Source: a bacterium (GTDB lineage Bacteria > Bacillota_I > Bacilli_A > Izemoplasmatales > Hujiaoplasmataceae). Taken from it: a stretch of 32,346 nucleotides of DNA. The stretch is taken from positions 1 to 32,346 of the forward strand of contig JAUXXX010000072.1 of the NCBI GenBank assembly GCA_030684695.1, given 5' to 3'. How positions within the stretch are numbered: the first letter of the stretch is position 1; every line of letters starts with the position of its first letter. Below, one piece after another: positions 1 to 32,346 of this stretch. The notes beneath the pieces were generated by a model. The model was not told where the DNA came from, did no database searches, and saw only the letters and a list, made by a program, of their open reading frames with translations. Position numbers and translations under genes: made by a program.

Positions 1-2
1 TT

Positions 3-65
3 ATCATTTCGTTCTTGATATCGGAAATTGGCCCTTCATTTAATGGGTATGTAATCGCAAATTAG
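3..65 (+). CDS. 3' end of an upstream gene, possibly miaB (TRAM-domain tail)
   Basis: One frame is open from the window edge to a TAG at 63-65 and encodes about 20 residues ending ISEIGPSFNGYVIAN. The pattern I-[ST]-E followed by a hydrophobic/Gly strand resembles the last strand of TRAM domains such as the MiaB C-terminus, and miaB lies just upstream of mutS in many Firmicutes. The stop overlaps the mutS ribosome binding site, as expected in an operon. Another frame is also open to a TAA at 41-43, so the frame is not certain. The identity is inference from a very short stretch plus synteny. Confidence 0.3.
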   Translation: MISFLISEIGPSFNGYVIAN

Positions 66-75
66 GTGACTTTAC

Positions 76-2658
76 ATGTCTAAAGCAATCGATCAAACAT
101 ATACACCAATGATGCAACAATATCTAGAAATCAAAAAAGACTATAGCGATTTTATAGTCTTTTTTCGCTTAGGTGACTTCTATGAGATGTTTTTTACAGA
201 TGCACTAGTTGCATCAAGAGAACTAGAAATCGTGCTTACAGGCCGAGATGCTGGGCAAGAAGAGCGTGTTCCCATGTGTGGGGTTCCTTATCACGCAGCG
301 AAGCTCTACATTGATCGTCTCATCTCTAAAAATTATAAAGTCGCGATTGTCGAACAAGTCGAAGATCCGAAGCTTACAAAGACGATTGTCAAACGTGAAG
401 TGGTACAAATCGTAACTCCCGGGACGTTAATTGATGAAGGATCGATTGGTGAAAAAGAGAATAATTACATCGTCTCTGTGAATGAATCAATCGACCAATT
501 CATTTTGGCATATGCTGATTTATCTACTGGGGAAACTTCAATTGTGAAAACACCCAAAGATTATGAGTTGCTTTCCAATGAAATAACAAATATTTCGGCT
601 CGTGAAATTGTAGTGTCTCCCACATTTTCCCAAAAAAAATTACGAATGTCGTTAGAACAATATTCGTTGGTTGTATCCATTCAAGCAGAAGATCAAATAC
701 CAAATTATTATAAGAATCTTGTTTCAGAAGTCTATGACAAAGAATCCTTACAAGCATATGGACGATTGTTACAATACATGTTGAAGACGCAACGACGAGA
801 GTTAATGCATCTGCAAAAAGTTCATGTGTTTGAATCGTCCAACTACTTAAGAATTGATCATAACTCCATTTACAATCTAGAACTCATTCAAACCAGTCGT
901 TTTCAAAACAGAGTAGGTTCGTTGTTTGGATTGCTCGATCAATGTAGCACAGCTATGGGGTCGCGCTATTTAAAGCAATCTATCTTACGTCCTTTGGTAA
1001 ATATGAACCGCATGAACTCCCGCTACTCATTCATTGAATCCTTAAACAGTCAATTTATCTTGCGTGAAGAAATCAAGCAAGAACTGATGAATGTCTATGA
1101 CTTAGAGCGTATCGTTGGACGCATCTCATTTGGTACCGCCAATGGGAAAGACTTATTGCAGCTAGCCAAATCCATCAAGGCATTTGTACCCATCCATCAA
1201 AAATGCAGTGAATTACAAAATTCCTATGCAACCATGCTATGTCAATACCTACCAAATTATCAATCCCTTAGTGAAGAAATCATATCTGCACTCGTCGATA
1301 ATCCACCCCTTGTTATTACTGAAGGTGGAATGATTCGTCCAGGTTATCACTTACACCTAGATGCTCTCAAAAGCACTATGACACTTGGAAAAGACTGGAT
1401 TCTCCAGTTCGAACTTCAAGAGCGTCAACGCACTGGGATTAAAAAGTTAAAAGTAGCGTATAACCGAGTATTTGGTTATTACATCGAAGTGACCAAAGGA
1501 CAACTTGATTTAGTGAAAGACGAGTTTGGTTATGAGCGAAAGCAAACTTTATCTAATAGTGAACGCTACATTACGCAAGAATTAAAAGAAAAAGAGTCTT
1601 TAATTTTAGGAAATGAAGAGGATTCGATTAAACTTGAATACGAAATATTTGTTCAATTACGTGACAAAATCAAAACATTCATCGATCCTTTACAACAAGC
1701 AGCGAGGTCGTTAAGTGAAATCGATATGATGGTTTCTTTGGCTTCTATAGCTTCTTCCAAACAATACATTCGACCCATCATTCATGAAACATCCTCCATA
1801 GAAATCATCGAGGGAAGACACCCTGTCGTTGAAACGTTATTGGTGGGTGAAACCTTCATTTCAAACGATTTGCATATGCCAAAAATAACCGACATTTTAT
1901 TAATAACAGGCCCTAATATGTCAGGGAAATCCACATATATGCGTCAACTAGCGTTGATCATCATCATGGCCCAAATTGGTTCATTTATTCCAGCAAAAGC
2001 CGCTACATTGCCAATATTTGATCAAATATTTACCAGAATAGGTGCAAGTGATGACTTATCAACAGGAAAATCGACGTTTATGGTAGAAATGTTGGAGGTC
2101 AATCATGCATTAAAGAATGCTACTCCAAAGTCCTTAATCTTGTTTGATGAAATTGGACGGGGTACTGCTACATACGACGGTATGGCACTCGCACAAGCCA
2201 TCATTGAGTATGCCCATTACAAGGTGAAATGTAAGATTCTTTTCTCCACTCACTATCATGAACTGACGTACTTAGAAGATGAGTTACCAGCACTAAAAAA
2301 TGTTCATGTCATGGCGAAAGAAGAACACGGAAGCATTGTTTTTTTGCATAAAGTAGCTCAAGGGCCAACGGATCGTTCTTATGGAATCCACGTTGCGAAA
2401 CTTGCCTCTTTGCCTAAGGCACTCATCAAACGTGCTAACGAAATTTTAGAACAATTAGAGCAAAACCACGGATATAATGTCATAAAACCTCAAACCATTG
2501 ATTTGTTTAATTTTGAAGAAGTCCAAGAAGAACAAGTCTTAGAAGTACCTTATCAAGGGATTATTACACAACTTAGAAACCTAAATATTGATGAATTGAC
2601 ACCTTTAAAAGCAATGAATATATTGGCCGACATCATCGACCAAATCCAAGAAGAATAG
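76..2658 (+). CDS. mutS: DNA mismatch repair protein MutS
   Basis: MutS recognises mismatches and small loops as a dimer and recruits MutL after exchanging ADP for ATP. The 860 residues match the usual length of the family. The N-terminal mismatch-binding domain carries the Phe-x-Glu wedge (F35-Y36-E37 in GDFYEMF). The C-terminal ATPase has Walker A GPNMSGKS (about 612-619) and Walker B LILFDEIGRGT (D691, E692), followed by the STHYHEL switch segment. The C-terminus ends in the helix-turn-helix/dimerisation segment typical of the family (TPLKAMNILADI). The ATG is preceded by AGGTGAC at 64-70. mutL starts 8 bases after the stop, so the two are surely co-transcribed. No truncation or missing catalytic residue is seen. 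Confidence 0.98.
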   Translation: MSKAIDQTYTPMMQQYLEIKKDYSDFIVFFRLGDFYEMFFTDALVASRELEIVLTGRDAGQEERVPMCGVPYHAAKLYIDRLISKNYKVAIVEQVEDPKLTKTIVKREVVQIVTPGTLIDEGSIGEKENNYIVSVNESIDQFILAYADLSTGETSIVKTPKDYELLSNEITNISAREIVVSPTFSQKKLRMSLEQYSLVVSIQAEDQIPNYYKNLVSEVYDKESLQAYGRLLQYMLKTQRRELMHLQKVHVFESSNYLRIDHNSIYNLELIQTSRFQNRVGSLFGLLDQCSTAMGSRYLKQSILRPLVNMNRMNSRYSFIESLNSQFILREEIKQELMNVYDLERIVGRISFGTANGKDLLQLAKSIKAFVPIHQKCSELQNSYATMLCQYLPNYQSLSEEIISALVDNPPLVITEGGMIRPGYHLHLDALKSTMTLGKDWILQFELQERQRTGIKKLKVAYNRVFGYYIEVTKGQLDLVKDEFGYERKQTLSNSERYITQELKEKESLILGNEEDSIKLEYEIFVQLRDKIKTFIDPLQQAARSLSEIDMMVSLASIASSKQYIRPIIHETSSIEIIEGRHPVVETLLVGETFISNDLHMPKITDILLITGPNMSGKSTYMRQLALIIIMAQIGSFIPAKAATLPIFDQIFTRIGASDDLSTGKSTFMVEMLEVNHALKNATPKSLILFDEIGRGTATYDGMALAQAIIEYAHYKVKCKILFSTHYHELTYLEDELPALKNVHVMAKEEHGSIVFLHKVAQGPTDRSYGIHVAKLASLPKALIKRANEILEQLEQNHGYNVIKPQTIDLFNFEEVQEEQVLEVPYQGIITQLRNLNIDELTPLKAMNILADIIDQIQEE

Positions 2659-2666
2659 GAGAAACT

Positions 2667-4394
2667 ATGGGAAATATTCGACGCATGGATCCACATTTAA
2701 CCAATATGATTGCGGCTGGTGAAGTCGTTGAACGTCCCGCCAATATTGTCAAAGAGTTGGTAGAAAATTCAGTGGATGCCTCTAGTACACATATTACCAT
2801 TGAATTGACTGAATCTGGATTAAAACTGATTCGAGTCATCGATGATGGCTCTGGGCTTGATCAAGAAGATTTGGCACTCGCTTTTGAACGACACGCTACT
2901 TCTAAAATTCAAAATGAATATGATTTGTTTCATATTCAAACTCTTGGATTTCGTGGGGAAGCATTGCCATCGATTGCCTCTGTGAGCCAAGTAGAGATGA
3001 AATCATCTACTGATGGAATCAACGGCAAAGTAATCATGTTTCATCAAGGGAAGTGTATGTTACAAGCAAGTGTTGCGCAACAAATTGGAACGATGGTTTC
3101 TGTGACTAAGTTATTTTACAATACACCAGCTCGTTTAAAATACTTAAAATCACCACAATACGAATTGGCTATTATTACAGATTTAATCGATAAAATGGCC
3201 TTAGCAAACCCCCACATATCATTTAAATTAACCAACAACGACAAATTACTCTTGCAAACAAATGGAAATGGAAATCAATTGGAAGTATTAGCTGAAGTGT
3301 ATGGGTTCGAAACTGCTAAAAACATGCATCCCTTTCACAATAAAAATCGCGATTATACCATATCTGGATATTTCGCTACTCCTACGTTCGCAAAATCTTC
3401 AAAACAAGCCATTTGTTTGGTGGTAAATGGAAGACATGTTCGTCATTACAAAATCGCCCAAACAATTGTTGAAGCGTATGGACAAACCATTCCGAAAGAA
3501 AAAACACCCATTGTTTTTTTACGTGTTCAAGGAGATCCTTCCTTGCTTGATGTAAACATCCACCCCACAAAACAAGAAGTGAAGTTTTCAGAAGAAGATC
3601 GTTTACTAGAACTCATCAAGCAAACGATTCAAGAACAATTACAAACACTATTCTTAATTCCTAGTATTTCAATCGATAACAATCATGTCTTACAACTTCA
3701 AGAAACGATGGATTTACGTTCCTCAACAATTTTGAAAGAATCGACTCCACTAGAGCCTACACCCAACTCGTTTCCTTCTTCCATCGTTTCAGAAAAACTG
3801 CCATTGACTAAATTTCCATACATGGAATATGTGGGTCAATATGCAGGAACATATTTATTGTTTCAAAATGCAGAAGGATTGTATTTACTTGACCAACACG
3901 CCGCTGCAGAACGGATCCGGTATGAACGTTATCTTGCAAAAATGAGTAGTCAAAATTTAGACACCTACGATTTGTTGATACCTTTGGAGTTTGAACTTTC
4001 TACACAAGAAGGAATTACTCTACTACAACACATCTCTTCTTTAGAAGCGTTTGGCATTCATATCGACCAAATAGATTCAAGAAGATATCAGGTTTCAAGA
4101 ATTCCATCTTGGTTTCCACCCCACTATGAACTGGCTTATGTGATGGAATATGTCAATTTGATATTACACCATCAAGTCATTGATTTATCTAAAGTAGTCG
4201 ATCAATTGGCCATCTTACTTTCCTGCAAACACTCACTAAAAGCCAATCACTTTGTATCTTATGCAGAAGCATATGCATTGATGAAGGAAATAGATCAAAC
4301 TCAACATCCATATACCTGTCCTCATGGACGACCTGTTTTGATTAAAATTGATGATTATCAAATCCAAAAATGGTTTAGCCGGGTGACATCATGA
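2667..4394 (+). CDS. mutL: DNA mismatch repair protein MutL (endonuclease type)
   Basis: MutL couples MutS to strand removal. The N-terminal GHKL ATPase shows the E-x-x-x-N helix (KELVENSVDA), DDGSGL, HATSKI, GFRGEALPSIASV and YNTPARLKYLK. The C-terminal domain has the metal-binding endonuclease motif DQHAAAERIRYE starting at D409, the Cys motif SCKHSLKAN, and CPHGRP at C551. This is therefore the nicking type found in organisms without MutH. At the place of the clamp-binding QxLIxP motif there is YDLLIPLEF, so that site has lost its Gln. Length is 575 residues. The start is supported by GGAGAA just after the mutS stop. The stop TGA overlaps the miaA ATG (ATGA), suggesting translational coupling. 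Confidence 0.98.
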   Translation: MGNIRRMDPHLTNMIAAGEVVERPANIVKELVENSVDASSTHITIELTESGLKLIRVIDDGSGLDQEDLALAFERHATSKIQNEYDLFHIQTLGFRGEALPSIASVSQVEMKSSTDGINGKVIMFHQGKCMLQASVAQQIGTMVSVTKLFYNTPARLKYLKSPQYELAIITDLIDKMALANPHISFKLTNNDKLLLQTNGNGNQLEVLAEVYGFETAKNMHPFHNKNRDYTISGYFATPTFAKSSKQAICLVVNGRHVRHYKIAQTIVEAYGQTIPKEKTPIVFLRVQGDPSLLDVNIHPTKQEVKFSEEDRLLELIKQTIQEQLQTLFLIPSISIDNNHVLQLQETMDLRSSTILKESTPLEPTPNSFPSSIVSEKLPLTKFPYMEYVGQYAGTYLLFQNAEGLYLLDQHAAAERIRYERYLAKMSSQNLDTYDLLIPLEFELSTQEGITLLQHISSLEAFGIHIDQIDSRRYQVSRIPSWFPPHYELAYVMEYVNLILHHQVIDLSKVVDQLAILLSCKHSLKANHFVSYAEAYALMKEIDQTQHPYTCPHGRPVLIKIDDYQIQKWFSRVTS

Positions 4395-5293
4395 AAATTT
4401 ATGTTGTCGTTGGTCCCACTGGAATTGGAAAATCAAAAACAGGAATTGCACTTGCCAAGGCACTTCATGGGGAAGTAATTTCATCCGATGCTTATCAGTT
4501 TTATCGAGGGTTAAATATTGGTACTGCCAAATTAACACAAGATCAAATGGATGGGATAACTCATCACTTAATTGATATTTTAGAGGCGAATGAACCCTTT
4601 AGTGTAGCGGATTATCAACAGATTGTTCGTAAAAAGATCAACGAACTTATCGAAGGAAACATTACTCCGATATTGGTTGGTGGATCGGGTTTATATTTGC
4701 AAGCAGCATTATATGATTACCGTTTTTCAGGAACGGTTCGTGATGAAGAACTTGAAAAGGATCTAGAGTTGTTCTCCAACCAAGAATTATGGCAAAAGCT
4801 TCACTTGATGAATCCACAAAAAGCACAAGAGTTGCATGTAAACAATCGCCGAAGAATATTGCGTTCCATTCAACTGCTTTCTACTGAAGATTACGTGGAA
4901 GAAAAGCGAAATCATGATCCGATTTATCCAGAGATTGAGTTAATCGGCTTAGATGCTTCAAGACCGCTCATTCACCAATATATTGATCAACGAGTTGATG
5001 AAATGGTGATAAAAGGGTTGGTGGAAGAAGCCAAAACCATTTACGAAATTTCACCCACTCTTCAGTCCGCTCAAGCGATTGGATACAAAGAATTCTTTGC
5101 ATATTTTGAAGGTAAAAAGACATTAGAAGAGTGCATTGAACAAGTAAAAAAGAACACAAAAAAATATGCAAAAAGACAAATGACATGGTTTCATAATCAA
5201 TTGAATGTACACTGGTTTACAATTCATGGAGACCTTGAATCGACCATTGAAGAAATTTTGTGTTATGTACAAACGAAAGAGAAAAAAAACTAG
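4391..5293 (+). CDS. miaA: tRNA dimethylallyltransferase MiaA
   Basis: MiaA adds a dimethylallyl group to N6 of A37 in tRNAs that read codons starting with U, the step before MiaB. The P-loop is GPTGIGKS (residues 8-15). The substrate motif usually written DSMQVYRGMDIGTAK appears as DAYQFYRGLNIGTAK, keeping the catalytic Asp (D33). Also present are HHLIDI, the ILVGGSGLYLQA motif that follows the second strand, AQAIGYKE, and the C-terminal KYAKRQMTWF. The 300 residues fit the family. It overlaps mutL by 4 bases (ATGA). Its TAG stop lies inside the first arm of the terminator hairpin that follows. Confidence 0.97.
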   Translation: MKIYVVVGPTGIGKSKTGIALAKALHGEVISSDAYQFYRGLNIGTAKLTQDQMDGITHHLIDILEANEPFSVADYQQIVRKKINELIEGNITPILVGGSGLYLQAALYDYRFSGTVRDEELEKDLELFSNQELWQKLHLMNPQKAQELHVNNRRRILRSIQLLSTEDYVEEKRNHDPIYPEIELIGLDASRPLIHQYIDQRVDEMVIKGLVEEAKTIYEISPTLQSAQAIGYKEFFAYFEGKKTLEECIEQVKKNTKKYAKRQMTWFHNQLNVHWFTIHGDLESTIEEILCYVQTKEKKN

Positions 5294-5330
5294 GCCATTC
5301 ATGAAATTCATGAGTCGCCTAGTTTATTTG
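5282..5330. terminator. Two-way intrinsic terminator between miaA and the rhodanese gene
   Basis: AACTAGGC at 5288-5295 pairs with GCCTAGTT at 5317-5324, and a nested CATGA/TCATG hairpin sits in between. An A-run precedes and a T-rich stretch follows, so it can end transcription from both converging genes. The miaA stop codon is inside the first arm. Confidence 0.8.
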
Positions 5331-5332
5331 TC

Positions 5333-5725
5333 TTATTCTTTAAGAGAATATGTCCATTGATCTAATCCACCATCAAGCAGATAAATGGGGCCAAATCCTT
5401 TACGTACCAGTTTCTTCGCAACACTTCTTGAAATCGGGCTTAAGTGCTGATCCACAATAAAGATGGCTTGATCTTTACGAAGTATCTGAAGAGATGCAAA
5501 GATACTACGTTTTGGAAAATTCTTTGAACCACTAATCTTTTTTTGTTTATAATCCGATTCGCTACGTATGTCGATTAATTGGCCTTTTCTCATACTTTGG
5601 GCAAACTCTTCTTTTTTGAGTGTAATAATTTTGGAATAGTCATATTGCTTCCTCGAAGCAAAGAATAATCCAATGGCCAAACCAAGCACAATCGGGATAA
5701 TCCAGTCAATAATATTGAAATCCAT
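5333..5725 (-). CDS. Membrane-anchored rhodanese-like protein lacking the active-site cysteine
   Basis: This 130-residue protein has one N-terminal membrane segment (about residues 8-23, IIPIVLGLAIGLFFAS), then a rhodanese fold: QLIDIRSESDYKQKKISGSKNFP, the strand AIFIV, SRSVAKKL and the closing IYLLDGGLDQW. In active rhodaneses the loop after the central strand is C-x-x-G-x-R-S. Here it reads VDQHLSPISRS, and the whole protein has no Cys, so sulfur transfer by the usual Cys persulfide is not possible. The ATG at 5725 is chosen because it follows a GGAAAGAGGG site; a longer frame reaching 5932 would run through the promoter and into efp. The gene is divergent from efp and convergent with miaA. 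A binding or regulatory role is inference. Confidence 0.85.
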   Translation of the reverse strand: MDFNIIDWIIPIVLGLAIGLFFASRKQYDYSKIITLKKEEFAQSMRKGQLIDIRSESDYKQKKISGSKNFPKRSIFASLQILRKDQAIFIVDQHLSPISRSVAKKLVRKGFGPIYLLDGGLDQWTYSLKE

Positions 5726-5755
5726 ACATTTACCCTCTTTCCTTGAACTAGTACC

Positions 5756-5784
5756 ATTATAGTAGAGTTGAATACTATTGTCAA
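5756..5784 (-). promoter_or_regulatory. Consensus sigma-A promoter for the rhodanese-like gene
   Basis: On the minus strand TTGACA (5784-5779) and TATAAT (5761-5756) are separated by exactly 17 bases, a perfect consensus. The -10 lies about 30 bases before the ATG at 5725. Its -35 overlaps the -35 of the divergent efp promoter. Confidence 0.85.
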
Positions 5785-5806
5785 TTAAGCAAATATAATA
5801 TATAAT
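5778..5806 (+). promoter_or_regulatory. Sigma-A promoter for efp
   Basis: TTGTCA at 5778-5783 and TATAAT at 5801-5806 with a 17-base spacer. A second TATAAT lies at 5794-5799. The predicted start near 5813 gives a leader of about 40 bases carrying TAAGGAG at 5837-5843 ahead of the efp ATG. The -35 shares five bases with that of the divergent gene. Confidence 0.8.
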
Positions 5807-5851
5807 ATACAAATGTAAATGTACAAAAACCCCATTTAAGGAGATTTTCAT

Positions 5852-6412
5852 ATGATTAGTACCAATGACTTCAAAACCGGAGTAACCATTGAGGTTGAAG
5901 GCAATATTTATTCCGTAATCGAATTTCAACACGTTAAGCCTGGAAAAGGTGGAGCCTTTGTTCGTAGCCGTTTACGGAACTTACGTACAGGAGCCATCAT
6001 TGATAAAACGTTTAATGCTGGCATTACCATCAACACAGCAATGATCGAAAAGGCACCGATGCAATATTTGTACGTTGATGGTGAAAACCATGTGTTCATG
6101 AATAATGAAACATACGAACAAGTAGAGTTGAACAAATCTCGGATTGAGAATGAACTTCTTTATTTAACCGAAGGAATGACAATCAATATCATCTTCTATG
6201 GAGAAGAAGTATTGGGACTAGAATTACCAGATAAAGTGGTAGTTGAAGTCATTGAGACTGCAGGTAGCGCAAGAGGGAATACAGCTTCAAATGCATTCAA
6301 AGAAGCGCTCACCAATACGGGCTTAAAAGTTCTTGTCCCCTTATTTATTGAACAAGGTGAAAAAATTATCGTGTCGACATCGACCGGTAAATACGATACA
6401 CGTGCAAAATAA
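5852..6412 (+). CDS. efp: Translation elongation factor P
   Basis: EF-P binds between the P and E sites of stalled ribosomes and speeds peptide bonds at polyproline stretches. The 186 residues match the family, with an N-terminal KOW-like domain and two OB domains. The loop that reaches the P-site tRNA is KPGKGGAFVRSRLRN with Lys at position 32, the same position and surrounding PGKGGAF type as the Bacillus subtilis protein; it is not the Arg-rhamnosylated form. The C-terminus ends in the typical EKIIVSTSTGKYDTRAK. TAAGGAG sits 8 bases before the ATG. The CorC-like gene follows after 21 bases, so the two probably share a transcript. Confidence 0.98.
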   Translation: MISTNDFKTGVTIEVEGNIYSVIEFQHVKPGKGGAFVRSRLRNLRTGAIIDKTFNAGITINTAMIEKAPMQYLYVDGENHVFMNNETYEQVELNKSRIENELLYLTEGMTINIIFYGEEVLGLELPDKVVVEVIETAGSARGNTASNAFKEALTNTGLKVLVPLFIEQGEKIIVSTSTGKYDTRAK

Positions 6413-6433
6413 ATACCATCACAGAGGAGTTGG

Positions 6434-7834
6434 TTGTTCTTGGACAGTAGTCTAATAGGGCCTAGTATCAGTGCAGCGGCTATCGGTTTTTCGTTTAGCC
6501 CTGCTATTTTAGCCCTTATGGTTGTCTTATTAATTTTATCTTCGTTTTTTTCAATGACTGAAATGGCATTTTCCGCCACAGGAAAAGTTCGTTTAAAAAC
6601 GTTAGTGGATCAAAAAGTCAAAGGAGCGAATAAAGCTCTTTGGATTAGTGACAATTTTGACAGAGCATTAACAACGCTTTTAGTAGGAAACAATTTATCT
6701 AACATCGGATTAGCCACGGTCAGTGTGCTGTTTTTCAATGGTCTCTTTGGGTTTGTAGACAATCCACAAACGATAGTTTCGCTTGTCAATACATTTTTTA
6801 TGACGTCACTCATCTTGATTTTTGGCGAAATTGTCCCAAAAAGTATTGCCAAAACGAACCCCGAAAAAATGGCACTACATGTAAGTGGCTTGTTGTATTT
6901 CTTGATTCGTGTCATGACCCCAATCACCTTTTTGTTTTATCGGTTAAACCGCAAGGTCGTTGGCAGATTAGAAAATGAAAATAAAATAACCGTCACTGAA
7001 GATGAACTAGAAACCATTATTGACACCATGGAAGAAGAAGGTTCTATCGATGAAGAAGAAGCCTCCATGCTTCAAAAAGTGTTAGGATTGTCAGATATTT
7101 CAGTAGACGAAATTATGACACCACGTGTAGATATGATTGCCATTGAAATGGACAAAACAATCGAACAGATTACCGACATCTTTTTTAAGCATAAGTTTTC
7201 TCGAATTCCTGTTTTTGATGAATCTCCAGATAACATTATTGGGATTTTATATGAACGTGATTTCTTCACGAAATTAATCAAAGGTCAACAAGTCAATATC
7301 AAAAAACTTCTCAAGAAACCGCTGTTCGTTCCATCCACAACCAAAGTAGATGCTTTGATTGAGCTGCTTCAACTAGAAAATAATCATATGGCAATCGTAG
7401 TTGATGAATACGGTGGCGTTGATGGAATAGTAACAATGGAAGATGCACTTGAAGAATTGGTTGGCGAAATTTACGATGAACATGACGAGATTGACAAAAA
7501 CGTTTTAAAACATGCCGATAACGAGTATATAGTGAACGCAGACTATGATTTATACCGATTGTTCGAGGATTTAAATCTCGGAAATCCACCTGTCTCGGAT
7601 TCGATTTCAGTAGGTGGATGGTTGTTTGAACAGTTTCAAGATATTCCTGATGAAGGGGAAACCATAGAATATAAAATTCCTATCAATCAAGAATATGACG
7701 AACTATCTCAACTGGTCAGTGAAGACATATGCACCCTTTCTTTTGGCATCATCAAAGTGAAAAAACAGCGCATCCGAGTGGTAAAAGTCACCGTATCCAT
7801 TGAGCCCGAACAACGGGAATTTGTAAAAGAATAA
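6434..7834 (+). CDS. CorC/HlyC (CNNM-type) membrane protein with CBS pair
   Basis: The order of domains is a DUF21/CNNM membrane part with about four hydrophobic segments (near residues 22-44, 77-100, 108-130 and 148-172), two CBS repeats (about 218-345, including the VDEYGGVDGIVTMEDALEELVGEI signature) and a C-terminal CorC_HlyC domain (about 355-460). Homologues such as Bacillus and Staphylococcus MpfA/YhdP are linked to magnesium efflux, so ion efflux is the likely role, by family. There is no suitable ATG. The start is TTG at 6434 or TTG at 6440, placed 4 or 10 bases after AGAGGAG (6423-6429). Starting further in would cut the first membrane segment. Length 466 or 464 residues. It likely reads from the efp promoter. 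Confidence 0.9.
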   Translation: MFLDSSLIGPSISAAAIGFSFSPAILALMVVLLILSSFFSMTEMAFSATGKVRLKTLVDQKVKGANKALWISDNFDRALTTLLVGNNLSNIGLATVSVLFFNGLFGFVDNPQTIVSLVNTFFMTSLILIFGEIVPKSIAKTNPEKMALHVSGLLYFLIRVMTPITFLFYRLNRKVVGRLENENKITVTEDELETIIDTMEEEGSIDEEEASMLQKVLGLSDISVDEIMTPRVDMIAIEMDKTIEQITDIFFKHKFSRIPVFDESPDNIIGILYERDFFTKLIKGQQVNIKKLLKKPLFVPSTTKVDALIELLQLENNHMAIVVDEYGGVDGIVTMEDALEELVGEIYDEHDEIDKNVLKHADNEYIVNADYDLYRLFEDLNLGNPPVSDSISVGGWLFEQFQDIPDEGETIEYKIPINQEYDELSQLVSEDICTLSFGIIKVKKQRIRVVKVTVSIEPEQREFVKE

Positions 7835-7845
7835 GTTCTTGGTAG

Positions 7846-7876
7846 CGAGGATTGCTTCAATCCTCGTTTTCTTTGA
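7846..7876 (+). terminator. Intrinsic terminator after the CorC-like gene
   Basis: CGAGGATTG (7846-7854) and CAATCCTCG (7858-7866) form a 9-pair stem with a 3-base loop, followed by TTTTCTTT. It lies between two genes on the same strand, only 29 bases before the rluB ATG. Confidence 0.85.
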
Positions 7877-7905
7877 AATAAATGTCACATATTAACGGAG
7901 GTCCT

Positions 7906-8631
7906 ATGGAACGATTACAAAAAGTCATTGCAAAAGCAGGCATCGCATCGAGACGTGCTGCAGAAGAACTCATCGTCGCTGGTCGCGTAAAAGTAGATGG
8001 CGAAGTTGTAAAGACACTTGGGACTTTGGTGGATTCTTCCCAATTGATTCAAGTAGATGATACAGTATTAAAAACAGAAGAGTTGGTTTATTATCTGATG
8101 AACAAACCATCTGGTTATCTCTCCACTACCAGCGATGATTTGAATCGTCGCACAGTGTTAGATCTACTGCCTGTCAAAGAACGAATCTATCCCATCGGAA
8201 GATTGGATTATGATACCACAGGCGTACTCTTATTAACCAACGATGGTGATTTTATGAATGCACTTATTCATCCAAAATTTAAAGTAGAAAAAGAGTATCA
8301 TGCGAAAATTCAAGGACTTCTTCGGAAAGAGGAATCACTTCTACTTAAAAAAGGCGTTGATTTAGGCGATTTTAAAGCACAACCTGCACGTGTTTACGAT
8401 GTGCGTTATGATGATAAAAAAGAAAATACTCATGTTAATATTGTTGTTACAGAAGGAAAGTATCATCAAATCAAACGCATGTTTGAAGCGATTGGTCATC
8501 CAGTCTTAAAACTACGAAGAGAACGATTTGGTACCATTACTTGTGAGGGATTGAAGCAAGGGGAATTTAGACGTTTACGACCCCATGAGATAAAGCAACT
8601 ATGGCAACTAAGCGAATTTGGAAAAGTCTAA
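7906..8631 (+). CDS. rluB: 23S/16S rRNA pseudouridine synthase, RluB/RsuA family
   Basis: It isomerises a specific uridine in rRNA to pseudouridine. An N-terminal S4 RNA-binding domain (about 1-60: MERLQKVIAKAGIASRRAAEELI) is followed by the synthase domain with catalytic Asp in GRLDYDTTG (D101), then LKLRRERFG near the end. It has 241 residues. The start at 7906 is preferred over the in-frame ATG at 7882 because CGGAGGT ends 4 bases before it and family members begin with MERLQK. In Firmicutes rluB usually sits beside scpAB and near cmk; cmk follows here. RluB and RsuA are hard to tell apart from sequence alone, so the exact target uridine is not certain. Confidence 0.93.
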   Translation: MERLQKVIAKAGIASRRAAEELIVAGRVKVDGEVVKTLGTLVDSSQLIQVDDTVLKTEELVYYLMNKPSGYLSTTSDDLNRRTVLDLLPVKERIYPIGRLDYDTTGVLLLTNDGDFMNALIHPKFKVEKEYHAKIQGLLRKEESLLLKKGVDLGDFKAQPARVYDVRYDDKKENTHVNIVVTEGKYHQIKRMFEAIGHPVLKLRRERFGTITCEGLKQGEFRRLRPHEIKQLWQLSEFGKV

Positions 8632-8669
8632 AAATCCTTAAAATTTGTCCCTTAAAAAATCCTCTTTTG

Positions 8670-8678
8670 TGATATAAT
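8670..8678 (+). promoter_or_regulatory. Extended -10 promoter for cmk
   Basis: TGA-TATAAT at 8670-8678 is an extended -10 element 24 bases before the cmk GTG. No -35 is seen at 17 bases; TTGTCC at 8645-8650 is 22 bases away. Confidence 0.65.
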
Positions 8679-8702
8679 GAAACAGACTTTGGAGGCGATA
8701 GA

Positions 8703-9386
8703 GTGAAATATTACGCATTGGCTATTGATGGACCTGCAGGTGCAGGAAAATCAACGGTTGCGAAAATGCTAGCAGCAAGATTACATTATACTTACATCGA
8801 TACTGGAGCCATGTATCGAGCAACTACTTATAAGGCGCTAAAACTTAAAGTGGATATCACCAATCCAGACTCGTTTCAGTTTCTAGAAGATACCGAGATG
8901 ACGTTTGTGGACGGCGTTTTGTTCATGGATGGGCTCGATGTTACTCAAAAGATTCGCACCAATCAAGTATCAAACAATGTGTCAATTGTTGCTAGTCACA
9001 TACCGGTTCGCAATAAACTGGTAGAAATACAACAATCCATTTCTCATACCACCAATGTGGTCATGGATGGAAGAGACATTGGAACGGTTGTTCTACCGCA
9101 TGCGGATTTAAAAATTTATATGACCGCCACTGTCGAAGAACGTGCAAGAAGAAGACATGAAGAAAATCTAAGTATTGGCATCGAATCAAACTATGAATCA
9201 TTAATGAAAGAAATTCAACGAAGAGATAAAATTGACTCTTCGAGAGCATACAATCCCTTAAAACAAGCACAAGATGCAATCTACCTCGATACATCATCGC
9301 TAGACATCGAAGAAGTTGCAGACAAAATATATCTACTATTTCAACTGATCATCGATCGAAAGGATGAAACCCATGGAACAATTTAG
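8703..9386 (+). CDS. cmk: (d)CMP kinase
   Basis: Cmk phosphorylates CMP and dCMP with ATP. The P-loop is GPAGAGKSTVAK (residues 9-20), followed by YIDTGAMYRA, the conserved DGRDIGTVVLP motif, the ERARRR lid and DSSRAYNPL near the C-terminus. It has 227 residues, as usual. Translation starts at GTG, 7 bases after GGAGG at 8691-8695. It overlaps the S1-domain gene by 14 bases, so the two are coupled. The order rluB, cmk, S1 protein, der, HU matches Bacillus (rluB, cmk, ypfD, der, hbs) with the genes in between lost. Confidence 0.97.
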   Translation: MKYYALAIDGPAGAGKSTVAKMLAARLHYTYIDTGAMYRATTYKALKLKVDITNPDSFQFLEDTEMTFVDGVLFMDGLDVTQKIRTNQVSNNVSIVASHIPVRNKLVEIQQSISHTTNVVMDGRDIGTVVLPHADLKIYMTATVEERARRRHEENLSIGIESNYESLMKEIQRRDKIDSSRAYNPLKQAQDAIYLDTSSLDIEEVADKIYLLFQLIIDRKDETHGTI

Positions 9387-10788
9387 CGAAATGAAAGAAT
9401 TTAAAGTAGGAAGTATCGTCAAAGGAACTGTGTTAAGAGTAACCGATAATGAAGTGTTGGTCGACATTGGTTATGCATTTGAAGGTTCTATTTACAAAGA
9501 CCACCTAAGTTTAAACAAAGTAAATAACTGTCGTGATTTTTGTAAAGTAGGCGATGAAATTGAAGCCAAAATCACCAAAATTAGTCATGGTGATGATAAA
9601 AATATCTTGATGTTATCTCGTTTGGACATTGAAAAAAAAGACATCGTTAATCAATTCCGTTATCAATTAGAAATTGACAAAATTGTCGAAGCGAAAGTGA
9701 AAAAAGACATCGATGCTGGGTTGTTACTTGATTTTCATGGAACAGAAATGTTCTTACCAGCTTCGTTGATAGACCTGCAAAAAATAGATCCCAAAACACT
9801 ACTGAACAAAACTGTAACTGTAAAAGTGATTGACATGCGGGAAGAACGCGGAAGAATGAAAGTTGTCGTTAGCCGGAAACAAGCACAATACGACTTATTA
9901 AAGCAAAAAGAAAAATCAGATCGTGATGAGCGTCGCTCCAAAGAAAAAGCGGAGTTTGAAACGTATACTGTTGGACAAGTCCTATCAGGTTCTGTCACTA
10001 AACTGCTTGATTTTGGTGCTGTTGTTCAGCTTGGTGAAATGGTTGATGGATTGCTTCATATTTCTGAGGCTTCTCACTATCATGTAAAGTCTATTCAAGA
10101 GCTGTTTACACTTGGACAAGTTATTGACGTCCAAATCATTAAAATTTCGGACAAAAAGCTTTCTTTATCTGTAAAATCGTTACAACCCACTCCATGGCAA
10201 TTGTTTATGGAAAAGCATCAAGTGGGCGAAAAAGTGACTGCTGTTGTAGTCAAGAAAATGCAAAATGGGATGCTTTTAGAAGTGGAACGCGAAGTATCAG
10301 GTTTAATTTCTAAATTTGATTACTCTTGGAACATCAATGAAAATCTCGCTGGCAAGGTCCAATTAGGTGAAAAAGTAGAAGTACAGATTACTTCGATTGA
10401 TCCAGTTAAACAACAATTTACCTTATCCAAAAAACATCTCGAATACAATCCTTGGGCAGATATTCATTTCCAACAAGGAGAACATATCAGCGGAACGGTG
10501 AAAACCATTCAAGAAAAAGGGGCCATCATTGAAGTGAATGGTGTAGAAGGATACTTACCAATTTCTGAATTATCCGATGACCGTGTCGAAAAAGTAGATT
10601 CGATTATTAAAGTGGGAGAAATACATACACTCGAAGTCGTTGAATGCTACCCCAAAGAGTGGAAATTAAAACTTTCTTTACGCCGCGTCTTACAAAAAGA
10701 AAGTCAAAAAGAATACGATGCAATTAAAAAAGATAACGTATCAGGAAATCAACCTCTTGCCGACCTTTTTTCTAAATTTAAAAAATAA
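9373..10788 (+). CDS. rpsA: S1-domain RNA-binding protein (ribosomal protein S1 / YpfD homologue)
   Basis: The protein is made of S1/OB RNA-binding repeats. I count five: about residues 8-75, 95-160, 195-265, 282-350 and 366-440. The third (GQVLSGSVTKLLDFGAVVQL with GLLHISE) and fifth (GAIIEVNGVEGYLPISELS) are the most canonical. The start is put at 9373 because AAAGGA lies 9 bases upstream; ATG 9364 overlaps that site. That gives 471 residues, longer than the four-repeat YpfD type and shorter than six-repeat E. coli S1. It probably assists mRNA binding or translation. Whether it is a true ribosomal protein in this lineage is uncertain. Confidence 0.92.
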   Translation: MEQFSEMKEFKVGSIVKGTVLRVTDNEVLVDIGYAFEGSIYKDHLSLNKVNNCRDFCKVGDEIEAKITKISHGDDKNILMLSRLDIEKKDIVNQFRYQLEIDKIVEAKVKKDIDAGLLLDFHGTEMFLPASLIDLQKIDPKTLLNKTVTVKVIDMREERGRMKVVVSRKQAQYDLLKQKEKSDRDERRSKEKAEFETYTVGQVLSGSVTKLLDFGAVVQLGEMVDGLLHISEASHYHVKSIQELFTLGQVIDVQIIKISDKKLSLSVKSLQPTPWQLFMEKHQVGEKVTAVVVKKMQNGMLLEVEREVSGLISKFDYSWNINENLAGKVQLGEKVEVQITSIDPVKQQFTLSKKHLEYNPWADIHFQQGEHISGTVKTIQEKGAIIEVNGVEGYLPISELSDDRVEKVDSIIKVGEIHTLEVVECYPKEWKLKLSLRRVLQKESQKEYDAIKKDNVSGNQPLADLFSKFKK

Positions 10789-10806
10789 TGTGTAAGGAGG
10801 ACTAAG

Positions 10807-12114
10807 ATGTTACCAAGTGTAGCCATTGTTGGAAGACCCAATGTTGGAAAATCCACCATTTTCAATCGTCTTTTAGGCGAACGAAAAGCAATAACTGATG
10901 ATCAACCTGGAGTAACCCGCGATCGGATCTATGCCAAAACATCCTGGTTGGGTCGCAGTTTCTCGATTATCGATACCGGTGGTATCGAAATTTCAAACGC
11001 ACCATTTTTGACGGAAATCCGTGCTCAAGTTGAAATTGCTTTAGAAGAAAGTCAAGTTGTTGTGTTTGTTGTCGATGCAAAAACAGGACTCATTGGCGAT
11101 GATTTTGAAGTAATGAGATTACTCTATTCTTGTGGAAAACCAGTCATCATTGCCGCAAATAAATCAGATAATCAAAAAACAGCAGAAAACATTTATGATT
11201 TCTATCAATTAGGAGCCACCGATGTCGTTGCTGTATCTGGTGCACATGGCATTGGAATTGGAGACTTACTCGATAAAATCATTGCCTTTTTACCAGACGA
11301 AATCGATGAACCATATCAAGAAAACGATATAAAAATTGCCATTATTGGACGTCCAAATGTTGGAAAATCCAGTTTAACAAATGCAATTCTTGGAAACGAA
11401 AGAGTCATAGTCTCCGATATTCAAGGAACGACTACTGACGCAATTGATACGGTCATTGAAAAAGATGGTCAACAATACGTTGTTATTGATACTGCAGGTC
11501 TACGGAAACGAGGAAAAATCTTTGAATCTGTCGATAAGTACGCAGCACTACGCTCCATGCAAGCCATTGAACGAAGTGATGTTTGTTTAATGATTCTTGA
11601 TGCAGTCACAGGCATTCAAGAACAAGACAAGCACATTGCAGGATATGCACTTGAAGCAGGAAAAGCAATGATTATTGTTGTAAATAAGTGGGATGGGATT
11701 CAAAAAGACGACCACACCATGAATGAATGGACAGAAAACTTACGTATTGAGTTTCAATTTTTAACATACATCCCTATCGTGTTTTTATCTGCTTTGACCA
11801 AGGCACGCTTAAAAACATTGTTTCCTTCCATCAAACAATCGTATGATAACTATGTAAAACGGATTTCAACGAGTGCTTTAAATGAAGTAATTTCTGAAGC
11901 AATGGAGATCAATCCACCCAAAGAACACAATCAAAATAAGGTCAAAGTTTATTATGCAACACAAGTAGCTTCTAAATGTCCTACTTTTGTATTGTTTGTT
12001 AACGATACAAATTGTATGCATTTCAGTTATTACAGATATTTGGAAAACCGGTTACGTGAACGTTTCGATTTTTTCGGTACTCCAATAAAAATGATATTAA
12101 GAAAACGCGATTAA
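10807..12114 (+). CDS. der: Ribosome assembly GTPase Der (EngA)
   Basis: Der is a tandem GTPase needed for 50S subunit maturation. The first G domain has GRPNVGKSTIFN, the DDQPGVTRDR switch, DTGG and NKSD. The second has GRPNVGKSSLTN, GTTTDAID, DTAGLRKRG and NKWD. A C-terminal KH-like domain closes the protein. The 435 residues are typical. AAGGAGG is placed 7 bases before the ATG, 18 bases after the S1 gene. A hairpin follows the stop codon. Confidence 0.98.
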   Translation: MLPSVAIVGRPNVGKSTIFNRLLGERKAITDDQPGVTRDRIYAKTSWLGRSFSIIDTGGIEISNAPFLTEIRAQVEIALEESQVVVFVVDAKTGLIGDDFEVMRLLYSCGKPVIIAANKSDNQKTAENIYDFYQLGATDVVAVSGAHGIGIGDLLDKIIAFLPDEIDEPYQENDIKIAIIGRPNVGKSSLTNAILGNERVIVSDIQGTTTDAIDTVIEKDGQQYVVIDTAGLRKRGKIFESVDKYAALRSMQAIERSDVCLMILDAVTGIQEQDKHIAGYALEAGKAMIIVVNKWDGIQKDDHTMNEWTENLRIEFQFLTYIPIVFLSALTKARLKTLFPSIKQSYDNYVKRISTSALNEVISEAMEINPPKEHNQNKVKVYYATQVASKCPTFVLFVNDTNCMHFSYYRYLENRLRERFDFFGTPIKMILRKRD

Positions 12115-12116
12115 CG

Positions 12117-12149
12117 GCCAAATATAGAAAAAAAACGACTATTTTTGGC
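12117..12149. repeat. Inverted repeat just after der
   Basis: GCCAAATATAG (12117-12127) and CTATTTTTGGC (12139-12149) pair with one mismatch around an A-rich loop. It lies between the der stop and the HU promoter. There is no clear T-run after it on the plus strand, so it is a weak candidate for a transcript end. Confidence 0.35.
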
Positions 12150-12156
12150 AAGTTGC

Positions 12157-12185
12157 TTGCAAAGATTCAATCGGATGATTATAAT
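12157..12185 (+). promoter_or_regulatory. Promoter for the HU gene
   Basis: TTGCAA (12157-12162) and TATAAT (12180-12185) are spaced by 17 bases, about 30 bases before the HU ATG. AGGAGG at 12203-12208 then serves translation. Confidence 0.65.
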
Positions 12186-12215
12186 AAGTTTATCAACAAT
12201 ATAGGAGGATTTACC

Positions 12216-12488
12216 ATGAACAAATCCGAACTTGTCGCACGTATCGCTGAACTTGCGGATCTTACTAAAAAGGATTCAGAAAAAGCACTTAATGCTACCG
12301 TTCTTGCCATTCAAGAAGCTCTTGTTAAAGGAGAAAAAGTCATCTTAACTGGGTTTGGAACGTTTGAAGTAAAACAACGTAAAGCTCGCTCAGGGCATGA
12401 CCCTCGTTCTGGGGAACATATTGAGATTCCTTCACTCAAAGCGCCTACCTTTAAATCAGGAAAAGTACTAAAAGAAGTTGTACGTTAA
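12216..12488 (+). CDS. hup: DNA-binding protein HU
   Basis: HU is a dimeric nucleoid protein that bends DNA without strong sequence preference. The 90 residues show the family pattern: MNKSELVARIAELADLTKKDSEKALNA, the core VILTGFGTFEVKQRKAR and the DNA-binding arm with DPRSGEHIEIP. An open frame extends upstream to 12153, but the start at 12216 is set by AGGAGG 7 bases before it and by alignment with HU proteins. It has its own promoter and a strong terminator, so it is expressed alone. Confidence 0.97.
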   Translation: MNKSELVARIAELADLTKKDSEKALNATVLAIQEALVKGEKVILTGFGTFEVKQRKARSGHDPRSGEHIEIPSLKAPTFKSGKVLKEVVR

Positions 12489-12502
12489 ATCTCCATCCAA
12501 TA

Positions 12503-12540
12503 AAAAACTGATTGCTCACAAGCAATCAGTTTTTATTTAT
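12503..12540. terminator. Two-way terminator between the HU and CPBP genes
   Basis: AAAAACTGATTGCT (12503-12516) pairs perfectly with AGCAATCAGTTTTT (12521-12534) around the loop CACA. The A/T-run symmetry serves both converging genes. Confidence 0.92.
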
Positions 12541-12555
12541 TGAGATTTGATTGTT

Positions 12556-13638
12556 CTAAAGAGTGATAAACATCGACAACACATAGATTAAGAAAACTAA
12601 AAAGTTATTTAAAAAGTGCATACCAATGGTAACAAATAGATTTTTTGTTTTGTAATAGAAGTATCCAAAGACGATGCCCATAAGTGCATAAGGGATAATT
12701 TGAATGAAATCGCCACTGAGTACATGCATGAAAGCAAAGATGATACCAGATCCAATGATTGCGACAATCGCTCCGTATTTAGGTTCAATAAAGCCAAAGA
12801 GAACCTTTCGAAATACAAACTCTTCTACAATAGGTGTCACAATACAAAGCAAAATGAACAACATAATGATTACTTGTATATCCGATTGAAATAGCGAACG
12901 GATAGCAAGTTCATTTTCGCTGGTTTCGGTTACTCCAAGTGTTGTTAGTAATAAGTTAGAAAATATCAATGCAAGATATACAGCTCCAAAGCCAAGAAAT
13001 GTTTGACCAATATAATAACTAAGATTCTTAGCATACTTCTTAAAAGCTTGTAACAATGATTTCCAGTCAATTGCAATAAATATAATTGATAAAAGAATCA
13101 TTTGTAGGACATTAATTAAAATTTTAAAGTCGTTCTTTAAATCTAAAGATCTTGAAGTGGCATAGGAATCTGGCATTTCATTAAAGTAAAAAGTGGTTTC
13201 CTTGACCCAAGTTTCATCGATTTGAAAATCAACTTTTGAAATATTAAATCTTCCAAGTGAAACTTCAGAAGTTTGTAAAAACTCAATTTCAAAGATAAAA
13301 TTATCAATGACTTGATTGGATGTATTCGTAAAAGATGTATGTAATACAGCCATATAAGGATACTCGGGATTATCAGACTCAGACAGTACTAGTTCAATTT
13401 CTTGAGAGTCAAGAAGTCCTGCTAATGTGGCATCTTCATTTGGATAAGCTATATTGTAGAATCCGAGCAACAGGGCGATTACTAAGAACATTGATGCAAA
13501 ATAAAGGATGATGATCCATGTATGATTGATTCTTGACTTTACAATATCTTCAAACGATTTCATCTCCTTTTGGGGATTGGAGGGGCTAAAACTAGGTTGT
13601 TGTGGTTTTTTTTCAAATAGATCAGAGTATTCATTCAT
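12556..13638 (-). CDS. CPBP-family intramembrane metalloprotease with an extra N-terminal exported domain
   Basis: The C-terminal half carries the three CPBP (CaaX protease/bacteriocin-processing, Rce1-like) motifs: EEFVFRK near residue 270, FAFMHV with His near 303, and HFLNNF near 340. These bind the catalytic metal inside the membrane. In front are a polar N-terminus, a membrane segment (about 38-60) and roughly 110 residues (65-175), rich in polar and acidic side chains, that should lie outside the cell before the next membrane segment. Length is 360 residues. GAGGTGA is placed 5 bases before the ATG at 13638. It is transcribed alone, opposite to its neighbours. Substrate unknown; family members act in bacteriocin immunity, protein processing or signalling. 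Confidence 0.88.
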   Translation of the reverse strand: MNEYSDLFEKKPQQPSFSPSNPQKEMKSFEDIVKSRINHTWIIILYFASMFLVIALLLGFYNIAYPNEDATLAGLLDSQEIELVLSESDNPEYPYMAVLHTSFTNTSNQVIDNFIFEIEFLQTSEVSLGRFNISKVDFQIDETWVKETTFYFNEMPDSYATSRSLDLKNDFKILINVLQMILLSIIFIAIDWKSLLQAFKKYAKNLSYYIGQTFLGFGAVYLALIFSNLLLTTLGVTETSENELAIRSLFQSDIQVIIMLFILLCIVTPIVEEFVFRKVLFGFIEPKYGAIVAIIGSGIIFAFMHVLSGDFIQIIPYALMGIVFGYFYYKTKNLFVTIGMHFLNNFLVFLIYVLSMFITL

Positions 13639-13659
13639 TTTATCACCTCATGTTTTTCA

Positions 13660-13665
13660 ATTATA
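13660..13665 (-). promoter_or_regulatory. -10 box for the CPBP gene
   Basis: On the minus strand TATAAT (13665-13660) lies about 20 bases before the ATG at 13638. No good -35 is visible. Confidence 0.5.
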
Positions 13666-13700
13666 CCTTAAATAAGTGAGAAATAAAAGATGAAATCTAA

Positions 13701-13772
13701 TAAACGAATCGTTTACTACTTGAATGAGGAGCATTTATTGTTACAAAAAGTTTTCTTAAGAACGATTCGGTT
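13701..13772. promoter_or_regulatory. Pair of related palindromes, possible operator
   Basis: A perfect palindrome TAAACGA-A-TCGTTTA spans 13701-13715. A second site at 13760-13772 matches the core of the first in 11 of 13 bases when read on the opposite strand (AACCGAATCGTTC against AAACGAATCGTTT). Centres are 58 bases apart. Both lie in the 183-base gap between the divergent CPBP gene and rdgB, outside the -10 boxes of both. A regulator binding site is inference. Confidence 0.4.
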
Positions 13773-13786
13773 TTCTTATTCATCAA

Positions 13787-13810
13787 TTCAAAGATATGAT
13801 ATACTTTGAA
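13787..13810. repeat. Inverted repeat around the rdgB -10 box
   Basis: TTCAAAG (13787-13793) and CTTTGAA (13804-13810) flank ten bases that hold most of the rdgB extended -10 element. The arrangement would suit a repressor site, but could be chance in AT-rich DNA. Confidence 0.35.
13797..13805 (+). promoter_or_regulatory. Extended -10 promoter for rdgB
   Basis: TGA-TATACT at 13797-13805 is an extended -10 element 17 bases before the rdgB ATG. AGGTGA follows as ribosome binding site. The -35 is weak. Confidence 0.55.
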
Positions 13811-13821
13811 TAGGTGATTTT

Positions 13822-14430
13822 ATGAAACAAAAAATCTTGATTGCATCAAAGAATCCACATAAGCAGTTGGAGATTCAATCCAAACTATACTTTCTTGATT
13901 GCGAAGTAGTGTCACTACTGGATGTTGATGATGGATTTGAAGTAGCTGAAACTGGATCTACTTTTGAAGAAAATGCGATTTTAAAAGCAACTCTTTATGC
14001 GAGACACTATCAGATGTCTTGTATAGCCGATGATTCAGGCTTATGTGTCAAGGCTTTACATGGGGAACCAGGAGTTTATTCTGCACGTTATTCAAGCGAT
14101 GGTACAGATGAATCAAATCTTCGAAAACTATTAAAAGAAATCAAGCATCATAGTGATCGAAGAGCCGAATTTAAAAGTGTGATTTGTTTTAGCACCAAAG
14201 AAGGAAGTTATCGCTGTTTCTTTGGTAGTATCGAAGGAATGATTGAAGACCATCCCATTTATCAACATGGATTTGGATATGATCCCATTTTTTATGTACC
14301 CTCTATTCAAAAAATGCTGTCTCAATGTACCATTGAAGAAAAGAATCAAATCAGTCATCGGGCAATTGCTCTTCAAAATCTCATGGAAGAAATAGGAGGA
14401 TTCATGAATGAAACTAGTCGTAGTCAGTGA
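13822..14430 (+). CDS. rdgB: dITP/XTP pyrophosphatase RdgB (HAM1 family)
   Basis: RdgB hydrolyses ITP, dITP and XTP to monophosphates and keeps deaminated purines out of nucleic acids. Family motifs: ASKNPHKQLEI at the N-terminus, FEENAILKA, the metal-binding IADDSGLCVKAL, PGVYSARYSS, GFGYDPIF and SHRAIAL. It has 202 residues. AGGTGATTTT precedes the ATG. The phosphodiesterase gene begins 23 bases before its end, a pairing (rdgB with an MJ0936/YfcE-type gene) common in Firmicutes. Confidence 0.97.
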   Translation: MKQKILIASKNPHKQLEIQSKLYFLDCEVVSLLDVDDGFEVAETGSTFEENAILKATLYARHYQMSCIADDSGLCVKALHGEPGVYSARYSSDGTDESNLRKLLKEIKHHSDRRAEFKSVICFSTKEGSYRCFFGSIEGMIEDHPIYQHGFGYDPIFYVPSIQKMLSQCTIEEKNQISHRAIALQNLMEEIGGFMNETSRSQ

Positions 14431-14911
14431 CAACCATCGTGACCAAGACGTACTACAATGGATTGTTGACCATCATCCTAACGCAGACCATTACATTCAT
14501 CTTGGGGATTCGGAGATGAAAGAAGAAACCTTGACTCAATTAGGATTTTATGGGGTACGAGGAAATTATCCGTTCGAACCCAAATTCCCATATGATTTGA
14601 TTACTCAATTCGGTTCTGTGAAAACACTCATTACTCATGGACACCAATATGGTGTAAAACTTGGACTTTATGGTCTTGTAGAAGCTGCACTCACACTAAA
14701 TGTCCAACTTGTCATGTATGGTCATACTCATGATGCGAAGATTAGTGAGTATGAAAATATCCTGTTTTTGAATCCAGGATCTCCAAGTATGGCACGTGGT
14801 GGAAAACCAACATTTGCAACCATCGAAATTGAAGAACAAAGAGTACACATATTGATACACGAAATGTATACCAATGAAGTCTTAGCCCAGTTGGATCGAT
14901 TCACCCAATAG
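14408..14911 (+). CDS. YfcE/MJ0936-type metallophosphodiesterase
   Basis: This is a small calcineurin-like phosphoesterase of 167 residues with all metal-binding motifs: SDNH (D8, H10), HLGD, RGNYP, THGH and GHTH, followed by NPGSPSMARGG, which is typical of the MJ0936 subgroup. Such enzymes cleave phosphodiester bonds in model substrates; the natural substrate is not settled. The start at 14408 is chosen because GGAGGA lies 7 bases upstream and the first residues form the usual first strand (MKLVVVSDNH). It overlaps rdgB by 23 bases and is followed after 12 bases by the large signalling-like gene, so all three may be co-transcribed. Confidence 0.92.
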   Translation: MKLVVVSDNHRDQDVLQWIVDHHPNADHYIHLGDSEMKEETLTQLGFYGVRGNYPFEPKFPYDLITQFGSVKTLITHGHQYGVKLGLYGLVEAALTLNVQLVMYGHTHDAKISEYENILFLNPGSPSMARGGKPTFATIEIEEQRVHILIHEMYTNEVLAQLDRFTQ

Positions 14912-14923
14912 AAAGAGGCCACA

Positions 14924-17797
14924 GTGGACTTAATCTCCCAATTAGAACTAGCTAAACAAGAAAGTACTGCTGATGATCGATTGATTCATTATCAATCCAT
15001 CATCGAAGAGGCACTTCGAAATAAGCAAGAACAGGTCGTAAAAGAAGCGGCCTATTTGATATTGAATCATTATAAAGATGCTCAAATGCATGATGAAGTA
15101 ATTGCTTATGCCAAACAACTTATTCAACGAAAATATATTGAGGATTATCAAACACTCATTAAAATATCAGATCAATGGATTCAAGCTGCTTTAAAAAGTG
15201 AAGATTATCTCGAAATGGAAGAAGCCATCGCCTTTAAGGAACAATATTTAGGGCACTTTCCCAAAGAGCAAACCATGCAAGCTTTTTATCGTGCGGTGGC
15301 TTATGAAGGTCAAAAAAAGTACTCCTTAGCGATAGAATCCTTGCTACTTGTTCCTGATACGTTGTCGAATGCAAATCTCACTTCTAAATATCTGAAATTG
15401 ACGATGCTTTACGTAAAAACGAAAAACACATCACTTGCTAAAGAAGCATTTCAGTTCGCCTTACTATATGATCCACAATGCAAAAACGAGATATTTGATT
15501 TAGCTCGATGTGATTTGTTTGCTTCGTCTGGAGAATACCTTGATGCCTTGCATTCATTTGAGGCTTTCTTTGTAAAAACTAATCAAAAACTTCGGTATTT
15601 AGACCGATACATCGATATCAACTGTGAATTGAGTCGATTCGACGAGGCTCTTCGATTTGCAAAAGAGTATGAACCAAAAATGGCTCAATCTTTTTCAAAA
15701 AATTACCGCATTCAGTTTTATGAAGCCATTATTCGGTTAGCTAAGCTTATAAAAGATCACGACTTGTTACAACATGCACAACACCAGTTTGAGCAAATTT
15801 CTTTGCGTACCATTGAGCAAAAATCCATTGATGAAGTACTACATCTTTGGGCAGAAAACAAGACTATATATGAAAAAGAACGCGATATAGCACTTGATAT
15901 CTTTCGCTTATTAAGCTCTTTTTTTCCACATGTTCGATTTGATTGGATTGAGTCTATCGGAAGTGGTTTTGCAGTTTACCATTTTTCCAAAGACCGTTTA
16001 TATGAAAAGAAAATTAGTAATAACGACTTTATTCAATGTTGTGTTCAAATGCATGGTGAGACATTGGTTGTTCATCACTTGGATTATCCATCACTACACG
16101 ATTATTGGAACGAAGAGACAATCTTGCTGGATTCTAATTATGCATTAATCAAGCCAATTCATTACGAATCTGGGAATATCGGTTTTTTTGTGGCAATTGC
16201 AAATAAAGATACAGTATATGACACATTGCTTTCGACTTTTTCAAGAGCGAAATCGCTTTTTGCTTTAAAACTTCATCATCATCGGATCATGAAACAATTA
16301 CGTACTTCAAAGAATCAATTAATGGATGTTTTAACCAAGCAAACGATTCTTTCTATACGAATTAGTGCCGGATATGTATTTTTTGAAACCACTCTTTCGA
16401 GAGATGAGCTTGGCTTTTTTGCAGATATTGTTTCGTTTGAAACATTTCAAAGCCGATTTAGAATGTCAAACACGGTGTATTTAGACGAGTTAATGCATGG
16501 CAAAATTGCAAAGCTCATTATGATGGATGGAAAAAATCACTTGCATTTTTATCAAGTCTATTCCTATACACAAGAAGACTCCATCCATCTATATTTGATA
16601 GAACAGAAAGCAAAAGAGGATTATTCTGTTGAAACAGACTCTACTCGTCCATTTACTCATGTAAAAGAACTTTTAAACGAAGTAAAACCACCCATATCCA
16701 TTATTCTAATTTACAAAGGTGCTTTTTCTCATTTGCCTTTTTTGTTTCAGCAACAACTTCAACTTCGATTTGAAGAGTTCATTCGCAAAGCCATTGGTGC
16801 CTATCATTCAACCTCTGTTACTTTGTTTTCAGGGTTTAGAGCAGAAATTGTGAAGTCTACAGATAAACGAGTATTAACAAGAATGGTAAGACAGATTCAA
16901 GAGTGGTGGAACGATGAGTGTTTACAAAACGCACCTACTTATTCAAATCAAACTCTTCAATTTGCTATCATTCCACTGATAAAAGAAAAAAACATCGATG
17001 TACTTTCAGAAGCCATTGAAGTCTTGTTATTACGCCCTTGGAATGATTTCTTTGTATTTCTAGATAAAGATAGTCTTGAAACTTTAGCGCGTTCTAGTGC
17101 GCAATCTACACGTGTAGAAGAATGGATGAAAAGCAACCGACTTCCAATTTCTTATCAAGCGTTCTTTGAAACGAATACCAAACGGTATTGTTATTATCAA
17201 TTATCAATTCATGATGGACTTGAGAAAGAAGAGATTCTTCCCATAACCATCAAACGCTATCTTCTTCAAGAAAAACTAGATCAAGCTTTGTGGAAAAAAG
17301 CGTTAAAAGAGATTGAACTCTTTTACAAGCAAACAAAAAAAGACATTTCCTTTTGCATTCCACTTTCAGTAGAATCTTTTTCGAGATCAACCAACTCTCG
17401 ATTATTTGTCAGTGAAGTCAAACGTAAGAAAATTCCGCTTGATCATCTTGTCTTACTCTTTGATTTGCGAGATCAAGAAATCAATCCAATTTTTATTGAA
17501 GAATGTCATTATGCTCAAGAAAAAGGGTTTAGAATTGAATTTAAGGTTGATTCTAGCATCTCTTTACGCTATATACACTCTTTTTCAACAAAGTATCGCT
17601 TCCGTGTAGAAGATGAAGTAAGTTTCTCATTTTTGAAAGAACATCTCTATTCGTTGACACTCCCCAATCCTGAGTGGATTCTTACTCAACAAGTCAATAC
17701 ATCAAAAGAAAGCATGTATGTCATTTTAAAAGAAGAGATTCATGATTCCGTAGAACAATTAATTTCTTATCACTTATCACGAATGGAAAAGAAGTAA
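14924..17797 (+). CDS. Large TPR-GAF-PAS-like protein with degenerate GGDEF and EAL domains
   Basis: I do not recognise a named gene. Of 957 residues, about 1-320 are helical repeats of TPR type (for example MQAFYRAVAYEGQKKYSLAIESLLLV). About 325-455 look like a GAF domain ending in a long helix, and about 475-560 like a PAS domain. Residues 575-710 follow GGDEF topology, but the signature is SGFRAE (S636 onward) instead of GGDEF. Residues 740-930 follow EAL topology: ISYQAFFETNTKRYCYYQL places YQL (758-760) at the EAL position, then CIPLSVESF and LVLLFDLRD stand for the strands holding other metal ligands, which are also missing. No membrane segment is seen, so it should be cytosolic. Start is GTG at 14924 after GAAAGAGG. 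The domain calls beyond TPR are by pattern and are inference. Catalysis of c-di-GMP synthesis or breakdown looks unlikely; a sensor or scaffold role is possible. Confidence 0.6.
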   Translation: MDLISQLELAKQESTADDRLIHYQSIIEEALRNKQEQVVKEAAYLILNHYKDAQMHDEVIAYAKQLIQRKYIEDYQTLIKISDQWIQAALKSEDYLEMEEAIAFKEQYLGHFPKEQTMQAFYRAVAYEGQKKYSLAIESLLLVPDTLSNANLTSKYLKLTMLYVKTKNTSLAKEAFQFALLYDPQCKNEIFDLARCDLFASSGEYLDALHSFEAFFVKTNQKLRYLDRYIDINCELSRFDEALRFAKEYEPKMAQSFSKNYRIQFYEAIIRLAKLIKDHDLLQHAQHQFEQISLRTIEQKSIDEVLHLWAENKTIYEKERDIALDIFRLLSSFFPHVRFDWIESIGSGFAVYHFSKDRLYEKKISNNDFIQCCVQMHGETLVVHHLDYPSLHDYWNEETILLDSNYALIKPIHYESGNIGFFVAIANKDTVYDTLLSTFSRAKSLFALKLHHHRIMKQLRTSKNQLMDVLTKQTILSIRISAGYVFFETTLSRDELGFFADIVSFETFQSRFRMSNTVYLDELMHGKIAKLIMMDGKNHLHFYQVYSYTQEDSIHLYLIEQKAKEDYSVETDSTRPFTHVKELLNEVKPPISIILIYKGAFSHLPFLFQQQLQLRFEEFIRKAIGAYHSTSVTLFSGFRAEIVKSTDKRVLTRMVRQIQEWWNDECLQNAPTYSNQTLQFAIIPLIKEKNIDVLSEAIEVLLLRPWNDFFVFLDKDSLETLARSSAQSTRVEEWMKSNRLPISYQAFFETNTKRYCYYQLSIHDGLEKEEILPITIKRYLLQEKLDQALWKKALKEIELFYKQTKKDISFCIPLSVESFSRSTNSRLFVSEVKRKKIPLDHLVLLFDLRDQEINPIFIEECHYAQEKGFRIEFKVDSSISLRYIHSFSTKYRFRVEDEVSFSFLKEHLYSLTLPNPEWILTQQVNTSKESMYVILKEEIHDSVEQLISYHLSRMEKK

Positions 17798-17838
17798 TGG
17801 ATTACATATGGGATTAAACCAATAATTCACTCATACAT

Positions 17839-17847
17839 TGATATAAT
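17839..17847 (+). promoter_or_regulatory. Extended -10 promoter for the GH13 gene
   Basis: TGA-TATAAT at 17839-17847 lies 35 bases before the ATG. No clear -35 is seen, and no obvious operator in the 85-base gap. Confidence 0.6.
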
Positions 17848-17882
17848 AAAGTTATCTATGCGACACAAAGTGAGGATTTTCT

Positions 17883-19580
17883 ATGGAACAACATTGGTGG
17901 CAACAAACAAATATTTACCAAGTATATTTACGAAGTTTTTATGATTCAAATCAAGATGGAATTGGGGATATTCAAGGGGTCATTCAAAAACTGGACTATT
18001 TAAAAGGCTTAGGAATTGGTGTGATATGGATTAGTCCACATTATGCATCTCCAATGGATGACAACGGATACGATGTCAGCGATTTTTATCAAGTGAGTCC
18101 AGATTATGGAACCATTGATGATTTTAAAGAATTACTTGATAAGGCGCATTCGATGGGCATTAAAGTGATTACGGATTTAATCCTCAATCACACTTCTGAT
18201 GAACATCAATGGTTTGTAGCGGCAAGCAATCCCTTTCATCCTGAGCACCATAAATACCATGATTACTATATTTGGCAACCTCCAAAGAACGATGAACAAG
18301 GTCAAAAAATGCGTCCGACACGTTGGATGGGATGGTTTGGCAGTCCAGCATGGACGTATAACGAAGCAACAAATGAATACTACTTGCATATTTTTTCCAA
18401 AAAAATGCCTGACTTAAATTGGCGTAATGCTTCGATGCGTCAAGAGATGAAAGAGATGATTCGATACTGGATTCAGTTGGGTGTGGATGGTTTTCGGGTT
18501 GATGCATCCAATCATTTAGAAAAGAATTGGGAGTTTCCAGATGATTTTCCAGGGTATCACCATTTTTCAAGTTTACCAAAACACCATGAATATCTAAAAG
18601 AACTTGGGAGTGACATCTTTGTCCCAATGGATCTTCTGACGATTGGTGAATCCGGAGGAGCAAGCAAAGAAGAAGCTTTGCAATACGCAGGATATGGTTC
18701 CAATGAGTTTAATATGCTCATTCAATTTGGACATTGTTGGGCGGATGTTGACGACTCAAATTCAGTATTGATGGGCAAATGGGCTCAAGGAAAACTACGC
18801 TTATCTTCCATCAAAGAAAGTTTTCAAAATTGGTATGAGATGTTAGAAAATGTTGGATGGAATGTGATCTATTGGCATAATCATGACCAACCGCGCATTG
18901 TCAGTCATTATGGAAACGACTCGACTTACTGGTTTGAATCTGCTTCGATGCTTGCAGTTGCATTATATCTCATGCCAGGTACAGCAATTTGCTACCAAGG
19001 CGAAGAAATTGGTATGACCAACGTAGATTATCAAGAACTTAGTATGTTTAAAGACGTTGAAGTATTCACCGAATATCAAAATATGTTAGCCAAAGGTTTG
19101 AGTCACGAACACATAATGACCATCATTCGTGCAAGGTGTCGAGATAATGCAAGAAGTCCAATGCAATGGAGTGAGGCAGCATATGGAGGATTTTCTAAGG
19201 TATCTCCTTGGATGCCTTCCAATGGAAACTATTTGACTATCAATGTCAAAAACCAACTAAATCAACCTACATCCATTTTATCTTTGTATCAACATCTACT
19301 AAATCAACGATTGAGTAACGAAAATATCACACATGGCAAAATCACATTTTTAGATGTTTCATCACAAAAAGATTTTTCATATTTGAATACAGGAACAACA
19401 GAAGAATACCTCGTACTTTGCAACTTTACTTCTTCAAAAATAATGAAGTCTTTAAATGGACTAAATCTGGCGAATTACTCACTTATTTATAACAATTATT
19501 TTACCCTGCAAAATCTTGAAAATGAACAAGAATTATTACCTTATGAATCGCAGGTATGGAAACGAGTGATTTCACAATAA
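17883..19580 (+). CDS. GH13 alpha-glucosidase (MalL/TreC type)
   Basis: The enzyme belongs to glycoside hydrolase family 13, oligo-1,6-glucosidase group, cytosolic because there is no signal peptide. The N-terminus WWQQTNIYQVYLRSFYDSNQDGIGDIQG is diagnostic. Catalytic residues are the nucleophile D207 (GFRVDASNH), the acid/base E256 (TIGESGG) and D335 (HNHDQPR). DGIGD forms the calcium-type loop. A C-terminal beta domain ends the 565-residue protein. The residue after the nucleophile is Ala, which in this group goes with alpha-1,4 preference, whereas Val goes with alpha-1,6 bonds. Trehalose-6-phosphate hydrolase is a close alternative. No sugar transporter or PTS gene lies next to it. GAGGA is placed upstream of the ATG. 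Confidence 0.92.
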   Translation: MEQHWWQQTNIYQVYLRSFYDSNQDGIGDIQGVIQKLDYLKGLGIGVIWISPHYASPMDDNGYDVSDFYQVSPDYGTIDDFKELLDKAHSMGIKVITDLILNHTSDEHQWFVAASNPFHPEHHKYHDYYIWQPPKNDEQGQKMRPTRWMGWFGSPAWTYNEATNEYYLHIFSKKMPDLNWRNASMRQEMKEMIRYWIQLGVDGFRVDASNHLEKNWEFPDDFPGYHHFSSLPKHHEYLKELGSDIFVPMDLLTIGESGGASKEEALQYAGYGSNEFNMLIQFGHCWADVDDSNSVLMGKWAQGKLRLSSIKESFQNWYEMLENVGWNVIYWHNHDQPRIVSHYGNDSTYWFESASMLAVALYLMPGTAICYQGEEIGMTNVDYQELSMFKDVEVFTEYQNMLAKGLSHEHIMTIIRARCRDNARSPMQWSEAAYGGFSKVSPWMPSNGNYLTINVKNQLNQPTSILSLYQHLLNQRLSNENITHGKITFLDVSSQKDFSYLNTGTTEEYLVLCNFTSSKIMKSLNGLNLANYSLIYNNYFTLQNLENEQELLPYESQVWKRVISQ

Positions 19581-19590
19581 GTAAAATGCA

Positions 19591-19618
19591 TTGACATCTT
19601 ATAAAAATTTCATATAAT
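19591..19618 (+). promoter_or_regulatory. Strong promoter for the pot operon
   Basis: TTGACA at 19591-19596 and TATAAT at 19613-19618 with a 16-base spacer. Transcription should start near 19625, leaving about 98 untranslated bases before potA. Confidence 0.85.
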
Positions 19619-19624
19619 AGAATT

Positions 19625-19696
19625 GCGTTTGTTTTTTTGTGGTCTTCCCAGAAGTTTTCTGGCTTGTTCATCAATCGAATAAACGCTTTTATTTTT
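19625..19696 (+). promoter_or_regulatory. Structured potA leader, candidate attenuator or riboswitch
   Basis: The predicted 5' end of the transcript, GCGTTTGTT (19625-19633), pairs with AATAAACGC (19678-19686), nine pairs including one G-U. Right after it comes TTTTATTTTT (19687-19696), so the helix is also a terminator stem. Inside lies a second perfect hairpin, CCAGAA-GTT-TTCTGG (19648-19662). This closing-helix-plus-U-run plan is that of a leader controlling read-through. It resembles no riboswitch class I know. Function is inference. Confidence 0.45.
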
Positions 19697-19722
19697 GAAG
19701 TCTTTTAACATAGGAGGTTAAG

Positions 19723-20769
19723 TTGAAAAAACGACTGATTGTATTAAACCATGTAAAAAAATCTTTTGGAGACTTAACTGTTCTAGATGACTTCAATTTG
19801 TACATCAATGAAAATGAATTTATTACCTTATTAGGACCTTCTGGGTGTGGAAAAACAACATGCCTACGATTGATTGGTGGATTTGAATCGCCGGATGAAG
19901 GAACCATTGAGTTTGATGGAAAAGTCATCAATGATCTAGAACCAAATGAACGAGAAATCAATACTTGTTTTCAAAAATACGCATTGTTTCCCCATCTTAA
20001 TGTCTACAACAATGTTGCGTTTGGTTTAAAAATCAAAAAAGTTCCGAAAGCGGAAATTGAAGAACGTGTCATGCAAACACTAAAACTTGTGAAGTTAGAA
20101 GATTACGCTTCACGTAGTATTTCCACGTTATCTGGTGGCCAACAACAACGCGTTGCGATCGCTAGAGCAATCATCAACCGACCTAAAGTACTCTTACTGG
20201 ATGAACCTTTAGGTGCTCTTGACTTAAAACTCCGACAAGAAATGCAATACGAGCTCAAAGAAATGCAACGACAACTCGGAATCACTTTTGTCTACGTGAC
20301 ACATGATCAAGAAGAAGCACTGACTATGAGCGACGTAATCGTCATTATGAACGAGGGGAAGATTTTACAAATTGGTTCTCCTGAAGATATATACAACGAG
20401 CCCAAAAATCGATTCGTCGCTAATTTTATCGGTGAATCAAACATCTTTGAAGGAAAAATGATCGATGATTACTGGGTGCATTTTTGTGGACGAGATTTCA
20501 AGTGTGTTGACAAAGGCTTTGAGGAATTTGAAGAAGTTGATGTCGTGATTCGTCCTGAAGATTTTGATTTTGTTCCTCCATCCAAAGCAAAAATCGTAGG
20601 AAGAGTCGATAGTTTGATTTTTAGAGGGGTCCACTACGAAATCAACGTTATTGTGGATGGACATGAATATACGATTCATACGACGAAGTATCGTGAGATT
20701 GGAGACAAGGTAGGTCTAGCAGTGGAACCTGCAAACATCCACATCATGAAGAAAGAAGCGTCAAAATGA
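19723..20769 (+). CDS. potA: Polyamine ABC transporter ATP-binding protein PotA
   Basis: PotA powers import of spermidine/putrescine. The 348-residue protein has Walker [13 protein letters not shown]-loop [24 protein letters not shown] signature [14 protein letters not shown], Walker [12 protein letters not shown] and the H-loop VTHDQEEA, followed by a C-terminal TOBE-type domain with [10 protein letters not shown]. The start is TTG at 19723, set by TAGGAGGT ending 4 bases upstream; there is no ATG in the right place. It is the first gene of potABCD. Its TGA overlaps the potB ATG. The substrate is assigned from the whole operon, especially potD. Confidence 0.96.
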
Positions 20770-21596
20770 AGACACTACGACGTTATTCTTTTCCTTACCT
20801 CATATGGATGATTCTCTTTGTTTTGGTACCAACGCTATTTTTAGTTGTTTTAGCTTTTAGTGATCTTTCCTTGTATCGACTAAGTGCGTTTTCGATTCGT
20901 TTCGATAACTTTGCTATATTTCAAGAAAGCTATATTATAACCGCTCTTTCAAATTCCTTAATTTATGCATTTGTTGTAACCATTCTTAGTTTTTTAATTG
21001 GGTATCCTGTTGCGTTCTATTTAACCACGCTATCCGAGAAGACAAAGAAAATATTGATTGCTTTGTTGATACTTCCATTGTGGACGAACATGTTGGTTCG
21101 AATCACGGCATGGGAACGTATCTTTTCACCAAACTCCATTTTTACAGATATATTCAATGTATCTATTCCGATTTTAGGAACACAAGCCGCTGTTGTTATC
21201 GGATTGTTAGCTTTGTACTTACCATTCATGGTATTTCCGATTTTTTCCGTTTTAGATAAACTAGATCCTAAAATGATTGAAGCAAGCAAAGATTTGGGTG
21301 CTAATGATACACAAACATTTATTAAAGTAATTTTTCCGCTTTCTTTGGGTGGCGTTGTGAGTGGATTCATCATGACGTTTTTACCCTCATTGACGGCATT
21401 TGCTTTACCAGAAACATTGGGATGGCGAAGAGTACCGATGATCGGTATGGAAATTCAAAAGAAATTCATTATCGAAGGGTTTCAAGCATTTTCCATCAAT
21501 CAAGGTGCATTAATCTCCATATTAATTATGTTATTTAGCATCGCCAGCTTTATCCTAATTACTCGAGTGGATAAAGAAGGAGAAACCCTGATATGA
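20766..21596 (+). CDS. potB: Polyamine ABC transporter permease PotB
   Basis: This inner-membrane permease of 276 residues has about six hydrophobic segments, starting with [21 protein letters not shown]. The cytoplasmic EAA loop that docks on PotA reads [22 protein letters not shown]. It is paired with PotC in the pore. ATGA overlaps at both ends tie its translation to potA and potC. The long first periplasmic-side loop and the segment [14 protein letters not shown] fit the PotB rather than the PotC type. Confidence 0.95.
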
Positions 21597-22429
21597 TAAA
21601 CTCGAGATTAATGAAAAAGAAAAGCCGTCAAGGAGCAGGATTGCTCTTAACCATCTTATTGTTTGCCTTTTTGTATTTACCCATTATCATAATTTTCATT
21701 ATTTCGATAAATAACTCCACAAGGGGCTATCGCTTTGAAGGACTGACATTGAAATGGTATAGTGAACTCCTTTTTAACTTCAAAACTCCTTCCTCTGATC
21801 TAGTAATTTTTAGAGAAGCCATCTTTAATACGATTTGGGTAGCACTTCGTTCTACCATCATTGCGACCGTCCTAGGAACCATTTTTGCGATTGGAATCAA
21901 TGCTCTTGATAAAAAAAGACGTGTTCGCATGATGGTGTTAAATAACATTCCGGTGGTAAATCCAGATATTGTAACGGGAATATCATTAATGGTTGTCTTT
22001 ACTTTAATCAGTTTTAGTTTAGGTGAAACCACTGTTTTGATTGCTCATGTATTTTTTTCCATACCTTATGTAGTGTTGTCCGTTGTTCCGAAACTGAAGC
22101 GATTGGATCCGAATATGTATGAAGCAGCTCTTGATTTGGGCTGTAGTCGTCTTTGTGCCATTTGGAAGGTTATCATTCCAAATATATCCACTGGTATCAT
22201 CGGAGGTGCCTTAATTGCATTCACGATGTCTATAGACGATTTCGTCATCTCTTACTTTACTTCGGGAATTGATTTTGAGAATGTTTCTATTTGGTTATAT
22301 ACAAAAATGAAAAATCCTCAGAATTTAAATCCAACACTTTATGCATATAACGTGTTGATTATATTGATTACCATTGGTGTTATCTTATTTATTAGTCTGA
22401 AAAGAGATCGAAAGGAGAAACAAAAGTGA
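21593..22429 (+). CDS. potC: Polyamine ABC transporter permease PotC
   Basis: This is the second permease, 278 residues, about six membrane segments. The first, LLTILLFAFLYLPIIIIFIISINN, with the following TLKWYSELLFN, is characteristic of PotC. The EAA loop is EAALDLGCSRLCAIWKVIIPNIS, and the motif AFTMSIDDFVISYF near the end is conserved in PotC/YdcV permeases. The ATG at 21593 overlaps the potB stop (ATGA) and has AAGGAG about 9 bases upstream. An internal ATG at 21611 has no such site. Confidence 0.95.
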   Translation: MINSRLMKKKSRQGAGLLLTILLFAFLYLPIIIIFIISINNSTRGYRFEGLTLKWYSELLFNFKTPSSDLVIFREAIFNTIWVALRSTIIATVLGTIFAIGINALDKKRRVRMMVLNNIPVVNPDIVTGISLMVVFTLISFSLGETTVLIAHVFFSIPYVVLSVVPKLKRLDPNMYEAALDLGCSRLCAIWKVIIPNISTGIIGGALIAFTMSIDDFVISYFTSGIDFENVSIWLYTKMKNPQNLNPTLYAYNVLIILITIGVILFISLKRDRKEKQK

Positions 22430-23493
22430 AAAAATTTCTATTACTTCTTGTGGTAGTTTCTGCCACACTCGCCTTAATTGGCTGTTCACAAAAACCTAAA
22501 CTTTATGTATTAAACTGGGGGGATTATATGGACCCTGAACTCATCTTAGCTTTTGAAAAAGAATATGGAGTAAGTGTTTCATACAAACCAGCAGGTTCCA
22601 ATGAAGAAATGGCTACTTTACTTCAAGCGAGTACGACCACTTATGATATCGTCATACCATCTGATTACATGATTGATAAACTAGTCAAAGAAGATATGCT
22701 TCAACCCATCAATTTTGAATTATTAACAAACTTTGAGTCGCTTGATGTGATTGATAGGTTGTATGATTTATACGCTGCTACTAACATCGCTCCTTATGTA
22801 GTTCCTTATGCATGGGGCACCATTGGAATTTTGTATAATACTACAAATCCAATTCTAAAAGCACTCATTGAACAACAAGGATGGGCGGCTTTGTTTGAGT
22901 TTGGGTCTACTTACAAAGTGGGAATGTATGATTCTGCAAGAGATGCTGTTGCAGCTGCGTTGTTGTACAAAGGATTTCATGTCAATTCGTCCGATCAATC
23001 CGAACTTGACCAGGCAGAACAAGCATTAAAAGATGCGAACTTTAATGCGTGGGGAGAAGACAATCTCAAAGGACTTGTTATTTCTGGTAATCTCGACATG
23101 GCGCTTGTATATTCAGGAGATTATTTTTCGGAATATTATGTTGCTTTAGAAGACGGTATAGCAATTAATTTTGACTTTTACGTTCCCGAAAGCACCAATG
23201 TGTGGATGGATGCCATGGTCATTCCAAAAAATGCCCAAAATGTAGAATTAGCTCATAAGTTTATCAATTTCTTTTTAAGAGAAGACATTGCCATTGCCAA
23301 CTCGGATTATATTGGATACGCTCCTTGTTACACCAGTGTTTATGATGCATTGATTAGTGAAGAGTATGGTTATGATTTTGAGACGTTTAATCCATATCCT
23401 GCCGGAAGTGTTCGTCAAATGTATGTTTATGGAACCGATGATCGTCAATCTAAAATTATTGCAATCTTAAACCGAGCAAAAGCAGCGAGGTAA
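22426..23493 (+). CDS. potD: Polyamine-binding lipoprotein PotD
   Basis: This is the extracellular receptor of the transporter. The N-terminus is a lipoprotein signal, hydrophobic from residue 4 and ending in the lipobox LIGC with lipidated C20, so it is anchored outside the membrane. The mature part starts LYVLNWGDYMDPELILAFEKEYG, as in PotD/PotF. Aromatic and acidic residues that hold the polyamine in E. coli PotD seem kept: the N-W-x-x-Y near residue 30, PSDYMIDKL, and VWMDAMVIP. This supports a polyamine substrate rather than another amine. Length 355. It starts at GTG, overlapping the potC stop (GTGA). A strong terminator follows. Confidence 0.95.
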   Translation: MKKFLLLLVVVSATLALIGCSQKPKLYVLNWGDYMDPELILAFEKEYGVSVSYKPAGSNEEMATLLQASTTTYDIVIPSDYMIDKLVKEDMLQPINFELLTNFESLDVIDRLYDLYAATNIAPYVVPYAWGTIGILYNTTNPILKALIEQQGWAALFEFGSTYKVGMYDSARDAVAAALLYKGFHVNSSDQSELDQAEQALKDANFNAWGEDNLKGLVISGNLDMALVYSGDYFSEYYVALEDGIAINFDFYVPESTNVWMDAMVIPKNAQNVELAHKFINFFLREDIAIANSDYIGYAPCYTSVYDALISEEYGYDFETFNPYPAGSVRQMYVYGTDDRQSKIIAILNRAKAAR

Positions 23494-23497
23494 CAAT

Positions 23498-23525
23498 ACC
23501 CTAGAGGCGACTCTAGGGTTTTTTA
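23498..23525 (+). terminator. Intrinsic terminator of the pot operon
   Basis: ACCCTAGAG (23498-23506), loop GCGA, CTCTAGGGT (23511-23519), then a run of six T. It ends potABCD five bases after the potD stop. Confidence 0.93.
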
Positions 23526-23547
23526 TTGATTTGGCGTTTTCTTCTTC

Positions 23548-23576
23548 TTTTCAAGAGAAGGAATTTGTGATACAAT
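23548..23576 (+). promoter_or_regulatory. Promoter for nusB-xseA-xseB
   Basis: TTTTCA (23548-23553) and the extended -10 TGA-TACAAT (23568-23576) are spaced by 17 bases, about 30 bases before the nusB ATG. Two mismatches in the -35. Confidence 0.55.
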
Positions 23577-23606
23577 ACGTTCAATGAATAGCGAATTGAG
23601 GATTTT

Positions 23607-23978
23607 ATGAGCAGAACAAAACAACGTGAGTCAATTGTCATTAGTATGTATATTCAAAGTGTAGGTGGCGAAGTAGATTCGTCTCACTTTGACGATACAG
23701 TGAAGTACATTGTAAATCAAGTTACTCCTTATTTGCCAATCATTGATCGTATCATCGCTCATAATCTGGAAAACTGGACCATTGATCGACTAAATTATAT
23801 GGATTTGGCAATCATTCGGTATGCCACCTATGAAATGAAATATACAAAGACACCTGCTGAGGTTATCATTGACGAGGCAATAGAACTCACGAAGAAGTAT
23901 ACCAATCTTGATGATGGAAAAGCCAAAAGTTTTAACAATAAGTTACTAGATACTATTTATAAATACCTCTCTACCTAG
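23607..23978 (+). CDS. nusB: Transcription antitermination factor NusB
   Basis: NusB binds boxA RNA with NusE (S10) and helps rRNA transcription. The 123 residues form the all-helical NusB domain: SRTKQRESIVISMYIQS at the start, NWTIDRLNYMDLAIIRYATYEM in the middle, and PAEVIIDEAIELTKKYTNLDDGKAKSFNNKLLDTI at the end, the most conserved part. It opens a four-gene group nusB-xseA-xseB-recN. xseA starts within about 15 bases. Confidence 0.96.
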   Translation: MSRTKQRESIVISMYIQSVGGEVDSSHFDDTVKYIVNQVTPYLPIIDRIIAHNLENWTIDRLNYMDLAIIRYATYEMKYTKTPAEVIIDEAIELTKKYTNLDDGKAKSFNNKLLDTIYKYLST

Positions 23979-23992
23979 GAAGGATGATTCCT

Positions 23993-25267
23993 TTGAGTGA
24001 AAAATATTATACCATCTCGGCCTTAAATGCCTACATAAAAGCGAAGTTTGAAAATGACCCAGCGCTTGCTAGGATTTTACTACAGGCCGAGATTTCTAAT
24101 TTCAAACGACATTCGAGTGGACATCTTTACTTTTCTTTGAAAGATGAGAAGTCTCAAATCAGTGCAATTATGTTTTCATCGAGTGCTAATAAACTGTCTT
24201 TTTCTCCCAAAGATGGCGATAAAGTGCTCATTGAAGGACGGATTTCAGTTTACGAAACAGTTGGAAATTACCAAGTGTATGTGAACAAGATGAATCTGGA
24301 TGGCATCGGCGAACTTTATCAAAAATATGAACAATTAAAAGTGAAATTGTTTGAAGCAGGATGGTTTAACGAATCAAGGAAGAAACCGATTCCTTCCTTT
24401 CCACAATCCATCGGAATCATTACTTCTCCTACAGGAGCAGCCATCCGTGATATGATTCAAATCATCTCGAGAAGATATCCATTGACCCGTGTTTATGTAT
24501 ACCCGGCGATTGTTCAAGGAATTGAAGCCAAGTTTTCCATTCGAGATCAAATCTTGAAGGCCAACAAAGATGCCTTGGTGGATGTGTTACTCGTTGGACG
24601 CGGTGGTGGATCTATCGAAGATTTATGGGCTTTTAATGAAGAAATTGTTTTAAAAGCCATCTTAGATTCCAACATTCCAATTATTTCCGCTGTTGGTCAT
24701 GAAACCGATACGACCCTTGCCGACTATGTCGCTGATTTACGCGCTCCAACTCCGTCTGGTGCCGCAGAATTGTCAGTGCCAGATCAAAAAGATTTGGTGA
24801 TCACTTTACAATCGAAACTGTCACAACTTCATTCACTTGCAAAACGTCATCTGCAACAAGAACTTAGGCATCTTCAAAAAGTTACTTCATCAAGCATTTT
24901 TCTTGATCCAAATCGAATGCTAGAAAGAAAGTACTTGACGTTTGATCATCTTGTTGAGCGACTGGAACAAGCTAAACCAACACATTTGCTTGAGAAAAAT
25001 AAAGATCGTTTGCAACACGTACAAGAAATTTTACGATTCAATTATTACCGTAATTTACAATCATATGGAGAGAAATACCGGCAGTTTATCACAATACTCG
25101 ATGCAACTAGTCCACTCAAAGTATTAAAACAAGGGTATGGCTTAATTGAAAAACAAGGACAAGTGCAATCCAATATTCAAAAATTACACACCAATGATGT
25201 CATCCAAATAAGACTGAGTGATGGAAGTATCGATGCCTCGATTTTATCCATCAGAAAGGAAGAATAA
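23993..25267 (+). CDS. xseA: Exodeoxyribonuclease VII large subunit
   Basis: XseA with several XseB chains degrades single-stranded DNA from both ends. The N-terminal OB domain (about 1-100, ISALNAYIKAKFE, HLYFSLKDEKSQISAIMF) is followed by the catalytic domain with GIITSPTGAAIRDM, LLVGRGGGSIEDLWAFNEE and AVGHETDTTLADYVADLRAPTPSGAAE, and then a helical region that carries the small subunits. I place the start at TTG 23993, 9 bases after AGGAAGG, giving MSEKYYTISALN, the usual N-terminus. The ATG at 23984 touches the ribosome binding site. Length 424 residues. Confidence 0.95.
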   Translation: MSEKYYTISALNAYIKAKFENDPALARILLQAEISNFKRHSSGHLYFSLKDEKSQISAIMFSSSANKLSFSPKDGDKVLIEGRISVYETVGNYQVYVNKMNLDGIGELYQKYEQLKVKLFEAGWFNESRKKPIPSFPQSIGIITSPTGAAIRDMIQIISRRYPLTRVYVYPAIVQGIEAKFSIRDQILKANKDALVDVLLVGRGGGSIEDLWAFNEEIVLKAILDSNIPIISAVGHETDTTLADYVADLRAPTPSGAAELSVPDQKDLVITLQSKLSQLHSLAKRHLQQELRHLQKVTSSSIFLDPNRMLERKYLTFDHLVERLEQAKPTHLLEKNKDRLQHVQEILRFNYYRNLQSYGEKYRQFITILDATSPLKVLKQGYGLIEKQGQVQSNIQKLHTNDVIQIRLSDGSIDASILSIRKEE

Positions 25268-25268
25268 T

Positions 25269-25487
25269 ATGGAAAAAATCACTTTTGAAGAAGCAATGAG
25301 ACAACTCGAGATCATCGTGAAAGAATTAGAAAATGGCAATTTACCTTTAGAAAGATCCATGACTGCTTATGCAGAAGGAGTCAAGTTAGCAAAGATTTGC
25401 CATGATTTACTAAAAAATGCAGAGTCATTGATTGTAAAAATGGAAAAAGATGGAAACTGGGTTGATTTACCAAAAATTTCTGAATAA
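25269..25487 (+). CDS. xseB: Exodeoxyribonuclease VII small subunit
   Basis: XseB is a 72-residue helical hairpin that binds along XseA. The typical pattern is complete: ITFEEAMRQLEIIVKELENGNLPLERSMTAYAEGVKLAKICHDLLKNAE. The ATG at 25269 lies one base after the xseA stop, with AAAGGA about 9 bases upstream. A longer in-frame extension to 25218 overlaps xseA and lacks support. Confidence 0.96.
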   Translation: MEKITFEEAMRQLEIIVKELENGNLPLERSMTAYAEGVKLAKICHDLLKNAESLIVKMEKDGNWVDLPKISE

Positions 25488-25619
25488 ATCATTGATTCAT
25501 AGTTTTTCTTACTAGATATTTCAACTTAATTCATTCATAAATTCATTTCATTCGAAAGATTAATGATTGATTCACCGTACTATGTAGTGTTCCTTGTAGG
25601 AACGAACAGGAGTGATACA

Positions 25620-27296
25620 TTGCTTAAACAACTGACCGTGCGACAATTTGCGATAATCTCAGATATCACGATTGATTTTAAAGAAGGAATGACCGTACTT
25701 ACTGGCGAAACCGGTGCAGGAAAGAGTTTGCTTATTGATGCCATTTCTTTCATCATAGGAGATCGTGCCAGTTCTGACATGATCCGTTCTGGAGCTGAAA
25801 AAGCTGAAGTGATCGCTTTGTTTGAGGTTTATAACGAACATGTACTTAATGGCTTACAACGTCTTCGTGCTGATGATGGCAATAAGCTAGTGATTTATCG
25901 AGATATTACCCTACAAAATAAGAATACAATCAAAATTAACAAAGTGAGTGTTTCCTTACAACAACTAAGAGATATTACGAAGCATCTAGCTGATGTACAT
26001 TCACAGTTTGATACGCAACGCCTGATCAATCCGGATAATTACTTGGGATTAATTGATCATTACAAGCCTGAATTACTCCGACCATATCTGGAAAGGTATC
26101 GTCAGGATTTGCACTTGTATCAACAATCATTACAATCCATGCATCAATTGGAAAAAAGTAAAAAAGATCTCTTAGAAAAACAGGAGATCTATCGATATCA
26201 ATTATCAGAACTTTTGAAGTTGTCGTTGAGTGTTGACGAAGAGACTACGCTCATTCAAGAGACGAAATGGATGCAAAATTTTGATAAGGTGTTTCGTGAT
26301 TTGAACGAAATCAAACAGTTATTTGAAGAACACCATTTGTTAGATGGCTTGTATGAAATAAAGGTAAAACTAGAACATTTATCGCAGTCGATGTCAGAAT
26401 ATGAAACATATCTTGCAAAATGTAGTGATTTCTATTATGAATTTGACGATTTATCGATGACTGTATCGAATTCCATTGAAAAACTTAGCTTTGATCCCTT
26501 GGAATTAGATCGCATGATAGAACGACTACATACCATTCAACAAGCAAAGAAAAAGTATCAGATGACGATTCCTGAACTGCTAGAACACCAAGCCTATGTA
26601 CAAAGTGTGCTGGATCGAACGGATCATTTTGATGAGTTGCTTCAAAAGGCACAAGAAGAAGTCAAGAAATTTTATCAAATTGTCGTCAAATCAGCCAAAG
26701 AAGTATCCATCATTCGTCAAGAAATCGCTCATAAAATTACTCACCAGTTAGGAACTGTATTTCAAGAATTGGTATTACCACATACCATTTTTGAGATAAC
26801 ATTTCAGCCCATGGAATTCACCACTCCTTATGTATCAAGCGTATTTACAGAAAATGGTGTTGATATTATTGAGTTTATGATTACGACGAATCCAGGAGAA
26901 CCGCTTAAACCGCTCAATAAAACCGTATCTGGTGGTGAGATGAGTCGCATTATGTTGGCATTTAAAACGATTTTCATTCAAAGCCAGCAATTAGAGACGA
27001 TTGTATTTGATGAAATTGATACAGGAATTAGTGGGCACATTGCCAAACAAATCGCCAAAAAGATACGATCGATTGCATCATCCACACAAGTAATTTCAAT
27101 TAGTCATCTACCACAAGTCGTCGCCATAGCAAAAACGCATCTGTATGTTCAAAAATTAGAAATAGACAAGCGTACGACAGCTTCCCTTCGCGAACTTCAG
27201 TTTGAAGAGCGAGTTCAAGCCATTGCGGAAATGATTTCTGGGTCTACTCCATCAAGAGCAGCCATTGAAAGCGCAAAAGAATTATTGCTCAACTAA
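25620..27296 (+). CDS. recN: DNA repair protein RecN
   Basis: RecN is an SMC-like ATPase that works early at double-strand breaks. Walker A is GETGAGKS (residues 29-36), the signature SGGEMSRIMLAFK starts at residue 437, and Walker B is VFDEIDTGISG near 462. A long coiled-coil part with many charged residues lies in between. The start TTG at 25620 is preferred because AGGAG ends 7 bases before it and MLKQLTVRQFAII is the usual N-terminus; the frame continues to an ATG at 25563 without a ribosome site. Length 558. In most Firmicutes ispA, dxs, tlyA and argR lie between xseB and recN; none is present here. Confidence 0.96.
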   Translation: MLKQLTVRQFAIISDITIDFKEGMTVLTGETGAGKSLLIDAISFIIGDRASSDMIRSGAEKAEVIALFEVYNEHVLNGLQRLRADDGNKLVIYRDITLQNKNTIKINKVSVSLQQLRDITKHLADVHSQFDTQRLINPDNYLGLIDHYKPELLRPYLERYRQDLHLYQQSLQSMHQLEKSKKDLLEKQEIYRYQLSELLKLSLSVDEETTLIQETKWMQNFDKVFRDLNEIKQLFEEHHLLDGLYEIKVKLEHLSQSMSEYETYLAKCSDFYYEFDDLSMTVSNSIEKLSFDPLELDRMIERLHTIQQAKKKYQMTIPELLEHQAYVQSVLDRTDHFDELLQKAQEEVKKFYQIVVKSAKEVSIIRQEIAHKITHQLGTVFQELVLPHTIFEITFQPMEFTTPYVSSVFTENGVDIIEFMITTNPGEPLKPLNKTVSGGEMSRIMLAFKTIFIQSQQLETIVFDEIDTGISGHIAKQIAKKIRSIASSTQVISISHLPQVVAIAKTHLYVQKLEIDKRTTASLRELQFEERVQAIAEMISGSTPSRAAIESAKELLLN

Positions 27297-27298
27297 AA

Positions 27299-27331
27299 GA
27301 AAAGAGGATGTCTGTCGACAACCTCTTTTTA
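27299..27331. terminator. Two-way terminator between recN and the small membrane protein
   Basis: AAAGAGG (27301-27307) with CCTCTTT (27322-27328) plus an inner TGTC/GACA helix and T-runs on both strands. The stop codon of the minus-strand gene lies at its edge. Confidence 0.87.
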
Positions 27332-27502
27332 TCCGTTCAAAACTTGAATCATTCCGTAAATCGCTGCAATGAGCATACCAAGGAAAAATCCGACTGCAAG
27401 GAAAACAATAAGCATTTTTCCTCCGCGAGATTTCAATGGATTATAAGATTTCACTTCAACTTCTTCTTGAATTGGTTTTGGACGTTTTTTACTTTCTGGC
27501 AT
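27329..27502 (-). CDS. 57-residue single-span membrane protein of unknown function
   Basis: The frame reads ATG at 27502 to TAA at 27329. A basic and Pro-rich cytoplasmic start (MPESKKRPKPIQEEVEVKSY), then SRGGK, then one membrane segment (about residues 30-52) rich in Gly and small residues (VGFFLGMLIAAIYG), then a short tail. GAGGTGA lies 5 bases before the ATG, a TATAAT lies at 27539-27534, and a terminator overlaps the stop, so the transcription unit is complete. I do not recognise the family. The charge pattern predicts the N-terminus inside the cell. The gene is convergent with recN. Confidence 0.8.
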   Translation of the reverse strand: MPESKKRPKPIQEEVEVKSYNPLKSRGGKMLIVFLAVGFFLGMLIAAIYGMIQVLNG

Positions 27503-27809
27503 ACAATCACCTCATGGTTTAGATTTCGTCACTATTATACCTTACATCTAAAAAAAAGAAAAGATAGAAGATTGGAATGTTTTACTAATATCTGTGTTTT
27601 TGCTATTTGTATTGCTCTGTAGTTCTAAATAATTCTAATAATGTGGACTCAAAAAAAATAGGGTTGAATATATCGATATGAATGAGTAAGTGACAATTTC
27701 GAGAGTTGGTACAAAAATGTGAATCTATGAGATTAAAAAATGACTTTGATGATATATCATTGAAGAACGATACTTCAAAGACCCTCAAGGTGGAATCTTC
27801 CCTATTTCT
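27503..27809. other. Gene-poor AT-rich spacer between the small membrane protein and the DEAD-box gene
   Basis: The gap up to the helicase start at 27876 is 373 bases. At its left edge is the -10 box of the minus-strand small protein, and at its right edge the helicase promoter. In between I see short perfect palindromes (ATATCGATAT near 27670, TGATATATCA near 27750) and a minus-strand frame of 80 codons that lacks a ribosome site. I find no convincing gene or known RNA. Confidence 0.5.
27534..27539 (-). promoter_or_regulatory. -10 box for the 57-residue membrane protein gene
   Basis: Minus-strand TATAAT (27539-27534) lies 31 bases before the ATG. The -35 region is T-rich and weak. Confidence 0.5.
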
Positions 27810-27838
27810 TTTACATTTAGAGCATTTTAAGGTATAAT
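27810..27838 (+). promoter_or_regulatory. Promoter for the DEAD-box helicase gene
   Basis: TTTACA (27810-27815) and TATAAT (27833-27838) with a 17-base spacer. Transcription would start near 27845, which rules out the ATG at 27837 as start codon. Confidence 0.78.
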
Positions 27839-27875
27839 GAAGCATGTAAATTCACATAGAATGGAAGTGAAGCCC

Positions 27876-29171
27876 GTGAATTCAACGAAAAGTTTTATTA
27901 ATGAAGCACTCGATGCTTTAAAATTCAAACAATGGACACCAGTTCAAGAACTTGTGATACCAGCCTTACGAAAAAACCAAAGCGCAATTGTACAGTCGGT
28001 CACCGGATCTGGGAAAACCCATAGCTATCTGGTGCCCCTTTTTGAAAAAATGGACCCGACTCAACAAACTCTTCAAGCGGTGATTAGTGCTCCAACAAGA
28101 GAACTTGCCAAACAAATCTTTGACTTTGCCAAACAAATAGCCTCATTTTCCAAAGATCCTATTGATGTTCGGTTGTATACAGGTGGAACGGATCGGGATC
28201 GTGAAATCAAGCGTCTAGAAAAATCAATTCCAATGATTGCCATTGGAACCCCTGGGAAACTAAAAGATTTTGTTATCCAAGCAAAAGTGCTACCTACTCA
28301 TCAAGCATCGATATTAATCATTGATGAAGCCGATATGACCATGGACGAAGGCTTTTTAGAAGATGTTGATTTGGTTGCGGCTACACTGCCCAAAACAGCG
28401 CAAGTTGTTGTTGTTTCTGCGACAATCCCAGATCAAATTCAACCTTTCTTGAAGAAGTATTTACATCAACCACTGATGCTTCAAATCGAGCAAGAACAAC
28501 TTACTTCCTTGAACATACGACATACGTTATTAAAAACCAAAGAAAAACAACGGATTGATGTCCTGAAAGAGTTGACTCAAGCGATTAATCCATATTTATC
28601 CATTGTTTTTTGTAATACCAAAGAATCCGCTGAACTGGTTTTTCAAGCAATGGATTCTTGGGGAAAGAATGCTGTTTTGATTCATGGTGGAGTAGAACCA
28701 CGTAAACGCAGACAAATTATTAAAAATATCCATGAGCTTCAATACCAATACATCGTAGCTACCGATATCATCTCTCGTGGTATGGACATTGATAACATCA
28801 GTCATATCATTAACTATGAACTTCCAGAAGACGTCGAGTTTTATGTTCATCGAAGTGGAAGAACAGGTCGGATGGCTAAAGATGGAGAATGTATCTCCTT
28901 ATATGGTTATGAAAACGATGAGTATTTAAATAAGCTTGTAACCAAAGGGTTACACCCTGTGTACCGTCAGTTAAGCAAAGGGGTTATTGTTGACGCTCCA
29001 GCTAGAAATCAACGCAGTAGCCGTCAACACTATCAAGCAGACCCATCAAAAGTTCGTCGGATTGTAGGGAATCGTCCTACGACTGTGAAACCAGGTTATA
29101 AAAAGAAGTACAACGAAGCAGTACAAAAAGCGACTAAAAAGATCGCTAGAAAAAGTGGAAATCGGCCATGA
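27876..29171 (+). CDS. DEAD-box RNA helicase, CshB-like
   Basis: The helicase unwinds short RNA duplexes with ATP; relatives act in cold growth, ribosome assembly or RNA decay. Motifs in order: Q motif (FKQWTPVQ), I (TGSGKT), Ia (PTRELA), TPGKL, II (DEAD), III (SAT), V (ATDIISRGMDI) and VI (HRSGRTGRMAKDG). The C-terminal tail is basic (KKYNEAVQKATKKIARKSGNR), probably for RNA contact. I prefer GTG at 27876 as start, with GGAAG 8 bases upstream and located after the promoter; ATG 27861 is an alternative. Length 431. Compact, with no extra RNA-binding domain, it fits CshB. Its TGA overlaps the nfo ATG. Confidence 0.93.
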   Translation: MNSTKSFINEALDALKFKQWTPVQELVIPALRKNQSAIVQSVTGSGKTHSYLVPLFEKMDPTQQTLQAVISAPTRELAKQIFDFAKQIASFSKDPIDVRLYTGGTDRDREIKRLEKSIPMIAIGTPGKLKDFVIQAKVLPTHQASILIIDEADMTMDEGFLEDVDLVAATLPKTAQVVVVSATIPDQIQPFLKKYLHQPLMLQIEQEQLTSLNIRHTLLKTKEKQRIDVLKELTQAINPYLSIVFCNTKESAELVFQAMDSWGKNAVLIHGGVEPRKRRQIIKNIHELQYQYIVATDIISRGMDIDNISHIINYELPEDVEFYVHRSGRTGRMAKDGECISLYGYENDEYLNKLVTKGLHPVYRQLSKGVIVDAPARNQRSSRQHYQADPSKVRRIVGNRPTTVKPGYKKKYNEAVQKATKKIARKSGNRP

Positions 29172-30088
29172 TGATTTTAGGTTCTCATGTTTCTCTTGGT
29201 GGAAATGATCAATTCTTAGGAAGTGTCAAAGAGGCTCTTTCTTATCAAGCGAATGCATTCATGGTATACACAGGAGCGCCTCAAAATACGCTTCGCAAAT
29301 CAATCACACAGATGAAAATCAAAGAAGCACATGAGTTGATTCGTTCTTCTCAAATACAGTTTGAGCATATTATCGTTCACGCACCTTACATTGTAAACCT
29401 TGGTAATCCTGATCCTGAGAAACGGAACTTTGCTGTATCGTTTTTGATTGAAGAAGTAAAACGAACGCATGAACTTGGATCAAAAGTCATGGTATTACAC
29501 CCAGGTGCACACATGGGTGATGGACCAGAATTAGGGATACAACGGATTTCGGAAGGCTTACAACAAATCATCGACCAAACCATTGATTATCCTGTTACCA
29601 TTGCTTTAGAAAGCATGGCAGGAAAAGGAACAGAAGTCGGAAGAAACTTTCAGGAATTAGCCGCAATCATCAAATCAACCAATCGGTCTTCTAGAATTGG
29701 AGTTTGCTATGACACTTGTCATACTTCCGATGCTGGATATTATGTAAAAACGAGTTTTGATGATGTGTTAGCAGAGTTTGACTCCGTCATTGGCTTATCA
29801 TATTTAAAAGTATTACATGTGAATGATTCTAAAAACCCACAGGGTGCAATGAAAGATCGACATGAAAACATTGGTTTTGGTACTCTTGGTTTCGATGTAT
29901 TACATAGCGTGATTACCCATCCAAAATTAACTCACATACCCAAAATACTTGAAACCCCTTATGTGGAAGATCCTTTGAAGGAAAATGCATCTTATCCTCC
30001 TTATGCCTATGAAATTCAAATGATTCATCAGGGAACATTTAACCCTAAACTCAAAGAAATCATTGTCCAAAATAGAGGTATTATATGA
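29168..30088 (+). CDS. nfo: Endonuclease IV (AP endonuclease)
   Basis: Nfo cuts DNA at abasic sites with three zinc ions. The zinc ligands are in their usual motifs: GSHVSLGG at the start, VHAPYIVNLGNPD, LHPGAHMG, ALESMAGKGTEVG, GVCYDTCHTSDAGY, LHVNDSKNPQGAMKDRHENIGFGTLG and ILETPYVE. The 306 residues are close to the family length. The start is ATG 29168, in ATGA overlap with the helicase, or ATG 29171 immediately after. The stop again overlaps the next ATG, so helicase, nfo and trmL form a coupled operon. Confidence 0.97.
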   Translation: MMILGSHVSLGGNDQFLGSVKEALSYQANAFMVYTGAPQNTLRKSITQMKIKEAHELIRSSQIQFEHIIVHAPYIVNLGNPDPEKRNFAVSFLIEEVKRTHELGSKVMVLHPGAHMGDGPELGIQRISEGLQQIIDQTIDYPVTIALESMAGKGTEVGRNFQELAAIIKSTNRSSRIGVCYDTCHTSDAGYYVKTSFDDVLAEFDSVIGLSYLKVLHVNDSKNPQGAMKDRHENIGFGTLGFDVLHSVITHPKLTHIPKILETPYVEDPLKENASYPPYAYEIQMIHQGTFNPKLKEIIVQNRGII

Positions 30089-30609
30089 GTCTTCATGTTG
30101 TATTATACTGTCCAGAAATTCCACAAAATACAGGAAATATCATGAGAACATGTGCCGCAACCAACGCAACATTGCATTTAATCGAACCATTGGGGTTTAA
30201 ACTAGATCCAAAATCGATTAAGCGAAGTGGTGTGAATTACCTAGAACATGTCAATTATCATGTATATCCCACCTGGGACCACTTTCTTCAAAACAATAAC
30301 CCCCAAAAAATGGTTTTCTTAACGCGATATGGTTTTAAAACACCCGATCAAATAGATATGTCTTCGATAGATGAAGAGCTCTTTTTAGTGTTTGGAAAAG
30401 AATCTACAGGGATTCCAAAGGAAATCTTACGCAATCATCTTGAATTTTGTGTACGATTGCCAATGAGCGAACAGGTCCGTAGTCTCAATCTTGCAAATAC
30501 TGTTTGTACGATTGTATACGAAGCCAAAAGGCAACAACAATACCATGGGTTATTTATACATGAACCAGAGAGCATGAAAGGTCCAAATTGGCTTTTAGAA
30601 GAGGAATAG
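30085..30609 (+). CDS. trmL: tRNA (cytidine/uridine-34-2'-O)-methyltransferase TrmL
   Basis: TrmL is a SPOUT enzyme that methylates the 2'-OH of the wobble base in leucine tRNAs using SAM. Conserved motifs: LYCPEIPQNTGNIMRTCAAT at the start, LIEPLGFKLD, KRSGVNYLEHV, the knot motifs LVFGKESTGIP and VRLPMSEQVRSLNLANTVCTIVYEA. The 174 residues are typical of the minimal family. It overlaps nfo by 4 bases and ends the helicase operon. Confidence 0.96.
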   Translation: MSLHVVLYCPEIPQNTGNIMRTCAATNATLHLIEPLGFKLDPKSIKRSGVNYLEHVNYHVYPTWDHFLQNNNPQKMVFLTRYGFKTPDQIDMSSIDEELFLVFGKESTGIPKEILRNHLEFCVRLPMSEQVRSLNLANTVCTIVYEAKRQQQYHGLFIHEPESMKGPNWLLEEE

Positions 30610-30632
30610 TAAGTAATTTTAGGAAAAACTAT

Positions 30633-30661
30633 GTGACTGTTTACGGATAATACGTTATAAT
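30633..30661 (+). promoter_or_regulatory. Promoter for the DUF402 gene
   Basis: GTGACT (30633-30638) and TATAAT (30656-30661) with a 17-base spacer, 37 bases before the ATG. The -35 has two mismatches. Confidence 0.6.
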
Positions 30662-30698
30662 AATTTTGATATACCTTATGAAATAAGAGGACGTAATC

Positions 30699-31217
30699 AT
30701 GTTATCGATTGGGAAGAAAGTGGTTGTTCAAAGTTATAAACACGATAAAACGTTACATCGTATTTGGCAAGAAGCTACGGTCTTACACGAAGACGACGAA
30801 AAAATCATTGTAGCGAATAAACGAACAAAAGTTATTGAAGCGAACGGTCGTTTTTGGTTTACAAAAGAACCATCTGTTACCTACTTTTTTAAGCATCAAT
30901 GGTACAATGTGATTGGAATTATCAAACCAACAGGTATTTCTTATTATTGTAATCTATCATCGCCCATCACCTACGATCAGGAAGCCTTAAAATACATTGA
31001 TTATGACCTTGATGTAAAAGTGTCCATTGATCACTTGCAAACATTGCTTGATCAAAATGAGTATAAGAAACACCAAGCCATGATGTCATATCCCAAAGAA
31101 ATTACATCCATTCTCGAACAAGAACTTCAACATTTACAACGTCGGATCATGCAAATGAATGAACCTTTTCAACCAGAAGTTATCCAAAGATGGTACACGA
31201 TATTTCAAACATTATAA
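30699..31217 (+). CDS. DUF402 nucleoside tri-/diphosphatase (Ntdp-like)
   Basis: The 172 residues match the Ntdp/YgaC-type DUF402 family, which hydrolyses nucleoside tri- and diphosphates with a metal ion. Visible family features are the N-terminal barrel (GKKVVVQSYKHDKTLHRIWQEATVL), WYNVIGIIKPTGISYYCNLSSP, YIDYDLDVKV with the acidic metal ligands, LLDQNEYKKH and a helical C-terminal part ending in RWYTIFQTL. AAGAGGA precedes the ATG. It is a single-gene unit with its own promoter and terminator. The physiological substrate is not known from the sequence. Confidence 0.88.
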   Translation: MLSIGKKVVVQSYKHDKTLHRIWQEATVLHEDDEKIIVANKRTKVIEANGRFWFTKEPSVTYFFKHQWYNVIGIIKPTGISYYCNLSSPITYDQEALKYIDYDLDVKVSIDHLQTLLDQNEYKKHQAMMSYPKEITSILEQELQHLQRRIMQMNEPFQPEVIQRWYTIFQTL

Positions 31218-31224
31218 TACAACC

Positions 31225-31242
31225 ATAAGGATTTATCCTTAT
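31225..31242. repeat. Small hairpin after the DUF402 gene
   Basis: ATAAGGA and TCCTTAT pair perfectly around TTTA, 7 bases after the stop codon. No T-run follows, so it is not a terminator alone; it may protect the mRNA 3' end. Confidence 0.4.
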
Positions 31243-31255
31243 ATGCTTGATTTAG

Positions 31256-31286
31256 AAAGATTAATGTCAAAATTAATCTTTTTTTT
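31256..31286 (+). terminator. Terminator of the DUF402 gene
   Basis: AAAGATTAAT (31256-31265) pairs with ATTAATCTTT (31272-31281) around GTCAAA, and the T-run continues to 31286. The T-run directly joins the next gene's -10 element. Confidence 0.75.
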
Positions 31287-31294
31287 GATATAAT
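31286..31294 (+). promoter_or_regulatory. Extended -10 promoter for the RluA-type gene
   Basis: TGA-TATAAT at 31286-31294 begins within the preceding terminator's T-run. The start of transcription near 31301 favours the ATG at 31317. Confidence 0.6.
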
Positions 31295-31316
31295 AGTAAT
31301 GATTGGATGTGATACG

Positions 31317-32192
31317 ATGGACTTAATTTATAAAATCAAAAAACCAGCATCAATAAAAGATTTTTGCAAAGAAATGAATATCCCTTTAAAATTGGTAATC
31401 GTTGAAAAAAATAAGTTTATGTTCAAGGTTGGACAAGAACTAAAAACAAAAGATGACACCATACGAAAAGGTGACACCTTAACTGTCTCGATACAGGATG
31501 AGGAAATTGATGATAAAATAATTCCCATTAGTGGAACACTCGATATCATCTATGAAGATGCCTATGTCTTAATTGTCAATAAACCTTTTAACTTACCAAT
31601 GATGATTTCAAAAGCACACGTAGGTCCTACATTAGCCAACTGGATCGCGTTTTACTATCAATCTGTTGGTTTTGTTGGTCGTATTCATTATCAAAATCGT
31701 GTTGATAAGGAAGCCAGTGGACTCGTTGTGGTTTGGAAACATCGATTTGTAAAGTATCTGGTCAACTTACCAGATGCGACTCCTTTTCGACATGAACATC
31801 AAACGATTATTGAAGGTATTCTTACTCAAAAAAATGGGTGCATAGACCTACCGATTGGGAAAAAGGATGAGGAATCTGGAATTCGCGAAGTAAAAATGGA
31901 CGGCGAAGAATGTCAAACAGAGTTTAAAGTCATTCAAGAGTATAACAAACATTCCTTGATCAAAATAACCAACGAGACTGGTAGAACTCATCAAATTCGT
32001 GTACATTTTGATTATTTTAGATATCCGATTGTTGGCGACGTCATCTATAATAAGCGCGCAAAGAAGACCGACGTTTGTATGCTATATTCCAGCAAAGTGT
32101 TGTTTAGACACCCTATTACTGGCAATCCTCTCGACATTGAATTAGCAATGCCCGACCAATTCCGCAATTTCTTAAAACAACCTGGTATTTAG
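31317..32192 (+). CDS. Divergent RluA-family RNA pseudouridine synthase
   Basis: The 291-residue protein has an N-terminal part of S4-like size (about 1-70), then the RluA-type catalytic domain: IIYEDAYVLIVNKPFNLPM, the active-site motif NRVDKEASGLVVVWKH with the essential Asp, QTIIEGIL, and ETGRTHQIRVHFDYFRYPIVGDVIYN, which is strongly conserved. Usual members have HRLDKxTSG; here it is QNRVDKEASG, so the enzyme is diverged but the Asp is kept. The ATG at 31317 is preferred because the promoter puts the 5' end near 31301; ATG 31299 would be lost. Target RNA unknown. Confidence 0.88.
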   Translation: MDLIYKIKKPASIKDFCKEMNIPLKLVIVEKNKFMFKVGQELKTKDDTIRKGDTLTVSIQDEEIDDKIIPISGTLDIIYEDAYVLIVNKPFNLPMMISKAHVGPTLANWIAFYYQSVGFVGRIHYQNRVDKEASGLVVVWKHRFVKYLVNLPDATPFRHEHQTIIEGILTQKNGCIDLPIGKKDEESGIREVKMDGEECQTEFKVIQEYNKHSLIKITNETGRTHQIRVHFDYFRYPIVGDVIYNKRAKKTDVCMLYSSKVLFRHPITGNPLDIELAMPDQFRNFLKQPGI

Positions 32193-32194
32193 TT

Positions 32195-32346
32195 ATGAAA
32201 AAAGTATTGTTGTTATTTACCCTTCTTTTGTCTTTATTTATTGTTTCTTGTACGGGTTCTACACTTTCAACAGGAATGCTTTCGACTACTACGAATCAAA
32301 CGTCCAGTTCTACTAACTCAACTACATCAACAAATCAGACAACAAC
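32195..32346 (+). CDS. Start of a lipoprotein with Ser/Thr/Asn-rich linker (cut by window end)
   Basis: ATG at 32195, two bases after the previous stop. The first 19 residues form a lipoprotein signal: basic MKK, a hydrophobic run, then FIVSC with the lipidated Cys at 19. The next 30 residues are low-complexity Thr/Ser/Asn/Gln, as in flexible linkers of surface-anchored enzymes or binding proteins of Gram-positive relatives. No clear ribosome binding site is seen, so it may rely on coupling to the gene before it. The functional domain is outside the window. Confidence 0.75.
   Translation, partial: MKKVLLLFTLLLSLFIVSCTGSTLSTGMLSTTTNQTSSSTNSTTSTNQTT

Follow-up and report, generated by a model that had tools for sequence, protein, structure and literature searches.

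Proteins in which both the GGDEF and the EAL domain are catalytically dead are usually taken to be c-di-GMP receptors. Whether a degenerate EAL domain binds c-di-GMP is described as depending on its ExLxR motif (PMC10333796). FimX, a c-di-GMP binder, keeps this motif as EVLxR (PMC3527489). E. coli CsrD (EXMXR) does not bind c-di-GMP and works by contact, and its step to a non-binding protein was rather recent; YdiV also does not bind c-di-GMP and acts on transcription factors (PMC10333796). The family described here differs from the usual picture in that it looks old and constrained and is kept in genomes from which the c-di-GMP enzymes seem to be gone.

The window analyzed here is a stretch of 32,346 nucleotides that comprises an entire contig (C20) of a 1.93 Mb assembly (129 contigs, 87% complete). 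An open reading frame on the forward strand, with limits at exactly 14924–17797 and a GTG start codon, codes for a protein of 957 residues; this protein and its orthologue family are labeled X. A Shine-Dalgarno-like AAAGAGG, read from the sequence, lies 5 nt ahead of the GTG (14912–14918, forward strand). The conserved upstream neighbors, on the same strand, are rdgB, coding for an XTP/dITP diphosphatase (13822–14430), and a yfcE-type phosphodiesterase gene (14408–14911). Both exceed their NCBIfam cut-offs (TIGR00042 and TIGR00040), in agreement with an earlier note on this DNA made from the letters alone. The hydrophobicity of X stays below that of a membrane helix throughout (best 19-residue mean 1.37), and the protein is predicted to be soluble. 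An Rfam search of the window found no RNA, and a promoter scan found 13 sites, fewer than in shuffled sequence (19.4).

Searched as a single sequence against Pfam, NCBIfam, and the PDB, X has no significant match; the matches returned were at chance level (e.g., Phage_sheath_1C, E value 0.11) and were dropped. The domain order read by the earlier note (TPR, GAF, PAS-like, GGDEF, EAL) was thus not obtainable by simple search, and it was borne out by profiles and models. A profile of 22 homologues matches the GGDEF-EAL region of FimX (4j40) over profile positions 595–925 (E value 2e-10), and a profile of 34 homologues gives the same match at 1.6e-8. Among the 22 homologues, 12 match Pfam EAL (best 7e-12) and most match TPR models, with TPR_6 in 18 at E values up to 1 and TPR_2 at 4e-6 at best. 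X orthologues in other families match EAL, and in some cases also GGDEF, above curated Pfam cut-offs; GGDEF matches occur in orthologues L154 and L153 and not in the window sequence itself, for which Pfam support for GAF and PAS is also absent. When X was compared by hhalign with canonical GGDEF-EAL tandems from related genomes, the result was 99.7% over 369 columns.

An AlphaFold model built with 34 sequences has a mean pLDDT of 81 and a pTM of only 0.42, so the mutual arrangement of the domains is not fixed by the model. The model shows helices at residues 1–311, a GAF-like unit, a PAS-like unit, and then GGDEF and EAL in order. Its best Foldseek matches are DosP, PA0861 (PAS-GGDEF-EAL), PA0575, MorA, and LapD, and designed TPR proteins are also among its matches. 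The all-helical TPR solenoid (residues 1–318; 14924–15877) is supported by the TPR models of the homologues, AlphaFold, and Foldseek. The GAF-like domain (residues ~319–470; 15878–16333), with a long helix at 432–472, and the PAS-like domain (residues ~471–565; 16334–16618) were delimited by model and Foldseek. A separate model of residues 313–570 has a pLDDT of 86 and matches the GAF-PAS pair of DhaR(N) (TMq 0.56), the GAF domains of PDE2/5/6, and LOV-PAS-HK. Profile comparison, Foldseek, and hhalign place a degenerate GGDEF domain at residues ~578–715 (16655–17068), followed by a degenerate EAL domain at residues ~721–945 (17084–17758), for which Pfam matches of the homologues and the FimX profile match give further support. 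All of these features are on the forward strand. The C-terminal third matches GGDEF-EAL tandems by both predicted structure and profile comparison, as had been expected from its topology, and X belongs by predicted fold to the GGDEF (PF00990) and EAL (PF00563) superfamilies.

Both catalytic sites are lost, as the earlier note proposed, and its degenerate sites were correctly recognized at slightly shifted positions. By hhalign, the GGDEF position is occupied by FSGFR at residues 635–639 (16826–16840, forward strand; SGFRAE from 636 in the note) and the EAL position by QLS at 759–761 (17198–17206, forward strand; YQL at 758–760 in the note), with H763 aligned where ExLxR has its arginine. No GGDEF-like motif was found in 77 members, and ExLxR was found in none of the 77 members that cover the site and in all eight canonical controls. 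The metal and catalytic columns of EAL (EAL, N, ExE, DDFG, EGVE) are lost in the window copy and in nearly all members; across the family alignment, the asparagine at 813 is retained in 5 of 72, and glutamates at 845 and 921 are absent among the common residues. An I-site RxxD ahead of the GGDEF position appeared in two chance-like cases among the 77. As read from these alignments, X lacks the GG(D/E)EF of an active diguanylate cyclase and the residues of an active EAL phosphodiesterase. The residue columns were taken from profile alignments of sequences 12%–25% identical, and placement in the EAL domain of the window protein is less certain because this is the fastest-evolving copy (branch 2.93).

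A different pair of residues is fixed in the degenerate GGDEF domain. D647 and R649 (DKR, residues 647–649; 16862–16870, forward strand) are each invariant in 75 of 75 members, a count that covers all but the distant fourth family described below, and no other residue in the C-terminal half of X is invariant. Written as DKR, DIR, DVR, or DRR, the pair opens the helix that follows the GGDEF hairpin. It is no canonical GGDEF feature; seven of eight canonical proteins are gapped or have no arginine at the R649 column. The GAF domain carries KDRLYEK in the window protein (residues 356–362; 15989–16009, forward strand), part of a class-wide [FY]xK[ED]RLY[DE]K-like motif in which L359 is kept in 61 of 77 members and D/E at 361 and K/R at 362 in 75 of 77 each.

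X is present in 32 of the 34 genomes of the window's family. The two genomes without it (G013 and G014) also have no rdgB, so its absence there probably reflects an assembly gap and was not counted as loss. All seven genomes of a sister family in Izemoplasmatales carry X, and a third family of the order, with 49 genomes, gave no full-length match. Relatives with names are assemblies of Izemoplasmatales, Tenericutes, or Mycoplasmatota. A wider profile identified full-length orthologues of ~950–1,065 residues at 44 loci in three other families of the class and more distant relatives in a fourth; one of the X-bearing families, f12, is probably Acholeplasmataceae. The gene order is also conserved. 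The rdgB-yfcE pair is directly upstream of X in all 31 loci of the order that have upstream DNA. Of the 44 loci from the other families, 41 have rdgB upstream and about 35 have a detected yfcE. Several genomes of the third family in the order have rdgB and yfcE close together but no X. Full length is retained in nearly all members. The suggestion of a lone, lineage-specific eroded protein did not hold, as X is instead a set of orthologues found at a constant locus across several families of the class.

Some variation was observed around these loci. The f12 and f16 loci that were read in detail have an additional gene, choline-kinase/APH-like, between yfcE and X (L153:6926–7789, reverse strand; L157:2340–3197, forward strand). 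Directly after X, these families have a conserved protein of ~350 residues with the motif IRNDIVGHPT, a candidate partner (L153:2873–3934 and L156:2880–3920, reverse strand; L157:6201–7253 and L159:6213–7301, forward strand); the copies tested gave no Pfam or NCBIfam match. Several genomes of the third family (L231–L243) have a rubrerythrin gene between rdgB and yfcE, and a pheA-like gene follows yfcE. The X frame is split in two genomes (L224 in G235, and G017:C3:48600–51451) by a frameshift, a sequencing error, or pseudogene formation.

Purifying selection is difficult to reconcile with a C-terminal half that is merely decaying. For pairs of X proteins 69%–94% identical, where dS could be estimated, dN/dS is 0.02–0.14 in the degenerate GGDEF domain and 0.01–0.13 in the degenerate EAL domain; many dS values are high, and the ratios are approximate. 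In a maximum-likelihood tree of the degenerate tandem, X sequences cluster according to taxonomic family, with the fewest changes possible, and the canonical tandems are set apart in a group of their own (100/100). This tree is compatible with the dead family having arisen once and is no proof of it. The window copy, the most diverged in both dead domains, sits on the longest branch, which explains its invisibility to Pfam. A functionless C-terminal half, with the TPR domain alone mattering, would agree with this divergence, with the better conservation of TPR in the window's family (37% vs 20%), where it is the best-conserved part, and with the two split frames. Against this, both dead domains are under purifying selection, full length is nearly universal, D-x-R is invariant, and the EAL domain is as conserved as TPR in the other families. 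We consider a functionless C-terminal half very improbable, and neutral decay is largely refuted for the family. From its sequences, X looks like an old set of orthologues that has been kept under strong constraint in wall-less bacteria and their kin.

The relation of X to c-di-GMP metabolism was assessed from Pfam matches. A search of the window's genome for GGDEF and EAL proteins, which the earlier note had proposed, gave 24 GGDEF and five EAL matches, with canonical c-di-GMP enzymes among them, and most X-bearing genomes carry such enzymes. X is nevertheless kept in at least five near-complete draft genomes in which searches with GGDEF and EAL Pfam profiles detected no canonical enzyme of either kind. 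Genome G034 (97% complete, 0% contamination) has X, no EAL match, and one GGDEF-like protein, which is degenerate (SGIRF). Four genomes of one f22 genus (G229, G288, G317, and G381; 96%–99% complete) have X, no EAL match, and zero or one weak GGDEF match; the X product of G317 (L221) itself yields a weak GGDEF match. G098 and G294 each have one GGDEF match and one EAL match, the latter about as strong as that of their own X copy. Conversely, most genomes of the third family of the order have many GGDEF and EAL enzymes, and none of the 49 has X. Retention of X without detectable enzymes, together with its absence where enzymes abound, suggests that its job is independent of c-di-GMP. No PilZ receptors were found in the 13 genomes tested.

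Other degenerate proteins were observed in these genomes. The GGDEF-like protein of G034 was considered as GdpP and rejected, as it has 387 residues, a PAS-GGDEF arrangement with SGIRF and PAS_3, and no DHH domain. It represents a second conserved degenerate GGDEF protein of ~387 residues with a hydrophobic N-terminus and PAS_3 (G000:C6:8134–8568; L131:1480–2640, reverse strand; L128:826–1950, forward strand). A similar weak match of ~380 residues is the only GGDEF match in G034, G042, G048, and G058. A GGDEF-EAL protein of ~860 residues followed by a protein of ~505–523 residues forms a conserved pair (G000:C101:6349–9738, which is L093; also L095, L099, and L100). The shorter protein has ESLLR, with ExE replaced by EIIDYYTV and DDFG by DLGDQY, and the pair probably consists of one active and one dead EAL protein.

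Two kinds of nucleotide receptor were weighed against a role independent of c-di-GMP. X could be a FimX- or LapD-type receptor, in which the dead EAL domain binds c-di-GMP through a rearranged site and signals through TPR to an output. FimX is its best PDB sequence match and LapD is among its structural matches; an acidic residue near the helix position of FimX Asp507 (D786 in the window protein) is kept in 62 of 72 members; and FimX itself binds c-di-GMP with five of ten residues held to be essential (PMC3527489). The window's genome, rich in GGDEF and EAL matches and with no PilZ, would also need another receptor. The complete loss of ExLxR and the occurrence of X and the cyclases without each other count against this reading and make it unlikely in our judgment, and the nucleotide receptor option of the earlier note, as far as c-di-GMP is concerned, is not supported, on the same observations.

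The ligand might instead be another nucleotide (GTP, a non-canonical purine nucleotide, pGpG, or an alarmone), with D-x-R in a changed GGDEF pocket. The fixed neighborhood with RdgB and usually YfcE fits such a ligand, as does the position of the only invariant C-terminal residues just after the GGDEF hairpin, and degenerate GGDEF domains with a regulatory GTP-binding role have been described (PMC10333796). But the residues of the GGDEF motif are lost in X, and the rdgB and yfcE neighbors in the third family of the order, where X is absent, indicate that the linkage can be mere housekeeping. We regard this possibility as doubtful, to about the same degree as c-di-GMP binding.

We favor a cytosolic, c-di-GMP-independent sensor or scaffold over a c-di-GMP receptor, and give it about an even chance, because X is retained without canonical enzymes and the third family has the enzymes without X. 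A regulatory or scaffolding role, which the earlier note had raised, is supported as a class of explanation. Combining a TPR scaffold, GAF/PAS input, and a dead tandem follows the logic of CsrD and YdiV (PMC10333796) and the observations on X. A TPR-sensor-GGDEF-EAL ancestor would have lost catalysis in both enzymatic domains and kept their fold. The TPR solenoid would hold a partner, GAF and PAS may sense a small-molecule or redox signal, and the dead tandem would relay this signal by protein-protein (or protein-RNA) contact without c-di-GMP. The invariant D-x-R pair may have taken over as the functional feature from the lost active site. Ligand, partner, and function are in this sense inferred.

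Somewhat more tentatively, we suggest that a dead tandem was converted once, long ago, into a c-di-GMP-independent D-x-R module that is class-wide, sits at a fixed locus, and outlives repeated loss of c-di-GMP. X probably has a conserved, non-enzymatic role for which there is no earlier description; within the literature collection searched, nothing was found on Izemoplasma and c-di-GMP, and no title or abstract dealt with a TPR-GGDEF-EAL protein of this kind. Its apparent age, strong purifying selection, fixed housekeeping locus, and retention where c-di-GMP enzymes seem lost make it a good test of a fold without its ligand. One member appears to occur in Acholeplasma laidlawii, which can be grown, so the question is testable.

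Among known systems, FimX (REC-PAS-GGDEF-EAL, with both enzymatic domains degenerate; a type IV pilus regulator) is the best PDB match and shares with X a PAS domain followed by a dead tandem, but X has TPR and GAF ahead of PAS and has lost the ExLxR that FimX keeps. LapD has the same tandem fold with both domains dead (PMC3032553); it is a HAMP-containing membrane receptor that binds c-di-GMP, whereas X has no membrane segment. E. coli CsrD is also a dead tandem without a functional ExLxR and works by interaction (PMC10333796), but it has a membrane GAPES4-HAMP N-terminus in place of TPR-GAF-PAS and acts on CsrB/C RNA. YdiV/RflP resembles X in that a stand-alone dead EAL domain serves as a protein-interaction module without c-di-GMP (PMC10333796), and differs in being a single domain with no TPR, GAF, PAS, or GGDEF.

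Follow-up and report, generated by a model that had tools for sequence, protein, structure and literature searches.

The potABCD operon, which encodes a polyamine importer, probably carries a built-in brake in its leader, a reading suggested by a hairpin that resembles a transcriptional stop signal and by the conservation of this hairpin in relatives. Specifically, we consider it likely that the leader at 19625-19696 represents a transcription attenuator, an intrinsic terminator built out of the very first nucleotides of the transcript. The fold itself, its conservation, the compensatory change between its arms, the U-run that follows and the preference for the sense strand can all be read from the sequences. 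Coordinates refer to the window, meaning the whole 32,346-nucleotide stretch of DNA that was analysed (contig C20 of genome G000, an 87% complete assembly). The features discussed below are:

19591-19618, + strand: sigma-70-type promoter of the potABCD operon, TTGACA-16 nt-TATAAT, 12 of 12 consensus matches
19625-19634, + strand: 5′ arm of the closing helix P1, GCGUUUGUUU, at the inferred RNA 5′ end
19637-19642, + strand: middle helix of the rod, 5′ side (MFE fold)
19648-19662, + strand: apical six-pair hairpin, CCAGAA-GUU-UUCUGG
19668-19674, + strand: middle helix of the rod, 3′ side, with one bulged base (MFE fold)
19677-19686, + strand: 3′ arm of P1, GAAUAAACGC
19687-19696, + strand: U-run TTTTATTTTT, putative terminator tail directly after P1, 8 T in the first 9 bases
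19712-19717, + strand: AGGAGG ribosome-binding site of potA, read from the sequence
19723-20769, + strand: potA, polyamine ABC transporter ATPase with a TTG start (NCBIfam TIGR01187 potA, above cut-off)
20766-21596, + strand: potB permease (best NCBIfam model PotB, below cut-off)
21593-22429, + strand: potC permease (best NCBIfam models spermidine/putrescine permeases, below cut-off)
22426-23493, + strand: potD substrate-binding protein (best NCBIfam model PotD, below cut-off; Pfam SBP_bac_8)
23498-23519, + strand: hairpin of 9 pairs with a TTTTTATTGA tail closing the operon, like an ordinary intrinsic terminator

The gene ahead of the operon (17883-19580) is alpha-glucosidase/phosphotrehalase-like, has treC as its best NCBIfam model (below cut-off) and ends 10 bp before the -35 box.

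Promoter and fold of the potA leader

The promoter consists of TTGACA at 19591-19596 and TATAAT at 19613-19618 with a 16-nt spacer between them. Promoter-like sites were found eight times in a 2.5-kb region, where 8.3 would be expected, and the 12 of 12 match occurs only at 19591-19618. The sequence-only reading had used a consensus promoter to place the RNA 5′ end at 19625, and the complete match agrees with this; G19625, separated from the -10 box by six bases, is the start predicted from the position of the promoter.

Beginning at this nucleotide, GCGUUUGUU (19625-19633) pairs with 19678-19686 immediately before the U-run, as had been proposed, through eight Watson-Crick pairs and one G-U pair, and P1 is extended by a further G-U pair (19634-19677). 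The perfect six-pair hairpin said to be enclosed by this helix is likewise present at 19648-19662. The 71-nt piece 19625-19695 folds with an MFE of -21.2 kcal/mol (z -5.10) and none of 200 dinucleotide shuffles was as good; for the 98-nt leader (19625-19722), z is -2.5 and 3 of 200 shuffles were as good. In the full leader of the window, the rod dominates the ensemble with P1 pair probabilities of 0.98-1.0, and ensemble folding returned no competing fold of the 5′ arm and no antiterminator. A consensus terminator scan of the window reported the apical hairpin alone. What lies between promoter and gene is a stable sense-strand hairpin followed by a U-run.

Because the rod dominates and the 5′ arm has no competing fold in the window, a terminator that lowers, and possibly tunes, transcription into potA would be the simplest mechanism. 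Once RNA polymerase has moved off the promoter, a rod composed of the closing helix GCGUUUGUUU/GAAUAAACGC, the middle helix and the apical hairpin would form from the first ~62 nucleotides. The polymerase would then reach the U-run, and part or most of the transcripts would end before potA. Termination may be weak because the rod has internal loops and A-U-rich stems. We infer that termination takes place, that it is partial and that it is adjusted by something.

Conservation of the rod in related genomes

An ortholog set of 12 potA places, the window included, was assembled among 34 genomes of the family at a PotA identity of at least 78%. PotA proteins at least 78% identical were also found on six named contigs, four of which belong to Candidatus Izemoplasmatales. 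Eleven of the 12 closest potA copies, which come from Izemoplasmatales-type genomes, carry the block TGCGTTTG directly downstream of the -10 region, and since the 11 leaders analysed here were chosen by this string, its invariance is partly a result of that choice. The twelfth copy (L010) lacks the TGCGTTTG block, and its last 160 bases contain no T-rich 8-mer. By eye, TATAAT can be made out in eight of the 11 leaders, including that of the window, at a distance of six bases upstream of the conserved GCG (counted to its first G), and L004, L008 and L011 have AATAAT at this place.

All 11 leaders fold into one rod that starts with the RNA 5′ end and closes immediately ahead of the U-run, at which the 3′ ends of the folded sequences were placed by eye. 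Their MFE z-scores range from -3.1 to -6.8; none of 300 shuffles was as good in ten leaders, and one of 300 was in L004. The U-run follows the rod in every case and contains 6-8 T in its first nine bases (eight bases counted in L003). This regularity bears on the idea that the rod is a 5′-terminal stem guarding the mRNA from 5′-end-dependent decay, or a processing site, with the U-run being incidental. Known 5′ stabilisers are helices closing on the first nucleotide, and P1 does close on the inferred first nucleotide. However, a U-run after the stem in 11 of 11 leaders is the arrangement of a terminator and would be needless for protection, making this explanation unlikely.

Attenuation coupled to translation of a leader peptide was also considered, given that a 23-codon TTG frame (19637-19708) overlaps the rod. 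Yet no Shine-Dalgarno sequence precedes any frame of at least eight codons starting in the first 75 nt of the 11 leaders, four of the 11 have no such frame at all, the encoded peptides differ, and the TTG start in the window is preceded by GCGUUUGUUUUU. With neither a Shine-Dalgarno sequence nor a conserved frame in the 11 leaders, this candidate was rejected on sequence grounds and we regard it as extremely unlikely.

The 11 leaders were used to build a covariance model, which was searched with strict filters against 90 genomes of the order. It recovered the 11 training leaders (E <= 1e-5) and, outside of the training set, gave weak matches alone, the best of them (E 0.0036) in the potA leader of G056, a member of another family, and another (E 0.7) in the potA leader of G038. 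These matches suggest an element that accompanies this operon and whose clear form is limited to a single family. In genus g13, hairpins closed from the 5′ end precede U-runs in two of three leaders, both of them weak (L013, z -2.0; L028, z -0.7), and leader L122 is not closed from its 5′ end. With hairpins this weak, we do not claim that the same plan exists outside the family.

Other potA upstream regions are organized differently. Second potA paralogues (L033-L037, with L037 stemming from the genome of the window itself, G000 C103) have a different upstream region and a short leader. They carry the palindrome TAACTATA...TATAGTTA, which in L036 reads TTACTATA...TATAGTAA, together with GCTTGATTTTT or a very similar sequence close to the likely start, and this second potA copy is probably under another regulator. 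In another genus (L119, L120 and L123), a conserved palindrome, AATAACTTGC(C/T)AAAGTTATT, is found upstream of potA over the likely -35 box.

Signs of selection on the transcribed RNA

For an arm-swap test, rods were cut in half and the 5′ arms were paired in silico with the 3′ arms of every species. The cognate sum is -289.3 compared with a permutation mean of -201.2, and none of 20,000 permutations was as good, with the caveat that permutations ignore relatedness and that some of the 11 orthologues are close to each other. The cognate partner is the best one for 9 of the 11 5′ arms. Among the five leaders that have neither dyads nor a regulator hit (see below), the true arm assignment ranks first of 120. 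Taking the arms from each leader's own fold, a procedure that favours cognate pairs, led to the same outcome. With the test narrowed to the basal arms, the cognate sum was equalled or bettered by 62 of 20,000 permutations, and 3 of the 11 5′ arms had their cognate partner as the best match.

Compensatory changes in relatives had been named as the check on the sequence-only reading. They are found between the arms and in the inner helices but hardly in P1, where a double change is seen in one of nine pairs, three pairs never vary, variation is mostly one-sided and 39 of 500 shuffles reach the score of P1 taken alone. At pair column 16, G-C, U-A, A-U, G-U, U-G and C-G are all seen in a pair-type table that, being derived from per-sequence MFE folds, leans towards pairing. 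The covariation support comes mainly from the inner part of the rod.

The sense strand folds better than the antisense strand in 10 of 11 leaders (Wilcoxon p 0.002), the exception being L002, and 51 of the 295 pairs across the rods are G-U pairs. The strand preference fits the G-U pairs, which RNA tolerates and a DNA palindrome does not. Together with the U-run in 11 of 11 leaders, it points to selection on the transcribed RNA as opposed to a palindrome in the DNA alone.

Predicted operators of a PuuR-like regulator

A 17-bp dyad, GTWTA-N7-TAWAC, precedes potA in 20 of the 40 genomes compared from the order (leaders L002, L003, L005, L007, L009, L012, L014, L016, L017, L019-L022, L024, L025, L027, L030, L038, L121 and L124). 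It occurs twice in 16 of these 20 genomes, 50-52 or 62-63 bp apart and thus near five or six helical turns. Its central W often breaks pairing, as in GTTTA...TATAC or GTATA...TAAAC, a mismatch more readily expected of DNA bound by a protein than of an RNA stem. All 13 genomes with an XRE-cupin regulator carry the dyad, as do 7 of the 27 in which the regulator was not found; Fisher's test, with no correction for relatedness, gives p 1.3e-5. These seven are 51-91% complete assemblies. The table of 40 genomes requires a PotA match at E <= 1e-125 and leaves out the loci outside the order (L029, L128-L130).

The regulator has PuuR as its best NCBIfam model (below cut-off) and contains the Pfam domains HTH_3 and Cupin_2 (two proteins). 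It is encoded in 23 of the 90 genomes of the order, ten of which have no PotA match at E <= 1e-125 and thus fall outside the dyad table. In four of those ten that were fully listed (G039, G059, G073 and G086), no two dyads lie within 100 bases of each other, so the regulator may have other roles there. In L179 (1453-2031) and L181 (1486-2034), the PuuR-like regulator gene is found away from the pot operon, flanked by genes which, by eye, we take to be pgk and tpiA.

Named contigs with a close PotA number 576, and in 53 of the best 80 (mostly Clostridia; among L053-L118) an XRE-cupin gene is encoded upstream of potA. The dyad precedes the regulator within 1,400 bases in all 53 of these loci, compared with 50 of 2,650 base shuffles; of the other contigs in the best 80, 12 show the dyad but no adjacent regulator and neither was found in 15. 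A strict genome-wide search of eight genomes yielded 1-10 sites versus 2-16 in the reversed control. With no genome-wide excess of the dyad, it is only the position upstream of pot genes that carries meaning. Based on the co-occurrence of dyad and regulator, the dyad is the predicted operator through which a PuuR-like XRE-cupin regulator would act on the pot operon in Clostridia and Izemoplasmatales. In relatives of the window, the rod leader would then be layered over these predicted operators.

It could be argued that the inverted repeat is itself a DNA element, namely a repressor operator, and that the RNA fold is a by-product. Many relatives' leaders do carry the GTWTA-N7-TAWAC dyads tied to the PuuR-like regulator, and in 6 of the 11 leaders one dyad makes the apical hairpin of the rod. 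The window, however, is without a dyad, the best weight-matrix score in 250 bases being 0.6 as compared with a training minimum of 15.7. Genome G000 has no regulator hit at E <= 1e-12 and no dyad in its pot upstream regions, an absence that, at 87% completeness and with genomes in this set being mostly incomplete, is not proof. The rod is kept in this genome though neither regulator nor dyads were found, and it persists in all five leaders lacking both. In these five, sense folding exceeds antisense folding by 6-17 kcal/mol. The strand preference (10 of 11 leaders) and the U-run that follows place a DNA-only palindrome behind the attenuator, and we regard it as improbable.

The 5′ arm hardly varies across the 11 leaders, whereas the 3′ arm opposite it drifts within the pairing rules, which suggests a second constraint on the 5′ arm. 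In L002, L003, L005, L007 and L012, the 5′ arm overlaps a weaker site, GTTTA-N7-TTAAC (matrix scores 6.5-10.8), positioned 22 bp before the next dyad, and this overlap partly explains the invariance in five of the six dyad-bearing family members. The dyad-less leaders L001, L004, L006, L008 and L011 still keep the first eight bases. The weaker site is retained in L006 (6.8) and L008 (7.7) and is poorer in L011 (3.0).

Possible control of termination

In a search for an antiterminator by ensemble folding of the 11 full leaders, L002 and L005 were the only ones whose 5′ arm paired mostly with sequence lying downstream of the rod. When TGCGTTTGTTTA was matched against both strands of the 34 family genomes in search of a trans-acting RNA complementary to the 5′ arm, nothing recurrent was found: nine of the 12 matches are potA leaders and the other three lie in three genomes. 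A loose 18-mer scan that allowed three mismatches found about as many sites as chance would give and was set aside.

The sequence-only reading had offered an attenuator or a new riboswitch. In the latter case, the rod would be, or would contain, an aptamer for spermidine or putrescine that sets termination. The leader does precede a polyamine import operon and combines a closing helix at the 5′ end with a U-run, a common riboswitch layout. A transcription-terminating spermidine riboswitch also exists elsewhere (PMC10853860). On the other hand, the 11 leaders share no conserved unpaired core; conserved bases are located in the paired 5′ arm, whereas the apical loop and the 3′ arm change freely. 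No alternative fold was seen in the window and no Rfam family fits the leader: at the gathering score nothing matched in the window, 12 relatives' loci gave nothing besides a ribosomal RNA, and none of the eight matches at E <= 10 for 19550-19780 is sensible or belongs to a SAM family. A riboswitch is therefore very unlikely, while the attenuator half of the proposal has held up through the hairpin and U-run in 11 of 12 copies and the compensatory change.

Polyamines favour folded RNA. It is conceivable, if just as doubtful as an aptamer, that they stabilise a weak rod without any aptamer and raise termination. Such an effect would subject the importer genes to direct feedback in lineages where the PuuR-like repressor has been lost and where its operators would once have overlapped the rod bases. 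For the attenuator that we favour, our guesses as to control are a trans-acting factor that recognises the conserved 5′ arm and sets termination, or polyamines acting directly on rod stability.

Relation to known systems

The leader is best filed as a putative further ABC-transporter leader attenuator, the premature terminator upstream of an ABC-transporter operon being represented here by fold and U-run only. ABC-leaders were listed in 2010 and include the potABCD leader of the Pasteurellaceae Haemophilus somnus and Pasteurella multocida (Naville and Gautheret, PMC2965389). They resemble the present case in having a premature terminator in the 5′ leader of potABCD or another ABC-transporter operon. 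They differ in that an antiterminator is reported, whereas none is seen in the window, and they belong to another phylum.

The spermidine riboswitch, a SAM-I variant of Gram-positive genera such as Bacillus and Lysinibacillus, is the only validated one met in the literature surveyed (PMC10853860). It shares with the window a leader RNA, premature termination and polyamine genes (PMC10853860). It differs in consisting of a four-stem SAM-I aptamer located before polyamine biosynthesis genes (PMC10853860), while the leader of the window is a single rod without an Rfam match.

PuuR/PauR-type XRE-cupin repressors have palindromic operators (PMC7901475). The dyad of the relatives similarly co-occurs with an XRE-cupin regulator, while the window has neither. 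Premature RNAs internal to potB of Borrelia burgdorferi also represent a spermidine-linked shortening of a pot transcript, but they arise within the coding sequence and not from a 5′ leader hairpin (PMC10319736). A hairpin upstream of murB-potABCD in Streptococcus agalactiae could be a leader attenuator in a Bacillota pot operon (PMC8744998). It is, however, located in the folK-murB gap before murB, and its role is left open by the authors (PMC8744998). No description of this potA leader or of the GTWTA-N7-TAWAC dyad was found in searches that covered mainly open-access literature.

Implications

Validated polyamine-sensing leader RNAs are, to our knowledge, rare, so even a negative in-vitro test of this leader would be useful. 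The comparison further yields a predicted operator, GTWTA-N7-TAWAC, and its regulator for the pot operon in Clostridia and Izemoplasmatales. The relatives provide naturally occurring test cases: the RNA element stays, with the repressor either present or seemingly lost. If the rod does terminate transcription, the operon would have a leader brake that is conserved across a family of mostly uncultivated Izemoplasmatales-type bacteria.
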